Below are positions 1 through 64,000 of a stretch of 64,000 nucleotides of DNA, piece by piece (positions within the stretch are counted from its first letter, which is position 1; each line of letters starts with the position of its first letter). The DNA comes from Paracoccus zeaxanthinifaciens ATCC 21588. Its GTDB lineage: Bacteria > Pseudomonadota > Alphaproteobacteria > Rhodobacterales > Rhodobacteraceae. The stretch lies in the NCBI RefSeq assembly GCF_000420145.1, contig NZ_ATUJ01000013.1:1-64000 (forward strand), read 5' to 3'. A model generated the notes under the pieces. The model made no database searches. It saw nothing but the letters and a program-made list of their open reading frames with translations, and was not told where the DNA came from. The position numbers and the translations under genes were made by a program.

Positions 1-263
1 TTCTGATCCGTTGCCTCCGAGGCCAATCCCTCGAAGATCCTGGCAAACACGCCCATCTCGCTCCAGCGCTTCCACCGGTTGTAGAGCGTCTTGGGCGGGC
101 CATACTCCCGGGGCGCATCGCACCACCGCAACCCATTGCGGTTGATGAAGATTATGCCGCTCAGCACGCGCCGGTCATCGACCCTCGGCTTACCATGGCT
201 CTTGGGAAAGAACGGCTTCAGCCGCTCCATCTGTTCGTCCGTCAGCCAGAAAAGATTACTCAT
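1..263 (-). CDS. IS5-family transposase, N-terminal part (runs off the window)
   Basis: Read from the ATG at 263 leftwards, the first 87 residues begin MSNLFWLTDEQMERLKPFFP and include VLSGIIFINRNGLRWCDAP and TLYNRWKRW. These are hallmark N-terminal motifs (the DUF4096-type region) of IS5/IS427-group transposases, which cut and join DNA with a DDE catalytic domain. That domain lies outside the window, so activity cannot be judged. In this IS group the enzyme is often made from two overlapping reading frames by frameshifting, so this may be the first of two frames. It is the gene carried by the element that interrupts the methyltransferase at 337-600. Confidence 0.85.
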   Translation of the reverse strand, partial: MSNLFWLTDEQMERLKPFFPKSHGKPRVDDRRVLSGIIFINRNGLRWCDAPREYGPPKTLYNRWKRWSEMGVFARIFEGLASEATDQ

Positions 264-337
264 GATGCCCCCACCTGTTTGGGAGCGTGAATCACGCCGA
301 CAGGACGGCATCAAGAAAATTAATGGGTCCTGACCCT
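1..337 (-). mobile_element. IS5-family insertion sequence, right part (other end outside window)
   Basis: The 5' part of a transposase gene on the minus strand is followed, about 60 bases upstream of its start, by an abrupt join to methyltransferase coding sequence. The likely terminal repeat lies at about 318-337 and includes gggtcctgaccc (325-336), itself nearly palindromic. I set the element edge at 336-337 because methyltransferase reading starts there without interruption. The left terminal repeat and the target duplication cannot be seen. The exact IS name is not determined. Confidence 0.75.
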
Positions 338-600
338 ATGTCGTGATCGACATCGGCATGCGGATGCTGACCCCGCGCGAACTGTTTCGCGCCCAGGGCT
401 TCCCGACGGATTACGTCATCGAGGGGGTCTGGGACGGCCTCGACAGCGACAGCCCGACCTGGCGGCCCTTCGCAAAGGATGTGCAAGTCAGCTGCTGCGG
501 CAACAGCGTTTGCCCGCCCTTGGCCGAGGCTATCGTGTCAGCTAATTGCGGGCACCTGCAGGCAGCCGGACAGGAACGCAAGACGGAAGCCGAGGGCTGA
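337..600 (+). pseudogene. DNA (cytosine-5-)methyltransferase, 3' remnant cut by the IS element
   Basis: The frame open from 334 to 600 reads VVIDIGMRMLTPRELFRAQG, then FPTDYVI, and ends with GNSVCPPLAEAIV. These match the C-terminal motifs IX and X of C5-cytosine methyltransferases, where the final GNSV segment helps form the S-adenosylmethionine pocket. The catalytic PCQ motif (IV), the ENV motif (VI) and the target-recognition region are absent because the reading frame breaks exactly at the IS edge at about 337. A GTG at 343 could serve as a start, but the roughly 85-residue product would have no catalytic centre. The gene is probably prophage-derived, given the integrase downstream. The missing 5' part should lie on the far side of the IS, outside the window. 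Confidence 0.8.
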
Positions 601-601
601 C

Positions 602-973
602 ATGGGAAAACGTGCCGTAATGACCGAAGCCCAAGCGCGCCGCTTCATCCGCGCGGCCCGGGCCGAGGATCCCAGATCCGTGGTAGAGATCGTGACCGAA
701 GCGGGCACCGTCCGAATCCTCCCTGAAACGAAGGACGTTGCCCCAAGAGCGACAGGCCCCAGGATGGACGGACATCCATCCCGTGGAACTGACAAACATG
801 AAGATCGCCTATCCAGGCCTGCTGCAGGAACGCCTGCCGTCCGGCGCGCTCCGATATCGCGTGCGCGTCGAGGGCGACAAGACAAAGCGCATCCCGCTTT
901 CGGTCACCCCAAATCATCCGCAATTTGTCGAGATCTACCACGCCGCCAGGGCAGGTGTCCGGCTCGACCCTGA
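602..973 (+). CDS. Small unknown protein upstream of the integrase
   Basis: An ATG one base after the methyltransferase stop opens a frame whose first 45 or so residues (MGKRAVMTEAQARRFIRAAR, then VVEIVTEAGTVRILPE) look like a real protein. I recall short genes of this type, about 50-60 residues, next to integrases in alphaproteobacterial prophages, but I cannot name the family. The frame continues to 973 and overlaps the integrase start (798) by 176 bases, and the later residues are arginine- and proline-rich, as in an out-of-frame reading. Either the gene truly overlaps or a small indel has fused its tail to noise. Function unknown; only the N-terminal third is credible. Confidence 0.4.
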   Translation: MGKRAVMTEAQARRFIRAARAEDPRSVVEIVTEAGTVRILPETKDVAPRATGPRMDGHPSRGTDKHEDRLSRPAAGTPAVRRAPISRARRGRQDKAHPAFGHPKSSAICRDLPRRQGRCPARP

Positions 974-1862
974 GGCGTCAGCCGAAGAGCGCGCCATCCG
1001 GGGTTCTGTTGGCTGGCTTGTGGCCAAGCATCTGACCGCGATGGAAGCCGCCGTCGAGGCGGGCGCCATGTGGCCTCTGACGCTCAAGAAGCGGCGGTCG
1101 GTCGGCAAGGTTCTTACTGAGCGATACGCTGACTATGCAATGGAGATCCCGCAGGCAAAGCTGGTCGAGCTGCGCGACGATATGATCGAGACTCCAGCAT
1201 GGGCGGACAGCGTCATCGAGGGCACCCGGGTTATCTATCGTTGGGCGACAGAGCGGCGGCTGTGCGCGGTAAACCCGGCCGTAGGCATTGCGCGAATTGA
1301 TCGCGGCAAAGGCGGTGCGAAACCGTGGTCGCCCGACGATCTTCGCAAGTATCGCCAGAAGCATCCGCCGGGGAGCGCTGCCCATTTGACGCTGACACTG
1401 TTCATGTTCACTGCATGCAGGATCTCGGATGCCATCAGGCTGGGCCGGCAGCACGAGACGACGATAGAGGGCGTTCGAGCGCTTCGATGGCATCCCGTCA
1501 AGCGCGGCTCCGCCGAGGTCGCGATTCCCATGCTTCCCCCGCTCTATCGCGCGACCAGGTCGATGAAGATCGCGGGCGAGACCTACCTGCTGAACAGCAA
1601 GGGCAAGCCCTTCGCGACGCCAGATTCGCTGGGCCAGATGTTCCGTCGCTGGTGCCGGGAAGCAGGCTTGGCCGATCGCTCGTCTCACGGGATCCGCAAG
1701 GCCGCGGGTCACCTGCTGGCCCAAGACGGATGTTCCCAATACCAGATCATGACGGTGCACGGGCACACCCAGGCAAAGACGTCCGAAATCTACACCAAGG
1801 GCGTCGAAAGATGGCGCATGGCGCGCGACGCGATGGCCGCGCTCGAGGCGCTGGATTGGTGA
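798..1862 (+). CDS. Tyrosine-type site-specific recombinase (phage/island integrase)
   Basis: This 354-residue protein has the tyrosine recombinase signature: the first catalytic Arg in FTACRISDAIRL (about residues 210-221), HGIRKAAGHLL (the HxxR pair, about 298-308), and VHGHTQAKTSEIYTK near the end, with the second His (GH) and the nucleophilic Tyr. The N-terminal part is the SAM-like core-binding domain. I chose the ATG at 798 (MKIAYPGLLQER) because upstream in-frame starts are only TTG and the residues there do not look conserved. The gene points at tRNA-Gly, with its stop 77 bp from the tRNA 3' end, the usual place for an integrase beside its attachment site. All catalytic residues appear present, so it may be functional. 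Confidence 0.9.
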   Translation: MKIAYPGLLQERLPSGALRYRVRVEGDKTKRIPLSVTPNHPQFVEIYHAARAGVRLDPEASAEERAIRGSVGWLVAKHLTAMEAAVEAGAMWPLTLKKRRSVGKVLTERYADYAMEIPQAKLVELRDDMIETPAWADSVIEGTRVIYRWATERRLCAVNPAVGIARIDRGKGGAKPWSPDDLRKYRQKHPPGSAAHLTLTLFMFTACRISDAIRLGRQHETTIEGVRALRWHPVKRGSAEVAIPMLPPLYRATRSMKIAGETYLLNSKGKPFATPDSLGQMFRRWCREAGLADRSSHGIRKAAGHLLAQDGCSQYQIMTVHGHTQAKTSEIYTKGVERWRMARDAMAALEALDW

Positions 1863-1863
1863 A

Positions 1864-1894
1864 GTGTTCCACGGACAGTTCCGGCGTGGGACAC
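1864..1894 (+). repeat. Imperfect inverted repeat after the integrase
   Basis: The arms gtgttccacg (1864-1873) and cgtgggacac (1885-1894) pair with one G-T wobble around an 11-base loop. There is no T-tract, so termination is uncertain. It sits between the integrase stop and the tRNA, where an arm-type binding site or the end of the int transcript would be expected. Confidence 0.45.
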
Positions 1895-1939
1895 ATCGAG
1901 CCCCAAACCCTTGAAATAGCATATTTTCATTGAAGATAT

Positions 1940-2013
1940 TGGAGCGGGTGAAGGGAATCGAACCCTCGTCGTAAGCTTGGGAAGCTTCTGCTCTACCATT
2001 GAGCTACACCCGC
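1940..2013 (-). tRNA. tRNA-Gly (anticodon CCC)
   Basis: Read on the minus strand, the acceptor stem GCGGGTG pairs with CACCCGC, the D arm is GCTC-AATGGTA-GAGC, the anticodon loop is TTCCCAA (anticodon CCC), the T loop is TTCGATT, and CCA is encoded at the end. Its 3' end faces the integrase at 798-1862, so the 3' part of the tRNA is the probable chromosomal attachment site. Confidence 0.95.
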
Positions 2014-2059
2014 CTTGGCTGATCGCGTATCCCATGGCCGCGCCATCGTCAAGCGGCCT

Positions 2060-2482
2060 TTAGCGCAAGCCCATTTCGGCCAGCGCGGCGGCGATGGCGG
2101 GGGGCAGCGGTTCCTCGACCTCGCGGCCCTCGGGCAGATCCTGCGGCGCGTCGGCACCGGCAAGATAGCGCCAGCCCTGGAACGGGCGGCGCGGCACCGC
2201 CGAGACGCGCACCAGCTTGCGATCCAGCACGATCCCGCAGCGCTGCACGCCGTCCTCGCCCTCGACCCGCTGCAGGTCCAGGATGCGCTGGCGTGCCAGC
2301 ATGACCCCCTTGAACACCCAGAAGATCGAGCCGCCATCCAGCAGCTCGGCCTCGCGCTTGGGCCACATGCGGGTGACGTGGCGCGCATTGCCGTCGCCGA
2401 AGCGCTGCGCCTGCCACGCGGCCAAGTCGTCGGGGCCTTCCGCGCCGACGCACAGCTTCATCAGATTGAGAGAACCGCTCAT
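2060..2482 (-). CDS. DUF1489 family protein
   Basis: This is a 140-residue soluble protein. The start at 2482 gives MSGSLNLMKLCVGAEGPDDL, which fits my memory of DUF1489 proteins, which begin with an MKLCVG-type motif. The body contains QRFGDGNARHVTRMWPKR, GGSIFWVFKGVMLARQRI and GWRYLAGADAPQDL, the conserved core of this alphaproteobacterial family. Its role is not known. It lies between tRNA-Gly and the trigger factor gene, as the last minus-strand gene before the tRNA, and may be the first core gene beside the island. An in-frame upstream start at 2518 is less likely because the added residues look like noise. Confidence 0.85.
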   Translation of the reverse strand: MSGSLNLMKLCVGAEGPDDLAAWQAQRFGDGNARHVTRMWPKREAELLDGGSIFWVFKGVMLARQRILDLQRVEGEDGVQRCGIVLDRKLVRVSAVPRRPFQGWRYLAGADAPQDLPEGREVEEPLPPAIAAALAEMGLR

Positions 2483-2528
2483 GCCACGGCATCTAGTCGC
2501 GCCGCGCCCGCTTCTCAAGCGCAGAAAC

Positions 2529-2560
2529 GAAAAGAGGCCGCACCCCGAAGGATGCGGCCC
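2529..2560 (-). terminator. Intrinsic terminator after tig
   Basis: On the minus strand, GGCCGCA pairs with TGCGGCC around a 10-base loop and is followed by CTCTTTT. It sits about 25 bases past the tig stop, ahead of the DUF1489 gene. Confidence 0.8.
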
Positions 2561-2583
2561 CGATCAATCGCCTTGCGGCAGGA

Positions 2584-3918
2584 TCACAGCTCGTCGAGTT
2601 TCTCGACAGCCTTCTCCAGTTCGTCCTTCGAGATGGTCTTCTCGGTCACTTCGGCCTTTTCGGCGATGTGATCGACGACCTTGTCCTCGAAGATCGGGGC
2701 GCGCAGCTGCTGCTGGGCCTGCTGGTTCTGCTGGATGAACTCGAAGAAGGCGCGTTCCTGGCCCGGATACTGACGGGCGGCCTGCATCACGGCCTGCGTC
2801 ATTTCCTGGTCGGTCACGGTCACTTCGGCGTTCTGGCCGATCTCGGCCAGCAGCAGACCCAGGCGCACGCGGCGCTCGGCCAGCTTCTTGTGCTCGTCGG
2901 TCGGCTCGATGCTGCCGTGATCGTGGCCCTGAACCTCGGGGTTCTCCTCGTGCCACAGCTGGTGCGCGATCTGCGCAGCCTCGGCGTCGACCAGCGACTG
3001 CGGCAGGTCGAACTTCACCTGCTCGTCCAGCTGGTCCAGCAGGCCGCGCTTCATGACGGCGCGCGAGGCACCGGCATACTCGGCTTCCAGACGCTCGGAG
3101 ATCTGCTTCTTCAGACCGTCCAGATCCTCGGCGCCGAACTTCTTGGCCAGCTCGTCGTCGATCTCGGCTTCCTTGGGGGCCTTCACGGCCTTCACCTTGC
3201 ACTCGAAGGTGGCTTCCTTGCCGGCCAGGTGCGCAGCGCCGTATTCCTCGGGGAACTTGACGGTGACGGTGACGTCCTCATCGGCCTTCGCGCCGACCAG
3301 CTGGTCCTCGAAGCCGGGGATGAAGCTATTGGAACCCAGGACCAGCGGATAGTCCTCGGCCTCGCCGCCTTCGAACGCTTCGCCGTCGACGAAGCCCTTG
3401 AAGTCGATGACGACCTGATCGCCGTCCTTGGCCTTGCTGCCCTTGCGGCGGTCTTCGAAGTTCTGCGCCGATTTGGCCAGGTTCTCCAGCGCTTCGGTGA
3501 TCGCGGCGTCCTCGGCCTCGACCTTGAGACGCTCGAGCTTCAGACCCGACAGGTCGATCTCGGGGATCTCGGGCAGTTTTTCATACGAGACGTTGACGAC
3601 GACGTCGTCGCCCTCTTTCCAGGTCTCGCCGTTCTCCATCTCGACCGCGGGCTGGGTCGCGGGACGGTCGCCCGATTCCTCGAGATGCTTGCGCAGCGCG
3701 CCGTCGACGGCTTCCTGCATCGCATCGCCCAGCACGCGCTGGCCGAACTGCTTCTTCAGCATGGCCATCGGGACCTTGCCTTTGCGGAAGCCCTTCATCT
3801 CGACTTCGGGCTGTGCCTCTTTCAGCTTGGCGTCGACCGTCTCGGCCAGCTCGGCGGCGGGCAGGGTGAACTGATAGCCCCGCTTCAGACCTTCGTTCTG
3901 GGTTTCCTTGACCTGCAT
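2584..3918 (-). CDS. tig: Trigger factor (ribosome-associated chaperone and prolyl isomerase)
   Basis: At 444 residues this matches trigger factor, which binds the ribosomal exit tunnel and helps nascent chains fold. The N-terminal ribosome-binding domain carries the signature [19 protein letters not shown] at about residues 42-60. The central FKBP-like isomerase domain includes [15 protein letters not shown] and the [19 protein letters not shown] stretch, and a long helical C-terminal arm follows. Two consecutive ATGs occur at 3921 and 3918. I chose the second because the GAGG Shine-Dalgarno is about 6 bases from it but only 3 from the first. The gene stands alone with its own terminator; the usual clpP/clpX neighbours are not here. 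Confidence 0.95.
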
Positions 3919-4076
3919 CATCGTCCTCATAGCAAGAAGGGCCACCGGACCCGGCGGCCTGAGAATTTGCGCCGTTCTAGTCGCCACGAACCGTCCCTGC
4001 AAGCAGATAGAGCGTGGCCCGCTGGAACAGCCCGCGATCAGCGACTATGTTCCGCCCGAAATCACCGGAGAGCATC

Positions 4077-5138
4077 ATGCCTGACACCACCCTTTCCGAA
4101 CCGCGCCTGACCTCGCTTGCCCATGGCGGCGGCTGCGGGTGCAAGATCGCGCCGGGGGTCCTGTCGGGCCTGCTGCGGGGCAGTGCCGCCCTGCCCGTGC
4201 CCCCGGAATTGCTGGTCGGGATCGAAACCTCGGACGATGCCGCGGTCTACAGGCTGAACGATCAGCAGGCGCTGGTGGCCACGACCGACTTCTTCATGCC
4301 GGTCGTGGACGATCCGCATGATTTCGGCCGCATCGCCGCGACGAACGCGATCAGCGACGTCTATGCGATGGGCGCGACGCCGATCTTCGCGCTGGCGGTG
4401 GTGGGCATGCCGATCAACGCGATCTCGCACGAAACGATCGGGCGGATCCTCGATGGCGGTGCATCCATCTGCCGCGAGGCGGGCATTCCCATCGCGGGCG
4501 GCCACACCATCGATTCGGTCGAGCCGATCTACGGCCTCGTGGCGCTTGGGATCGTGCATCCCGACCGGATCGCCAAGAACGCCGCCGCGCGCCCGGGCGA
4601 TGTCGTGATCCTGGGCAAGCCGCTTGGCGTGGGCGTCATGTCCGCCGCGCTGAAGAAGGGCCTGCTGGGCGAGGACGATTACGCCCGCATGATCGGGGTC
4701 ACGACCAGGCTGAACCGGCCCGGACCGGATCTTGCCGCCCTGCCCGGCGTCCATGCGATGACCGACGTGACCGGCTTCGGCCTTGGCGGCCACACGCTGG
4801 AGATGGCGCGCGGGTCGGGCTGCGACATCCATCTGAACTGGCCCGCGGTTCCGCGCCTGCCGGGCATCGACGCGCTGATCGCCGCGGGCAATGTCACCGG
4901 CGCTTCGGGGCGGAACTGGGACAGCTATGGCAGCGGCGTGGTCCTGCCGGACGGCTTCTCGGATGCCGATCGCGCGCTGCTGACCGATCCGCAGACCAGC
5001 GGCGGCCTGATGGTCGCCTGCGCCCCCGAGGCCGCAGACGAGGTTCTGGCCGTCTTCGCCCGTCACGGCTTCGCGGATGCGACGGCCATCGGACGCGTGG
5101 GCGACCCGTCGGACCAGCCGCGCGTCCGCCTGGACTGA
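4077..5138 (+). CDS. selD: Selenide, water dikinase (selenophosphate synthetase)
   Basis: This 353-residue enzyme makes selenophosphate from selenide and ATP, the selenium donor for selenocysteine or 2-selenouridine tRNA. The glycine-rich N-terminal motif AHGGGCGCKI has Cys20 where some homologues carry selenocysteine, followed by the catalytic Lys23. ATP-binding AIR-synthase-type regions follow (VATTDFFMPVVDD, GGHTIDSVEPIYG, TDVTGFGLGGH), and DPQTSGGL is near the end. The ATG at 4077 has a GGAGAG site 3-6 bases upstream. No selA, selB, selC or selU lies in this window, so which selenium pathway it feeds is unknown. It is convergent with lolD, only 21 bp away. Confidence 0.95.
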   Translation: MPDTTLSEPRLTSLAHGGGCGCKIAPGVLSGLLRGSAALPVPPELLVGIETSDDAAVYRLNDQQALVATTDFFMPVVDDPHDFGRIAATNAISDVYAMGATPIFALAVVGMPINAISHETIGRILDGGASICREAGIPIAGGHTIDSVEPIYGLVALGIVHPDRIAKNAAARPGDVVILGKPLGVGVMSAALKKGLLGEDDYARMIGVTTRLNRPGPDLAALPGVHAMTDVTGFGLGGHTLEMARGSGCDIHLNWPAVPRLPGIDALIAAGNVTGASGRNWDSYGSGVVLPDGFSDADRALLTDPQTSGGLMVACAPEAADEVLAVFARHGFADATAIGRVGDPSDQPRVRLD

Positions 5139-5151
5139 TCCGCGCCCCTGC

Positions 5152-5175
5152 GGTGAACCTCAGCCGAGGTTCACC
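5152..5175. repeat. Perfect inverted repeat between convergent selD and lolD
   Basis: GGTGAACCTC (5152-5161), a 4-base loop AGCC, then GAGGTTCACC (5166-5175) form a perfect 10-bp hairpin. It covers the lolD stop codon (5160-5162) and the last codons of lolD, starting 14 bases after the selD stop. There is no T-tract on either side, so it may block read-through or protect 3' ends rather than act as a classical terminator. Confidence 0.65.
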
Positions 5176-5819
5176 AGCCTGTCCATGCGGCCCGCAAGCT
5201 CGTGGTTGTGGGTCGCGATCAGCGCCGACAGGCCCGTTTCCCGCACCAGATCCATCAGCACGCCGAACACCTTGTCCGAGGTTTCGGGATCGAGGTTGCC
5301 CGTCGGTTCGTCCGCCAGCAGCAGCGCGGGCGCATTGGCAAGCGCACGGCAGAAGGCCACCCGCTGCTGTTCCCCGCCCGAAAGCTGCGCGGGACGGTGG
5401 TCCGCGCGATGCGACAGCCCCACCCGCGACAGCAGATCCGCCGCGCGCGCCTGAGCCTTCTTCGCGGACACGCCATCGGCCAGCTGCGGCAGGACGATGT
5501 TCTCGGCCGCGCTGAATTCGGGCAGCAGGTGGTGGAACTGATAGACGAAGCCGAGCTGACGGCGGCGGGCCTCGGTCCGGGCGCGGTCGGGCAGGCCCGT
5601 CATGTCGCGCCCGTCCAGCCAGACCTTGCCGCGATCGGGCGTGTCCAGCAGCCCCGCGATATGCAGCAGCGTGGACTTGCCTGCACCCGAAGGCGCGACA
5701 AGGGCCACGACCTCGGCGCGGGCGACATGCAGGTCCAGCGCCGACAGCACCTCGACCGGCGCGGGGCCGTCCGCGTTATAGGTCTTGCCGATCCCCTCCA
5801 GCCGCAACACGTCATTCAT
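5160..5819 (-). CDS. lolD: Lipoprotein-releasing ABC transporter ATP-binding protein LolD
   Basis: This 219-residue ATPase powers release of outer-membrane lipoproteins from the inner membrane to the carrier LolA. Visible motifs are Walker [10 protein letters not shown] (about 43-51), the Q-loop region [14 protein letters not shown], which is typical of LolD/MacB-type ATPases, the signature [11 protein letters not shown], Walker [13 protein letters not shown], and the switch His in ATHNHE. It overlaps the permease gene upstream by 8 bases (5812-5819), so the two are probably translationally coupled and form one complex. The 3' end lies within the inverted repeat at 5152-5175. Confidence 0.95.
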
Positions 5820-7113
5820 AGCGCAGGGCCTCCACCGGGTTCATGCGCGCGGCGCGGCGCGCGGGAAAGATCGTGACGACGAAGGACAGCGCCAGCGACA
5901 GCCCCACCGCGCGGGCAAGATCCCATGCCCGCAATTCGGCGGGCAGGCGATAGATGCCGCGCACCTCGGGCTGCCACGCGCCGCCATTCGTCAGCGTGTT
6001 CAGCAGTGCCATGATATTTTCGACGTTCAACGCCAGCGCGACGCCCAGAACGACGCCCGCAAGCGTGCCGATGACGCCGGTGAAGGCCCCGCACAGGAAG
6101 AAGACCCGCAGCACCGACCCCTCGGTCAGGCCCATCGTGCGCAGGATGCCGATGTCGCGCCCCTTGTTCTTGACCAGCATGATCAGGCCGCTGGTGATGT
6201 TCATGGACGCGATCAGCACCAGCACCGACAGGATGACGAACATCACGTCATCCTCCATGTCCAGCGCCGACAGGAAGCTGCCCGACGCGTCGCGCCAGCT
6301 CCAGACCTGCGCGCCGACGCCTGCGGCCTGCAGCAGCGGGACGGTCAGGTCGTCGACCTTCTCGGGGTCCGCGACAAAGACCTCGATCTCGTCGGCGACG
6401 CCCTCGCGGTTGAAATAGCTCTGGGCCTCGGCCAGCGGCATGTAGATGCGCGTCCGGTCGATGTCGTATCGGCCCGCGCTGAAGATATAGGTCACCTCGT
6501 AGGCCTTCACGCGGGGCGTCGTGCCGAATGCGGTGCGCGCGCCCTCGGGCGCGATCAGCCGGATGCGGTCGCCCACATCCAGCGCCAGTTCGCGCGCGAT
6601 GCCCGCGCCGATCGCCACGCCATCGCCGAAGCGGGCGATATCCCCCTGCGAGGTTTCGGGATCGGCGATGCTGGGAATGGCAGCCAGGTCCCCGTCCGAG
6701 ATGCCGAACACCTCGGCCACGTTCGAGGCGTCGTTGGCGCTGGCCATCACCTGCCCCTTGACCACGGCGGCGGTCCTCTCGACCCCCGGCACCTCGGCCA
6801 GGCGGGCGGCCATTTCGGCGTAATCCTGGATGCGGCCCGCGCTGACATAGGTCTCGCCGGTGATCTCGTTCTCGATCCGGTTGGGGACCATGTAGACCGA
6901 GGTATGGGCATTCGCGCCCAGGATCGTGTCGACGAACTCGGCGCGGAAACCCGCCCGCACGGCCAGCGTCGCGATCAGCGCCATCACGCCAAGCGCGATG
7001 CCGATCAGGCTGATCCATGTCATGACGCTGACGCCGCCCTCGGCGCGTCTTGCGCGCAGGTAACGCCACGCGATCATGAATTCATAGCGTGAGAAGGGTC
7101 CCGTTCCGGCCAT
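5812..7113 (-). CDS. lolC: Lipoprotein-releasing ABC transporter permease (LolC/LolE family)
   Basis: This 433-residue inner-membrane protein has the LolC/E layout. An N-terminal cytoplasmic stretch ([17 protein letters not shown]) leads into a first membrane helix ([20 protein letters not shown]). A large periplasmic domain of about 220 residues follows. Three more helices sit in the last third: [37 protein letters not shown] and the final [19 protein letters not shown]. The conserved [14 protein letters not shown] loop, which contacts the ATPase, is intact. Only one permease gene is present, so it may act as a homodimer (sometimes called LolF) or pair with a LolE elsewhere; I cannot tell which. 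It is co-transcribed with lolD. Confidence 0.92.
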
Positions 7114-7232
7114 CGCTTCCGCCCGTTACTTAAACTTCGGCGGACCCTGACCGCAGGGCGGGCGAATATCAAGCCGACATTGGCGTGAGTTGCCGTCTTG
7201 CGGCACCCGCGCGGCGGTGCCACAAACGCGGA

Positions 7233-8609
7233 ATGCCGAAACCTACCACCGTCTTCACCTGCACTGCCTGCGGCGCGACCCATAAGAAATGGGCCGGACG
7301 CTGCGATGCCTGCGGCCAATGGAACACCATCGTCGAAGAGGCCCCCCTGTCACAGGGACCGGGGCGCGGCCTGGGCGCGATCAAGGGCCGCGCGATCCCG
7401 CTGTCTAACCTGCAGGCGCACGAGGCCCCGCCCCCGCGCATCAATGCGGGCATCGCGGAACTGGACCGGGTGCTTGGCGGCGGACTGGTCCCCGGATCCG
7501 CCCTGCTGGTCGGCGGCGATCCCGGCATCGGCAAATCGACCCTGCTGCTGCAGGCGGCGGCCGCGTTCTCGAATGCGGGCAAGCACGCGATCTACATCTC
7601 GGGCGAGGAAGCCAGCGCGCAGGTCCGCATGCGCGCCCACCGGCTGGGCCTGGCCGAGGCACCGATGCGACTGGGCGCCGAGACGAACCTGCGCGACATC
7701 CTGACGACGCTGGACGCCGAGCGCCCCGATGTCGCGGTGATCGATTCGATCCAGACGCTGTGGTCGGACACGGTCGAGGCCGCGCCGGGCAGCGTCTCGC
7801 AGGTGCGCGCCTCGGCGCATGAACTGGTGACATTCGCCAAGCGGCGCGGCGTCGCCGTGATCCTTGTCGGCCACGTGACCAAGGAAGGCCAGATCGCGGG
7901 CCCCCGAGTGGTCGAGCACATGGTCGATACCGTCCTTTACTTCGAGGGAGAGCGCGGGCACCAGTTCCGCATCCTGCGCAGCGTGAAGAACCGCTTCGGC
8001 CCCGCCGGAGAGATCGGCGTCTTCGAGATGACCGGCGCGGGCCTGGCCGAGGTCACGAACCCCTCGGCGCTGTTCCTGTCCGAACGCGGACAGCCCGTGG
8101 CGGGCAGCGCGGTCTTCGCGGGGATCGAGGGCACGCGCCCCGTCCTGACCGAGGTGCAGGCGCTGGTCGCCCCCTCGACACTGGCAAGTCCCCGCCGAAC
8201 GGTCGTCGGGCTGGACAGCGGGCGGGTCAGCACGATCCTTGCCGTTCTCGAGGCGCGCTGCGGGATCCCCTTCGCGGGTCTCGATGTTTTCCTGAACGTT
8301 GCCGGGGGGATGAAGGTCGTCGAACCGGCGGCCGACCTTGCCATCGCTGCAGCCCTTCTGTCCGCGCGCGAGGACAGCGCCCTGCCCGCCGATGCGGTGC
8401 TTTTCGGCGAAATCAGCCTGTCTGGCGCGCTACGTCCCGTCGCCCAGGCCGAAAATCGGTTGAAAGAAGCGCAGAAACTTGGTTTCACACAAGCGATTTT
8501 GCCCGACGCCACGAAGGTCGAGGGTAACGACAACGAACGTGGCGGGATGGGTTTCCGAAGGATCGCGGACCTGACCGGCTTCGTGGGCGAGGTCTTCGGC
8601 GCCGGCTGA
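7233..8609 (+). CDS. radA: DNA repair protein RadA
   Basis: This 458-residue RecA-like helicase acts on branched recombination intermediates. The N-terminal zinc finger FTCTACGATHKKWAGRCDAC (C-x2-C...C-x2-C) is followed by Walker A GGDPGIGKST at about residues 92-101, the RadA-specific KNRFGPAGEIG motif at about 251-261, and a C-terminal Lon-protease-like domain (LNVAGGMKVVEPAADLAIA). I chose the ATG at 7233 (MPKPTTVFTC) because it places the zinc finger right at the N-terminus and has an ACGCGGA site. The gene diverges from lolC and is followed 43 bp later by cvpA, probably in the same transcript. Confidence 0.96.
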   Translation: MPKPTTVFTCTACGATHKKWAGRCDACGQWNTIVEEAPLSQGPGRGLGAIKGRAIPLSNLQAHEAPPPRINAGIAELDRVLGGGLVPGSALLVGGDPGIGKSTLLLQAAAAFSNAGKHAIYISGEEASAQVRMRAHRLGLAEAPMRLGAETNLRDILTTLDAERPDVAVIDSIQTLWSDTVEAAPGSVSQVRASAHELVTFAKRRGVAVILVGHVTKEGQIAGPRVVEHMVDTVLYFEGERGHQFRILRSVKNRFGPAGEIGVFEMTGAGLAEVTNPSALFLSERGQPVAGSAVFAGIEGTRPVLTEVQALVAPSTLASPRRTVVGLDSGRVSTILAVLEARCGIPFAGLDVFLNVAGGMKVVEPAADLAIAAALLSAREDSALPADAVLFGEISLSGALRPVAQAENRLKEAQKLGFTQAILPDATKVEGNDNERGGMGFRRIADLTGFVGEVFGAG

Positions 8610-8652
8610 ACCGCCTGCAACAAGATGAACAACCGGCGCGAGGACAGTTAAT

Positions 8653-9246
8653 ATGGACGGTTTCACGATCATCGACGCGGTGGTGGCCGGCGTCATCATC
8701 CTTTCGGCGATCCTGGCGTGGTCGCGCGGCTTCGTGCGCGAATCGCTGGCGATCCTCGGCTGGATCGCCGCGGCCATCCTGGCGTTCCTGTTCGCGCCCG
8801 CCGTGCGCCCGATGATCGCCCAGATCCCGGTCCTGGACCGCTTCATGGGCGACAGCTGCGAGCTGGCGACCATCGCGGGCTTCGCCGTGGTCTTCGCGCT
8901 GGCGCTGGTCGTCTTCTCGATCATCACGCCGCTCTTTTCCTCGGTCGTGCAGCGTTCGGCGCTTGGCGGGGTGGATCAGGGCATGGGCTTCCTGTTCGGC
9001 GTGGCGCGCGGCATCCTGCTGGTGGCGATCGCCTTCATCATCCACGACCGCGTGATGACCAGCCAGGAACTGGCCATCGTCGAGGAAAGCCGCTCGGCCC
9101 AAGTGTTCGAGCGCATGCGCGGTTCCATGGACGAGCAGCTGCCCGAGGATGCGCCCGGCTGGATCGTCACCCGCTATGAGCAGATGGTCCGCGCCTGCAC
9201 CGCCGACGCGCCCGCACCTGCCGCCACGGCACCCGCATCGAACTGA
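8653..9246 (+). CDS. cvpA: CvpA family membrane protein
   Basis: This 197-residue inner-membrane protein has four hydrophobic helices at about residues 5-25, 33-52, 76-101 and 115-133, with the conserved SRGFVRESLAILGWI segment between the first two. CvpA was named for colicin V production in E. coli; its exact molecular function is still debated, with roles in envelope homeostasis proposed. The C-terminus is rich in Ala and Pro. It lies just upstream of purF, the same pairing as in E. coli, which supports the call. A stable hairpin separates the two genes at 9292-9317. Confidence 0.92.
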   Translation: MDGFTIIDAVVAGVIILSAILAWSRGFVRESLAILGWIAAAILAFLFAPAVRPMIAQIPVLDRFMGDSCELATIAGFAVVFALALVVFSIITPLFSSVVQRSALGGVDQGMGFLFGVARGILLVAIAFIIHDRVMTSQELAIVEESRSAQVFERMRGSMDEQLPEDAPGWIVTRYEQMVRACTADAPAPAATAPASN

Positions 9247-9285
9247 TTTTTCGACAGCCTGCACGGGTTGCGACGGAAAGATGAC

Positions 9286-9320
9286 GAAAAAACGCCCTCG
9301 CCTCTCGGCGGGGGCGTGAC
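9286..9320. terminator. Hairpin between cvpA and purF
   Basis: ACGCCCTCGCC (9292-9302) and GGCGGGGGCGT (9307-9317) pair over 11 bp with one G-T wobble around a TCTC loop. The flanking run of six A residues would be a T-tract on the minus strand, where there is no gene. On the plus strand only GACTTT follows. It could be a weak terminator or attenuator between cvpA and purF. Confidence 0.5.
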
Positions 9321-9378
9321 TTTATGGGATGATGGCACTACACCACCCGCGACAGCCCCCAGCCATCAGGACGTGCCG

Positions 9379-10869
9379 ATGCAACCCTTTCTGGCCCATC
9401 CCTTCGATTCCGATCGCCTGCATGAAGAATGCGGGATCTTCGGGGCGATAGGTGTCGCCGATGCCTCGAACTTCGTCGCGCTCGGCCTGCATGCTCTTCA
9501 GCATCGCGGGCAGGAAGCGGGCGGAATCGTGGCCTTCCACCCGGAATACGGTTTCAACAGCGCGCATCGCTTCGGCTATGTCCGCGACAACTTCACGAAG
9601 CCCGACGTGATGGAGACCCTGCCCGGCCAGCTTGGCATCGGGCATGTGCGCTACTCGACCGCCGGAACCAAGGCCGCGACCGCGATCCGCGACGTGCAGC
9701 CCTTCTTCGGCGAATTCTCGATGGGCGGTTGCGCCATCGCGCATAACGGCAACATCACGAACGCCGCCGCCCTGCGCCGCGAACTGATCGAGCGCGGCAG
9801 CATCTTCCAGTCCAGCAGCGACAGCGAATGCATCATCCACCTGATGGCGCGTTCGATCCAGCGCAACATCCCCGAACGGATGAAGGACGCCCTGCGCCGG
9901 GTCGAGGGCGCGTTCAGCGTCATCGCCATGACCCGCACCAAGCTGATCGGCGTGCGCGACCCCCTGGGCGTGCGCCCGCTGGTCCTGGGCCGCGTGGGCG
10001 AGGACGGCTATGTCCTCGCATCCGAGACCTGCGCGCTGGACATCATCGGCGCCGAGTTCGTCCGCGAGATCGACCCCGGCGAGATGGTCGTCATCTCGAA
10101 GGGCGAGGTCGAAAGCTCTCGCCCCTTCGGTCCCTCGACCGGTCGCTTCTGCATCTTCGAGCATGTCTATTTCTCGCGCCCCGATTCGATCATCGGCGGA
10201 CGCTCGGTCTATGAGACCCGCCGCCAGATCGGCGTGGAACTGGCGCGCGAAGCCCCGATCGAGGCCGACCTGGTCTGCCCCGTCCCCGACAGCGGCACCC
10301 CCGCGGCCATCGGCTTTGCGCAGGAATCGGGCATTCCCTATGGCATGGGGATCATCCGCAACCAGTATATGGGCCGGACCTTCATCGAGCCGACGGACCA
10401 GATCCGCAACATGGGCGTCCGCCTGAAGCTGAACGTGAACCGCGCGCTGATCGCGGGCAAGCGCGTCGTGCTGGTCGATGACAGCGTCGTGCGCGGCACC
10501 ACCAGCCGCAAGATCAAGGACATGATCCTGGATGCCGGCGCGGCCGAGGTGCATTTCCGCATCGCATCGCCCCCCACCGCATGGCCGTGCTTCTACGGCG
10601 TGGATACCCCCGACCGCGAGAAGCTTCTGGCCGCGAACATGTCCCCCGAGGAGATGCGCGACTGGATCGGCGTGGACAGCCTGTCCTTCGTCTCGCTCGA
10701 CGGGCTCTATCGCGCCGTGGGCGAGGCCGAGGGCCGGAACGCGAAATGCCCGCAATATTGCGATGCGTGCTTCTCGGGCGACTACCCGGTCGCGCCCTTC
10801 GACCAGCTGGAACGCGGTTTCGCGATGAAGCCCGGTTCGGAAACCGCGAAGAAGGTCGCGGCAGAGTAA
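9379..10869 (+). CDS. purF: Amidophosphoribosyltransferase (first step of purine synthesis)
   Basis: This 496-residue enzyme converts PRPP and glutamine to 5-phosphoribosylamine. The ATG at 9379 gives a 17-residue propeptide before Cys18 in EECGIFGAIGV; that Cys becomes the N-terminal nucleophile after cleavage, as in the Bacillus-type enzymes. The glutamine amidotransferase half includes HVRYSTAGT and AIAHNGNITNA. The phosphoribosyltransferase half has the PRPP-binding motif VVLVDDSVVRGTTSRKI at about residues 363-379. Cys residues near YCDACFSGDYP could serve an iron-sulfur cluster as in the Bacillus enzyme (inference). It is convergent with the Nudix-purK-purE operon, with stop codons one base apart, so purine genes meet tail to tail. 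Confidence 0.96.
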   Translation: MQPFLAHPFDSDRLHEECGIFGAIGVADASNFVALGLHALQHRGQEAGGIVAFHPEYGFNSAHRFGYVRDNFTKPDVMETLPGQLGIGHVRYSTAGTKAATAIRDVQPFFGEFSMGGCAIAHNGNITNAAALRRELIERGSIFQSSSDSECIIHLMARSIQRNIPERMKDALRRVEGAFSVIAMTRTKLIGVRDPLGVRPLVLGRVGEDGYVLASETCALDIIGAEFVREIDPGEMVVISKGEVESSRPFGPSTGRFCIFEHVYFSRPDSIIGGRSVYETRRQIGVELAREAPIEADLVCPVPDSGTPAAIGFAQESGIPYGMGIIRNQYMGRTFIEPTDQIRNMGVRLKLNVNRALIAGKRVVLVDDSVVRGTTSRKIKDMILDAGAAEVHFRIASPPTAWPCFYGVDTPDREKLLAANMSPEEMRDWIGVDSLSFVSLDGLYRAVGEAEGRNAKCPQYCDACFSGDYPVAPFDQLERGFAMKPGSETAKKVAAE

Positions 10870-10870
10870 C

Positions 10871-11317
10871 TCAGCCTACGATCCGCTCCAGCGGGTCGTA
10901 ATGGGCGGCAGTGCTGTCCCAGATCAGATCGATCAGGCTGTCGGGCTTGTAGCGCAGGCCCGACAGTTCGTCCCGATCGACCCACCGGAAACGGTTCACC
11001 ACACCTTCGGGATCGTCCAGAACGACATTCGCGCCGCCCGACAGGACGGCGCGGAAATGCAGCTCTATCTGGTGAAAGCCGCTGGCGGGATCGTGGAATT
11101 CGTTCACGAGGAAGGGCGGACCGATGACGACCCGCAGACCGGTTTCCTCGTGGATCTCGCGCGCAAGGTTCTCGGTCAGGGACTGGCCACGTTCGACCCC
11201 GCCGCCGGGCAGGCACCACAGGTCGGACCTCTCACCCGGATAGGCGTTGACCATCAGGACCCGGCCCTCGTGCAGGATCGCGGCGCGAACCGCGATACGG
11301 GGCCGGGCCTGGATCAT
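10871..11317 (-). CDS. Nudix hydrolase
   Basis: This 148-residue protein carries the full Nudix box, GGGVERGQSLTENLAREIHE followed directly by ETGL (about residues 41-64). The catalytic glutamates REIHEE, which bind magnesium and cleave nucleoside diphosphates linked to another group, are in place. Substrate cannot be told from sequence; in family terms it could clean up damaged nucleotides or ADP-sugars. Its ATG at 11317 overlaps the purK stop by 4 bases (ATGA), so it is the last gene of purE-purK-nudix. Its stop is one base from that of purF on the other strand. Confidence 0.88.
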   Translation of the reverse strand: MIQARPRIAVRAAILHEGRVLMVNAYPGERSDLWCLPGGGVERGQSLTENLAREIHEETGLRVVIGPPFLVNEFHDPASGFHQIELHFRAVLSGGANVVLDDPEGVVNRFRWVDRDELSGLRYKPDSLIDLIWDSTAAHYDPLERIVG

Positions 11318-12348
11318 TGCGTGATCCGGTTGGCATGCCCCATCTTGCGGCCCGGACGTGGATCGCCCTTGCCATAGAGATGCAGCTGCACCTTCGGTTC
11401 GGCCAGCAGCGCGGGCACGCGGTCCAGATCGTCGCCGATCAGGTTCTCCATCACCACGTCGGCATGGCGCTTGCCATCGCCAAGCGGCAGCCCCGCGACC
11501 GCGCGGATATGCTGCTCGAACTGGTCGACGGCGCAGCCTGCCTGCGTCCAATGGCCGGAATTGTGGACCCTCGGCGCGATCTCGTTGACGATCAGCCCGT
11601 CGGGGGTCACGAACAGCTCGACCCCCAGAACCCCGACGTAATCCAGCGCATTCGCGATCTGCGCGGCCATCAGGACCGCATCGGTCGTCACGCGGGCCGG
11701 TTGGCCGCAGGGGATGGTGGTCGTGCGCAGGATGCCGCCCTCGTGGACGTTCAGGCCCGGATCGAAGGCCGCGACCTGGCCGTCCGCACCGCGCGCGATG
11801 ATCACGCTGATCTCGGCGCTGAAATCGACGAAGCCTTCCAGGACCGACGGCGCGCCGGTCCATTCGGCGGGACCGTCGCCGATCCGCACCTGGCCCTTGC
11901 CGTCGTACCCCATGCGTCGGGTCTTCAGGATCGAGGGGCGACCGATCCGGTCGATCGCGGCGGCCAGCTCGCCTTCATCCTCGACATTGGCGAAGGGCGC
12001 GGTGCGCAGGCCGATCTGCTGCAGGAAGGTCTTCTCGGTAAGGCGATCCTGCGACACGGCAAGCGCGCGCCGGTTGGGCCGGATCGGGCGCAGGCTTTCC
12101 AGCAGGTCCAGCGCCGAGGTGGGCACGTTCTCGAATTCGTAGGTGATGACATCCACGGAGTCCGCGAATGCACGCAGCGCGGCCTCGTCCTCGTAGGGGG
12201 CCTGCGTCACGCGCCACGCGACATCGCCCGCGATGCTGTGACCGGGTTCGTAGATGTGGCAGCGAAGCCCCAGGCGGCTGGCCGCGACCGACAGCATGCG
12301 GCCCAGCTGGCCGCCGCCGAGGATGCCGATGGTGCGGATCTCAGTCAT
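11314..12348 (-). CDS. purK: 5-(carboxyamino)imidazole ribonucleotide synthase
   Basis: This 344-residue ATP-grasp enzyme carboxylates AIR with bicarbonate and ATP, feeding PurE. The N-terminus shows the family motif [20 protein letters not shown]. The ATP-grasp core includes [31 protein letters not shown] and, near the metal site, [15 protein letters not shown] chose the ATG at 12348, with [13 protein letters not shown], and rejected the longer in-frame extension because it has no conserved sequence. It overlaps purE by 8 bases upstream and the Nudix gene by 4 bases downstream, so the three are probably translated as a coupled unit. Confidence 0.96.
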
Positions 12349-12826
12349 CGGAAGGCTCCTCGGGGATCGAGGCCGACAGCGCGTCGCGCCAGGCATCCAG
12401 CCGCGCGGCAAGATCGGCGTCGGACACGGCAAGGATCCCCGCCGCCATCAGGCCCGCATTCGCGGCACCCGCCGACCCGATCGCCATGGTGGCAACCGGA
12501 AAGCCCTTCGGCATCTGAAGGATGGAATAGAGCGAATCGACGCCCGACAGCGCGCGCGTCTGGACCGGCACGCCGATCACCGGCACGCGCGTCTTGCTGG
12601 CCATCATGCCCGGCAGATGCGCCGCGCCGCCTGCACCCGCGATGATGACCCGAAGGCCGCGCGCGACGGCGGTCTTGCCGTAATCCCACAGCCGGTCGGG
12701 GGTGCGATGGGCGCTGACGATCTTCGTCTCGTAGGGGATCGCAAGCTCGTCCAGGATGGCCGCGGCCTCGCGCATCGTCGACCAGTCCGACTGGCTGCCC
12801 ATGATAATTCCGACCGGTGTATCCAT
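12341..12826 (-). CDS. purE: 5-(carboxyamino)imidazole ribonucleotide mutase
   Basis: This 161-residue class I PurE moves the carboxyl group from N5-CAIR to CAIR. Signature parts are [12 protein letters not shown] at the N-terminus (with the catalytic Ser-Asp), [15 protein letters not shown] with the catalytic His, and [14 protein letters not shown] with the substrate loop. Two starts 6 bases apart are possible (12832 and 12826). I prefer 12826 because the GGGGA site is 7 bases upstream of it but only about 1 base from the other. First gene of the purE-purK-Nudix operon. Confidence 0.94.
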
Positions 12827-12885
12827 CGCCATTTCCCCGTGCGTTAGCCTGTGCACGCCATAGCGCGTGAGGCCCCTGCCCGCAA

Positions 12886-13104
12886 TCAGGCGATGATGTC
12901 GGGGGTCAGTTCGTCTTCCAGTCGCGCGATGCGGTCCTTCAGCACCAGCTTCTGCTTCTTCAGCCGCTGAAGCGTCAGCGTGTTCGCCGTCCCCTGCCCC
13001 TGCAGGGCCGAGATCGCCTCGTCCAGATCCCGATGTTCGAAGCGCAGCGCCGCAAGGCGGGCGCGGACGATCTCTTCGTGGTTCATGGAATGCTGCATGT
13101 TCAT
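12886..13104 (-). CDS. YdcH family (DUF465) protein
   Basis: This 72-residue, highly charged helical protein has the DUF465/YdcH pattern: [16 protein letters not shown], then [19 protein letters not shown]. The heptad-like spacing of Leu and Ile suggests a short coiled coil. Function unknown; the family is common as stand-alone small genes in proteobacteria. Start 13104 is preferred over 13098 and 13086 because a GAG site lies 7 bases upstream. The gene is separated from purE by about 60 bases and diverges from the small heat-shock gene. Confidence 0.82.
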
Positions 13105-13277
13105 CGGGCGTCTCGGGGCTTGCTGGATGCTGTTCCGCCCGATCATACCGCTTTGCCGCCCGCCTGTTAACAGTTCTTGCACGATCTGCGGAAGAAACAG
13201 CGCGGACTTGCGCGGATGGGTTCCTGCACACATATTGAAACCCGAAGGGGTTGCCGCTTCGGGGCCCCGGACGACCA

Positions 13278-13302
13278 GTCGCTTAACCTTCGAAGGGCTG
13301 AC
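13278..13302 (+). promoter_or_regulatory. Candidate RNA thermometer over the hsp20 ribosome-binding site
   Basis: Just before the hsp20 ATG, gtcgc...cct pairs with agggc...gac: GTC/GAC and GC/GC closing an inner CCT-TCGA-AGG stem, with small bulges. The AAGGG Shine-Dalgarno lies in the paired inner arm. Small heat-shock genes of alphaproteobacteria are often controlled by ROSE-type thermometers that hide this site at low temperature. The pairing is seen in the sequence; the regulatory role is inferred. Confidence 0.4.
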
Positions 13303-13713
13303 ATGACCAAGATCTCACTGGGCTCGCATCCCTATCTGCTGGGCTTCGACCAGCTGGAACGCATGGCGGAACGCGCCGCCAAGGGGGCCGAGGGCTATCC
13401 GCCCTACAATATCGAACATATCGCGCCGGACGGCTTCCGCATCACGCTGGCCGTGGCCGGTTTCGCCGATGACGACCTGTCGGTCACGACCGAGGATCGG
13501 CAGCTGGTCATCCGCGGCCGCATGCCCGAAAGCGACGGCGAACGCGTCTTCCTGCACCGTGGCATCGCCTCGCGCGCGTTCCAGCGCAGCTTCGTCTTGG
13601 CGGACGGGGTCGAGGTCGTGGGCGCCGCGATGGAGAACGGGCTGCTGAACGTGGACCTCAAGCGCGTCCAGCCCGAACAGGTCGTCCAGAACATTCCGAT
13701 CAGCCGCAAGTAA
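13303..13713 (+). CDS. Hsp20-family small heat-shock protein
   Basis: This 136-residue alpha-crystallin-type chaperone holds unfolding proteins. It starts MTKISLGSHPYLLGFDQLER, a typical alphaproteobacterial IbpA/HspA N-terminus (compare LLGFDRL in homologues). The alpha-crystallin domain spans about residues 36-126: YNIEHIAPDGFRITLAVAGF, then RQLVIRGR and the AFQRSFVLADGVEV strand. The C-terminal IPI-like anchor is NIPISRK. Start at 13303 preceded by an AAGGG site inside a hairpin. A DUF1150 gene follows 10 bp later. Confidence 0.93.
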   Translation: MTKISLGSHPYLLGFDQLERMAERAAKGAEGYPPYNIEHIAPDGFRITLAVAGFADDDLSVTTEDRQLVIRGRMPESDGERVFLHRGIASRAFQRSFVLADGVEVVGAAMENGLLNVDLKRVQPEQVVQNIPISRK

Positions 13714-13723
13714 GGGGGTCACG

Positions 13724-13945
13724 ATGAACCACGAATATGATTTCGGCGATACGAAGCAGACCGTCTATGTGCGCGAGGTCGCACCCGAAACGCTGCCGGA
13801 CGATGTCCGTGAACAGATCGGCGATGTCGCGACCATGTACGCGGTCCACGACACCGATGGCGAAAGGCTGGCGCTGGTCTCGGACCGTCGCATGGCCTTC
13901 ACGCTGGCCCGCCAGAACGAACTGAGCCCGGTCAGCGTTCACTGA
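13724..13945 (+). CDS. DUF1150 family protein
   Basis: This 73-residue protein reads MNHEYDFGDTKQTVYVREVA, then LPDDVREQIGDVATMYAVHD and LALVSDRRMAFTLARQNEL, which I recognise as DUF1150. This family commonly follows hsp20-type genes in Rhodobacterales. Function is not known; the pairing suggests a stress-linked role. A strong GGGGG ribosome site lies about 7 bases upstream of the start. The last 7 bases overlap the stop end of the convergent beta-propeller gene. Confidence 0.85.
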   Translation: MNHEYDFGDTKQTVYVREVAPETLPDDVREQIGDVATMYAVHDTDGERLALVSDRRMAFTLARQNELSPVSVH

Positions 13946-14751
13946 TCCGTTGCGGGCGCGTATCGCATGAAGGCGAATGCGCGCCCGTCGGGCGACCAGC
14001 AGGGCACGTTGATGCTGCCCTGCCCGCCGAACAGGTCGAACAGCTTGCGCCTGCCCGACCCGTCCGGCGCCATCTCCCAGATGGACACGTCCAGATCCCT
14101 CGGGTGCCCCAAGGTTCCCGGGGGATAGGACAGGTAGATCACGTGCCCTCCGCAGGGCGAGGGATGGGGGAACCAGTTCACCCGCTCGTCCCGGAACACG
14201 GGGGCGGCGTCGGTCCCGTCGAGGCGCATCCGCCAGATCTGCGCATGCCCCGTGGCGTCCGAATTGAACCAGATCCAGTTCCCGCAGGCCGAGAAATCCG
14301 GCCCGTCGTGATGTCCCGCCCAATCCGTCAGCACCGTTTCGGTTTCGCCGTCATGGACCGCGATCCGCACGACGCGGTCGCCGCCCCGAACGCATGCATA
14401 TGCAAGATGCCGACCATGCGCTCCGTGCCACCAGCTGGGGCGCGGCTGGGGCAGCGTCGTCAGCCCAACCGGGCCGAACACATGCATCCCAGCCCCTGTT
14501 CCGTCATGGGCCGAGAAGACGATCCGTCCATCGGGCAGAAAGCCGTGGTCGTTGTTGCACCGCTCGGCGCTGCCGGTCTCGATGGCGGTCAGCCCCGTGG
14601 CGTCGGCGCGCCACAGACGACCCTCGCCATTCACCAGGAACCAGCCGTCGGGATGCCAGTTCGGCGCCTCGATCAGGCGTTCGCTGCGCAGGACGACATG
14701 CGTCCGACCGGTCGCGATGTCGCAGACCTCCAGCGATGAACGCCAGCTCAT
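13939..14751 (-). CDS. TolB-like beta-propeller protein (PD40/WD40-type repeats)
   Basis: This 270-residue protein has repeated blades of the PD40 type: APNWHPDGWFLVNGEGRLWR, FLPDGRIVFSAHDGTG, DFSACGNWIWFNSDATG, HPSPCGGHVIYLSYPPG and CWSPDGRAFAFMRYAP. TolB-family propellers are usually periplasmic, but there is no signal peptide here (it begins MSWRSSLEVCDIATG), so it is probably cytoplasmic. Its start overlaps the MFS gene stop by 4 bases, so the two are translationally coupled. Oligogalacturonate-lyase-like and dipeptidyl-peptidase-like propellers look similar, but I see no catalytic triad. Substrate or partner unknown. Confidence 0.75.
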   Translation of the reverse strand: MSWRSSLEVCDIATGRTHVVLRSERLIEAPNWHPDGWFLVNGEGRLWRADATGLTAIETGSAERCNNDHGFLPDGRIVFSAHDGTGAGMHVFGPVGLTTLPQPRPSWWHGAHGRHLAYACVRGGDRVVRIAVHDGETETVLTDWAGHHDGPDFSACGNWIWFNSDATGHAQIWRMRLDGTDAAPVFRDERVNWFPHPSPCGGHVIYLSYPPGTLGHPRDLDVSIWEMAPDGSGRRKLFDLFGGQGSINVPCWSPDGRAFAFMRYAPATDQ

Positions 14752-16160
14752 GTCCGGCGTCCGCGAAGGGCGATGGCCCGCAGCCCCAGGATCGTCAGGA
14801 TCGCCGCGAACACCACGATCTGATAGCCGAGCGCGTGGTGCATCGCCTCGGAATAGCCCTGCGCCTGCAGCCTGACGAAGAACAACCCCGAGACGATCGC
14901 GATGCCGATTGCCGCGCCGACCTGCTGAAGCGCCTGCATCGTCCCCGTCGCGGCACCCGCGATCCGGCCCGGAACATCGCGCAGGACCAGCTGGAACAGA
15001 GGAGAGATCGCGAGGCCCATCCCCAGCCCGTTGACGGCCAGAGGCGGCGCAAAGGTCCAGATGTGCAGCCCCTCGGGCGGCTGGCCGGTCATCATGCGGA
15101 ACCAGGTCATCCCGCACAGAAGAATGGCGGCCCCGGTAGCGATGCGCCACGGGATGCCCTTCGTCCCGAAGCGCCCCGTGATCCAGCTGCCGGTCATCAC
15201 CCCAAGCGGAAACGGCGCGGTGGCCAGGCCGGACTCCAGCGGCGTGAACCCGAACCCCGTCTGCAGATAGATCGCGAAGACCAGGAACATGCCCGGAATG
15301 GCCGAGAAATGCAGCATCACGATGCTGATGCCCGACAGGAACCCGCGATCTTGCAGCAGCGACACCGGCAGCAGCTGCGCCTGGCCCCGACGCTCCAGCC
15401 CGATCTGGCGGCGCAGGAACAGCGCGCCCACCGGCAGCGCCGAGACGAGGGCCGCGATGGACCAGGCGGGCCAGCCCAGCAGCGGCCCCTCGATCACGGG
15501 CAGGACGACCAGCGTGATCGTCAACCCGAACAGCAGAACGCCCGGCCAGTCGATGCGCATGGTGCGATCCGGGTTCAGCCGCGGGATCAGCCGCATCCCG
15601 GCCAGCACGACGACGATGCCGAACGGCAGGTTCACCAGGAAGATCGGCCGCCAGTCCAGCCCGCCCATGTCGAAGGTAATCAGCACGCCGCCAAGAAGCG
15701 GTCCCGTCACCGCGCCCAGGCTGATGATGACGCCCGCCAGCGCGAAGGCGCGGGCCTTTTCCTCGGGGCGGAAGATGACATGCATGATCGCCATGACCTG
15801 CGGCACCATCATCGCCCCGCCGATCCCCTGCAGGGCGCGCGATGCGATCAGAACCTCGACATTCGGGGCGAGCCCGCAGAACGCCGATGCCAGCGTGAAC
15901 AGCGACACCCCCGACAGAAACAGCCGCCTGCGACCCAGCTTGTCGCCGAAGCGCCCGCAGGGCAGCAGCCCCACCGCGAAGGTCAGCACATAGGCCGCCG
16001 AGATCCACTCGATCTGCGTTTCGGACGCCTGCAAGCTGTCGCGGATCGAGGGCAGCGCGACATTCACGATGCTGACATCGATCAGGTTCATGAAATTGCC
16101 CATCAGCAGCAGCACGGTGGCGGCCCATGGGTTCGGCGTGGTCTGCGTTTCGATCGTCAT
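14748..16160 (-). CDS. MFS drug:H+ antiporter, DHA2 (EmrB/QacA-like) family
   Basis: This 470-residue protein has about 14 membrane segments. Motif A reads GRFGDKLGRRRLFLSG at about residues 73-88, the N-terminal helix includes NFMNLIDVSIVNVALPSI (motif D1 of DHA2, with its Asp), and motif C-like glycine-rich helix 5 contains GAVTGPLLGGVLI. These features place it among proton-driven multidrug exporters of the EmrB/QacA group. Substrate unknown. It is translationally coupled to the beta-propeller gene downstream (4-base overlap). No regulator gene is adjacent. Confidence 0.9.
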   Translation of the reverse strand: MTIETQTTPNPWAATVLLLMGNFMNLIDVSIVNVALPSIRDSLQASETQIEWISAAYVLTFAVGLLPCGRFGDKLGRRRLFLSGVSLFTLASAFCGLAPNVEVLIASRALQGIGGAMMVPQVMAIMHVIFRPEEKARAFALAGVIISLGAVTGPLLGGVLITFDMGGLDWRPIFLVNLPFGIVVVLAGMRLIPRLNPDRTMRIDWPGVLLFGLTITLVVLPVIEGPLLGWPAWSIAALVSALPVGALFLRRQIGLERRGQAQLLPVSLLQDRGFLSGISIVMLHFSAIPGMFLVFAIYLQTGFGFTPLESGLATAPFPLGVMTGSWITGRFGTKGIPWRIATGAAILLCGMTWFRMMTGQPPEGLHIWTFAPPLAVNGLGMGLAISPLFQLVLRDVPGRIAGAATGTMQALQQVGAAIGIAIVSGLFFVRLQAQGYSEAMHHALGYQIVVFAAILTILGLRAIALRGRRT

Positions 16161-16221
16161 GCGCCTCGGTTCCGTGGATGAGCGTGGGCAACCCGCCCCG
16201 CGCGGAAGGGTTCCCCCGCGA

Positions 16222-16250
16222 CGAAAAAGGCCCCGGCGATTGCCGGGGCC
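16222..16250 (-). terminator. Intrinsic terminator after the ATP sulfurylase/APS kinase gene
   Basis: GGCCCCGGC (16229-16237) and GCCGGGGCC (16242-16250) form a perfect 9-bp stem with a GATT loop. Read on the minus strand it is followed by TTTTT, 22 bases past the stop at 16272. Confidence 0.9.
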
Positions 16251-16271
16251 CCTTTCTTGGTCACGCGTGGA

Positions 16272-17981
16272 TCACGACAGGCCGATCAGGCCCATGCCTT
16301 CCAGCTTCAGCAGCACCTGATGCGCTGCGCCATCGACGTCGATATCGGTCGTGTCGACGACCAGCTCGGGGTTCTGCGGTTCCTCGTAGGGATCCGAGAT
16401 GCCGGTGAACTCCTTGATCTTGCCTTCGCGCGCAAGCTTGTAGAGCCCCTTGCGGTCACGACGCTCGCATTCCTCCAGCGGGGTCGAGATGTGGATCTCG
16501 ACGAAGGCGCCGCCGGCCTCGACCATCTCGCGCACGGCGCGGCGGGTCGCGGTATAGGGGGCGATCGGCGCGCAGATCGCGATGCCGCCGTTCTTCGTGA
16601 TCTCGGACGCGACATAGCCGATGCGCTTGATGTTGATGTCGCGGTGCTCTTTCGAGAAGCCCAGTTCCGACGACAGGTGCTTGCGCACGACGTCACCGTC
16701 CAGCAGCGACACGGGGCGGCCGCCCATCTCCATCAGCTTGACCATCAGCGCGTTGGCGACGGTCGACTTGCCCGAACCCGAGAGGCCCGTGAAGAACACC
16801 GTGAAGCCCTGCTGGGCGCGCGGGGGCGAGGTGCGGCGCAGCTGCTTCACGACCTCGGGGAAGCTGAACCATTCCGGGATGTCCAGACCTTCGCGCAGAC
16901 GGCGGCGCAGCTCGGTGCCGCTGATGTTGAGGACGGTCACGCCTTCCTCGATCTCGTCGGCGGGCTCGTACTGGGCGCGCTCCTGCACATAGACCATGTG
17001 CTTGAAGTCGACCATCTCGACGCCGATCTCGTCCTGGTGCTTGCGATACAGGTCCTGCGCGTCATAGGGGCCGTAGAAGTCGTCGCCGGCGCTGTTCTTG
17101 CCGGGGCCTGCATGGTCGCGACCGACGATGAAGTGCGTCGCGCCGTGGTTGCGGCGGATCAGGCCGTGCCACACGGCCTCACGCGGGCCGGCCATGCGCA
17201 TGGCAAGGTTCAGCAGCGACAGCGTGGTGGTGGCCTGCGGGTACTTGTCCAGCACCGCCTCGTAGCAGCGGACGCGGGTGAAGTGGTCCACATCGCCCGG
17301 CTTGGTCATGCCGACGACCGGGTGGATCATCAGGTTGGCCTGGGCTTCCTTGGCGGCGCGGAAGGTCAGTTCCTGGTGCGCGCGGTGCAGCGGGTTGCGG
17401 GTCTGGAAGACCACGACGCGCTGCCAGCCCAGCTTCTTGAACTGCGCGCGCAGTTCGTTCGGCGTGTTGCGGCGGGCGCGGAAATCGTAATGCGTCGGCG
17501 CCTGCAGGCCCTTGATCGGGCCGCCCAGATAGACCGGGCCCGCGACGTTGTGCAGATAGTTGACGGCCGGGTGGGCCAGATCATCCGCACCGAAGACCTT
17601 CTCGGCTTCCAGCGCCTTGTTCGGGACCCATTTGTCGGTCAGCGACATGATCGCCAGGATCACGCCTTCCTGGTCGCGCAGCGCGATGTCGGTGCCGGGC
17701 GCGACGCCCTCGGCGAACTTCTCGCTGACATCCAGCGTGATCGGCATCGGCCACAGCTCACCCGAGGTCAGGCGCATGTCGCTGACGACGCCGTCGTAAT
17801 CGGCCTCGGTCAGGAAACCCTTCAGCGGGTTGAAGCCGCCGTTCATCAGCAGTTCCAGATCGCAGATCTGGCGCGGGGTCAGGTCCCAGCTGGGCATGTT
17901 GCCGGCTTCGTCCTTGAGGGCGGCGGCGGCGTCAGCCGAGACATAGAGCTCGGGGATCGGGGTCTGGTTGGGATGCGTCAT
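16272..17981 (-). CDS. sat: Fused sulfate adenylyltransferase / adenylylsulfate kinase
   Basis: This 569-residue enzyme activates sulfate twice: ATP + sulfate to APS, then APS to PAPS. The N-terminal PUA-like and catalytic ATP sulfurylase part (about 1-385) has QTRNPLHRAHQELT, the QxRNPxHxxH motif, and FIVGRDHAGPGKN. The C-terminal APS kinase part (about 390-569) has Walker A FTGLSGSGKSTVA and the DGDVVRKHLSSELGF and FVEIHISTPLEECERRD segments. This is the single-chain form, not the CysDN heterodimer with separate CysC. It supplies PAPS for assimilation; cysH and cysI are not in the window. Stand-alone gene with a terminator. Confidence 0.95.
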   Translation of the reverse strand: MTHPNQTPIPELYVSADAAAALKDEAGNMPSWDLTPRQICDLELLMNGGFNPLKGFLTEADYDGVVSDMRLTSGELWPMPITLDVSEKFAEGVAPGTDIALRDQEGVILAIMSLTDKWVPNKALEAEKVFGADDLAHPAVNYLHNVAGPVYLGGPIKGLQAPTHYDFRARRNTPNELRAQFKKLGWQRVVVFQTRNPLHRAHQELTFRAAKEAQANLMIHPVVGMTKPGDVDHFTRVRCYEAVLDKYPQATTTLSLLNLAMRMAGPREAVWHGLIRRNHGATHFIVGRDHAGPGKNSAGDDFYGPYDAQDLYRKHQDEIGVEMVDFKHMVYVQERAQYEPADEIEEGVTVLNISGTELRRRLREGLDIPEWFSFPEVVKQLRRTSPPRAQQGFTVFFTGLSGSGKSTVANALMVKLMEMGGRPVSLLDGDVVRKHLSSELGFSKEHRDINIKRIGYVASEITKNGGIAICAPIAPYTATRRAVREMVEAGGAFVEIHISTPLEECERRDRKGLYKLAREGKIKEFTGISDPYEEPQNPELVVDTTDIDVDGAAHQVLLKLEGMGLIGLS

Positions 17982-18143
17982 ATCTCGGGCTCGGGTGGTT
18001 GCGGATGAATACGAAGCCGCGCGGCCACCGGATGACCACGCAACGCATTCGTCCCATAGCCGTCGGAAAACCGATATTCAAGTCTGGGAAAACGCCTTGG
18101 CGGATTCTTGGCGCCCTGATGCCGATGGGGCACAAGACGCCAT

Positions 18144-18173
18144 GAAAAAGGGCAGGACGCGAACGCCCTGCCC
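18144..18173 (-). terminator. Intrinsic terminator after trxB
   Basis: On the minus strand GGGCAGG pairs with CCTGCCC around a GC-rich loop and is followed by CTTTTT. It lies about 25-50 bases beyond the trxB stop, ahead of the sulfurylase gene. Confidence 0.85.
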
Positions 18174-18197
18174 CATTGTTCCGGCCCCTTGGACTGG

Positions 18198-19838
<1,641 letters not shown>

Positions 19839-19847
19839 GGCGATGCC

Positions 19848-20615
19848 TCAGCCAAGCGCGATGGCCGAGATCAGCCGCCCGTAATCGGCCTGCCCTTCAT
19901 GGGTGGAACGGCGATAGCTGAAGAACCTGTCCGGATCGGCATAGGTGCAGTGGCGCGACCATTCGGCCGTCGCTCCTGCCTGTCGCAGGCGCATCAGTCC
20001 GAAGGCGGGCAGATCGAACATCGGCCTGCCGTTCGGACCGCCCGCGAAGAAGCGTTCGCTGTCGGGATCGAGGGACAGGAACTCGTCCATGAACTCGTCC
20101 CCCACCTCGTAATTCGCCTGCGAGATCGTCGGCCCGATCACCGCGCGGATATCGGTCGCACCAAGGGCGCGCATCGCATCCACCGTGGATTCGATCACGC
20201 CGCCGATGGCCCCGCGCCAGCCTGCATGGCAGGCACCGATCACGCCCGCATCGGCATCCGCCAGCAGGATCGGCTGGCAATCCGCGGTCAGCACGGCCAG
20301 CGCCACGTCGCGTCGCGCGGTGACGATCCCGTCCGCCTGGACATCGCGCGTGGCGACCGGATCAGCCGCATCGTCCAGCGTCACCACGTCCGGCGAATGC
20401 ACCTGCTTGACGGTGGCAAGCCCCACTTCCGGCACGCCCATCGCCTGCGCGACGCGGGCGCGGTTCACCTGCACCATCTCGGACTGGTCAGAGGATCGCC
20501 TGCCGCAATTGAGGCCAGCGAACAGGCCCGACGACGCGCCCCCCTTGCGGGTGAAGAAGCCGTGGCGCGTGCCTTCCAGCAGCGGGTGGGTCAGGATTTC
20601 AAGCGTGGTCTGCAT
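19848..20615 (-). CDS. pgeF: Peptidoglycan editing factor PgeF (YfiH, laccase-domain protein)
   Basis: This 255-residue YfiH-family protein contains the multicopper-oxidase-like motifs LTADCQPILL and GACHAGWRGAIGGVI, whose Cys and His residues form the active site of the family, and the N-terminal HGFFTRKGGASSGLFAGLNC. In E. coli PgeF removes wrongly incorporated L-Ser from peptidoglycan precursors; related enzymes act as purine nucleoside phosphorylases. It lies 1 base after the MidA-like gene stop and is the last gene of lgt-midA-pgeF, so a cell-envelope role fits. Confidence 0.92.
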   Translation of the reverse strand: MQTTLEILTHPLLEGTRHGFFTRKGGASSGLFAGLNCGRRSSDQSEMVQVNRARVAQAMGVPEVGLATVKQVHSPDVVTLDDAADPVATRDVQADGIVTARRDVALAVLTADCQPILLADADAGVIGACHAGWRGAIGGVIESTVDAMRALGATDIRAVIGPTISQANYEVGDEFMDEFLSLDPDSERFFAGGPNGRPMFDLPAFGLMRLRQAGATAEWSRHCTYADPDRFFSYRRSTHEGQADYGRLISAIALG

Positions 20616-20616
20616 G

Positions 20617-21660
20617 TCACTCCAGCGGGGTAAAGCCGGGGACCGCGGGTGCCCCCTTCGGCCAGATCGCGATTGCCTTGAACAGGTGACCCATTTCCTG
20701 CGGGTCGGTCAAGCGGTGAAGCGCGGCGGCGGCCCCGGCGTCGCCCGCGCGGGTCAGGGCATTTGCGCGGGCCTCGATTCCCAGCAGCCGCAGCCAGTCG
20801 CCTTGGTGGATCGGTCGGGAGACCTGCGCACCCGCATCCAGCGCGGCTGCGGCCAACGGCGCGAAATCGACATGGGCGGTCAGGTCGGCGAGGCCGGGAT
20901 TGGCCAGCGGATCCTCGGGGGCGTGGTCGCGCAGCGCCTGGAAGCTGTCGCCATACCCGTTCCAGCCGCCGTAATCGACGATGATCGCGGCGCCGCCATG
21001 CGCGGCGATGCGGGCGGCGATGCTGCGGATCGCAGCGACGCCTTCTGGGCATTCCTCGACGATATCACCGGGGCGGCCCTTGCGGCCAAGCGGGACCACA
21101 GGCCCCAGTCCCATCGCAAGGGTGCCATCGTCGGACAGGCCGACCAGCCTTTCGTGCCAGCCGTCACCGCCCATCTGGTATTGCCGAATGGGCAGCGCAT
21201 CGATGAACTCGTTTGCCATTAGGAACAACGGGATGTCAGGAAAATCCTCGACATTGTCGAGATGCGCGGACGAAGGTATGCGCTGCGCCTGGACCTTGCG
21301 CAGATGGGCCGATGCCTCGATCAATGCGACCTGGGCAGCTTCGGACATGCCGGGGGCCAGCCGGATCGCGCGCAGCATGTCGGCCATCAGCGTGCCGCGC
21401 CCAGGGCCGGGCTCGGCCAGGGTGAACGGCGCGGGGCTGCCCTGATCCATCCAGGCCTGCGCAAGGGCGAGGCCGCAAAGCTCTCCGAATATTTGGTGGA
21501 TCTCGGGGGCGGTGGTGAAATCGCCTGCCCGACCGAAGGGATCGCGGGTGGCGTAATATCCGTGGCGGCCGTCCAGCAGGCAGATGCGCATGTATTCCGA
21601 CAGCGGCATCGGCCCCGTCGCGCGAATGCGCATCGCGATCTGTTCGGCCAGCGGCGTCAT
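20617..21660 (-). CDS. SAM-dependent methyltransferase, MidA/NDUFAF7-like (DUF185)
   Basis: This 347-residue protein matches the DUF185 family. It has the N-terminal [20 protein letters not shown], the [21 protein letters not shown] motif, the SAM site [18 protein letters not shown], and [13 protein letters not shown]. The eukaryotic member NDUFAF7 methylates an arginine of complex I subunit NDUFS2, and the bacterial protein may do the same (inference). It overlaps lgt by 4 bases (21657-21660) and is followed 1 base later by pgeF, so the three genes are one operon; this lgt-MidA-pgeF order is frequent in alphaproteobacteria. Confidence 0.88.
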
Positions 21661-22538
21661 GCGGCGACGGGCGGGCGCGACCGCGCCCACAGGATCAACA
21701 CCAGACCGATCACCACCATCGGCAGCGACAGCACCTGCCCCATCGTCAGGCCGATCACCGGCCCACCGATCACATGGCCAAGCGGATTGTCGGGCGTGAT
21801 GAACTGCGCATCGGCCACGCGGAACAGCTCGACGAAGATGCGCGCCAGGCCATAGCCCAGCAGGAACACGCCGAAGGCGGTTCCCGGACGGCGCAGTGTA
21901 CCCATGCGGACCAGCCCCCACAGGATCAGGCCCAGCAGCAGACCCTCAAGCCCCGCCTCGTACAGCTGGCTGGGATGGCGCGCGCAAAGCCCCTCGATCC
22001 CCGGGCAGGACTGCGCGGCCTGCCCCGGAAAGATCACGCCCCAGGGCAGATCGGTCGGACGGCCCCACAGCTCGGCATTGATGAAATTCGCGACCCGCCC
22101 GAAGAACAGCCCGATCGGCGCGACGACCGCCATCGCATCCGCGATGCGCATGACGGGAATGCCGTTGCGGCGGGCATAGATCCAGGTCGCAAGGATGACC
22201 CCCGCGAAGCCGCCATGGAAGCTCATCCCGCCCTGCCAGACCTGAAGGATCTGGCCCGGATTCGCCATGTAATACGCAGGCTCGTAGAACAGCACGAAGC
22301 CCAGCCTGCCCCCCAGGATCACGCCCAGGATCACCCAGGTTAGCAGATCGTCCACCTTCTCGGCCTGCATCGGCGGCGTGCCGCCCCAGATCGCGGGCCT
22401 GCGCATCATGGCGACGATCAGCTGCCAGCCCAGGATCAGCCCCGCGATATAGGCCAGCGCGTACCAGCGCAGCGAGAACGAGAAACCGCCAAGCTGGATC
22501 GTGAAGATCTCGGGCGAGATGTCGGGAAAGGGGATCAT
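21657..22538 (-). CDS. lgt: Prolipoprotein diacylglyceryl transferase
   Basis: This 293-residue inner-membrane enzyme moves a diacylglyceryl group from phosphatidylglycerol to the lipobox Cys of preprolipoproteins. It has about seven membrane segments and the Lgt signature [20 protein letters not shown] at about 143-162, with the essential Arg and Asn. The conserved [10 protein letters not shown] contains the catalytic His. It begins [20 protein letters not shown], typical of the family. First gene of lgt-midA-pgeF; it diverges from ubiK. Together with lolCD elsewhere in the window it serves lipoprotein biogenesis. Confidence 0.95.
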
Positions 22539-22668
22539 GTGGCCTCGGGATCGAAGGGGCGGTGCAATTCGGCGCGCACGCTAGTGTCGCAGCAGGGCAT
22601 GTCAACATTGAACCCCGCCACGATGGCGGCCATATAGGGCCAAAGCCAATACAGGGAACTTGACGCCC

Positions 22669-22917
22669 ATGACCACCCAGAACCGCTTCTTCGACGACAT
22701 GTCCAAGCTGATGACGAACGCCATGGGCGTGGCGCAGGGCGCCCGCTCCGAGGCCGAGACCGCCATGAAGGGCTGGATCGACCGCTGGCTGGCCGAACGC
22801 GATTTCGTGACGCGCGAGGAATTCGAGGCCGTCCGCGAGATGGCGATCAAGGCCCGCACCGAGAATGCCGAGCTGAAGGCACGGCTGGACGCGCTGGAAG
22901 GCAAATCCGAAGCCTAA
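22669..22917 (+). CDS. ubiK: UbiK-like accessory factor (BMFP, DUF526)
   Basis: This 82-residue helical protein begins MTTQNRFFDDMSKLMTNAMG and has an amphipathic first helix, VTREEFEAVREMAIKARTEN, and a C-terminal coiled coil ELKARLDALEGK. This matches the BMFP/UbiK family, which in enterobacteria binds UbiJ and membranes to aid aerobic ubiquinone synthesis. I chose the ATG at 22669; an in-frame TTG at 22660 is closer to the AGGGA site but adds residues outside the family pattern. The stop overlaps that of the convergent DUF6476 gene by 4 bases. Confidence 0.85.
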   Translation: MTTQNRFFDDMSKLMTNAMGVAQGARSEAETAMKGWIDRWLAERDFVTREEFEAVREMAIKARTENAELKARLDALEGKSEA

Positions 22918-23219
22918 GGCGCGATCCGGTCCTGCAGCGCGCCTGCACGGTCGAACAGCAGCACCTCGCCCGCGTCGGTGACGACGACGATCCAGTCGCG
23001 GGCAAAGGTGACGGCGGCAGGCGCGGCCCCTTCGGGCAGCGCGATGTCGTCGGGCAGTTCGGGCAGCGCAGGCTGGTTCAGCCGCACCCACAGCATCGCG
23101 ACGACCGCGATCATTCCCAATCCCATGACCAGCGTCAGCCCCGTGACCAGCGCCTTCAGCCAGCGCAGCTCGGGGACGGCTTTCGCCGCGTCCTTCCAAT
23201 CGGTATCCTCGTCCCTCAT
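22914..23219 (-). CDS. DUF6476 family single-pass membrane protein
   Basis: This 101-residue protein has a charged N-terminus ending ELRWLKALVT, one membrane helix (GLTLVMGLGMIAVVAMLWV, about residues 29-47), and an outer domain with LPDDIALPEGA and VTFARDWIVVVTDAGEVLLF. I recognise the layout as DUF6476, small proteins next to rluD in Rhodobacterales; function unknown. The last strand resembles one blade of a propeller. Its start codon and that of rluD on the other strand share two bases (23218-23219), so both leaders lie inside the neighbouring gene. Confidence 0.72.
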   Translation of the reverse strand: MRDEDTDWKDAAKAVPELRWLKALVTGLTLVMGLGMIAVVAMLWVRLNQPALPELPDDIALPEGAAPAAVTFARDWIVVVTDAGEVLLFDRAGALQDRIAP

Positions 23220-24240
23220 GTCGCACCTTGATGTCATCATTCCGGCAAACCCGCCCGAGCGGCTTGATAAGGCGCTTGCCGTCGCGGTGCCAGAGGAAGC
23301 CGCCCTGTCGCGGTCGCGCCTTGCCCGCCTGATCGCCGACGGAGCCGTCAGCGGCCCCGAAGGCGTCGTCACCGATCTCAAGGCCCGCGTTTCCGAGGGA
23401 CAGGTCTTCCGCATCGCCATCGAACCCGCGCAAGAGGTCGAGACCCGGCCCGAGGCCATCCCCCTTGTCGTCGTCCACGAGGACGATGACCTGATCGTGA
23501 TCGACAAGCCCGCCGGAATGGTGGTGCACCCCGCCCCCGGCAGTCCCTCGGGGACGCTGGTCAACGCGCTGCTGGCGCATTGCGGCGAATCGCTGTCGGG
23601 CATCGGAGGAGAGAAGCGCCCCGGCATCGTGCACCGCATCGACAAGGACACCTCGGGGTTGCTGGTCGTCGCGAAATCGGATCGCGCGCATCACGGCCTT
23701 GCCGCACAGTTCGAGGCGCATACCGCCAGCCGCCGTTATCTGGCGCTGGCGCATGGCATCATCGACCCCGCCGATCCGCGCCTTCGCGGCACCCGCGGCA
23801 CGAATTTCGAGGACGGCGCCGTCCTCAAGATCACCACCGGTCTTGCCCGCCACCCGTCCGACCGGCAGAAGCAGGCGGTCTATTTCGACAAGGGCCGCCA
23901 CGCCGTCACCCGGGCGCGCCTGCTGGAGGCCTTCGGCACCCCGCCCACGGCGATGCTGGTCGAATGTCGGCTGGAAACCGGGCGCACCCACCAGATCCGC
24001 GTCCACATGGCACATGCCGGCTTGGGGCTGATCGGCGATCCGGTCTATGGCGGTGCGCGCAAGGCATCGTTCAAGGCGCTTGGCCTCGCCGCCGCCGAGG
24101 TTGCGGCATTCCGTCGCCAGGCGCTGCACGCGGCGCATCTGGGGTTCACCCATCCGGTGGATGGTCGGCAGATGGCCTTCGACAGCCCGCTTCCCGATGA
24201 TATGCAACGACTTCTTGACGCGCTGCGCCAGACATCTTGA
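23218..24240 (+). CDS. rluD: 23S rRNA pseudouridine synthase, RluD family
   Basis: This 340-residue enzyme turns uridines in 23S rRNA helix 69 into pseudouridine. An N-terminal S4-like RNA-binding part (RLDKALAVAV, LSRSRLARLIADGAVSG) is followed by the catalytic domain: DDLIVIDKPAGMVVHPAPGS, the active-site motif PGIVHRIDKDTSGLLVVAKS with the catalytic Asp, and RLETGRTHQIRVHMAHAG. The ATG at 23218 gives MSHLDVIIPANPPERLDKAL, a good family N-terminus. RpoH follows 141 bp later; rluD next to rpoH is a common alphaproteobacterial order. Confidence 0.94.
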   Translation: MSHLDVIIPANPPERLDKALAVAVPEEAALSRSRLARLIADGAVSGPEGVVTDLKARVSEGQVFRIAIEPAQEVETRPEAIPLVVVHEDDDLIVIDKPAGMVVHPAPGSPSGTLVNALLAHCGESLSGIGGEKRPGIVHRIDKDTSGLLVVAKSDRAHHGLAAQFEAHTASRRYLALAHGIIDPADPRLRGTRGTNFEDGAVLKITTGLARHPSDRQKQAVYFDKGRHAVTRARLLEAFGTPPTAMLVECRLETGRTHQIRVHMAHAGLGLIGDPVYGGARKASFKALGLAAAEVAAFRRQALHAAHLGFTHPVDGRQMAFDSPLPDDMQRLLDALRQTS

Positions 24241-24381
24241 CGCGGATGTGAGCGATCCCCAGATGACATCCCCTGCCGCAGGCGTCAGAATTGACCCCAT
24301 GCGGCTGCCCGCCACGGACCGGTCCTGCGGAACCGGCGGGTTTCGCATGGCGTTCGACGGTCTCTGGGAAAGGCAAGCATC

Positions 24382-25290
24382 ATGGCAAATTATGGCAACC
24401 TTCCGGCCCCGAGTCCCGAACAGGGCCTGAACCGCTATCTTCAGGAGATCCGCAAGTTCCCCCTGCTGGAACCCGAAGAGGAATACATGCTGGCCAAGGC
24501 ATGGGCCGATCACGAGGACAGCGAATCCGCGCACAGGCTGGTGACCAGCCACCTGCGGCTGGCCGCCAAGATCGCGATGGGCTATCGCGGCTATGGCCTT
24601 CCGCAGGCCGAGGTCATCTCGGAGGCGAATGTCGGCCTGATGCAGGCGGTCAAGCGCTTCGATCCCGAGAAGGGCTTCCGCCTTGCGACCTATGCGATGT
24701 GGTGGATCCGTGCCTCGATCCAGGAATACATCCTGCGGTCCTGGTCGCTGGTGAAGATGGGCACGACCAGCGCGCAGAAGAAGCTGTTCTTTAACCTGCG
24801 CAAGGCGAAATCCCGCATCGGCGCGCTGGAGGACGGCGATCTGCGCCCCGAGAATGTCGCCCAGATCGCGAACGACCTGAACGTCACCGAACAGGAAGTC
24901 ATCGACATGAACCGCCGCCTGTCGGGCGGTGACGCGTCGCTGAACGCCCAGGTCGGTGCCAGCGACGGCGACAGTTCGGCCCAGTGGCAGGACTGGCTCG
25001 AGGACGAGGACGCCAACCAGGCCGACGCCTATGCCGAGAGCGAGGAGCTGGACACCCGCCGCCAGATGCTGATCGCCGCGATGGACGTGCTGAACGACCG
25101 CGAGAAGGACGTGCTGATGGAGCGTCGCCTGCGCGACGATCCGATGACGCTGGAAGACCTGTCGGGTCGCTACAATGTCAGCCGCGAGCGCATCCGCCAG
25201 ATCGAGGTCCGCGCCTTCGAGAAGCTGCAGGAGCGCATGCGCGTCCTCGCGCGCGAAAAGGGCATGCGCATCGCCGAGACGATGGACTGA
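24382..25290 (+). CDS. rpoH: RNA polymerase sigma-32 factor
   Basis: This 302-residue heat-shock sigma factor has region 1.2 (NRYLQEIRKFPLLEPEEEYM), region 2 with RFDPEKGFRLATYAMWWIRA for -10 recognition, and the RpoH box QKKLFFNLRKAKSRIG, which marks true RpoH proteins and is linked to DnaK/FtsH control. Region 4.2 (LEDLSGRYNVSRERIRQIEV) recognises the -35 box. The ATG at 24382 starts MANYGNLPAPSPEQGLNRYL, typical of alphaproteobacterial RpoH. The hsp20 gene at 13303 is a plausible target. Many Rhodobacterales have two rpoH copies; only one is here. Confidence 0.96.
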   Translation: MANYGNLPAPSPEQGLNRYLQEIRKFPLLEPEEEYMLAKAWADHEDSESAHRLVTSHLRLAAKIAMGYRGYGLPQAEVISEANVGLMQAVKRFDPEKGFRLATYAMWWIRASIQEYILRSWSLVKMGTTSAQKKLFFNLRKAKSRIGALEDGDLRPENVAQIANDLNVTEQEVIDMNRRLSGGDASLNAQVGASDGDSSAQWQDWLEDEDANQADAYAESEELDTRRQMLIAAMDVLNDREKDVLMERRLRDDPMTLEDLSGRYNVSRERIRQIEVRAFEKLQERMRVLAREKGMRIAETMD

Positions 25291-25366
25291 CACGCCCGAT
25301 TGACGCGGCTGGCGGCAACGCTATGGTCGGCACTGTGACCTTCAGTTCCAGAGCCGACCTTCGACC

Positions 25367-26380
25367 ATGACTGCCTTGACGGAATTCCAGCGGCTCGAGG
25401 CGCAGGGATCGTGGCGTGCCACGAATGCGAAGGACGCGCGCGACGTGATCGTGTCCCTTGGCGAAGCGACGCTGACGCTGATGGAGCCTTCGACCGACCG
25501 CCCGCTGACCCATTGGTCGCTGCCTGCGGTGACGCGGCTGAACCCCGGCAGGCTGCCCGCATCCTATACCCCCTCATCGGTCGATCGAGACGAAACGGTC
25601 GAGATCGACGATCCGCTGATGATCGAGGCGATCGAGCGCGTGCAGCGTGCGATCGCCAATCACCGCTCTCGTCCCGGAAGGCTGCGGGGCGCGCTGCTGC
25701 TGATCATGGCCATCATCGGGATCGGCGTGGCGGGGGCGATGTGGCTGCCCGACGCGCTGATCCGGCACGCGGCCCGCATCGCCCCACCCGCGCAGGCGCA
25801 GGCGGTCGGCATGGCGGTGCTGCACGATCTGTCGCGCAGCGGCGGCGCGGTCTGCCGCCGCAAGACCGGTCAGCAGGTGCTGGACTGGCTGGCCCCCCGG
25901 CTTCTGGGCGAGAACGCGCAGATCTTCGTCATCCCCGGCCCGCTGAACGGCGCGCGCCGCCTGCCCGGCGACATCTATGTCATGGGCGAGGACATGCTGC
26001 TTGCCAGCAACGGCCCCGAGGCGGCCGCCGGGCATCTTCTTGCCGCGCAGCAGGCGCAGGACCCCGAGCCGGTCACGCTGGACGCGCTGCGCCATGCCGG
26101 GCTTCTGACCAGCCTGCGCATGATGACCATCGGCACCGTCCCCGAGGGCTCGGTTCCCGGCTATGGCGCCGAGATCCTTGCCGAGCCGCTGCCGCGCCCC
26201 GATTTCGACGGCCTGCCGCAGGTCTTCGCCGCCAAGGGCGTTCCGACCACGCCCTATGCCCGATCCATCGACCCGACCGGCGCCAGCGTCATGTCGCTGA
26301 TCCAGAATGATCCCGCACCCGCCAGAAGCATCCTGACGGATGAGCAATGGCTGGCATTGCAGCAGATCTGCGCGGGCTGA
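25367..26380 (+). CDS. Conserved membrane-anchored protein resembling an M48 peptidase without its zinc motif
   Basis: This 337-residue protein has three parts. A cytoplasmic N-terminal domain (about 1-105) begins FQRLEAQGSWR and includes HWSLPAVTRLNPG. One membrane helix, GALLLIMAIIGIGVAGAMWL, follows at about 107-126. The outer domain resembles M48 metallopeptidases around the pre-catalytic strand: IFVIPGPLNGARRLPGDIYV then MGEDMLLASNGPEAAAGHLL. Where M48 enzymes have HExxH, this protein reads GHLLAAQQAQ, so it should not bind zinc. I recall similar proteins in Rhodobacterales as uncharacterised. Its position 76 bp after rpoH may indicate a stress role, but that is inference. Confidence 0.7.
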   Translation: MTALTEFQRLEAQGSWRATNAKDARDVIVSLGEATLTLMEPSTDRPLTHWSLPAVTRLNPGRLPASYTPSSVDRDETVEIDDPLMIEAIERVQRAIANHRSRPGRLRGALLLIMAIIGIGVAGAMWLPDALIRHAARIAPPAQAQAVGMAVLHDLSRSGGAVCRRKTGQQVLDWLAPRLLGENAQIFVIPGPLNGARRLPGDIYVMGEDMLLASNGPEAAAGHLLAAQQAQDPEPVTLDALRHAGLLTSLRMMTIGTVPEGSVPGYGAEILAEPLPRPDFDGLPQVFAAKGVPTTPYARSIDPTGASVMSLIQNDPAPARSILTDEQWLALQQICAG

Positions 26381-26384
26381 TCCC

Positions 26385-27146
26385 TTAAACGAACTGTTCG
26401 CGCAGCAGCCTTTCGTCCAGCCCGTGCCCGTTGTCGAACAGCAGCCGGTGGGCGATGGTCGGCACGCTCTCGATATCGACCTTGATCACGTCGCGCACGG
26501 AACGGCTGTCGGCATCCGCCATGACGGGTCGGCGGGCGGGGTTCAGGACCTCGACCGTGACGCGGGCGGCCTTGGGGATCAGCGCGCCGCGCCAGCGACG
26601 CGGACGGAAGGGAGCGATGGCCGTCAGGGCCAGAACCTCGGACCCGATGGGCAGGATCGGACCATGCGCGGAATAGTTGTAGGCCGTCGAGCCGGCAGGG
26701 GTCGAGACCAGCGCACCGTCGCAGACCAGCTCCTCCATCCGCAAGCGGCCATCGACATGGATGCGCAGCTTGGCGGCCTGCGGACCCTGGCGCAGCAGGC
26801 TGACCTCGTTGATGGCAAGTTCCTCGTGGCAGATGCCGTCACCGCAGGTCGCGCGCATCCGCAGGGGGTTGATCACCGTCTCCTCGGCCGCGGCAAGGCG
26901 TTCCTGCAGCCCTTCCTCGGAGAAGTTGTTCATCAGGAAGCCCACCGTGCCGCGGTTCATCCCGTAGACCGGAAGGTTGCGCCCCTTCATCGCGTGCAGC
27001 GTCTGCAGCATGAAACCGTCCCCGCCAAGTGCCACGACGACATCGGCCTCGGGCAGCGGAACCGAGCCATAGCGTGCTTCCAGCCGTTCATGGGCCATCA
27101 GCGCGGCCTCGGCCTGGCTGGCGGTGAAATGGATCTTCCGCGTCAT
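26385..27146 (-). CDS. nadK: NAD kinase
   Basis: This 253-residue enzyme phosphorylates NAD to NADP with ATP. The catalytic GGDG motif is at residues 41-44 (VVALGGDGFML), followed by YGMNRGTVGFLMN and the second signature DGALVSTPAGSTAYNYSAHG at about 153-172. The start at 27146 (MTRKIHFTAS) fits the family length; the upstream in-frame extension to 27194 is not conserved. It is convergent with the M48-like gene (4 bases apart) and diverges from glyA. Confidence 0.94.
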   Translation of the reverse strand: MTRKIHFTASQAEAALMAHERLEARYGSVPLPEADVVVALGGDGFMLQTLHAMKGRNLPVYGMNRGTVGFLMNNFSEEGLQERLAAAEETVINPLRMRATCGDGICHEELAINEVSLLRQGPQAAKLRIHVDGRLRMEELVCDGALVSTPAGSTAYNYSAHGPILPIGSEVLALTAIAPFRPRRWRGALIPKAARVTVEVLNPARRPVMADADSRSVRDVIKVDIESVPTIAHRLLFDNGHGLDERLLREQFV

Positions 27147-27322
27147 CTGCCCGTCTTGTCCCCCGGTTCGCAGTGGCGAAGCATCGGACGGCATCTTCGC
27201 GATGACAACCCCTGTCGAGGTCGCCCCCCGCGCATGGCGGGTCGTTTTGTCACTTTCCGCAACGCGAACCTTGCGCTAGAACGCGCCCCATCTGCAGCCC
27301 ACAGCCATAAAGGACGCGCGAC

Positions 27323-28618
27323 ATGAACGCCCCGACCCGCGACACTGGCTTCTTCACCGAAACGCTTGAAACCCGCGACCCCGAGATCGCCCGCGCCATC
27401 ACCCAGGAACTGGGCCGCCAGCGCGACGAGATCGAGCTGATCGCATCGGAAAACATCGTCAGCCGCGCCGTCATGGAGGCTCAGGGTTCGGTCCTGACCA
27501 ACAAATACGCCGAGGGTTACCCGGGCAAGCGCTACTATGGCGGTTGCCAGTTCGTCGACATCGCCGAGAACCTGGCGATCGAACGCGCCAAGGAACTGTT
27601 CGGCTGCGAATATGCCAACGTCCAGCCCAACAGCGGCAGCCAGATGAACCAGGCCGTGTTCCTGGCGCTGCTGCAGCCGGGCGACACCTTCATGGGCCTG
27701 GACCTGAACTCGGGCGGTCACCTGACCCACGGTTCGCCCGTGAACATGTCCGGCAAGTGGTTCAACGTCGTCAGCTATGGCGTGCGCCAGCAGGACCAGA
27801 TGCTGGACATGGACGCCATCGCCGAGGCTGCGCGCCAGCACAAGCCCAAGCTGATCGTCGCGGGCGGCACCGCCTATAGCCGCGTCTGGGACTGGGCCGC
27901 CTTCCGCGCCATCGCGGACGAGGTCGGCGCATACCTGATGGTGGACATGGCCCATATCGCGGGCCTGGTCGCGGGCGGTCAGCACCCCTCGCCCCTGCCC
28001 CATGCGCACGTCGTCACCTCGACCACGCACAAGTCGCTGCGCGGCCCGCGCGGTGGTCTGATCCTGACCAACGACGCCGACATCGCCAAAAAGATCAACA
28101 GCGCCGTCTTCCCCGGTCTGCAGGGCGGTCCGCTGATGCATGTGATCGCCGCCAAGGCCGTTGCCTTCGGCGAGGCCCTGCGCCCCGAGTTCAAGGACTA
28201 TGCCGCGCAGGTCGTCAAGAACGCCGCCGCCATGGCGGACGAGCTGATGAAGGGCGGGATCGACATCGTCTCGGGTGGCACCGACAACCACCTGTGCCTG
28301 GCCGACCTTCGTCCGAAGGGCGTGACCGGCAAGGCGACCGAGGCCGCCCTGGGCCGCGCGCACATCACCTGCAACAAGAACGGTGTGCCCTTCGACCCGG
28401 AAAAGCCCTTCGTGACCTCGGGCATCCGCCTGGGCGCACCGGCTGGCACCACCCGCGGCTTCGCCGAACCCGAGTTCCGCCAGATCGCCCGCTGGATCGT
28501 CGAGGTCGTGGACGGCCTTGCCGCCAATGGCGAGGAAGGCAATGCCGCGGTCGAGGAGAAGGTCCGCAACGAAGTGACCGAGCTTTGCGCGCGCTTCCCG
28601 CTGTATCAGGGCATGTGA
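27323..28618 (+). CDS. glyA: Serine hydroxymethyltransferase
   Basis: This 431-residue PLP enzyme interconverts serine and glycine with tetrahydrofolate, the main source of one-carbon units. Motifs include [52 protein letters not shown] and the PLP-lysine site [16 protein letters not shown] at about residues 229-244. Length and ends match the family. AAGGAC precedes the ATG by about 9 bases. It stands alone with a strong terminator at 28636-28668. I looked for a glycine riboswitch in the 176-base leader and saw none. Confidence 0.96.
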
Positions 28619-28635
28619 TCTTCGAAAGATGACGA

Positions 28636-28668
28636 AAGGCCCGCCGCGTTCCGCGCGGCGGGCCTTTT
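28636..28668. terminator. Bidirectional intrinsic terminator between glyA and the liu operon
   Basis: GGCCCGCCGCG and CGCGGCGGGCC form an 11-bp stem with a short loop, flanked by GAAA on the left and TTTT on the right. It can end glyA on the plus strand and, with its A-tract, the liuC end of the convergent operon. Confidence 0.9.
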
Positions 28669-28678
28669 CATGTCCGCC

Positions 28679-29461
28679 TCAGCTCTGCCAGCTTGGGGCG
28701 CGCTTGTCGAAGAAGGCCGTGATCCCCTCGACCGCCTCGGGGCCTTCCCACGTGGCGACAAGACGGTCGATACTATCCTCGATCACCTGTGCGTCGATGC
28801 GCGGCCCAAGCGCGCGGCACTGCGCCTTGGCCGCCGCGATGGCGCGCGGGGCGGCCAGAAGATAGGGCGCGATCTCGGCCTCGACCGCCGCGTCCAGATC
28901 CCCGGCAGGCAGCACGCGCGTCGCGAGGTTCAGGTCCCGCGCCTCGGCCGCATCGAACAGCCGCCCCGAGAAATAGACCCGCCGCGCGCGATCCTCGCCC
29001 ATGCGGGCCATGACATAGGGGCCGATGGTGGCGGGGATCAGGCCCAGCTTCACCTCGGTCAGGCCGAAGCGCGCCTGATCCGCGACCAGCGCCACGTCGC
29101 TGACCGCCATCATCCCGACCCCGCCGCCGAATGCATTGCCATGCACCCGCGCGATCAGCGGCTTGGGCAGCAGGTTCAGCGCCGACAGCATTCCCGCCAG
29201 CGCATGCGCGCCCGCGCGTCGCGTCGCGGCATCCGTGTCGATCTGCTGGCGCATCCACGCCAGATCGCCGCCCGCGCAGAAGCTGGGCCCCTCGGCGGCA
29301 AGCACGACCACGCGGACGCTGTCGTCGGCGGCCAGCGCGGTCGCGGCCTCGGTCAGTTCGTCCAGCATCTGCCGCGACAGGGCGTTATGCTTCTCGGGGC
29401 GGGCAAGCCACAGGGTCGCGACGCCGCGGTCGTCGTGCTGGATACGGATCGTCTCAGGCAT
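28679..29461 (-). CDS. liuC: Enoyl-CoA hydratase/isomerase, probable methylglutaconyl-CoA hydratase
   Basis: This 260-residue crotonase-fold enzyme has the oxyanion-hole segments FCAGGDLAWMR (about 60-70) and HGNAFGGGVGMMAVSDVAL (about 106-124), with RFGLTEVKLGLIPATIGPYV carrying the family's catalytic Glu positions. In the context of liuA, B, D and E, it should hydrate 3-methylglutaconyl-CoA to HMG-CoA. Crotonase specificity is hard to read from sequence alone, so the assignment rests on the operon. It overlaps liuE by 8 bases and is the last gene of the operon, 10 bases before the shared terminator. Confidence 0.88.
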   Translation of the reverse strand: MPETIRIQHDDRGVATLWLARPEKHNALSRQMLDELTEAATALAADDSVRVVVLAAEGPSFCAGGDLAWMRQQIDTDAATRRAGAHALAGMLSALNLLPKPLIARVHGNAFGGGVGMMAVSDVALVADQARFGLTEVKLGLIPATIGPYVMARMGEDRARRVYFSGRLFDAAEARDLNLATRVLPAGDLDAAVEAEIAPYLLAAPRAIAAAKAQCRALGPRIDAQVIEDSIDRLVATWEGPEAVEGITAFFDKRAPSWQS

Positions 29462-30317
29462 GGTCTGCCCCCCTCATGCCGCGTGCAAGGGCGGCTGCCT
29501 CGTTCAGGATGGCCGGGTCCAGCCCGGTGTCGTGGCCCAGTTCGGCCAGCCTTGCGGCGACGGCCTCGGTCGCGACATTCCCCGCCGCGCCGGGGGCATA
29601 GGGGCAGCCGCCCAGCCCGCCTACAGCCGCGTCGAAGACCCGCAGCCCGCGTTCCAAGCTGACCTCGATGTTCTGCAGCGCAAGACCGCCGGTGTCGTGG
29701 TAATGGCCCGCCAGCCGTTCGGGCGGCGCGACGGACAGCACCGAGGCCAGCATCGCGTCGATCCGTTCGGGCGTGCCGCGCCCCACCGTGTCGCCCAGGC
29801 TGACCTCGTGACAGCCCATCGCAATCAGTTCGGCCACGACGCGAGCCACCGCGCCCGGATCGGTCGGCCCGTCGAAGGGGCAGTCGGTCACCATGCTGAC
29901 ATAGCCGCGCAGGGGGATGCCGTCCGTGCGCGCGGCCTCGGCCACGGGGCGGAACCGCGCAAGGCTCTCGTCGATCGAGGCGTTGAGGTTGGCGCGACTG
30001 AACCCCTCGGACGCGCTGGCAAAGATCGCCACCGCATCGGCCCGCGCCTGCCGCGCCGCGTCATAGCCCTGCATGTTCGGCGTCAGCACGGCATAGGACA
30101 CGCCCGGCTGCCGCGTGATGCCCGCAAGCACCTGCGCCGCATCGGCCATCTGCGGCACCCATTTCGGGCTGACGAAGCTGGTCACCTCAATCCGGCGAAA
30201 GCCCGCGCGCGACAGCATGTCCACCAGCGCGATCTTGTCCTGCGCGGGGATCAGGCGCTTTTCGTTCTGCAGCCCGTCGCGCGGGCCCATCTCGAAGATC
30301 TCGACCGGGTCAGCCAT
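29454..30317 (-). CDS. liuE: Hydroxymethylglutaryl-CoA lyase
   Basis: This 287-residue TIM-barrel enzyme splits HMG-CoA into acetoacetate and acetyl-CoA, the last step of leucine breakdown. The N-terminal metal-site motif EMGPRDGLQNEKR (about 8-20), the HYHDTGGLALQNI histidine strand and the signature GGLGGCPYAPGAAGN with the catalytic Cys are all present. I chose 30317 (MADPVEIFEM) because the GGAGG site is 6 bases upstream; the ATG at 30323 directly abuts it. The gene overlaps liuD upstream by 8 bases and liuC downstream by 8 bases. Confidence 0.94.
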   Translation of the reverse strand: MADPVEIFEMGPRDGLQNEKRLIPAQDKIALVDMLSRAGFRRIEVTSFVSPKWVPQMADAAQVLAGITRQPGVSYAVLTPNMQGYDAARQARADAVAIFASASEGFSRANLNASIDESLARFRPVAEAARTDGIPLRGYVSMVTDCPFDGPTDPGAVARVVAELIAMGCHEVSLGDTVGRGTPERIDAMLASVLSVAPPERLAGHYHDTGGLALQNIEVSLERGLRVFDAAVGGLGGCPYAPGAAGNVATEAVAARLAELGHDTGLDPAILNEAAALARGMRGADHA

Positions 30318-32238
30318 CGGCATCCTCCAGCCGGATCAGGGGGGCGCCGGCCTCGACCTGCTGGCCCTCGGTCGCCAGAACCTCGGCCACGACGCCGTCG
30401 CGGGCGGCGGTCAGGGTGTGTTCCATCTTCATCGCCTCGAGGATGGCAAGCCGGTCGCCCGCGGCGACCGCCTGCCCCGCCGAGACGTGGATCGCCCGGA
30501 CCAGCCCCGGCATCGGCGATCGCGTCAGCCCGTCGCCGCCATCGGCGGCCCCCTGTCGGTCCAGCGGGTCCTCGGCCATCAGGATCAGCGTGGCCTGACC
30601 GAAGACGCCGACGCCGCCGTCGAAATGGCGGATCGCATCGGGACGGGCCGCGCCATCGACCAGCCAGCGGCCACCCGCGCGGGTGACGTCATGCGCGGTG
30701 CCGTCGATGGTGACACGCGCATGATCGCGGGCCAGAACCTCCAGCACGGCTTCGCCGCCCTGCCAGCCGATACGGCGGCGCAGGGGCTGCCACAGCGTCG
30801 CGCCCCATTCCGCGTCCGGCAGATCCAGACCCGCCAGCCCGATCACGCCAAGCGCCATCGCGGCGGCATCCGCATCGCGCGGCGCGATCAGCGCGTCTAG
30901 GTCACGCTCGATCAGGCCGGTATCGACATCCCCCGCCCGAAAGCCCGCGTGACGCGTCAGCGCGATCAGGAAATCGAGATTCGTGACCGAGCCCGCGACC
31001 TCGGTCCGCGTCAGCGCGCGGTCCAACGATTGCAGCGCGGCCGCACGGGTCGGGCCGTGGGTGACGACCTTGGCGATCATCGGATCGTACCACGGGCTGA
31101 TCCGGTCGCCGGTCCGCACGCCGGTCTCGATCCGCGCGCCTGCGGGGAATTCCAGATGCGCAAGCCGGCCCGTCGCGGGCAGGAAGCCCGCCGGAACATC
31201 CTCGGCATAGAGCCGCGCCTCGAAGGCATGGCCGCGGATCGACAGGTCGGACTGGCGGGCGGGCAGATCCTCGCCGCTGGCGACGCGCAGCTGCCATTCG
31301 ACCAGATCCACGCCCGTGATCGCCTCGGTCACGGGGTGTTCGACCTGAAGGCGGGTGTTCATCTCCATGAACCAGAACCCGTCGGGGCGCAGGCCGTCGC
31401 TGCCATCCACGATGAACTCGATCGTGCCCGCCCCCTTGTAGCCGATGGCCTCGGCGGCGCGGACGGCGGCATCGCCCATGGCCTGGCGCATCTCGGGGGT
31501 CATGCCTGGGGCCGGTGCCTCCTCGATCACCTTCTGGTGGCGGCGCTGCAGGGAACAGTCGCGTTCGAACAGATGCACGGCGCGGGTGCCGTCGCCGAAG
31601 ACCTGCACCTCGATATGGCGGGGTTGCAGGACGTATTTCTCGATCAGGACGGCAGGGTTGCCGAAGGCGCCCTTCGCTTCGGACTGGGCGGATCGCAGCG
31701 CCTCGGCAAAGCCTTCGGGGGCATCGACGCGGCGCATGCCCTTGCCACCGCCGCCCGCGACCGCCTTGATCAGCACCGGATAGCCGATGTCGTCCGCCTG
31801 CTGCGCCAGATGCGCCGCGTCCTGTTCCGCCCCGTGATAGCCGGGAACGACCGGCACGCCCGCCTTCTCCATCAGCGCCTTGGCAGCGTCCTTCAGGCCC
31901 ATCGCGCGGATCGCATCGGCGGACGGGCCGATGAAGATCAGCCCCGCCGCCTGCACCGCATCGACGAAATCGGGGTTCTCGGACAGGAAGCCGTATCCGG
32001 GATGGATGCCCTGCGCGCCGGTCGCCAGCGCCGCGTCGATGATGGCATCGCCGCGAAGATAGCTGTCGGCGGGTGCGGGGCCGCCGATATGGACGGCCTC
32101 GTCGGCCATGGCGACATGGCGGGCATCGCGGTCGGCATCGGAGAAGACGGCGACGGTCGCGACCCCCATCCGGCGGCAGGTGTCGATGACGCGGCAGGCG
32201 ATCTCGCCCCGGTTCGCGATCAGGATCTTGTCGAACAT
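30310..32238 (-). CDS. liuD: 3-methylcrotonyl-CoA carboxylase, biotin-carrying alpha subunit
   Basis: This 642-residue subunit carboxylates its own biotin with ATP and bicarbonate. The N-terminal biotin carboxylase has FDKILIANRGEIACRVIDTC and the ATP-grasp loop LIKAVAGGGGKGMRRV at about 157-172. The catalytic ERDCSLQRRHQKVIEEAP and MNTRLQVEHPVTE segments are intact. The C-terminal biotinyl domain has EAMKMEH with the biotin lysine at position 604. The start at 32238 (MFDKIL) is the family start; the upstream in-frame extension is noise. It works with LiuB, whose gene ends 7 bases upstream. Confidence 0.95.
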   Translation of the reverse strand: MFDKILIANRGEIACRVIDTCRRMGVATVAVFSDADRDARHVAMADEAVHIGGPAPADSYLRGDAIIDAALATGAQGIHPGYGFLSENPDFVDAVQAAGLIFIGPSADAIRAMGLKDAAKALMEKAGVPVVPGYHGAEQDAAHLAQQADDIGYPVLIKAVAGGGGKGMRRVDAPEGFAEALRSAQSEAKGAFGNPAVLIEKYVLQPRHIEVQVFGDGTRAVHLFERDCSLQRRHQKVIEEAPAPGMTPEMRQAMGDAAVRAAEAIGYKGAGTIEFIVDGSDGLRPDGFWFMEMNTRLQVEHPVTEAITGVDLVEWQLRVASGEDLPARQSDLSIRGHAFEARLYAEDVPAGFLPATGRLAHLEFPAGARIETGVRTGDRISPWYDPMIAKVVTHGPTRAAALQSLDRALTRTEVAGSVTNLDFLIALTRHAGFRAGDVDTGLIERDLDALIAPRDADAAAMALGVIGLAGLDLPDAEWGATLWQPLRRRIGWQGGEAVLEVLARDHARVTIDGTAHDVTRAGGRWLVDGAARPDAIRHFDGGVGVFGQATLILMAEDPLDRQGAADGGDGLTRSPMPGLVRAIHVSAGQAVAAGDRLAILEAMKMEHTLTAARDGVVAEVLATEGQQVEAGAPLIRLEDADG

Positions 32239-32245
32239 GGCAGCC

Positions 32246-33850
32246 TCACATCCGGAACAGGCCGAAGCGCGTCGGCTCGATTGGGGCATTCAGGCTGGCA
32301 CGCAGGGACAGGGCCAGCACGTCGCGGGTCTTGCGCGGATCGACGATGCCGTCGTCCCACAGCCGCGCCGAGGCATAGAGCGGGTGCGACTGGCGATCGA
32401 ACATCTCGATGGTGGGGCGCTTGAACTCGGCCTCTTCCTCGGGGGACCAGGTGCCGCCCTGCCGCTCGATCCCGTCGCGCTTGACGGTGGCAAGGACGCC
32501 CGCGGCCTGTTCGCCGCCCATGACGCTGATGCGGCTGTTGGGCCAGGTCCACAGGAAGCGCGGCGAATAGGCCCGCCCCGCCATGCCGTAATTGCCCGCG
32601 CCGAAGCTGCCGCCGACCAGCATGGTGATCTTGGGCACGCTGGTCGTGGCGACGGCGGTGACCATCTTGGCGCCGTGGCGGGCGATGCCCTCGTTCTCGT
32701 ATTTGCGACCGACCATGAAGCCGGTGATGTTCTGCAGGAAGACCAGCGGGATGCCACGCTGGCTGCACAGTTCGACGAAATGCGCGCCCTTCTGCGCGGC
32801 CTCGGAGAACAGCACGCCGTTATTGGCGACGATGCCGACCGGGCAGCCCTTCACATGCGCGAAGCCCGTCACCAGCGTTTCCCCGAAGCGCGCCTTGAAC
32901 TCGTCGAAGCGGCTGCCGTCGACGGTCCGCGCGATCACCTCGCGGATGTCATAGGGGGTGCGCAGGTCGGCAGGAACGACGCCCAGGATCTCGTCGGGGT
33001 CATAGGCCGGATCCTCGGGGGATTGCCAGTTCACCGTGTCGGGCATCCGGCGGTTGAGGCTGGCAATGGCGCGGCGGGCCTGCGCGAGCGCGTGGGCGTC
33101 ATCCTCGGCCAGGTAGTCCGCGACGCCCGACAGGCGGGTATGCACGTCGCCGCCGCCCAGATCCTCGGAGGACACGACCTCGCCGGTCGCGGCCTTGACC
33201 AGCGGCGGACCGGCCAGGAAGATCGTGCCCTGATCGCGCACGATGATCGTCACGTCCGACATGGCGGGCACATAGGCGCCGCCCGCCGTGCAGGAGCCCA
33301 TCACGACGGCGATCTGGGGAATGCCCTTCGCGCTCATCCTGGCCTGGTTGTAGAAGATGCGCCCGAAATGGTCGCGGTCGGGAAAGACCTCGTCCTGGTT
33401 GGGCAGGTTCGCACCGCCGCTGTCGACCAGGTAGACGCAGGGCAGATGACATTCCTCGGCAATTTCCTGCGCGCGGAGGTGCTTCTTGACGGTCAGCGGG
33501 TAATAGGTGCCGCCTTTCACCGTCGCGTCGTTCGCCACGACCATCACGTCCTGCCCGTGGACGCGCCCGACGCCCGCGATCACGCCCGCGCAGGGGGCCG
33601 CGCCGTCATACATCCCGTGCGCCGCGACGCCGCCGATCTCGAGGAAGGGGCTGCCGGGGTCCAGCAGGTTCGCGACCCGTTCGCGCGGGGGCATCTTGCC
33701 CCGCCCGACATGGCGTTCCTGCGCCTTGGGACCACCGCCCGCGGCGGCCAGGCGCGCGGCCTCGGCGGTCTGTTCGATCAGGGCAAGATGCGCCTTGCGG
33801 TTGGCCTCGAACGTCTCCGAGCCGGTCAGGGCGTTGCTGTTCAACTTCAT
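32246..33850 (-). CDS. liuB: 3-methylcrotonyl-CoA carboxylase, carboxyltransferase beta subunit
   Basis: This 534-residue carboxyltransferase moves CO2 from biotin to 3-methylcrotonyl-CoA. Crotonase-fold halves are visible: [20 protein letters not shown] near the N-terminus, [20 protein letters not shown], then [18 protein letters not shown] and [20 protein letters not shown] in the C-terminal half. The start at 33850 ([10 protein letters not shown]) matches the family. The gene is 7 bases upstream of liuD and 20 bases downstream of the LprI-like gene, all on one transcript. Confidence 0.95.
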
Positions 33851-33870
33851 GGGCGTTCTCCGATCGGGCG

Positions 33871-34323
33871 TCAGTTCGGCTGCATGTCGCGCAGCTGCAG
33901 GGTCCGGATGGCGGTGTGGCGCAACTGGCAATCGGCGGCGGCGATCACCCGCATCGAACCGCCGTTGTGGATGTCATGGGCCATCGTGCAATCCGCATCG
34001 CGCAGCGCGATCCATGCCCGCTGCGCGTCCAGCAGCATATCGGCCTGTGCGGGGCGTGCATCGCGCAAGGCCGTGTATTCGTCGTTCAGCAGGTCATCCC
34101 AGGCGGCGGCCTCGGCCATCATGCACTGGCTGATGGCAAGGGTCGTGTCGGGCTGGGAATGCGCCTGCTGGCAGGCCTGCGCGGCCAGGCCGATGCAGTC
34201 GGGCGCGACCTCCCCGTGCGCAGCGCCGTCGCGGCAGGACGCGACCGAAGCCGCATCCATCGGCACCGTCTGCGACAGCGCGGGCAGCGGCATCAGGGCC
34301 AGGATCAGCGCAAGCATCCTCAT
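33871..34323 (-). CDS. LprI-like (DUF1311) secreted protein
   Basis: This 150-residue protein has a clear signal peptide ([17 protein letters not shown], cleavage near residue 18) and a DUF1311-type domain with paired cysteines: [20 protein letters not shown], then [17 protein letters not shown] and [15 protein letters not shown]. The LprI family includes lysozyme inhibitors of mycobacteria; the function of this relative is unknown. Its placement inside a leucine catabolic operon, overlapping the acyl-CoA synthetase gene by 4 bases, is unexpected, because a periplasmic protein has no obvious part in this pathway. A second start 6 bases later (34317) is possible. Confidence 0.82.
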
Positions 34324-35852
34324 TCGGCCTCGGCCAGCTTGCGCAATTCGCGGCGCATCACCTTGCCCGTCACGGTCATCGGCAGCGTCTCCATGAAGGC
34401 GATCTCTCGGGGATAGGAATGTGCCGCGCTCAGGCGCTTGGCGTGGTCCTGCAATTCGGCGGCCAGCGCGTCCGAGGGGGCGTAGCCGTCGCGCAGGACG
34501 ACATAGGCCTTGACCAGTTGCGTGCGCGTCGGACAGGGCTTACCCACGACGCCCGCCTGCGCGACGGCGGGGTGGCGCAGCAGGCAGTCCTCGATCTCGG
34601 ACGGACCGATGCGATAGCCGGCGCTGGTGATCACGTCGTCGTCGCGCCCGACAAAGCGGATATAGCCGTCCTCGATCACGCCGCGATCGCCGGTCAGCAT
34701 CCAGTCGCCGCGAAACTTCTCGGCGGTGGCATCCGGACGGTTCCAGTATTCCAGCATCATGCTGCCCGCGCCGCGACGGATGGCGATGTCGCCCTCGGAC
34801 CGGACGGGGGTGCCGTCATCGTCCACGACCGCGATGTCGAAGCCCGGCACGGCGCGTCCGATCGCGCCGGGACGCACCGGAAACAGGCACGAGGCCGAGG
34901 TCGCGACCATGTTGCATTCGGTCTGGCCGTAGAATTCGTTGATGGTCAGGCCCAGTGCCTCGCGGCCCCAGTCCAGCATCTCGGCGCCCAGGGTCTCGCC
35001 GCCCGACGCGACGCTGCGAAGGCCACCGATGCGGATGCCCGACGCCTTGAGCATTTTCAGCGCGGTCGGCGGGAAGAACACGTTGCGGATGCCGCATTCC
35101 GCGATCATGCCCGCGACGGCCTGCGGATCGAACTTGCCCGCGCGCGCGGCCACCAGCGGCACGCCAAGCGCCAGCGCGGGCATCGCCACGTCGAACAGCC
35201 CGCCGATCCAGGCCCAATCCGCGGGCGTCCAGATCATGTCGTTGGGCTGGCCCAGCAGATCATGGCTGAGACAGACCCCCGGCAGGTGCCCCGTCAGGCA
35301 GCGATGCCCGTGCAGCGCCCCTTTGGGCGCGCCGGTCGTCCCCGAGGTATAGATCAGCACGGCGGGGTCGTTCGGCCCCGTATCGACCGAGGCGAACCGC
35401 CCGGCATCCGGCACGCCGTCCTCGGGGACGATGACGTTCAGGTCGGGGAAGTCTCGCAGCATCTCGCGCCCTTCGGGATCGGCGATGACGGTGCGGACGC
35501 CCGCATCGCGCAGGCGCAGGGCCAGCGCCTCGGGGCCGAACAGCTTGAACAGCGGGACCGAGATCGCGCCCGATTTCCAGATCGCCAGGTGGGCAGCGGC
35601 GGTCCAGGCCGATTGCGTGCGCAGGACGCCCACGCGATCGCCGCGACCTGCCGCCAGCAGATGCGCCAGATCGTCGGTCATGGCCGTCAGCCGCCCGAAA
35701 TTCACGCGCACAGGCCTTGCCCCGTATTCCAGGATCGCCAGTCGCGAGGCCGGATGCGACAGGCACTGGTCGGCCATGTTCAACCGCGCCGGAAAGTCCC
35801 ACCGGAACCCCTCGCGCATGGCCTGCCAATCGGGGATGCCGCTGAAATCCAT
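34320..35852 (-). CDS. AMP-forming acyl-CoA synthetase of the liu operon
   Basis: This 510-residue adenylate-forming enzyme has the P-loop-like AVLIYTSGTTGAPKGALHGH at about 153-172, the A5 motif NEFYGQTECNMV, the A7 motif WMLTGDRGVIEDGYIRFVGR with its Asp and Arg, and the catalytic lysine near the C-terminus in MTVTGKVMRRELR. Sequence style is acetyl-/acetoacetyl-CoA-synthetase-like. Within this operon it may activate isovalerate, a branched acid or acetoacetate; I cannot decide from sequence. It shares one base with the liuA stop (TGATG junction) and overlaps the LprI-like gene by 4 bases. Confidence 0.88.
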   Translation of the reverse strand: MDFSGIPDWQAMREGFRWDFPARLNMADQCLSHPASRLAILEYGARPVRVNFGRLTAMTDDLAHLLAAGRGDRVGVLRTQSAWTAAAHLAIWKSGAISVPLFKLFGPEALALRLRDAGVRTVIADPEGREMLRDFPDLNVIVPEDGVPDAGRFASVDTGPNDPAVLIYTSGTTGAPKGALHGHRCLTGHLPGVCLSHDLLGQPNDMIWTPADWAWIGGLFDVAMPALALGVPLVAARAGKFDPQAVAGMIAECGIRNVFFPPTALKMLKASGIRIGGLRSVASGGETLGAEMLDWGREALGLTINEFYGQTECNMVATSASCLFPVRPGAIGRAVPGFDIAVVDDDGTPVRSEGDIAIRRGAGSMMLEYWNRPDATAEKFRGDWMLTGDRGVIEDGYIRFVGRDDDVITSAGYRIGPSEIEDCLLRHPAVAQAGVVGKPCPTRTQLVKAYVVLRDGYAPSDALAAELQDHAKRLSAAHSYPREIAFMETLPMTVTGKVMRRELRKLAEAE

Positions 35853-37012
35853 CAGACGAGGCCCATGAGTTCCCGGCCGATCAGCATCCGGCGGATCTCG
35901 CTGGTGCCTGCGCCGATCTCCATCAGCTTGGCGTCGCGGAACAGTCGGCTGACCACGCTGTCGTTCAGGAAGCCCGCCCCCCCGAGCGCCTGCACCGCCT
36001 GATGCGCCTGCACCATCGCCTGTTCGCTGGCATAGAGCACGGCCCCCGCCGCGTCCTGCCGCGTCACGCGGCCCGTGTCGCAGGCGCGCGCGACCTCGTA
36101 GACATAGGCGCGGGCGGTGTTCAGCGCGACATACATGTCGGCGATCTTGCCCTGCATCAGCTGGAAGGACCCGACCGGCTGGCCGAACTGCTTGCGTTCC
36201 GCGACATAGGGCAGCACCTGGTCCAGGCACGCAGCCATGATGCCGGTGCCGATGCCCGACAGGACGACGCGTTCGTAATCAAGCCCCGACATCAGCACGC
36301 GGACGCCGCGCCCTTCCTCGCCCAGGACGTTCTCGAAGGGGATCTCGCAATCCTCGAAGATCAGCTCGCCCGTGTTCGATCCGCGCATGCCCATCTTGTC
36401 GAAATGCGGGCCTGTGCTGAACCCCTTCATGCCGCGCTCGACGATGAAGGCGGTGATGCCCTTGCTGCCCGCGTCGGGGTCGGTCTTGGCATAGACGACC
36501 AGCGTGTCGGCATCGGGGGCGTTGGTGATCCAGTACTTGTTGCCGTTCAGGACATAGCGGTCGTTCTTCTTCTCGGCCCGCAGCTTCATGCCGACGACGT
36601 CGCTGCCCGCGCCCTCCTCGGACATGGCCAGCGCACCGACCGCCTTGCCGCTGCACAGGTCCGGCAGATACCGCGCCCGCTGTTCGTCGGTGCCGTTCAG
36701 CTTGATCTGGTTCACGCACAGGTTCGAATGCGCGCCATAGGACAGGCTGACGGACGCGCTGGCCCGCGCGATCTCCTCGGTCGCGATGACATGCGCAAGA
36801 TAGCCCATGCCGCTGCCGCCATGTTCCTCGGCGACGGTGATGCCCAGAAGGCCCAGCTCGCCCATCTCGGTCCACAGGTCGTTCGGAAAGGCGTTGGTGC
36901 GGTCAACCTCGGCGGCGATGGGCGCGACGCGGTCCTGCGACCAGCGGTGCACCATCTCGCGCAGCGCATTCACGTCTTCGCCCAGATCGAATTCCATCCC
37001 CCGCGTGAACAT
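35852..37012 (-). CDS. liuA: Isovaleryl-CoA dehydrogenase
   Basis: This 386-residue acyl-CoA dehydrogenase oxidises isovaleryl-CoA to 3-methylcrotonyl-CoA with FAD. Features are [20 protein letters not shown] for FAD and substrate binding, [20 protein letters not shown], and [20 protein letters not shown], the region of the catalytic Glu in isovaleryl-CoA dehydrogenases. The C-terminus [20 protein letters not shown] is typical. The start at 37012 has GGAGG 7 bases upstream. First gene of the operon, so the promoter should lie in 37013-37169, which is shared with the divergent phosphatase gene. No LiuR-type regulator is adjacent. Confidence 0.94.
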
Positions 37013-37169
37013 GACGGGCCCTCCCAAGCCGTTATTGAACACTTGTTCATTTCCTACAGCGCCACCCCTCGCCGCGTCAAGTCCAAGGCTGCGCCCGTCG
37101 GGATATTCCGTCAAGCGGGCTTGCCAAGCCCGGACCGCGACGACAGACAGGCCGAAAGGAGATCACCCG

Positions 37170-37712
37170 ATGCGACTGGCCATCATTCGACATGCACCCC
37201 CGCTGCACGGCGGCAGGCTGGCGGGACGCCGCGACGTGGACGCCGATTGCACGGACGTCGCGGCCTTTGCGGCCATGCGCGCGGCGGTCGCCCGACGGAT
37301 GGCGGGTGCCGCGACCGTCAGCAGCCCCGCGCTGCGCTGCGTGAAGACCGCGACGACGCTTGGTCTGCCGCACCGCACCGACGAGACGCTGTGGGAACAG
37401 GATTACGGCGCGTGGGAGGGGCTGCCCTTCGACCGGCTGCCCGATCTGGGCGCCCTGCCCCCCGCCCAGCTGGCCCGACACCGCCCCGAGGGCGGAGAGA
37501 GCTTCGACGACATGTGCGCCCGCGTGCAGCCCGCATTGCGCGCGCTGAGCGGCGATACCGTGGTCGTCGCGCATGCGGGCACGGTGCGTTCGGCGCTGGC
37601 GATGGTTGTCGGGCCGACCGCCCTGTCGTTTCGCGTCGCGCCCCTGTCCCTGACCATCCTGACGCGCCACGGAGCCGACTGGGCGGTCGAGCTGTCGAAC
37701 CTGACCGCATGA
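37170..37712 (+). CDS. Histidine phosphatase family protein, probable alpha-ribazole phosphatase (CobC-like)
   Basis: This 180-residue phosphatase has the phosphohistidine motif LAIIRHAPP at residues 3-11, the Glu in LWEQDYGAWEGLPF, and the second His in VVVAHAGTVRSAL. It ends with a 4-base overlap onto cobD (37709-37712), so a role in cobalamin assembly (removing the phosphate of alpha-ribazole-5'-phosphate) is likely, but phosphoglycerate-mutase relatives have many substrates. A GAAAGGAG site lies 8 bases before the ATG at 37170. Confidence 0.82.
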   Translation: MRLAIIRHAPPLHGGRLAGRRDVDADCTDVAAFAAMRAAVARRMAGAATVSSPALRCVKTATTLGLPHRTDETLWEQDYGAWEGLPFDRLPDLGALPPAQLARHRPEGGESFDDMCARVQPALRALSGDTVVVAHAGTVRSALAMVVGPTALSFRVAPLSLTILTRHGADWAVELSNLTA

Positions 37713-38608
37713 GCGCGCTGGCCGCGATCGCCCTGCTGATCGACGCCGCGATCGGCTGGCCGGATGCCGCGCTGAGGCGGATCGGGCATCCGGTGATCTG
37801 GCTGGGGCGCCTGATCTCGGCGCTGGACGACCGCCTGAACAGGGGGCCGCATCGGCAAGCCAAGGGGGCGCTGGCCGTCGCGCTGACCGTGCTGGCGGCG
37901 GCCCTTCCGGCGATGGTGCTGCAATCGCTGCTGGGGTTCTGGGTTGCGGCGGTCCTGGCATGGCCGCTGGTCGCCTCGCGGTCGCTTCACGATCACGTCG
38001 CGGCGGTCATGCGGCCGCTGGCGCAGGGCGATCTGGCCAGGGCGCGGCACGCGACCTCGATGATCGTCGGGCGCGACGTGACCCGCGCCGACGAGCAGGC
38101 CTTGGCGCGCGCCGCGACCGAGAGCCTGGCCGAGAATGCAAGCGACGGCGTGATCGCGCCGCTGTTCTGGGCGGCGGTCGCGGGTCTGCCTGGGATCGCG
38201 GCCTACAAGGCGATCAACACGCTGGATTCGATGATCGGGCACAGGACGCCGCGACATGAACGCTTCGGCTGCGTGGCCGCGCGGCTGGACGATGTTGTGA
38301 ACCTGATCCCCGCGCGGCTGACGGCGCTGCTGTTCGTCGCGGTGTCCGGCAAGGGCGGGCGGATCGTGCTGCGGGACGCCGGCAAGCACCGCTCGCCCAA
38401 TGCGGGCTGGCCCGAGGCCGCGATGGCGGGCGCGCTCGGGGTGCGGCTGTCGGGGCCGCGCGTCTATGCCGACCGCATCGCGGAAGAGCCATGGCTGAAC
38501 GAGGGGGCCCGCGATCCGCAGGCCGCCGACCTGGCGCGTGCCCTGCGCATCTATCGCAGAGCCGTCGCCTTGGCCGGGGTGCTGCTGATCCTTCTGGCGA
38601 TCAGCTGA
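37709..38608 (+). CDS. cobD: Adenosylcobinamide-phosphate synthase (CbiB/CobD)
   Basis: This 299-residue inner-membrane enzyme attaches aminopropanol (phosphate) to adenosylcobyric acid. Typical motifs are the N-terminal LLIDAAIGWPDAALRRIGHP, VGRDVTRADEQALARAATES, LAENASDGVIAPLFWAAVAG (the central signature), and YKAINTLDSMIGHRTPRHERFG. About four membrane segments are visible. It is translationally coupled to the phosphatase upstream. No other cob genes are in the window, and no cobalamin riboswitch is evident in the 157-base region upstream of the pair. Its last 8 bases overlap the convergent transglutaminase-like gene. Confidence 0.94.
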   Translation: MSALAAIALLIDAAIGWPDAALRRIGHPVIWLGRLISALDDRLNRGPHRQAKGALAVALTVLAAALPAMVLQSLLGFWVAAVLAWPLVASRSLHDHVAAVMRPLAQGDLARARHATSMIVGRDVTRADEQALARAATESLAENASDGVIAPLFWAAVAGLPGIAAYKAINTLDSMIGHRTPRHERFGCVAARLDDVVNLIPARLTALLFVAVSGKGGRIVLRDAGKHRSPNAGWPEAAMAGALGVRLSGPRVYADRIAEEPWLNEGARDPQAADLARALRIYRRAVALAGVLLILLAIS

Positions 38609-39371
38609 CGGCGACGCGCAGCTTGGACAGCTGTGCGGGGCCGGTCGTGGTCAGGAAGGCCACGTCCGTCGCATCGCGCCCGACCGCGATCACGGCCAGC
38701 CTGTCGGCATCGGACATCCCCGTCGGATCGACCAGGTGCCACGCGCCGTCCAGGAACACCTCGACCACGGCATGGAAATCCTGCGGGTTCACCTCGGGGC
38801 CGTAGGCGCTGACGATCCGCGCCGGGATCTGCATGGCGCGGCACATCGCGATCATCAGGTGGGCATAGTCGCGGCAGACCCCGCGCCGGTCGAGGAAGCT
38901 GTCGCCTGCCGTCGTCTCGGTCGTGCTGACACCGGGGACGTATTCCATGTTGCGCTGGATCCAGTTCTCGATCGCCTTGACCAGCGCCCCGCCGGTCAGG
39001 CCCGCGAACCGGGTCGATGTGAAATGCAGGAACCGCTCGACCTCGCAATATCGCGACGGCATCAGGTAACGCAGCGCCTCGGCGGGCAGCGCGACCAGGG
39101 GCGTTGCCGCAAGCGAGGCCAGCGCGACGCGGGGCCGGTCCACCGAAACCTCGGCGCGCAGGCGGCAGCTGAGGCGGTCGTCGATATCGACGATCAGGCG
39201 TTCACCGATGCCCTCGTCCGCGTCGCGGCGCACGATCAACGAGGGGGAACCGAACTCGACCTCGCAATTCTCGACGGTCTGGCCCGCGGTCGAGGCGGGC
39301 TCGATCATCAGGATGGCCGTGCCCGGCAGCGACAGCCGATAGTCGAGCGTGACGTCGATCACCATGCGCAT
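38601..39371 (-). CDS. Transglutaminase-like cysteine peptidase family protein
   Basis: This 256-residue protein has a transglutaminase-core domain with an apparent catalytic triad Cys166 (DRRGVCRDYAHL), His200 (NPQDFHAVVEVFL) and Asp215 (HLVDPTG). An N-terminal beta-rich region (about 1-85) of the bacterial transglutaminase N-terminal type precedes it. There is no signal peptide. In actinobacteria and proteobacteria relatives are often linked with alpha-E proteins and circularly permuted ATP-grasp genes, but none is next to it here. Substrate unknown; it may cleave or cross-link peptides. Confidence 0.85.
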   Translation of the reverse strand: MRMVIDVTLDYRLSLPGTAILMIEPASTAGQTVENCEVEFGSPSLIVRRDADEGIGERLIVDIDDRLSCRLRAEVSVDRPRVALASLAATPLVALPAEALRYLMPSRYCEVERFLHFTSTRFAGLTGGALVKAIENWIQRNMEYVPGVSTTETTAGDSFLDRRGVCRDYAHLMIAMCRAMQIPARIVSAYGPEVNPQDFHAVVEVFLDGAWHLVDPTGMSDADRLAVIAVGRDATDVAFLTTTGPAQLSKLRVAVS

Positions 39372-39431
39372 CGCGCAGCTCCTTCCGAAAGGGTGGGAAA
39401 GGCGGCCAGATGGACCCGAAGGCCCGGCATG

Positions 39432-40520
39432 TCAATGGGTCGCGACAGGCTCGGGGCGGATGACCGCGCGGAACATCGCGCCGCCCAGATCCGAGCGGCC
39501 ATGTTCCAGCCGCCCCTGCATCTGCTGGACATAGGTCAGGCAGATCTGCATCCCCAGCCCGTCCTGCGCGGCGGGGTCGAACCCCTCGGGCAGACCGGGG
39601 CCGTTGTCGCAGACCTTCATGGACAATCCGTCGCCCACCAGGTCGAGGCAGATCACCACGCGCGCCCGCCGATGGCCGCCGGAATGCTTGACCGCGTTGC
39701 CCACCAGCTCGGCCAGCACCTGCCCGATGCCCGCGGCCTGCGTCGCGCTAACCCGCAGGGTCGAGGCGGGCGTATGCCCCATTTCCACCCGCGCGTTCAG
39801 CGCCTGCCCCAGATCGCTGGCAAGCGCCCCGACATAGTCGATCAGCGGCAGGTCCGGCGCACCGGGATCCAGATGCAGCTGGTCATGGACCCGCGCCAGC
39901 GTCGCGATCCGCGTCGCGGCATCCGTCAGCGCCTGCCCCGATGCATCGTCGCGATGCCGGCGCGCCTGCATCCGCAACAAGCCCATCACGGCGGCAAAGC
40001 TGTTCTTCACCCTGTGGTCGATCTCTCCCAGCAGCAGCTTCTGGCGGCGCAGCGCGTCCTCCTTGGCGGCGACCTCGGCGCGCAGCGCCTCTCGGGCGCC
40101 GACCAGCTCGGATATGTCGCGAGAGGTCACGAGGATGTTGTCGATGCCGTGCGCGCCCCTGATCGGGGCCGCGGTCACGTGCCACCACCGCGGCTTGCCC
40201 AAAGCGGTCGGGCAGAACGCCTCGAATATGCGGGTCTCGCCATGCAGGGCGGCCTCGATCGCGCCCTCCAGAAGGGAATGCGATTCGGCAGGCCAGAGCG
40301 ACGGCCAGGGACGGTCCGCGACGGCGCCGAACTCGGCGATCTCCATCGCGCACATGCCGTTGCGGTTCATGAAGACCAGACGGCCATGGCGGTCGAGGAT
40401 CTTGATGCAGTCGGGCGAGCTGTCGAGGACCGAGAGCGCAAACCCGCCCTCGACCCCCGCAAGAAGGTCGAGCGCCGCATGATTGGCTTCGAGCATTTTC
40501 ATTTCGGGGGCGTCTTTCAT
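39432..40520 (-). CDS. Cytoplasmic PAS-domain sensor histidine kinase (HisKA_2 type)
   Basis: This 362-residue kinase has an N-terminal PAS domain (about 28-140: LSVLDSSPDCIKILDRHGRL ... ILVTSRDISELV), a linker helix, the phosphoacceptor motif GEIDHRVKNSFAAVMGLLRM with His169, and an ATPase domain with ELVGNAVKHSG (N box) and KVCDNGPGLPEG (G1 box). No membrane segment is seen, so it senses an internal signal. In alphaproteobacteria HisKA_2/HWE kinases often work in the general stress response or light sensing; no response regulator gene is adjacent, so its partner is unknown. PAS residues do not include a LOV-type NCRFL cysteine motif, so blue-light sensing is unlikely. Confidence 0.9.
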   Translation of the reverse strand: MKDAPEMKMLEANHAALDLLAGVEGGFALSVLDSSPDCIKILDRHGRLVFMNRNGMCAMEIAEFGAVADRPWPSLWPAESHSLLEGAIEAALHGETRIFEAFCPTALGKPRWWHVTAAPIRGAHGIDNILVTSRDISELVGAREALRAEVAAKEDALRRQKLLLGEIDHRVKNSFAAVMGLLRMQARRHRDDASGQALTDAATRIATLARVHDQLHLDPGAPDLPLIDYVGALASDLGQALNARVEMGHTPASTLRVSATQAAGIGQVLAELVGNAVKHSGGHRRARVVICLDLVGDGLSMKVCDNGPGLPEGFDPAAQDGLGMQICLTYVQQMQGRLEHGRSDLGGAMFRAVIRPEPVATH

Positions 40521-40609
40521 GACCGCCGCGCAGGATCGCCACAGGCGTCCTTCGGGGATCGCAGCCGAGGGGACGACCTGTCAAGGCAATTCCCCCCGGC
40601 AAAGAAAGA

Positions 40610-41854
40610 TCAATCCTGCAAGGGTTGTATCCGGGACAGCTCGGACGCTTGTGCGGACAGGCCGCGCGCAAGCGGCAGAAGATCGGCCTGAAGCGCATGA
40701 TAGATATCGGGTTTTCCCGCGAACTGCGTCACCTGCGGGCGGTCGTCGGGGCCGATCTCGGGGAACCATCCGCCGTGGTCGTGATCGATGAACCGCTCGG
40801 CGGCGAATTGCCACATACGGCGATACCAGGCTTCGGTCTGGTCGGTCGGATCGACCTTCTGCAGCGCCGCCAGCGCGCCGATCGCCTCGGTCACGGGCCA
40901 CCAGTAGCGGTCGGCGATGTCCACCGCGCCATCCATCTGCAGCGTATAGGCAAGCCCCCCTTGCGCGGGGTTCCAGGCATCGGCCAGCGCGGTATCGACC
41001 AGCGCGCGGGCCTGCGCGACGGCATCCCCCGCCGGGCGACCTGCCGCATCCCACCATTGCAGCAGCAGGCGGGCCATCTCGAAGCTGTGGCCCGGGGTCG
41101 TGCCTGCCGGGCGGAACATCGGATCGCCGGCATAGGCCGGGTCCGGGCTCCAATCCTCGTGGTAATGCTCGGGGATGCGCCAGCCATGCGATGCGGCCTG
41201 CCCCGCGATGAAGAAACGCAGGATCCGGCCCGCACGGTCCAGGAAGACCGACTCGCCCGTGGCCTCGTGCGCAGCCAGAAGCGCCTCGACCCCGTGCATG
41301 TTCGCGTTCATCCCGCGATAGCCGGAAAAGACCTGCCAGTCGCGCGTGAACTCGTCGCGGAACAGCCCGGCCCCGTCGTCCCAGTAGTGGCGGTCCAGAA
41401 CCTCGGTGATGTCGGTCAGCAGGCGGTCGGCATCGGGATGCCCCGCCAGCTTCGCGCTGGACGCCGCCAGCAGCACGAAGACATGGCCGTAAGCCAGCTT
41501 CGGGCGGTCCATCGGGGCGCCGTCGTCCAGCCCCCACAGGTAACCGCCATGCTGCGCGTCGCGGTGATGCGACCACAGGAAATCCATGCCCCTGTCGATG
41601 ATCCCGGCGCGGTCGGGCCGACCCGCCAGCGAGGCCAGCGCATAGGAATGGACCAGCCGCGTCGTCGTATGGATCTCCTGCACCTGCGATACCTGGGGGG
41701 CACCTTTCAGATCCAGGACATGGAACCCTGCCCCCTGGCGGGCCGAGCGGTCGAAGAAATCCAGCGCGCGCTTCGCGTCATGGACCAGGAAGGCGCGGTG
41801 CGTCGCGTCCTCCAGCCAGGGTGCGGTCGCATTCGGGTCGCCTGCTTGCATCAC
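40610..41854 (-). CDS. AGE family epimerase/isomerase
   Basis: This 414-residue (alpha/alpha)6-barrel protein resembles N-acyl-D-glucosamine 2-epimerase and mannose isomerase: QEIHTTTRLVHSYALASLAG, HGGYLWGLDDGAPMDRPKLA, YGHVFVLLAAS, MNANMHGVEALLAAHEATG with the His near the active site, EHYHEDWSPD, and WWPVTEAIGALAALQ. Sugar substrate cannot be settled; the aldose-ketose isomerase branch (YihS-like) is as likely as the epimerase branch. Two tandem ATGs occur at 41854 and 41851. The stop-to-start gap from tex is only 7 bases, so it is probably expressed with tex. Confidence 0.85.
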   Translation of the reverse strand: MMQAGDPNATAPWLEDATHRAFLVHDAKRALDFFDRSARQGAGFHVLDLKGAPQVSQVQEIHTTTRLVHSYALASLAGRPDRAGIIDRGMDFLWSHHRDAQHGGYLWGLDDGAPMDRPKLAYGHVFVLLAASSAKLAGHPDADRLLTDITEVLDRHYWDDGAGLFRDEFTRDWQVFSGYRGMNANMHGVEALLAAHEATGESVFLDRAGRILRFFIAGQAASHGWRIPEHYHEDWSPDPAYAGDPMFRPAGTTPGHSFEMARLLLQWWDAAGRPAGDAVAQARALVDTALADAWNPAQGGLAYTLQMDGAVDIADRYWWPVTEAIGALAALQKVDPTDQTEAWYRRMWQFAAERFIDHDHGGWFPEIGPDDRPQVTQFAGKPDIYHALQADLLPLARGLSAQASELSRIQPLQD

Positions 41855-41861
41855 GTGATCC

Positions 41862-44153
41862 TCAGCGGCGCTTCAGGGCATCGGCAAGGGCCGCGCCGAA
41901 TGCGCCCTGCTCGGGTTTCGGGGCCGGGCCGCGCTGCGGCTTCGGGGCATGGGCGGGCTTGCCGCCGCGTTGGGCCTTGGGCGCATCGCCGCCATCCTTG
42001 CGCATCGACAGGCCAATGCGCTTGCGCGGGACGTCCACCTCGGTCACGCGGACCTTGACCACGTCGCCCGCCTTGACCACCTCGTGCGGGTCCTTGACGA
42101 AGCGGTCGGCCAGCTGGCTGACATGGACCAGGCCGTCCTGATGCACGCCGATGTCGACGAAGGCGCCGAAGGCCGCGACATTGGTCACGGTGCCTTCCAG
42201 CATCATGCCGGGGCGCAGGTCGGTGATCTCCTCGACCCCGTCGGCAAAGCTGGCGGTCACGAAGGCGGGGCGCGGGTCGCGGCCCGGCTTTTCCAGCTCC
42301 GCAAGAATGTCGCGGATGGTCGGAAGGCCGAAATCGGGCGTCACGAAATCCTCGGGGCGCAGGCTGGCCACGGCCTTGGTGTCGCCCATCAGCTGGCGCA
42401 GGTCGCGACCGCAGGCCTTCACGATGCCGCGCGCCACGCCATAGGCCTCGGGGTGGACGGCGGACGCGTCCAGCGGCTCTTCGCCGTCGCGGATGCGCAG
42501 GAAGCCGGCGCATTGCTCGAACGCGCGCGGCCCGAGGCCCGCGACCTTCTTCAGCGCCTTGCGCGACGGGAAGGCGCCGGTCGCATCGCGATGCGCCACG
42601 ATGTTCTGCGCCAGCGACGGCCCCAGGCCCGCGACATGCGCCAGAAGCGGGGCCGAGGCCGTGTTCAGATCGACGCCGACCGCGTTCACCGCATCCTCGA
42701 CCACGGCCTCCAGCGCCTTGGACAGGTGCCGCTGGTCGACGTCGTGCTGATACTGCCCGACCCCGATGGACTGGGGCGGCACCTTGACCAGCTCGGCCAG
42801 CGGGTCCTGAAGCCTGCGCGCGATCGACACCGCGCCGCGCAGCGACACGTCGAGGCCCGGAAATTCCTTCGCGGCCAGTTCCGAGGCGGAATAGACCGAG
42901 GCACCGGCTTCGGACACGACCACCTTGGTCGGCGCCTTCGTGCCCTTGGGCAGGCGTTTGAGGATATCCGCGACCATGCGCTCGGTCTCTCGGCTGGCGG
43001 TGCCGTTGCCGATGGCGATCAGTTCGACCCCGTGACGCGCGATGAGGGCGCTCAGCGCAGCCTCGGACCCGCGGAGGTCGTTCTTGGGCTGGAAGGGATA
43101 GATCGTGGTCGTGTCCAGCAGCTTGCCCGTGGCATCGACCACGGCGACCTTGACGCCGGTGCGGATGCCCGGATCCAGCCCGATGGTCGTCTTGGCCCCT
43201 GCGGGCGCCGCCAGCAGCAGATCGCGCAGGTTGCGGCCGAAGACGCGGATGGCCTCTTCATGCGCACGGCGGCGCAATTCGGTCAGCAGGTCGATATACA
43301 TGCTGTTCGACAGCTTCACGCGCCAGCACCAGCCCGCGACACCGCGCAGCCAGTCGGCACCCGGGCCCTGCCCGACCGGACCCAGCCCGCGCGCGACGAT
43401 CCCCTCGGCCCGCGCGACGCCGGTCTCGGGATCGGGGGCGATGTCGATGGTGACGATCTCCTCCTTGGCGGCGCGCAGGATCGCCAGCGCACGGTGGCCG
43501 GGGATGTCGGACCATTTCTCGGCATGGTCGAAATAGTCGGCGAACTTGGCGCCCGCCTCTTCCTTGCCCGGCACCACGCGGGCCGCGATGCGCCCTTCGC
43601 GGCGCATGAAATCGCGCAAGGGGCCGAGCACCTCGGCATTCTCGGACAGCTCCTCGACCAGGATGTCGCGGGCGCCGTCCAGCGCGGCCTTGGTCGTCTC
43701 GACATTGGCATTCAGGAAGCCCCCCGCCAGCGATGCCGGATCGGCCGAGGGCGCGTTGCGGATCGCCGCCAGCAGCGGCTCCAGCCCGTTTTCGCGCGCG
43801 ATCGCGGCCTTGGTGCGGCGCTTGGGCTTGTAAGGAAGATAGATATCCTCGAGCGCGGCCTTGGTATCGGCGGCGGCGATCCGGCGGGCCAGATCGTCGG
43901 TCAGCTTGCCCTGCTCGCGGATGCTCGAGGTGATGGCCGTGCGGCGGGACTCCATCTCTCGCAGATAGGTCAGGCGCTCGGACAGCGTGCGCAGCTGCGT
44001 GTCGTCCAGACCGCCCGTCGCCTCCTTGCGGTATCTTGCGACGAAGGGGACGGTCGCGCCGCCATCCAGCAGTTCCGTCGCGGCCTGAACCTGCTGGGGA
44101 CTTGCCCCGATCTCGGTCGCGATCTGGCGGGCGATGCGCGGGTTGGCGTCCAT
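41862..44153 (-). CDS. tex: Tex family RNA-binding transcription accessory protein
   Basis: This 763-residue protein matches Tex. It has an N-terminal helical domain ([20 protein letters not shown]), and a YqgF/RNase-H-like domain with [20 protein letters not shown] and [12 protein letters not shown] tandem helix-hairpin-helix follows ([39 protein letters not shown]). A C-terminal S1 domain (about 640-712) includes [20 protein letters not shown]. The last 45 residues are basic and Pro/Gln-rich. Tex influences transcription and binds RNA; it is close to eukaryotic Spt6. The gene lies 33 bases after the antiporter gene. Confidence 0.95.
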
Positions 44154-44186
44154 GGTCTGTCCCCTTCTGGTAGTCCGGCGATCTGT

Positions 44187-46736
44187 CTAGCCCTTGGCCG
44201 CGCCGTCGCCAAGCGGGGTATCGACCTGCAGTTCGGACAGCTGCAGCACCTCGGCCTCGATCGTCTTGCCCGCGACGCTGCCGCGCACGGCATCGCGCAG
44301 CGCGGGACTGCGCCGCAGCAGCCTGCGGAAGTCGATCTCGTCCAGGACCAGCAGCGTCGTCGGCGTGATCGCGCGCACCTCGGTCCGGCGCAGGCGGCTG
44401 GTCAGCACGCCCAGCTGGCCGAACATCTCGCCCCGGCCCAGTCGCGTCACCTGGCCCGCGACCTCCTGCTCGACCGCGCCAGAGGCCACGAAGAACACCG
44501 ACCGCGCGGGCTGATCCTTGCGGGTGATCACATGGCCCGCATTGACATAGCGGGTCCGCAGCGCACGGCTGAGGCGGCGCAGCTCGGATTCGTCCAGGTC
44601 CGAGAACAGCGGAAAGACGCGCACGAGGTCGTTCTTGCGAAGCGCCAGGTCCAGCGAGGGGCGCATCTCGGCGCGGGCGCGGCGGCGCGTGATCTCGGCC
44701 ATCAGCTCGGTATGGACCTCGGTGCCGATCAGCCCGTCCTCGCGCATGGCGTTGTATTCGCGTTCCTCCAGGCGAAGGGCGGTGCGGCGGATGAAGCGGC
44801 GCTCCAGCTCTTCGTAGTACCCCGGATATTGCAGGCGCAGACCGTCCAGCGCGGTCTCGACGGCCTCGATCCGGCGGTTGAGCAGCTCGTGCAGCAGGTC
44901 GGCCACGCGGCGACCGTGGATGCGGCGGATGCGCCGGTCGATGAAGCCGTGCAGGTCGCGCAGGATCAGGCGCTTGGCCAGCAGCGTCTCGAAGCGGTCG
45001 GCGGTCAGGTTCGCCAGCGGCCCCGAAACGCCAAGGCGGCTGTGCAGGAAGGCGGCAAGGCGGAAGTTCGGACCATAGCGCAGCGCCCCGCGCGAGGCAC
45101 GCTGATACCCGTGCCGCCCGCCGGACCGTGCGCCCTCGATCAAGCGGTCCACGTCGAACAGCGCCTGTTCCGACAGCCGGGCCGAGATCGCGCGTTCGCG
45201 GACGCGCTGAAGGATCATCTCGCGTTCGTGGCCTGCAAGGGCGATCAGGCCCAGGGTGATGCGGTCGCGGTCCAGGATCTCGACGGTGCCGTCGGCCTCG
45301 GCCCGGTCCACGGCGGCATCCAGCCGTTCGGCAAAGCGCTTGGCCTCGGACCGCACGGTCTCGCGCGTCAGCTCGTAGTTCTCGGTCGTGCCCTGCAGAT
45401 CCTCGCGCACGCTTTGCAGGGCGACGGCGACGACCTGGTCCGACAGCGCCCTGTCCAGCGGCGACAGCTTGTCCAGGCCCAGCAGGCGGATCACCGCCCG
45501 CAGGGTCGTCCCCTGCACGATCAGCGTGAACAGCGCGAAACCTGTTGCAAGGATACCGACAAGGCGCTTCGTCTCGACGGGAACGCGCAGGTTCTCGGTC
45601 ACCGCCAGCGCCAGCGCCAGCGTGACGGCGCCGCGCAATCCGCCCCACATGATGGCATAGCGATAGGGCCGCTGGATCTTGGGCGACAGCTTCAGCCCCG
45701 TCAGCAGCGGCAGCAGCAGGAACAGGATCGCCGCGCGGGCCACGAAGGCCGCCAGCACCACCACGCCCACCAGGAACAGGTCGGTCAGCTGCACGTCGTC
45801 CAGCAGGCGCGGGATCAGCAGCGCCGCCAGGATGAAGATGAGCGCGCCGGCCCAATGCGACAGCAGCGACCACACCTCTTTCATGTTGGTCCAGAAGGCG
45901 GGCGCCAGCCGCCCCGGCCCCATGAAGTTCAGCGTCAGGCCCGCCACCACGACGCCGATCACGCCCGACGCGCCCAACAGCTGTTCCGCCCCCAGATAGG
46001 CCAGATAGGGCACCGCGACCGAGATCGAGATCTGCGCGGTCTCGAACCGCCAGAACATGCCCATCAGTGCAAGGCCCAGCCGCGCGGTCAGCCAGCCCGC
46101 GCCCATTCCGCCCAGGATCAGCTGGGGAAACCCTTCCAGCGCCTCGGACAGGCTGGGGTTCGGGACACCCAGCATGACATAGGACATGAACAGGCCGAAC
46201 AGCGCGATGGCCGCGGCGTCGTTCAGCAGGCTCTCGCCCTCGATGATGCGGGCAAGGCGCTTGGGCGCCGAGATCGAGCGGAAGATGCTGACCACCGCCG
46301 AGGGGTCCGTGGTGGACACGATCGAGCCGATCAGCAGGCCCACCATCAGCGGCAGCCCCCCGATCCAGGACAGCGCGTATCCGATCGTCAGTGTCGCCAC
46401 CACGACCGCGACCACCGCCAGCGTCAGGATCGGCACCCAGTCGTCCAGCATGCGCCTGATGTTCATCTCCAGCGTGGCCTGGAAGATCAGGATCGGCAGG
46501 AAGACATAGATGAAGACGCTGGACCGGATCGGCAGGGACAGGATGCTCTCGGCCACCGCGTTGAAGCTGTCGGTCAGCTCGGTCCGCAGCAGGAAGGTCG
46601 CGCCGCCACCGATCAGGATGCCGATGCCCGCCAGGATCACGCTGAACGGCAAGGCAAGCCGCGCGGCCAAAGGCTCGGCGGCGGCGATCAGGACGAACAG
46701 GAACCCGGTGAAAGTGGTCAGCAGCACGATATCCAT
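44187..46736 (-). CDS. Large cation/proton antiporter with C-terminal cNMP-type domain (SOS1/NhaP-like)
   Basis: This 849-residue protein has a CPA1-type membrane domain with about 12 helices (residues 1-430). It includes the transport motif STTDPSAVVSIFRSIS with its Asp, and EGESLLNDAAAIALFG with the ND pair and MWGGLRGAVTLALALAV. A cytoplasmic helical region of about 250 residues follows, then a cyclic-nucleotide-binding-like domain (about 720-830: RYVNAGHVITRKDQPARSVF, GEMFGQLGVLTSRLRRTEVR). The order resembles plant SOS1 Na+/H+ antiporters. The phosphate cassette reads FGQLGVL rather than the usual FGE-type, so nucleotide binding is uncertain. It may help sodium or pH tolerance in a marine-type bacterium (inference). 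Confidence 0.9.
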   Translation of the reverse strand: MDIVLLTTFTGFLFVLIAAAEPLAARLALPFSVILAGIGILIGGGATFLLRTELTDSFNAVAESILSLPIRSSVFIYVFLPILIFQATLEMNIRRMLDDWVPILTLAVVAVVVATLTIGYALSWIGGLPLMVGLLIGSIVSTTDPSAVVSIFRSISAPKRLARIIEGESLLNDAAAIALFGLFMSYVMLGVPNPSLSEALEGFPQLILGGMGAGWLTARLGLALMGMFWRFETAQISISVAVPYLAYLGAEQLLGASGVIGVVVAGLTLNFMGPGRLAPAFWTNMKEVWSLLSHWAGALIFILAALLIPRLLDDVQLTDLFLVGVVVLAAFVARAAILFLLLPLLTGLKLSPKIQRPYRYAIMWGGLRGAVTLALALAVTENLRVPVETKRLVGILATGFALFTLIVQGTTLRAVIRLLGLDKLSPLDRALSDQVVAVALQSVREDLQGTTENYELTRETVRSEAKRFAERLDAAVDRAEADGTVEILDRDRITLGLIALAGHEREMILQRVRERAISARLSEQALFDVDRLIEGARSGGRHGYQRASRGALRYGPNFRLAAFLHSRLGVSGPLANLTADRFETLLAKRLILRDLHGFIDRRIRRIHGRRVADLLHELLNRRIEAVETALDGLRLQYPGYYEELERRFIRRTALRLEEREYNAMREDGLIGTEVHTELMAEITRRRARAEMRPSLDLALRKNDLVRVFPLFSDLDESELRRLSRALRTRYVNAGHVITRKDQPARSVFFVASGAVEQEVAGQVTRLGRGEMFGQLGVLTSRLRRTEVRAITPTTLLVLDEIDFRRLLRRSPALRDAVRGSVAGKTIEAEVLQLSELQVDTPLGDGAAKG

Positions 46737-46801
46737 GCCGTTGGAATACCGCCATTTCTGGGGGGTGGGAAGTCGGCGGACGCGATATGTGGCGCAGTTT
46801 T

Positions 46802-46848
46802 CGCGGTTGACGCGAAGTTGACCGCGCGGCGCCGCGCTTGAAACGCGG
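46802..46848. promoter_or_regulatory. Two candidate operator palindromes upstream of the Old Yellow Enzyme gene
   Basis: CGCGGT (46802-46807) and ACCGCG (46821-46826) form a perfect inverted repeat with a 13-base spacer. A second one, CCGCG-CTTGAAA-CGCGG (46832-46848), follows. Both lie in the 186-base gap between the antiporter and OYE starts, the right place for a repressor such as those controlling nem-type reductases. No regulator gene is adjacent and GC-rich DNA makes such repeats common, so this is tentative. Confidence 0.25.
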
Positions 46849-46922
46849 TGGCGGCGACCACAATTCAGAACCCGTGCCCGAATGGGCAGACGAAAACACT
46901 GAACAACCGAAAGGAGGGCTGC

Positions 46923-47990
46923 ATGTCCTCGATGTTCGAGCGGCTGGATCTTGGCGGCATTTCACTGCGCAACCGCGTCGTCATGGCCCCCCTGACGCGG
47001 TCGCGTTCCGGGCAGGATCGCATCCCCAACGACATGATGGTCGAATATTACCGCCAGCGCGCGGGCGCAGGCATGATCATCACCGAAGCCACCAGCGTGA
47101 TGCCCATGGGCGTCGGCTACGAGGCGACGCCCGGCATCTGGAACGACGCGCAGGTCGAGGGCTGGTCGAAGATCACCAAGGCCGTCCACCATCAGGGCGG
47201 CAAGATCGTCCTGCAACTGTGGCATGTCGGGCGCATCTCGGACCCCAGCCTGCTGGGTGGCGAGACGCCGGTCGCACCCTCGGCGATCCAGCCCGACGGG
47301 CATGTCAGCCTGCTGCGCCCCAAGCGCCCCTATGTGACGCCCCGCGCGCTGGAGACAGACGAGGTTCCGGCCATCGTCGAAGCCTATCGCAAGGGGGCCA
47401 AAAATGCTCTGCGCGCCGGCTTCGACGGCGTCGAGATTCACGCCGCAAACGGTTATCTTATCGACCAATTCCTGCAGGACAGCACCAACACGCGGACAGA
47501 TCGCTATGGCGGATCGATCGAGAACCGGATGCGCTTCCTGAACGAGATCGCGGATGCGGCGATCGGCGTCTGGGGTGCGGATCGCGTGGGCGTGCACCTG
47601 GCGCCGCGCGCGGACGGGCATGACATGGGCGACAGCGACCGGCACGCGCTGTTCACCGCCGTCGCACGCAGCATGAGGGACAAGGGGATTGCCTTCCTGT
47701 GCCTGCGCGAACACGTGGCCGAGGACAGCCTGATGCCCGCAATCCGCGAAGCCTTCGGCGGTCCGGTCATCGCGAACGAAGGGCTGACCCGTGAACTGGC
47801 GGCGCAGCTGTTGGCCGAGGATCGCGCCGATGCCGTGGCCTTCGGTCGCGACTTCATCGCGACGCCCGACCTGCCGCATCGTCTGGCGAACGGGCTGGCC
47901 CTGAACGAGCAGGACCCCTCGACCTTCTATGCGGGCGGCCCCGAGGGCTATGTCGATTACCCGACCGCATCGCAAGTCGCGGCCGAGTGA
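46923..47990 (+). CDS. Alkene reductase, Old Yellow Enzyme family
   Basis: This 355-residue FMN enzyme reduces activated C=C bonds with NAD(P)H. The N-terminus FERLDLGGISLRNRVVMAPL is typical of OYEs. QLWHVGRISDPSL follows, and GFDGVEIHAANGYLIDQFL has the His-Ala-Asn of the active site. NTRTDRYGGSIENRMRFLNE and AVAFGRDFIATPDLP complete the barrel. An AAGGAGGGC ribosome site lies 3-11 bases before the ATG at 46923, one of the best in the window. Relatives are N-ethylmaleimide and xenobiotic reductases; the natural substrate is unknown. Confidence 0.93.
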   Translation: MSSMFERLDLGGISLRNRVVMAPLTRSRSGQDRIPNDMMVEYYRQRAGAGMIITEATSVMPMGVGYEATPGIWNDAQVEGWSKITKAVHHQGGKIVLQLWHVGRISDPSLLGGETPVAPSAIQPDGHVSLLRPKRPYVTPRALETDEVPAIVEAYRKGAKNALRAGFDGVEIHAANGYLIDQFLQDSTNTRTDRYGGSIENRMRFLNEIADAAIGVWGADRVGVHLAPRADGHDMGDSDRHALFTAVARSMRDKGIAFLCLREHVAEDSLMPAIREAFGGPVIANEGLTRELAAQLLAEDRADAVAFGRDFIATPDLPHRLANGLALNEQDPSTFYAGGPEGYVDYPTASQVAAE

Positions 47991-47995
47991 GATGA

Positions 47996-48027
47996 AGAAA
48001 CCCCGCCGGATCGCCGGCGGGGTTTTT
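47996..48027. terminator. Bidirectional intrinsic terminator after the OYE gene
   Basis: CCCCGCCGG (48001-48009), ATCG loop, CCGGCGGGG (48014-48022), then TTTTT. GAAGAAA on the left would act as a T-rich tail for the convergent small secreted-protein gene. Confidence 0.92.
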
Positions 48028-48039
48028 CAGGTCCGATCC

Positions 48040-48303
48040 TCAGCCGCCATTGGCGCTGGAGAAGTCCACCGGCCCCGCATTTGGGACCAGGCTGACCGTG
48101 ATGATGTCGTCGGCATCCAGATGGCGGCGAACCAGATCCTTCTGCTGCAGCACGTCGCCCGCGCGGCGCTCGACCGTTTCGTAGGGGGTGGCCGGACGCT
48201 CGTCCACCAGCGCGGGGCCGTTGCCGCCCTGAACCGTGGCCAGCGCGGGGGCTGCCGACAGGATGACGGTGGCCGCGATGGCGGCGAAATTGCGGATGCT
48301 CAT
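48040..48303 (-). CDS. Small secreted protein of unknown function
   Basis: This 87-residue protein has a signal peptide, MSIRNFAAIAATVILSAAPALA, in which the ALA motif before residue 23 gives a signal peptidase I site. The mature part of about 65 residues (TVQGGNGPALVDERPATPYE ... DIITVSLVPNAGPVDFSS) has no cysteine and no membrane helix. I do not recognise the family. Start 48303 places the signal peptide at the N-terminus; the in-frame extension to 48342 is not supported. It is a single gene between two terminators, so it has its own promoter in the 174-base gap toward glnA. Confidence 0.72.
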   Translation of the reverse strand: MSIRNFAAIAATVILSAAPALATVQGGNGPALVDERPATPYETVERRAGDVLQQKDLVRRHLDADDIITVSLVPNAGPVDFSSANGG

Positions 48304-48419
48304 GACATTCTCCAGTGTCTTCAATTCATTTGCGGGCTGCACTACGCGCAGATGAATCCGGACGTTTCACCGCTCTCGCTTCTGTGAAGGGCCGCGACGA
48401 ACGGGTGATCGGAGGTCAC

Positions 48420-48449
48420 GAAAAAGGGGTGGCCCGACAGGACCACCCC
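48420..48449 (-). terminator. Intrinsic terminator after glnA
   Basis: On the minus strand GGGGTGG pairs with CCACCCC around a 10-base loop and is followed by TTTTT, about 30 bases past the glnA stop. Confidence 0.88.
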
Positions 48450-48477
48450 AAGACACTTGCGTATCCGCGAAAACGGA

Positions 48478-49884
48478 TCAGCAGCTGTAATACATCTGGT
48501 ACTCGACCGGATGCGGCGTGTGTTCGTAGGCGTAGACCTCTTCCCACTTCAGCGCCATGTAGCCTTCCAGCTGGTCGCGGGTGAACACGTCACCTGCCAG
48601 CAGGAAGTCCATGTCCTTCTCCAGCTCTTCCAGCGCTTCGCGCAGGCTGCCGCAGACGGTCGGGATCTCGGCCAGTTCTTCCGGCGGCAGATCGTACAGA
48701 TCCTTGTCCGAAGCGGCGCCCGGATCGATCTTGTTCTTGATGCCGTCCAGACCGGCCATCATCAGTGCCGCGAAGCACAGATACGGGTTGGCCGAGGGAT
48801 CCGGGAAGCGGGCTTCGACGCGCTTGGCCTTGGGCGATTCCGTCCACGGAATACGGACGCAGCCCGAACGGTTGCGTGCCGAGTACGCGCGCAGGACGGG
48901 GGCCTCGAAGCCCGGGATCAGACGCTTGTAGCTGTTGGTCGACGGGTTCGTCAGGGCGTTCAGCGCCTTGGCGTGCTTCAGGATGCCGCCGATGAAGTAC
49001 AGGGCCTCCTGCGACAGGTCGGCATACTTGTCGCCTGCGAACAGCGGCTTGCCGTCCTTCCAGATCGACATGTTGACGTGCATCCCCGAGCCGTTGTCGC
49101 CCTTCATGGGCTTCGGCATGAAGGTCGCCGACTTGCCATAGGCATGCGCGACGTTGTGGATGACGTACTTGTACTTCTGCAGGTTGTCGGCCTGCTCGGT
49201 CAGCGATCCGAAGATCAGGCCCAGCTCGTGCTGCGCGCTGGCAACCTCGTGGTGGTGCTTGTCGACCTTCATGCCCATGCGCTTCATGGTCGACAGCATC
49301 TCGCCGCGGATGTCCTGGCCGGCGTCGATCGGGTTGACCGGGAAGTAGCCGCCCTTGTGACCGGCGCGGTGACCCTGGTTGCCCATCTCGTATTCGGTGT
49401 CGGTGTTCCACGCGGCGTCAAGCGCGTCGATCGAGAACGCGACCTTCTGCGGCGTGACCGAGAAGCGGACGTCGTCGAACAGGAAGAACTCGGCCTCGGG
49501 GCCGAAATAGGCCGCATCGCCGATGCCCGACGACTTCAGATAGGCCTCGGCCTTCAGCGCGGTCCCGCGCGGGTCGCGGCTGTAGGCTTCGCCGGTGTCC
49601 GGCTCGACCACGTTGCAGTGCACGCACAGCGTCTTCTCGGCATAGAACGGGTCCAGGTAGACCGAGCTCACGTCCGGGATCAGCTTCATGTCGGACTGGT
49701 CGATCGACTTCCAGCCCGCGATCGAGCTGCCGTCGAACATGAAGCCTTCCTCGAAGAAGTCGGCGTCGACCAGATCCTTGTCCAGCGTGACGTGCTGCAG
49801 CTTGCCCTTGGGATCGGTGAAACGCACGTCGACATAGGCGACGTCCTCGTCCTCGATCAGCTTGAGAACATCCTTGATTTCCAT
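48478..49884 (-). CDS. glnA: Glutamine synthetase type I
   Basis: This 468-residue enzyme makes glutamine from glutamate, ammonia and ATP. It shows [20 protein letters not shown] near residue 50, the metal-site region [13 protein letters not shown], the ATP-site [16 protein letters not shown], and [19 protein letters not shown]. Tyr397 in [11 protein letters not shown] is the adenylylation site, so activity is likely controlled by GlnE. Start 49884 is preceded by AGGGAAGAG. It is downstream of glnB with a 79-base gap, the conserved alphaproteobacterial glnBA operon. Confidence 0.97.
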
Positions 49885-49963
49885 CTCTTCCCTTTCTTCG
49901 TATGTGCGACCCGGCGGCAGGGCGGCCGGGCGCGGAAGTCTGTAGTTCGGTTCCTTGCCGCGA

Positions 49964-50353
<390 letters not shown>

Positions 50354-50457
50354 TCACAGGCGTAAATGCAGCAGCGGGTTCTGAACAGTGCGGAAGCGTT
50401 CTGCCCGGCGAAACTGCCGAAAATTAGATCACGCAGCACAATTAATAGGCATTATCC

Positions 50458-51921
50458 ATGCTGGACGGCACCGAAATCCTCACCTCCGCCCAAATGCGCG
50501 CCATCGAATCCGACGCAATGCGCAGTGGCGATGTCGGCGGGGACGAATTGATGGAACGCGCGGGTCGGGCGGTCGCGGGTCGGATACGTCTGCGATGGCC
50601 GAGGCCCGCCCGCGTCACCGTACTGGCCGGACCGGGAAACAACGGCGGCGACGGCTTCGTCGTGGCGCGGCTGCTGCAGATGGCGGGCTGGCGGGTGCGT
50701 GTCATGTGCGACGCGCCGAAACCCTCGGCGGCGCTGCGGCATTGGCAGGCGGTCGGCGCCACCCTGCCCTTCGATCCCGACGCCCTGGACCCCAAGGATC
50801 TGCTGGTCGACGCGCTGTTCGGCACCGGGCTGACCCGCGCGCCCGAGGGCGTCTTTGCGACCCTGATCCGCAAGGTCCGCGACTTCCCCGATATTGTCGC
50901 CATCGACGCGCCAAGCGGGCTGTGCATGGACAGTGGCCGCGTGCTTGGCGATCACGCCCCCCGCGCTGCGATGACCGTGGCCTTTCATCGACCCAAGCCC
51001 GGACATCTGCTGGCCGATGGTCCCGCCCATTGCGGCGCGCTGTTCGTCGAGGATATCGGCCTTGCCGCGACCGGGCCTTCCTGCGGCCTGCTGCTGCGGG
51101 GCCGCAGCGCCCAGACGTCCCGCTGGCTGCGCAAGGAGGGCGCGGGCGCGGCGCATAAATACGGCCACGGCTCGGCGCTGGTCATCGCGGGGGCGGCGGC
51201 GGGCGCGGCGCGGCTGACCGCCCGCGCGGCCCTGAGGATCGGCGCGGGCCTCGTCACCATCTGCCCCGCGCGCGATGCGATGGCGGATCACGCTGGACCG
51301 CCGGATGCCCTGATGCGCAAGCCGCTGGAGGATGCCTCCGACCTTCGCGACCTGCTGGACCGGCGCGTCGGCGCCGTGGCGCTCGGGCCGGGTGCGGGCA
51401 TCGAGAGGGCTGCGGCGCTTCTGCCCGCGCTGCTGGAATCGGATATCCCCTGCGTGCTGGACGCCGACGCGCTGACCGCCCTGTCCCGCGACGGCGCGCC
51501 TGCCCCCCATCCGCGCTGCATCCTCACCCCGCATATGGGAGAGTTCGCCCGCCTCTGCCCCGATCTGGCCGAGAGGTTGAAGCAGGCCCCCGAACGCGGC
51601 CCCGCATTCTCGAAACTGGATGCCACCCGCCAGGCGGCCAGGCGTCTGAACGCCACCGTGCTGCTGAAGGGGCCGGACACGGTGATCGCCGCGCCCGATG
51701 GCAGGGTCGCGATCCATTCGGACTTCGCGTTGCCCTGGCTGGCGACGGCGGGCGCGGGCGATGCGCTGGCGGGCATCGTCACCGGTCTGGCCGCGCGCGG
51801 CCTGGACCCGTTCGAGGCCGCAAGCCTTGGCGCGCAGCTGCACGCCGATGCGGCCCGCCATTTCGGCCCCGGCATGATCGCGGACGACATTCCCGAAATG
51901 CTGCCCCATGTGATCCGCTGA
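50458..51921 (+). CDS. nnrD: Bifunctional NAD(P)H-hydrate epimerase / ADP-dependent dehydratase
   Basis: This 487-residue enzyme repairs hydrated NADH and NADPH. The N-terminal YjeF epimerase half (about 1-205) has LTSAQMRAIESDAMRSGDVG, VTVLAGPGNNGGDGFVVARL and VAIDAPSGLCMDSGRV. The C-terminal kinase-like dehydratase half has HKYGHGSALVIAG, TPHMGEFARLCP, LLKGPDTVIAAPDG and the catalytic Asp loop TAGAGDALAGIVTG. It diverges from glnB and is followed 52 bases later by tRNA-Leu. Often found beside glnB in Rhodobacterales. Confidence 0.94.
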   Translation: MLDGTEILTSAQMRAIESDAMRSGDVGGDELMERAGRAVAGRIRLRWPRPARVTVLAGPGNNGGDGFVVARLLQMAGWRVRVMCDAPKPSAALRHWQAVGATLPFDPDALDPKDLLVDALFGTGLTRAPEGVFATLIRKVRDFPDIVAIDAPSGLCMDSGRVLGDHAPRAAMTVAFHRPKPGHLLADGPAHCGALFVEDIGLAATGPSCGLLLRGRSAQTSRWLRKEGAGAAHKYGHGSALVIAGAAAGAARLTARAALRIGAGLVTICPARDAMADHAGPPDALMRKPLEDASDLRDLLDRRVGAVALGPGAGIERAAALLPALLESDIPCVLDADALTALSRDGAPAPHPRCILTPHMGEFARLCPDLAERLKQAPERGPAFSKLDATRQAARRLNATVLLKGPDTVIAAPDGRVAIHSDFALPWLATAGAGDALAGIVTGLAARGLDPFEAASLGAQLHADAARHFGPGMIADDIPEMLPHVIR

Positions 51922-51973
51922 TGCAGATTACCCCTCGCGCCCGCCCGAAGGCTTTGCTAAAGCAGCCGCCGGA

Positions 51974-52057
51974 GCGGGTGTGGCGGAACTGGTAGACGCA
52001 CCAGATTTAGGTTCTGGCGCCTTTGGCGTGGGGGTTCAAGTCCCTTCACCCGCACCA
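51974..52057 (+). tRNA. tRNA-Leu (anticodon TAG)
   Basis: The 84-nt gene has acceptor GCGGGTG/CACCCGC, anticodon stem-loop CCAGA-TTTAGGT-TCTGG (anticodon TAG), a long class II variable arm (GCGCCTTTGGCGT) and encoded CCA. Its acceptor stem is identical to that of tRNA-Gly at 1940. The last 22 bases overlap the convergent AraC gene. Confidence 0.95.
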
Positions 52058-52998
52058 TTTTCCCGACGGAACGCGTCGGGCGTCCTGCCCGACCATTTCA
52101 GGAATGCCCGATGAAACGCGCTCGGTTCGGCATAGCCCAGCCGCGATGCGATCTCGTCCACCGGCAGATGCGGCCCGCGCAGCAGGCCGCGCGCAAGGCC
52201 GAAGCGGATATCGTCGCGGATCATCGCAAGGCTCTGCCCCTCTGACGCCAGCCGACGCCGCAGCGTCGCCGCCGATATCCCGAAGCCATGCGCGATCCCC
52301 GCCGCGTCGGGCCAATCGACGGGATCGGCATCGCGCAGCATCATGCGCAGACGCGCCGACAGGCCCTGATCGTGCTGATACCTGACCAGCAGGTTCGCGG
52401 GCGCCTGCTGCAGGAAACCCCGCAACTGGGCCGAATCCCGGATCACCGGAAGCGCCAGATGCCGCGCATCGAAGGCCAGCACCGTCGCGCCCTGCCCGAA
52501 CCGGACCGGAGCCCCGAAGAACTGCTGATAGTCGGCACGGTTCAACGGCGCCTCGCAGGACAAATCCACCTGCGACAGGGGCAGCCTGCGCCCGACCAGC
52601 CAGCACATCAGGCCCAGGATGATCAGCCAGTAGGTCCGCGCGGCAAAGGCGCCGACGGGGCCACGGGCATCCTCCAGCAGGATCCGCGCCTGGCCGTTCG
52701 CGATCAGCAGCCGCCCTTGCGGATCGGTCAGCATCATCCCCATGAACCGCAGCGCACGACGCAGCGCGCGCCCCAGATCGGGCGCGTCCAGCACGGCATG
52801 CGCCATCATCGCGAAGGCCCCCGGCGGCATGGGGCGCGTGCCCATTCCGAAGAACTCGCAGCCTGTCCGCTGCGCAAGGTCGCGCCAGATCGCGCCGTAT
52901 TCCGATGCAGTGACGGGCCCGATGCGCGTGGGCCCGCCCTGCCCCGCCGCCACCAGCGCATCGCGCACGAACCCTTCCGAGATGATGTGCTGATCCAT
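52036..52998 (-). CDS. AraC family transcriptional regulator (OruR-like, Arabinose_bd N-terminal domain)
   Basis: This 320-residue regulator has an N-terminal sensing domain of the type found with OruR and similar regulators (about 15-205: [20 protein letters not shown], then [16 protein letters not shown] and [20 protein letters not shown]). A C-terminal double helix-turn-helix follows: [20 protein letters not shown] and [20 protein letters not shown], with [11 protein letters not shown]. It diverges from the dehydrogenase/thiolase pair by about 100 bases and is likely to regulate it. Odd feature: its stop codon (52036-52038) lies in the T loop of tRNA-Leu on the other strand, so the last residues are encoded by tRNA DNA. 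Confidence 0.9.
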
Positions 52999-53100
52999 GG
53001 CCCGTCATTGCAAAACCGATCACCGATCCTGTCGCGTGATGGCATTGTTTGCAATGCCCCGAGGGCTAGGATGGCGCGAAGGATCAAGGGGGGGAGAGAC

Positions 53101-53847
53101 ATGGAAATCGAGGGACGGGTCTTTGTCGTCACGGGCGCCGCATCGGGTCTGGGGGCGGCCTCGGCGCGGATGCTGGCCCAAGGCGGCGCGAAGGTCGTGC
53201 TGGCCGATCTGGCGGAACCGAAGGACGCGCCCGAAGGCGCGGTTCACGCGGCCTGCGACGTGACCGACGCGACCGCTGCGCAGACGGCCATCGCGCTGGC
53301 GACCGACCGCTTCGGCAGGCTGGACGGCCTTGTGAACTGCGCGGGCATCGCGCCGGGCGAACGGATGCTGGGCCGCGACGGGCCGCATGGACTGGACAGC
53401 TTTGCCCGTGCGGTCACGATCAACCTGATCGGCAGCTTCAACATGGCCCGCCTTGCAGCCGAGGCGATGGCCCGGAACGAGCCCGTCCGGGGCGAGCGTG
53501 GCGTGATCGTCAACACGGCCTCGATCGCGGCGCAGGACGGACAGATCGGACAGGTCGCCTATGCGGCCAGCAAGGCGGGCGTGGCGGGCATGACGCTGCC
53601 GATGGCCCGCGACCTTGCGCGGCACGGCATCCGCGTCATGACCATCGCGCCCGGCATCTTCCGCACCCCGATGCTGGAGGGGCTGCCGCAGGACGTTCAG
53701 GACAGCCTGGGCGCGGCGGTGCCCTTCCCCTCGCGGCTGGGAGAGCCGTCGGAATACGCGGCGCTGTTGCACCACATCATCGCGAACCCCATGCTGAACG
53801 GAGAGGTCATCCGCCTCGACGGCGCATTGCGCATGGCCCCCAAGTGA
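53101..53847 (+). CDS. SDR family 3-hydroxyacyl-CoA dehydrogenase (HSD17B10-like)
   Basis: This 248-residue short-chain dehydrogenase has the cofactor motif [11 protein letters not shown] at 11-21, NNAG-like VNCAG (78-82), and catalytic Ser141, Tyr154 and Lys158 in YAASK. Its style ([38 protein letters not shown]) is like type II 3-hydroxyacyl-CoA dehydrogenases (HSD17B10). With the thiolase following 11 bases later, it can carry out the last two steps of acyl-CoA beta-oxidation. GGGGGGAGAG precedes the ATG at 53101. Confidence 0.9.
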
Positions 53848-53858
53848 AGGAGCGTTTC

Positions 53859-55034
53859 ATGGACCCCATCGTCATCACCGGCGCGATGCGCACCCCGATG
53901 GGGGCATTCCAGGGCGATCTTGCCGCGATGGATGCCCCGACCCTTGGCGCGGCCGCGATCCGCGCCGCGCTGAACGGCCTGTCGCCCGACATGGTGGACG
54001 AGGTGCTGATGGGCTGCGTCCTGCCCGCGGGCCAGGGTCAGGCACCGGCACGTCAGGCGGCGCTTGGCGCCGGACTGCCGCTGTCGGCGGGCGCGACCAC
54101 CATCAACAAGATGTGCGGATCGGGCATGAAGGCCGCGATGCTGGGCCATGACCTGATCGCCGCGGGATCGGCGGGCATCGTCGTCGCCGGCGGGATGGAG
54201 AGCATGTCGAACGCCCCCTACCTGCTGCCCAAGGCGCGGTCGGGGATGCGCATGGGCCATGACCGTGTGCTGGATCACATGTTCCTCGACGGGTTGGAGG
54301 ACGCCTATGACAAGGGCCGCCTGATGGGCACCTTCGCCGAGGATTGCGCCGGCGATCACGGTTTCACCCGCGAGGCGCAGGACGACTATGCGCTGACCAG
54401 CCTGGCCCGCGCGCAGGACGCCATCGCCAGCGGTGCCTTCGCCGCCGAGATCGCGCCCGTGACCGTCACGGCACGCAAGGTGCAGACCACCGTCGATACC
54501 GACGAGATGCCCGGCAAGGCCCGCCCCGAGAAGATCCCCCATCTGAAGCCCGCCTTCCGTGACGGTGGCACGGTCACGGCGGCGAACAGCTCGTCGATCT
54601 CGGACGGGGCGGCGGCGCTGGTGATGATGCGCCAGTCGCAGGCCGAGAAGCTGGGCCTGACGCCGATCGCGCGGATCATCGGTCATGCGACCCATGCCGA
54701 CCGTCCCGGCCTGTTCCCGACGGCCCCCATCGGCGCGATGCGCAAGCTGCTGGACCGCACGGACACCCGCCTTGGCGATTACGACCTGTTCGAGGTGAAC
54801 GAGGCATTCGCCGTCGTCGCCATGATCGCGATGAAGGAGCTTGGCCTGCCACACGATGCCACGAACATCAACGGCGGGGCCTGCGCGCTTGGGCATCCCA
54901 TCGGCGCGTCGGGGGCGCGGATCATGGTCACGCTGCTGAACGCGATGGCGGCGCGGGGCGCGACGCGCGGGGCCGCATCCGTCTGCATCGGCGGGGGCGA
55001 GGCGACGGCCATCGCGCTGGAACGGCTGAGCTAA
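53859..55034 (+). CDS. Acetyl-CoA C-acyltransferase (thiolase)
   Basis: This 391-residue thiolase has nucleophile Cys86 in INKMCGSGMKA, the HEAFA-type loop in VNEAFAVVAM, and NINGGACALGHPIGASGARI with the catalytic His. The final Cys is in SVCIGGGEATA. Both degradative and biosynthetic thiolases share these motifs. Its partner SDR suggests beta-oxidation, but acetoacetyl-CoA formation is also possible. I took the ATG at 53859 (AGGAG 7 bases upstream) rather than the GTG at 53844, which overlaps the SDR stop. It is followed by crtE after 165 bases. Confidence 0.92.
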   Translation: MDPIVITGAMRTPMGAFQGDLAAMDAPTLGAAAIRAALNGLSPDMVDEVLMGCVLPAGQGQAPARQAALGAGLPLSAGATTINKMCGSGMKAAMLGHDLIAAGSAGIVVAGGMESMSNAPYLLPKARSGMRMGHDRVLDHMFLDGLEDAYDKGRLMGTFAEDCAGDHGFTREAQDDYALTSLARAQDAIASGAFAAEIAPVTVTARKVQTTVDTDEMPGKARPEKIPHLKPAFRDGGTVTAANSSSISDGAAALVMMRQSQAEKLGLTPIARIIGHATHADRPGLFPTAPIGAMRKLLDRTDTRLGDYDLFEVNEAFAVVAMIAMKELGLPHDATNINGGACALGHPIGASGARIMVTLLNAMAARGATRGAASVCIGGGEATAIALERLS

Positions 55035-55199
55035 TTCATTTGCGCGAATCCGCGTTTTTCGTGCACGATGGGGGAACCGGAAACGGCCACGCCTGTTGTG
55101 GTTGCGTCGACCTGTCTTCGGGCCATGCCCGTGACGCGATGTGGCAGGCGCATGGGGCGTTGCCGATCCGGTCGCATGACTGACGCAACGAAGGCACCG

Positions 55200-56087
55200 A
55201 TGACGCCCAAGCAGCAATTCCCCCTACGCGATCTGGTCGAGATCAGGCTGGCGCAGATCTCGGGCCAGTTCGGCGTGGTCTCGGCCCCGCTCGGCGCGGC
55301 CATGAGCGATGCCGCCCTGTCCCCCGGCAAACGCTTTCGCGCCGTGCTGATGCTGATGGTCGCCGAAAGCTCGGGCGGGGTCTGCGATGCGATGGTCGAT
55401 GCCGCCTGCGCGGTCGAGATGGTCCATGCCGCATCGCTGATCTTCGACGACATGCCCTGCATGGACGATGCCAGGACCCGTCGCGGTCAGCCCGCCACCC
55501 ATGTCGCCCATGGCGAGGGGCGCGCGGTGCTTGCGGGCATCGCCCTGATCACCGAGGCCATGCGGATTTTGGGCGAGGCGCGCGGCGCGACGCCGGATCA
55601 GCGCGCAAGGCTGGTCGCATCCATGTCGCGCGCGATGGGACCGGTGGGGCTGTGCGCAGGGCAGGATCTGGACCTGCACGCCCCCAAGGACGCCGCCGGG
55701 ATCGAACGTGAACAGGACCTCAAGACCGGCGTGCTGTTCGTCGCGGGCCTCGAGATGCTGTCCATTATTAAGGGTCTGGACAAGGCCGAGACCGAGCAGC
55801 TCATGGCCTTCGGGCGTCAGCTTGGTCGGGTCTTCCAGTCCTATGACGACCTGCTGGACGTGATCGGCGACAAGGCCAGCACCGGCAAGGATACGGGGCG
55901 CGACACCGCCGCCCCCGGCCCAAAGCGCGGCCTGATGGCGGTCGGACAGATGGGCGACGTGGCGCAGCATTACCGCGCCAGCCGCGCGCAACTGGACGAG
56001 CTGATGCGCACCCGGCTGTTCCGCGGGGGGCAGATCGCGGACCTGCTGGCCCGCGTGCTGCCGCATGACATCCGCCGCAGCGCCTAG
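55200..56087 (+). CDS. crtE: Geranylgeranyl diphosphate synthase
   Basis: This 295-residue prenyltransferase makes C20 geranylgeranyl diphosphate, the carotenoid precursor. The first aspartate-rich motif is FDDMPCMDD (residues 82-90), and the second is SYDDLLDVIGDK at about 216-227. GKRFRAVLMLMVAES and GLCAGQDLDLHA are family features. I chose the ATG at 55200 (MTPKQQFPLRD) because an AAGG site lies 5 bases upstream; ATGs at 55176 and earlier lack one. It is the only crt gene on this strand and ends with a 4-base tail-to-tail overlap with crtB. Confidence 0.96.
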   Translation: MTPKQQFPLRDLVEIRLAQISGQFGVVSAPLGAAMSDAALSPGKRFRAVLMLMVAESSGGVCDAMVDAACAVEMVHAASLIFDDMPCMDDARTRRGQPATHVAHGEGRAVLAGIALITEAMRILGEARGATPDQRARLVASMSRAMGPVGLCAGQDLDLHAPKDAAGIEREQDLKTGVLFVAGLEMLSIIKGLDKAETEQLMAFGRQLGRVFQSYDDLLDVIGDKASTGKDTGRDTAAPGPKRGLMAVGQMGDVAQHYRASRAQLDELMRTRLFRGGQIADLLARVLPHDIRRSA

Positions 56088-56995
56088 GCGCGCGGTCGGG
56101 TCCACAGGCCGTCGCGGCTGATTTCACCGCCGCGCAGGCGCGATGCGGCCGCGTCCAAGCCTCCGCGCGCCAGAAGCCCGATCTTGGCAGCCTTCGACGT
56201 GCTGATCCGCTGGCGATAGGCCTCGGGGCCACCCTGCCGGATGCGCGTCCCGATTGCGCGATAGATACGCAGCGCGGCGGCGATCGACCACGCGCAGCGC
56301 GGCGGCAGATGCGGAAGCCCCTGCCGCGCCGAGGCATAATAGGGCTCGGCCGCGTCAAGCAGGCGGATGATGACGGAATAGAGCGCGTCCGAAGGCACCG
56401 GACCCTCAACCGTCGCCCCCGCCTCGGCCAGCCAGTCGGCAGGCAGATAGCAGCGCCCGATGGCGGCATCGTCGATCACGTCGCGAGCGATGTTCGTCAG
56501 CTGGAACGCAAGGCCCAGATCGCAGGCGCGATCCAGCACCGCATCGTCCTGCACGCCCATCACCCGCGCCATCATCACGCCCACGACCCCCGCGACGTGG
56601 TAGGAATATTCCAGCACGTCATCCAGGCTGCGGTATTCGCGATCCGCGACATCCATCGCGAAACCCTCGATCAGGTCCATCGGCCAAAGGTCCGGGAAAT
56701 CATGCCGCCGGGCGACCTGGCGCAGCGCCGCGAAGGGCGGCGACATCGGGCCGTCCTCGTGCAGCGCGGCCAGCGTGTCGGCGCGCAGCGCATCCAGCCG
56801 CGCCTGTGGGTCGCCGCCCGCCTCGGGGGCAGAACCCATCACCTGCCCGTCGATCACGTCATCCGCATGCCTGCACCAGGCATAGAGCATGACCGTATCC
56901 TCGCGGATGCCGGGCGGCATCAGCTTGGCCGCCTGCGCGAAGCTTTGCGAACCCTGCGCGATGGCCGCTTCGGAAGTCGCCGTCAGATCGGTCAT
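56084..56995 (-). CDS. crtB: Phytoene synthase
   Basis: This 303-residue enzyme joins two geranylgeranyl diphosphates into phytoene. Aspartate motifs are DDVID (about 45-49) and NIARDVIDDA (about 167-176), with YAWCRHADDVIDG, DVADREYRSLDDVLEYSYHV and CDLGLAFQLTNIARD typical of CrtB. The start at 56995 overlaps the crtI stop by 4 bases, and the stop overlaps crtE on the other strand by 4 bases. Last gene of crtZYIB. Confidence 0.96.
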   Translation of the reverse strand: MTDLTATSEAAIAQGSQSFAQAAKLMPPGIREDTVMLYAWCRHADDVIDGQVMGSAPEAGGDPQARLDALRADTLAALHEDGPMSPPFAALRQVARRHDFPDLWPMDLIEGFAMDVADREYRSLDDVLEYSYHVAGVVGVMMARVMGVQDDAVLDRACDLGLAFQLTNIARDVIDDAAIGRCYLPADWLAEAGATVEGPVPSDALYSVIIRLLDAAEPYYASARQGLPHLPPRCAWSIAAALRIYRAIGTRIRQGGPEAYRQRISTSKAAKIGLLARGGLDAAASRLRGGEISRDGLWTRPRA

Positions 56996-58476
56996 GCGAC
57001 GGCCAGGTCCGACAGCATGACCTGCGCCGTGGCCTTGGCGCTGCCAACGACACCCGGGATGCCCGCACCCGGATGCGTGCCCGCCCCCACGATGTAGAAG
57101 TTCGGGATCGCGCGGTCGCGGTTATGCGGGCGGAACCAGGCGGATTGCGTCAGGATCGGCTCGACCGAGAAGGCGCTGCCGTGATGGGCCGACAGTTCGG
57201 TGCTGAAATCGGCGGGGCTGAAGATGCGGCTGACGGTCAGGTGCTTGCGCAGGTCGGGGATGGCGCGGCGCTCCAGTTCCTCGAAGATGCGCTCGGCATA
57301 GCCCGGGGCCTCGGCTTCCCAATCGACATCGGCGCGGCCCAGATGCGGAACGGGCGCAAGGACGTAATGCGTGGACATCCCCTCGGGGGCCAGGCTGGGA
57401 TCGGTCACGCAGGGCGAATGCAGATACATCGAGAAATCGTCCGGCAGGCGTGGCCCGTTGAAGATCTCGTTCACCAGCCCCTTGTAGCGCGGGCCGAAGA
57501 TGACGCTGTGGTGGGCCAGGTTCTCGGGGCGCTTGGACAGGCCGAAATGCAGCACGAACAGCGACATCGACCAGCGCTGCCGGTTCAGGATCGCGGCCTT
57601 GGTGCGCCCGCGGCGGGTATGGCCCAGCAGGTCGCGATAGCTGTGCATCACGTCGCCGTTGCTGGCCACCGTATCCGCGCGCAACTGCCGCCCGTCCAGC
57701 AGCGTGACGCCCGTGGCGCGATCGCCCTCGGTGTCGATCCGCGTGACGCGGGCATTCAGCAGCAGCGTGCCGCCAAGACGCTCGAACAGGGCGACCATGC
57801 CCGCGACCAGCTGGTTGGTGCCGCCCTTGGCGAACCAGACGCCGCCGCGCCGTTCCAGCGCATGGATCAGCGCATAGATCGAGCTGGTCGAAAACGGGTT
57901 CCCGCCGACCAGCAGCGTGTGGAACGAGAAGGCCTGCCGCAGATGCGGGTCCTGGATGAAGCGCGCCACCATGCTGTGGACCGAGCGGTATGCCTGCAGG
58001 CGCATCAGCGCGGGCGCGGCGTTCAGCATCTGGCCCAGCTTCAGGAAGGGCGTGGTCCCCAGCTTCAGATACCCCTCGCGATAGACCTCCTCGGCGTAAT
58101 CGTGGAAGCGGCGATAGCCATCGACATCGGCGGGATTGAAGGAGGCGACCTGGCGGATCAGCTCGTCGTCGTCGTTCACGTATTCGAAGCTGCGGCCGTC
58201 CGCCCATGTCAGCCGGTAGAAGGGCGAGACCGGCAGCAGCGTCACGTCACGCTCCATCGGTTGGCCGCTGAGGGCCCACAGCTCTCGCAGGCTGTCGGGG
58301 TCGGTCACGACCGTCGGGCCTGCATCGAAGACGTGGCCCTGATCGTTCCAGACATAGGCGCGGCCGCCGGGCTTGTCGCGGGCCTCGACGATGGTGGTCG
58401 CGATGCCGGCCGATTGCAGGCGGATGGCAAGCGCAAGCCCGCCGAAACCTGCGCCGATGACGATGGCGGAACTCAT
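56992..58476 (-). CDS. crtI: Phytoene desaturase
   Basis: This 494-residue FAD enzyme desaturates phytoene to lycopene in four steps in bacteria of this group. The N-terminal dinucleotide motif IVIGAGFGGLALAIRLQSAG is at about 5-24, followed by KPGGRAYVWNDQGHVFDAGP. The C-terminal carotenoid-oxidoreductase signature is NFYIVGAGTHPGAGIPGVVG, followed by SAKATAQVML. The length is normal. It overlaps crtY upstream and crtB downstream by 4 bases each. Confidence 0.97.
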   Translation of the reverse strand: MSSAIVIGAGFGGLALAIRLQSAGIATTIVEARDKPGGRAYVWNDQGHVFDAGPTVVTDPDSLRELWALSGQPMERDVTLLPVSPFYRLTWADGRSFEYVNDDDELIRQVASFNPADVDGYRRFHDYAEEVYREGYLKLGTTPFLKLGQMLNAAPALMRLQAYRSVHSMVARFIQDPHLRQAFSFHTLLVGGNPFSTSSIYALIHALERRGGVWFAKGGTNQLVAGMVALFERLGGTLLLNARVTRIDTEGDRATGVTLLDGRQLRADTVASNGDVMHSYRDLLGHTRRGRTKAAILNRQRWSMSLFVLHFGLSKRPENLAHHSVIFGPRYKGLVNEIFNGPRLPDDFSMYLHSPCVTDPSLAPEGMSTHYVLAPVPHLGRADVDWEAEAPGYAERIFEELERRAIPDLRKHLTVSRIFSPADFSTELSAHHGSAFSVEPILTQSAWFRPHNRDRAIPNFYIVGAGTHPGAGIPGVVGSAKATAQVMLSDLAVA

Positions 58477-59621
58477 GCTCTCTCCTGCAGCAGGGGGCGT
58501 TCGGGCAGGCAGCGCACGGCCTGCGACAGCGGAATGGGCGGGCGTCCGGTGACGATGCGAAGCCGGTCGGCCAATGTCAGGCGCCCGGCATAGAAGCGCT
58601 CGATCAGCGGCTGCGGCAGGCGGTAGAACCGCTGCAGCAGGCGATAGCGACGGTCGGGCGGGCAGCCGCGGAACAGCATCCGGTTCAGCAGCCGCAGGAA
58701 GCGGTCGCGATCCGCGCGATCGATGGCCCAGCCGCGCACCGCGCGACGGGCGGACGCGGTCGTCAGGTCGCGCGCCGCGATGGCATCCGCGACCTGCGCG
58801 GCATAGGGCAGCGAATATCCGGTGACGGGGTGGAACAGCCCTGCCCCCAGCCCAACCGGCACCGCCCCCTGCGCGTGGTCGCGCCAGAAGCCTATGGCGT
58901 CATGGGCCAGCGCGATGGGCAGGATGCCCCTTTCGCGCCGCATCTCCTGCCCGGTCCAGCCCCGCCTGGCGGCATAGTCCAGCGACGCCTGCGCCAGCGC
59001 GCCATCGTCCAGATCGCCGCCGTCGCTGTAGCGCGTATCCTCGATCAGGATGCGGGTGGGACTGAAGGGCAGCAGATAGATGAAGCGGTACCCGTCCATC
59101 TGCGGAACGGTCGCGTCCATGATCATCGGGCGCTCGACGCCATGGGGGGCGTCGGTCTCGATCTCGACGCCCACGAATTTCTGGAAACCCACGGTCAGGT
59201 GCGGGGTCTCGACGGCACCACGGGCGTCGATCACGCAGGCAGCCTCGATCCGCGAGCCGTCCGTCAGCGTCGCGCCGGTATCGTCCAGCGTCGCGACATG
59301 CGTATTCCACCGCAGATCGACACCCTGCAGCAGCCCGATCAGCGCGCCCGCCTCGATCGAGCCATAGCCTGTCGTCAGGCGGCGCGAATGGTCGGGAAAC
59401 GCGACCTCCTGATCCGTCCATTCGCCGCGACGAATGGGCGACAGGCGCGCCAGCCATTCGGGCGAAAGATCCGTGTCGTGGCAGGACCAGGTGTGCTGGT
59501 CCGAGGGGCCGGACCGCGCGTCGAGCATCACGATGCGCGCATCCGGTCTGCGGTCGCGAACGGCAAGCGCGATCAGCGCACCGGACAGCCCCGCGCCCGC
59601 GATCAGCAGATCATGGCTCAT
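58473..59621 (-). CDS. crtY: Lycopene beta-cyclase
   Basis: This 382-residue flavoprotein cyclises both ends of lycopene to give beta-carotene. It has the N-terminal DLLIAGAGLSGALIALAVRD, the cyclase motif HTWSCHDTDLSPEW and the conserved MDGYRFIYLLPFSPTRILIE-type segment ending in DTRYSD. GLFHPVTGYSLPYAAQVAD, near the C-terminus, is also typical of CrtY. It overlaps crtZ (59618-59621) and crtI by 4 bases each. Confidence 0.96.
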   Translation of the reverse strand: MSHDLLIAGAGLSGALIALAVRDRRPDARIVMLDARSGPSDQHTWSCHDTDLSPEWLARLSPIRRGEWTDQEVAFPDHSRRLTTGYGSIEAGALIGLLQGVDLRWNTHVATLDDTGATLTDGSRIEAACVIDARGAVETPHLTVGFQKFVGVEIETDAPHGVERPMIMDATVPQMDGYRFIYLLPFSPTRILIEDTRYSDGGDLDDGALAQASLDYAARRGWTGQEMRRERGILPIALAHDAIGFWRDHAQGAVPVGLGAGLFHPVTGYSLPYAAQVADAIAARDLTTASARRAVRGWAIDRADRDRFLRLLNRMLFRGCPPDRRYRLLQRFYRLPQPLIERFYAGRLTLADRLRIVTGRPPIPLSQAVRCLPERPLLQERA

Positions 59622-60127
59622 GTATTGCGATCCGCCCCTTCGCGGTCCTTCAGCAGCGCGCCCGAGCGTTTCAGCTCTGCCTTGAGGCTGTCGACCGAGG
59701 GCGCCCAGATGAAACCGAAGCTGACGCAGTTCTCGCGGCCATGGACCGCGTGATGCATCCTGTGTGCCTGGTAGACGCGACGAAGATAGCCGCGCTTGGG
59801 GACATAGCGGAACGGCCAGCGCCCATGCACCAAGCCGTCATGCAGGAAATAGTAGATCAGCCCGTAGCAGGTGACCCCCACCGCCAGCCACCAGGCCAGA
59901 TCCGACCCCATCGCGCCGATCGCGAACAGCACGATCGAGATTACCGCGAAGATGACGCCATAGAGGTCGTTCTTCTCGAGCGCGTGGTCGTGATCCTCGT
60001 CGTGGTGCGATTTATGCCAGCCCCAGCCCAGGGGGCCATGCATGATCCACCGATGGACGGAGTAGGCCGTCAGCTCCATCGCGGCGACGGTCAGGATGAC
60101 GGTCAGGATTGCGGCCCAAGTGCTCAT
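59618..60127 (-). CDS. crtZ: Beta-carotene 3-hydroxylase
   Basis: This 169-residue membrane di-iron hydroxylase converts beta-carotene to zeaxanthin. The histidine clusters are present: HRWIMHG, HKSHHDEDHDH (with the HxxHH pattern), HDGLVHGRW and QAHRMHHAVHG. About four membrane segments are visible, starting ILTVILTVAAMELTAYSV. First gene of crtZYIB; the promoter should lie in 60128-60326. In astaxanthin-making Paracoccus a crtW gene sits immediately upstream of crtZ; here there is only non-coding DNA and tRNA-Pro. Confidence 0.96.
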   Translation of the reverse strand: MSTWAAILTVILTVAAMELTAYSVHRWIMHGPLGWGWHKSHHDEDHDHALEKNDLYGVIFAVISIVLFAIGAMGSDLAWWLAVGVTCYGLIYYFLHDGLVHGRWPFRYVPKRGYLRRVYQAHRMHHAVHGRENCVSFGFIWAPSVDSLKAELKRSGALLKDREGADRNT

Positions 60128-60326
60128 GCCGGCCCCTTGCTTGATATGACAGGGAACAGGCTACGCTGCCGCGCGGTGCATGACCAGCCCATCGGGGTGC
60201 GACCAAAGGGCATCGCGTGACATCTGCGTTCAGGGCTCATAGGCGGATCATCCGTGACATTCGCCGCCGAACGCGGCAGGCGCATCACGCGTTCCGTCGC
60301 TGGAAATATTAATGTTTTCCCGAAGA

Positions 60327-60403
<77 letters not shown>

Positions 60404-60445
60404 ACTGCGGAAGGCTTTAGCCGATTGTTCCGGCAAGGGAAAGAC

Positions 60446-60931
60446 CTAGTCGCAGGCCAGGACCGCATTGTCGCCCATGCCCGGATGCGCCATCGGCTGA
60501 CCGGGCTTCAGGCCAAGGCGATCCGCCTCTCCGCCCGCGATTTCGAGGACGAACAGCCGGTCGGGGTCCGGATCGCCGACCGCCGCGCCCGGAATGGGCG
60601 TCTCGTCCAGCGGGCGCGCATTGCGGTGGATGTGGCGGATGACGCCGGTTTCATCCGCAAAGACCATGTCCAGCGGGATCAGTGTGTTGCGCATCCAGAA
60701 GGACACCGGCTGGGGCGATTCGTAGATGAACAGCATTCCGGTGCCCGCAGGCAGCTCCTTGCGGAACATCAGGCCCTGCGCGCGCTCTTCGGGGCTGTCC
60801 GCGACCTCGACCCGAAACCCGAGCGTTTCCGCACCGGTATCGACGACAAGACTGCCGGGCGCGCATTCCACCGCCGCCGCGGCGGCGGGCATCAGGACCG
60901 CAAGAAGCGCTGCGGCCTTACTCGGCCACAT
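60446..60931 (-). CDS. DUF192 family exported protein
   Basis: This 161-residue protein has a signal peptide ([20 protein letters not shown]) and a DUF192 domain: [60 protein letters not shown] and [20 protein letters not shown]. Its function is not known. Start 60931 is set by the signal peptide. It overlaps the cold-shock gene by 14 bases (60918-60931), and this csp-DUF192 pair is common in Rhodobacterales. Confidence 0.88.
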
Positions 60932-61511
60932 GGGCAAGATAGGACTGCTCGGCGCCGAGATCCTGCTGACCCTGCGCATCCTCGTTCCGGTCATGCAGCG
61001 CCAGGTCCCATGCCGCGATCTGCGCGGCCATCAGCCCGCGCGGACCCTCGACGACGCGGAGGCAGATCGCCTCGCCGATCACGAGGTCCGAGAAGCCGGA
61101 ATGACGGAGCACCTCGATATGGATGAACACGTCCTCGGGGTGGCCGAAGATGTTGGCGAAGCCGAAGCCCTTGGCCTTGTCGAACCACTTGACGCGGGCC
61201 GGACGCAGCGGCAGCGCGTCCAGATGCTCGATCACCTCGGCATCCAGATCGGCGATGGGGGGCTGGCCGTCGCTTTCGGGCGGTTCGATCGACAGGACCT
61301 CGGCGGCCTGGACGCCGCGCTGCGTGTCCTGGACCTTGACGGTCACGCGGGACTGGTCCGCGACCGAGCTGCGGCCGAAGTTGCGCAGGACATTCGCATG
61401 CAGCAAAATGTCCGCCCCACCTTCGCTATTGAGGATGAAGCCGTAACCTTTGGCGGGGTCGAACCACTTCACCAAACCGGTCGCCAGCTTCATGCCGCTG
61501 TCTTCTGTCAT
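60918..61511 (-). CDS. Double cold-shock-domain protein
   Basis: This 197-residue protein has two cold-shock domains. The first (about 8-75) has VKWFDPAKGYGFILN and DILLHANVLR, and the second (about 105-170) has VKWFDKAKGFGFANIFGHPE and DVFIHIEVLR, with RNP-1 (KGYGFI, KGFGFA) and RNP-2 (DILLH, DVFIH) motifs. Such proteins bind single-stranded nucleic acid and melt RNA structure. The linker of about 30 residues is acidic and proline-rich. The 5' region is unusually AT-rich, as is common for cold-shock mRNAs. Confidence 0.92.
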   Translation of the reverse strand: MTEDSGMKLATGLVKWFDPAKGYGFILNSEGGADILLHANVLRNFGRSSVADQSRVTVKVQDTQRGVQAAEVLSIEPPESDGQPPIADLDAEVIEHLDALPLRPARVKWFDKAKGFGFANIFGHPEDVFIHIEVLRHSGFSDLVIGEAICLRVVEGPRGLMAAQIAAWDLALHDRNEDAQGQQDLGAEQSYLAHVAE

Positions 61512-61647
61512 CGCTTTCCCACAGTCACTATTGAACCAATCAAGATACAGAGAATATTCGCAGTATTAACTCTCCACAACAACATACCCGCCGGAGATAG
61601 CGCTTGTCCTCCTATATTTAACGACAGTGGCGTGATGTCGCCGATCG

Positions 61648-62262
61648 TCAGGGACACAATCGTTTGATATCCCAATCGGATTGCCCGTTTCTTGTCCACA
61701 CAAATCGGTCATGAAGCCGGAATGCGCCATCCGCCCAGAACTCGATCTGGGTCGGACGAATCCTGAAACCTCCCCAGAAGGGCGGCCGTTCGGGCTGCGT
61801 TCCGTGGCGCAGACCGGCCTTGGCGACATCGGCCATCAGACTGGTGCGGCTGTCCAGCGGGCGCGACTGCCGCGAGGCCCAGGCACCCAGCCTGCTCTGC
61901 AGGGCGCGGCTGCCATAGTATTCGTCGGCCTGCGGACCCTCTTCGCGTTCGACATGGCCGCGGACGCGGATCTGGCGGCGCAGCGACTTCCAGTGAATCA
62001 CGAAGGCCGCCTGGGCATTCTCGGCCAGCTGCATGCCCTTCGCGCTTTCGTAGTTGGTGTAGAAGACGAAGCTGCCATCCGCCCCCTGCCCGTCCACGTC
62101 CTTCAGCAGGACCATCCGCACATCGGGCATTCCCGTGGCGTCAGAGGTCGCAAGGGCGATGGCATTGGGGTCGTTCGGTTCGGACTGCTCGGCCTCTTGC
62201 AGCCAAGAACGGACGATCTCGAAGGGGTCGTCGCCCGCGAATATTCCGCCTCGGTCGGTCAT
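61648..62262 (-). CDS. pdxH: Pyridoxamine 5'-phosphate oxidase
   Basis: This 204-residue FMN enzyme makes pyridoxal 5'-phosphate. Family segments visible include [52 protein letters not shown] and the [14 protein letters not shown] motif, with the C-terminal [20 protein letters not shown] segment followed by WDIKRLCP. The start at 62262 is [14 protein letters not shown]. It diverges from fabI, 82 bases away. It supplies cofactor to PLP enzymes such as GlyA. Confidence 0.94.
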
Positions 62263-62344
62263 GGCGCTGGTCCTTGTGCTTGATGCGGCAGGGCAGTTGG
62301 CCTAATCACCGCTGATACTGGGTTGAAAGCGCGGGGGACATTAC

Positions 62345-63172
62345 ATGTCAAGCGATCACAAGGGCGGCCTGATGGCCGGCAAGCGCGGCCTCATCATGGG
62401 GCTTGCCAACGACAAGTCGATTGCCTGGGGCATCGCCAGGGCGCTTGCATCCGAGGGGGCCGAGCTTGCCTTCAGCTATCAGGGTGAATCGCTCAAGAAG
62501 CGCGTCGACCCGCTGGCGGCCCAACTGGGCTCGAATACCGTGCTGCCCTGCGACGTGTCGGATGGCGAGTCGATCGACCAGCTGTTCGCGGCCCTGTCCG
62601 AGAAATGGGGCAAGATCGACTTCCTCGTCCACGCCATCGGCTTCTCGGACAAGGAACAGCTGCGCGGCCGCTATGCCGAGACCACGCGCGAGAACTTCCT
62701 GATGACGATGGACATTTCCGTCTACAGCTTCACCGCCGTCGCCCGTCGCGCCGCCGCGATGATGACGGATGGCGGCTCGATGCTGACGCTGACCTATTAC
62801 GGTGCCGAACGCGTCATGCCGCATTACAATGTCATGGGCGTCGCCAAGGCCGCGCTCGAGGCGTCCGTCCGCTACCTGGCCGAGGATTTCGGCAAGGACG
62901 ACATCCGCGTGAACGCGATCAGCGCGGGTCCGATCAAGACGCTGGCCGCTTCGGGCATCGGCGATTTCCGCTATATCATGAAGTGGAACGAGCTGAACTC
63001 TCCTCTGCGTCGCAATGTCACGCAGGAAGACGTTGGGAACTCGGCGCTGTACCTGCTGTCGCGCCTGGGTTCGGGCGTCACCGGCGAGACGCATCACGTC
63101 GATGCGGGCTATCACGTGGTGGGGATGAAGGCCGTGGACGCGCCCGACATCGCCACGACCAAGAAGGACTGA
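62345..63172 (+). CDS. fabI: Enoyl-ACP reductase FabI
   Basis: This 275-residue NADH-dependent enzyme ends each cycle of fatty-acid elongation. The cofactor site GLANDKSIAWGIARAL (19-34) is of the divergent SDR type. The catalytic Tyr161-x6-Lys168 (YNVMGVAK) and Tyr151/152 are in place, and AISAGPIKTLAASGIGDF follows. The ATG at 62345 has GGGGGAC upstream. It appears to head a run with the LysE-type exporter 13 bases later. Gly-rich substrate loop residues look normal for the triclosan-sensitive type (inference). Confidence 0.95.
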   Translation: MSSDHKGGLMAGKRGLIMGLANDKSIAWGIARALASEGAELAFSYQGESLKKRVDPLAAQLGSNTVLPCDVSDGESIDQLFAALSEKWGKIDFLVHAIGFSDKEQLRGRYAETTRENFLMTMDISVYSFTAVARRAAAMMTDGGSMLTLTYYGAERVMPHYNVMGVAKAALEASVRYLAEDFGKDDIRVNAISAGPIKTLAASGIGDFRYIMKWNELNSPLRRNVTQEDVGNSALYLLSRLGSGVTGETHHVDAGYHVVGMKAVDAPDIATTKKD

Positions 63173-63185
63173 GGACGGCAGGGCC

Positions 63186-63794
63186 TTGCTGAACATCACG
63201 CTGGATCAGCTGGCCCTGTTCGTGGCCACCCTGACGGCCGCGATCCTGTCGCCGGGTCCCGGCGTGATCGCGGTCAGCCAGGGGGCATTCTCGCTTGGGC
63301 GCAGGTCGGCGCTGGCCTATGGCTGGGGGCTGGCGCTCGGGGCGTCGTTCTGGTGCCTCTTTGCGCTGCTGGGGCTGACGGCGCTGTTCCGCGTCGCCCC
63401 CTGGACGCTGATCGCCATGAAGGTGGCGGGCGGCACCTACCTGATCCATATCGGGCTGAAGATGTGGCGCCATGCCGCCGATCCCCTGCCCGAGGGCGGA
63501 AATCCCGGCATGGGCTTTGCCGGCGGCATCGCGCTGAACATGTCGAACCCCAAGCCCGCGCTCTTCTACTCGGCCGTGCTGCTGTCGATCTTTCCCGCCA
63601 TCCTTGCCCCGATGGACAAGGGCGCGATCTACCTGACAGCCTTGTCGGTCGAGCTTTTCTTCTATACCGCGCTTGCATTGCTCATGGCGCTGCCGGTTCT
63701 CCGGAAACGCTATCACGCAGCCAAGTTCTGGATCGACCGCGGCGCGGGGCTGGCCATCGCCGCCCTCGGCGCCTCGCTGATCCTGCGTCACTGA
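63186..63794 (+). CDS. LysE/RhtB family amino-acid exporter
   Basis: This 202-residue protein has six hydrophobic segments and the LysE-family N-terminus VATLTAAILSPGPGVIAVSQ with the SPGPG motif at about 22-26, then GGTYLIHIGLKMWR and GIALNMSNPKPALFY. The start is TTG at 63186, with no better ATG nearby; the family N-terminus supports it. Members export amino acids or homoserine lactones; substrate unknown. It is 13 bases after fabI, so the two may share a transcript. Confidence 0.88.
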   Translation: MLNITLDQLALFVATLTAAILSPGPGVIAVSQGAFSLGRRSALAYGWGLALGASFWCLFALLGLTALFRVAPWTLIAMKVAGGTYLIHIGLKMWRHAADPLPEGGNPGMGFAGGIALNMSNPKPALFYSAVLLSIFPAILAPMDKGAIYLTALSVELFFYTALALLMALPVLRKRYHAAKFWIDRGAGLAIAALGASLILRH

Positions 63795-63830
63795 GAAGGC
63801 CCCGCCGGCCAGAATTGAAGGAAGGGAACG

Positions 63831-64000
63831 ATGAACGATCGCCTGCCCCACGAAAAAGGTTTTCACGTCAGCTGGGACCAGCTGCACCGCGACGCGCGCG
63901 CCCTGGCGTGGCGCCTTGACGGCAAGGACTGGCGCGCGGTCGTCGCGATCACCCGCGGCGGCCTTGTGCCCGCGATGATCGTCGCGCGCGAACTGGACAT
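63831..64000 (+). CDS. gpt: Xanthine phosphoribosyltransferase, N-terminal part (runs off window)
   Basis: The first 56 residues begin [20 protein letters not shown] and reach [20 protein letters not shown], which match the N-terminus of proteobacterial Gpt enzymes, including the ITRGGLVPA loop. Gpt salvages xanthine and guanine with PRPP. GAAGGAAGGGAACG lies upstream of the ATG at 63831. The PRPP-binding motif is beyond the window, so completeness cannot be judged. Confidence 0.85.

Follow-up and report, generated by a model that had tools for sequence, protein, structure and literature searches.

Probable successive loss of crtW and idi behind a zeaxanthin-type carotenoid cluster in Paracoccus zeaxanthinifaciens

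The carotenoid cluster of Paracoccus zeaxanthinifaciens ATCC 21588 consists of crtZYIB facing crtE and lacks both the ketolase gene crtW and the isomerase gene idi. The most plausible explanation, to which we would assign a probability of roughly 0.85, is that it arose by two successive deletions in a cluster of the astaxanthin type usual in Paracoccus, ordered idi-crtW-crtZ-crtY-crtI-crtB><crtE, with redundancy behind the loss of idi. A ketolase-free cluster is in itself already known, from a known zeaxanthin producer. What the present comparison adds is a likely order of events, ketolase first and isomerase second, with the cluster of Paracoccus sp. C2R09, the closest relative, as a ready intermediate between the astaxanthin-type arrangement and that of the window, by which we mean the whole 64,000-nucleotide stretch analysed (contig NZ_ATUJ01000013.1, positions 1 to 64,000). 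The features of the cluster and its surroundings are as follows.

53844-55034, + strand: acetyl-CoA acetyltransferase gene upstream of crtE, a conserved neighbour in C2R09 (86%)
55200-56087, + strand: crtE, geranylgeranyl diphosphate synthase (open reading frame, prenyl-synthase profiles, synteny with C2R09)
56084-56995, - strand: crtB, 15-cis-phytoene synthase (NF042419, likeness to C2R09)
56992-58476, - strand: crtI, phytoene desaturase (TIGR02734, likeness to C2R09)
58473-59621, - strand: crtY, lycopene beta-cyclase (TIGR01789)
59618-60127, - strand: crtZ, beta-carotene 3-hydroxylase (PF04116, tree position)
60128-60214, - strand: crtZ leader, aligned by blastn with the C2R09 idi-crtZ spacer
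60215-60321, no strand: 107-base stretch in place of the C2R09 idi, 57.9% G+C
60327-60403, - strand: tRNA-Pro(tgg), left boundary, also in C2R09

The full gene set for zeaxanthin (GGPP synthase, phytoene synthase, phytoene desaturase, lycopene beta-cyclase and beta-carotene hydroxylase) is thus present together. The first-pass annotation had described crtZYIB as an operon that faces crtE and whose genes are coupled by 4-base overlaps, and the reading-frame coordinates bear this out: such an overlap is found at all three junctions within crtZYIB, and the tail-to-tail overlap of crtB with crtE is the palindrome CTAG. In the profile search CrtI (TIGR02734 family, 722 bits) and CrtY (TIGR01789, 382 bits) exceed their cut-offs. 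The best profile of CrtB, NF042419 (E 9.8e-108, 360 bits), remains under its cut-off of 480, and the FPP/GGPP synthases that are the best matches of CrtE are every one under the curated cut-off, so that both assignments rest on synteny as well. CrtZ matched only PF04116 FA_hydroxylase (E 6.9e-13) and none of the NCBIfam models. An alternative ATG start of crtE lies at 55176. A possible role of the neighbouring acetyl-CoA acetyltransferase is the supply of acetoacetyl-CoA for mevalonate. The gene order crtZ, crtY, crtI, crtB, crtE is the one printed for P. zeaxanthinifaciens, formerly Flavobacterium R1534 (PMC9229179), as the first-pass annotation had suggested, and the genomic G+C content of 67.3% agrees with the value printed for ATCC 21588. 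The R1534 cluster, for which PMC9229179 and PMC11805741 cite Pasamontes et al. 1997, is likewise without crtW and its product is zeaxanthin; as far as the published description goes, we found no difference from the window.

The space between crtZ and tRNA-Pro (60128-60326) comprises 199 non-coding bases, in agreement with the approximately 200 bases plus tRNA-Pro noted before in the place where crtW was expected, and crtW is indeed absent. Two features of Paracoccus astaxanthin clusters, crtW just upstream of crtZ and a type 2 idi inside the cluster, are therefore missing here. The alignment of the leader to C2R09 begins inside the stop codon of the C2R09 idi, at its middle base. The 107-base stretch beyond it occurs as a single copy, a genome search finding no second one, and its best match among the compared loci is 21 bases long (E 0.014). 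When CrtW and Idi were compared by tblastn with the 199-base leader, the best E values among the matches listed were 0.11 and 0.30, respectively, and no relics of either gene were seen in it. Scans of the leader recognised no sigma-70 promoter, although the promoter of crtZYIB is expected there, and found no terminator.

Across Paracoccus, CrtZ was detected in 46 of 125 genomes and CrtW in 41, all of which belong to these 46; neither the genome of the window nor that of C2R09 (G113) is among the 41. The commonest arrangement of crtW is idi-crtW-crtZYIB. The 46 loci include 29 with consecutive idi-crtW-crtZ, nine with crtW-crtZ and without crtYIB within the stretch examined, three with crtY-crtI-crtW-crtZ-crtB, four of a different architecture without crtW, and one, that of C2R09, with idi-crtZYIB. 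Astaxanthin-type clusters, such as that of P. saliphilus (L011) and those described for P. marcusii and others in PMC7359593, share the crtZYIB order and crtE with the window, but carry crtW before crtZ. In L011 crtW is in turn preceded by idi, and a type 2 idi is also reported for the N81106 cluster (PMC3111180). The C2R09 cluster (L010/L126), by comparison, has crtZYIB facing crtE beside tRNA-Pro, no crtW and the same outer neighbours, with protein identities to the window of 95% for CrtI, 91% for CrtB, 89% for CrtZ and 83% for both CrtY and CrtE. It differs in that tRNA-Pro and crtZ are separated by a retained type 2 idi. Among 31 clusters ordered crtZ-crtY-crtI (30 loci and the window), idi lies upstream in 30, the window being the exception. 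The idi contig of G041 (L238) was left out of the comparison, as were the RpoB stretches of G003, G088, G072, G025, G010, G008 and G045. The absence of idi, the usual forerunner of crtW, had been overlooked by the first-pass annotation.

Since C2R09 lacks crtW and retains idi, whereas the window lacks both, crtW was presumably lost first and idi later. Under this scenario, crtW would have disappeared in the common ancestor of the two organisms, leaving idi directly before crtZ, and CrtZ would from then on only have hydroxylated beta-carotene to zeaxanthin. In the second step idi would have been removed up to its stop codon in the lineage of the window alone. A single loss of crtW is likely, but because this cluster type lacks crtW in only two genomes, two independent losses are possible.

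As to the second step, the crt-linked idi was probably redundant, since the tested MEP genes are absent from the genome and its mevalonate operon brings a type 2 idi of its own. This operon is ordered mvaA-idi-hcs-mvk-pmk-mvd; mvk and pmk are named from their places in it, both kinases matching the mevalonate kinase family only and under the cut-off. Its idi, adjoining the HMG-CoA reductase gene, is the sole idi in the genome and is 49% identical to that of C2R09. The same operon order and exclusive use of the mevalonate pathway have been described for ATCC 21588 (PMC6742980), which is consistent with our finding no IspG, Dxr or IspH in the genome of the window. In C2R09, by contrast, both IspG and Dxr are present, and HMG-CoA reductase gave no match. 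IspG is present in 120 and Dxr in 119 of the 125 Paracoccus genomes, although misses are possible in draft genomes, including that of the window (35 contigs). Two genomes at least 90% complete, G061 and G041, give no match to either protein and are without HMG-CoA reductase. HMG-CoA reductase matches occur in 11 genomes, and the other ten retain IspG and Dxr; the window's is the only one without both.

Alternatively, the losses of crtW and idi could be independent products of plain drift, with no link to mevalonate. Idi is generally held to be dispensable alongside the MEP pathway, and idi could accordingly have been lost before the mevalonate operon arrived. Moreover, idi loss and its coincidence with MEP loss are seen in one lineage only (n=1), and G030, the only one of the ten genomes above with a crt cluster, has retained its crt idi. 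Nonetheless, the lone idi-less cluster of the 31 belongs to precisely the one genome that has HMG-CoA reductase and lacks IspG and Dxr, and we regard drift as unlikely, if the most serious of the alternatives.

The direction of the first step is suggested by the trees. In the CrtB+CrtI+CrtY tree (37 rows) the window and C2R09 are joined (SH-aLRT 100) within a 17-row set (SH-aLRT 100) whose other 15 rows all have crtW, and the crtW label needs two changes on this tree, one of them being the outgroup; support for the branch between this pair and the closest clusters with crtW is weak (SH-aLRT 81, from a short search). The RpoB tree (38 rows) also joins the two, at 99. This nesting among clusters ordered idi-crtW-crtZYIB makes it very improbable that the crtW-less state is ancestral and that the other lineages gained crtW by insertion between idi and crtZ, which would require several insertions at the same site or replacement of whole clusters, even though four Paracoccus loci of another crt architecture lack crtW and the two-gene crtW-crtZ pair, found in nine of the 46 loci and on plasmid pAK4, points to mobility of crtW. 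The CrtZ tree places the pair within the Paracoccus group, a 43-row set (bootstrap 99, rough; SH-aLRT 98), with the window CrtZ nested among those of crtW-bearing species. Its identity to the latter is 63-71%, compared with at most 60% to other genera among the best 80 of 97. A laterally acquired, zeaxanthin-type CrtZ was rejected on account of this position and of these identities.

The zeaxanthin expectation had been made conditional on there being no ketolase elsewhere, and a genome-wide search (3.05 Mb, 99.99% complete, a draft of 35 contigs) did not overturn it: CrtW had no match anywhere and CrtO none over the cut-off. Sub-cut-off CrtO matches were two pieces of crtI and a 41-position stretch at C3:259486 (E 6.4e-4). 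The single genome match to PF00487 FA_desaturase lies within a 378-aa reading frame that, judged by eye from its sequence, looks AlkB-like. With no ketolase found outside the cluster, the pathway encoded by crtEBIYZ is expected to end at the yellow pigment zeaxanthin, the ketolase being the one enzyme missing on the way to red astaxanthin. A ketolase of unrecognised type yielding ketocarotenoids is most improbable: the searches covered the CrtW-like, FA_desaturase and CrtO families only, but passages of PMC9229179 and PMC11805741 name zeaxanthin as the product or main carotenoid of P. zeaxanthinifaciens.

The two histories provide a natural pair of CrtZ types with which to ask whether a hydroxylase adapts once its partner ketolase disappears, a question bearing on zeaxanthin and astaxanthin production. 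The CrtZ of Paracoccus PC1 reportedly prefers canthaxanthin. It is tempting, if doubtful, to suppose that loss of crtW re-tuned CrtZ of the window and C2R09 lineage from a hydroxylase preferring canthaxanthin to one acting mainly on beta-carotene, and that the crt idi could afterwards be spared thanks to the idi of a mevalonate operon; pigment type and precursor route would in this way have remodelled one operon stepwise. On the branch common to the window and C2R09, CrtZ has a modest excess of changes, which is suggestive only. In the CrtZ tree the stem of the pair makes up 8.7%, whereas its mean share for CrtB, CrtI and CrtY is 3.1%, but this ratio of 2.8 ranks only third among 43 branches. 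Shared changes at conserved CrtZ columns number 8/91 (one of the eight being the doubtful position 74), compared with 0-6 in nine other pairs, two crtW-bearing ones reaching 6/93; the other proteins of the window and C2R09 have 1/168 (CrtY), 1/162 (CrtB) and 12/327 (CrtI). However, crtW-bearing pairs change as much in single genes: G050 and G108 share 22/180 in CrtY and 36/337 in CrtI, and G040 and G107 share 17/166 in CrtB.

Residue 74 is G in the pair and in 75 of 76 loci of other genera without crtW in the flank examined, and W in all 41 crtW-bearing Paracoccus. We no longer count it as evidence, since an indel falls in that loop when plasmid-borne CrtZ are included in a second alignment, and since crtW-less Paracoccus of other architecture have W. 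By the histidine motifs, the pair differs by Q to G102 (after H101), L to M124 (in HRMHH), E to H129 and Y to W141. M124 is found in all 76 loci of other genera, a biased count because the locus search pattern was YQAHRMHH. Among 12 plasmid loci hand-picked from 40 listed of 109 records (plain tblastn), it occurs in 6/6 Pantoea and 0/6 others, one of the latter with crtW nearby, and it is also present in two crtW-bearing Paracoccus. M124 was therefore rejected as a marker of ketolase absence.

The zeaxanthin cluster lies as the first-pass annotation had placed it, with five open reading frames (ORFs), crtZYIB facing crtE and all three internal crtZYIB junctions being 4-base overlaps:

55200-56087, plus strand, crtE; ORF, profile match below the curated cut-off
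56084-56995, minus strand, crtB; ORF, profile match below the curated cut-off
56992-58476, minus strand, crtI; ORF, strong profile support
58473-59621, minus strand, crtY; ORF, strong profile support
59618-60127, minus strand, crtZ; ORF, profile support from the general PF04116 family only
60327-60403, tRNA-Pro

The ketolase gene crtW is indeed missing upstream of crtZ, where just 199 bases precede tRNA-Pro. The convergent crtE and crtB share a palindromic CTAG (56084-56087) containing both stop codons. Such a ketolase-free cluster is an already known type. Passages of two papers citing Pasamontes 1997 (PMC9229179, PMC11805741) give crtZ, crtY, crtI, crtB, crtE and zeaxanthin for P. zeaxanthinifaciens (formerly Flavobacterium R1534), the same genes as in the window. 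In contrast, the Paracoccus N81106 cluster, as described in part of PMC3111180, has both idi (isomerase) and crtW, and crtWZYIBE is mentioned for P. marcusii and others (PMC7359593, in part).

The search named beforehand as able to overturn the zeaxanthin reading, for a crtW elsewhere in the genome (3,049,695 bases, 35 contigs, 99.99% complete), found no ketolase. The P. saliphilus CrtW query, which itself matches NF045690 with E 7.8e-62, below that model's cut-off, had zero matches in the 35 contigs; CrtW matches were found in 41 of 125 Paracoccus genomes. PF00487 gave a single match, inside a 378-aa ORF that we read as AlkB-like, and the CrtO model gave two pieces in crtI and one short match, none above cut-off. 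With no ketolase match elsewhere in the genome, zeaxanthin is the expected product; the first-pass annotation read a known cluster correctly.

CrtZ was found in 46 of the 125 genomes, including all 41 with CrtW, and 46 loci were compared (one genome, G022, contributes two; our own was taken from the window). The row idi-crtW-crtZ occurs in 29 (28 with complete crtYIB, one cut by a contig end), crtY-crtI-crtW-crtZ-crtB in three, and another architecture without crtW in four. A single locus, that of Paracoccus sp. C2R09, the nearest relative, has idi-crtZYIB facing crtE without crtW. Across the 46 loci, the window's outer neighbours recur in C2R09 only: FabI, PdxH, cold-shock-like, DUF192-like and SDR proteins, mostly named by our own reading, and an acetyl-CoA acetyltransferase and an AraC-type regulator, named from profile search.

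The CrtB+CrtI+CrtY tree (37 rows) and the RpoB tree (38 rows) both join the window with C2R09 (SH-aLRT 100 and 99). In the former, the pair lies within a 17-row set (100) whose remaining rows all bear crtW, its branch to the nearest kin being weak (81), and the distribution of crtW takes two changes, of which one concerns the outgroup. Most simply, this nesting would reflect a single crtW loss in the common ancestor of the window and C2R09. According to PMC2889829, the phylogenies of CrtZ and CrtW did not clearly show, for the lineages treated there, whether genes had been transferred or had been gained and lost. We found no title on crtW or idi loss in this lineage in the open-access library searched, which is weak evidence of absence.

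Among clusters of the window's type, idi is lost in the window alone. By blastn of the leader against C2R09, identity is 81% up to window position 60322, just beyond tRNA-Pro, and 82% from 60214 through the crtZ start. The second block begins at base 6914 of the C2R09 locus, which is the second nucleotide of the stop codon of idi (ORF 5854-6915), so that C2R09 bases 5726-6913 (1188 bases, mostly idi) stand opposite 107 window bases, 60215-60321. This stretch has no second copy in its own genome, and its best match in the loci compared is 21 bases (E 0.014).

Elsewhere, the window's genome carries a six-gene row (contig C2, locus L174, 7256-13512): HMG-CoA reductase, type 2 idi, HMG-CoA synthase, two kinases and diphosphomevalonate decarboxylase. 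Both kinases match the mevalonate kinase model with scores short of its cut-off. Its 35 contigs have no match for the MEP-route markers IspG, Dxr or IspH; IspG is matched in 120 and Dxr in 119 of the 125 genomes. PMC6742980 describes P. zeaxanthinifaciens ATCC 21588 as having a mevalonate operon of this gene order (mvaA-idi-hcs-mvk-pmk-mvd) and 67% G+C (67.3% in the window), and as using the mevalonate pathway exclusively. Assignment of the window to this species is therefore well supported, if by indirect evidence. IspG also lacks a match in G086, G061, G017 and G041, and Dxr in G075, G029, G061, G017 and G041 (all 71-95% complete). In G061 (90%) and G041 (95%) there is no IspG, Dxr or HMG-CoA reductase match, reflecting either assembly gaps or a real oddity. 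HMG-CoA reductase outscores the window genome's own in ten others (G008, G021, G030, G034, G045, G077, G078, G084, G103, G106), all retaining IspG and Dxr.

Since both IspG and Dxr are matched in C2R09 and HMG-CoA reductase is not, gene content places the change from MEP to mevalonate on the window side, where the crt-linked idi would also have been lost. The idi of the mevalonate operon probably made the older one redundant. Yet the crt idi could have gone first, ahead of the new one, and the coincidence of idi loss and route change is a single case. Nor is redundancy a simple rule: G030, which has HMG-CoA reductase, retains its crt-linked idi along with IspG and Dxr.

CrtZ of Paracoccus PC1 favours canthaxanthin as a substrate over beta-carotene (PMC9036794). 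On the ketolase-loss branch, CrtZ of the window and C2R09 has eight shared changes in 91 conserved columns (positions 74, 85, 87, 102, 124, 129, 141, 144), compared with 0-6 in nine other pairs; for the window and C2R09 themselves, CrtY and CrtB have 1/168 and 1/162, and CrtI 12/327. Q to G102 adjoins H101 and L to M124 lies inside HRMHH; histidines of this kind bind iron in the family. The CrtZ stem length ratio of 2.8 is only third of 43 branches, and comparable bursts occur in other genes of other pairs. The apparent excess after ketolase loss may be taken as a lead.

Nine of the 46 loci have crtW-crtZ alone, without crtYIB, within the stretch examined (L139-L143, L148, L151, L154, L156); this pair is possibly a mobile astaxanthin module. 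It is also found on plasmid pAK4 of Paracoccus sp. AK26 (L241, 5261-6483). The second crt cluster of G022 has another architecture, and a crtZ match there (L171, G022:C79:16867-17304) contains one internal TAG.
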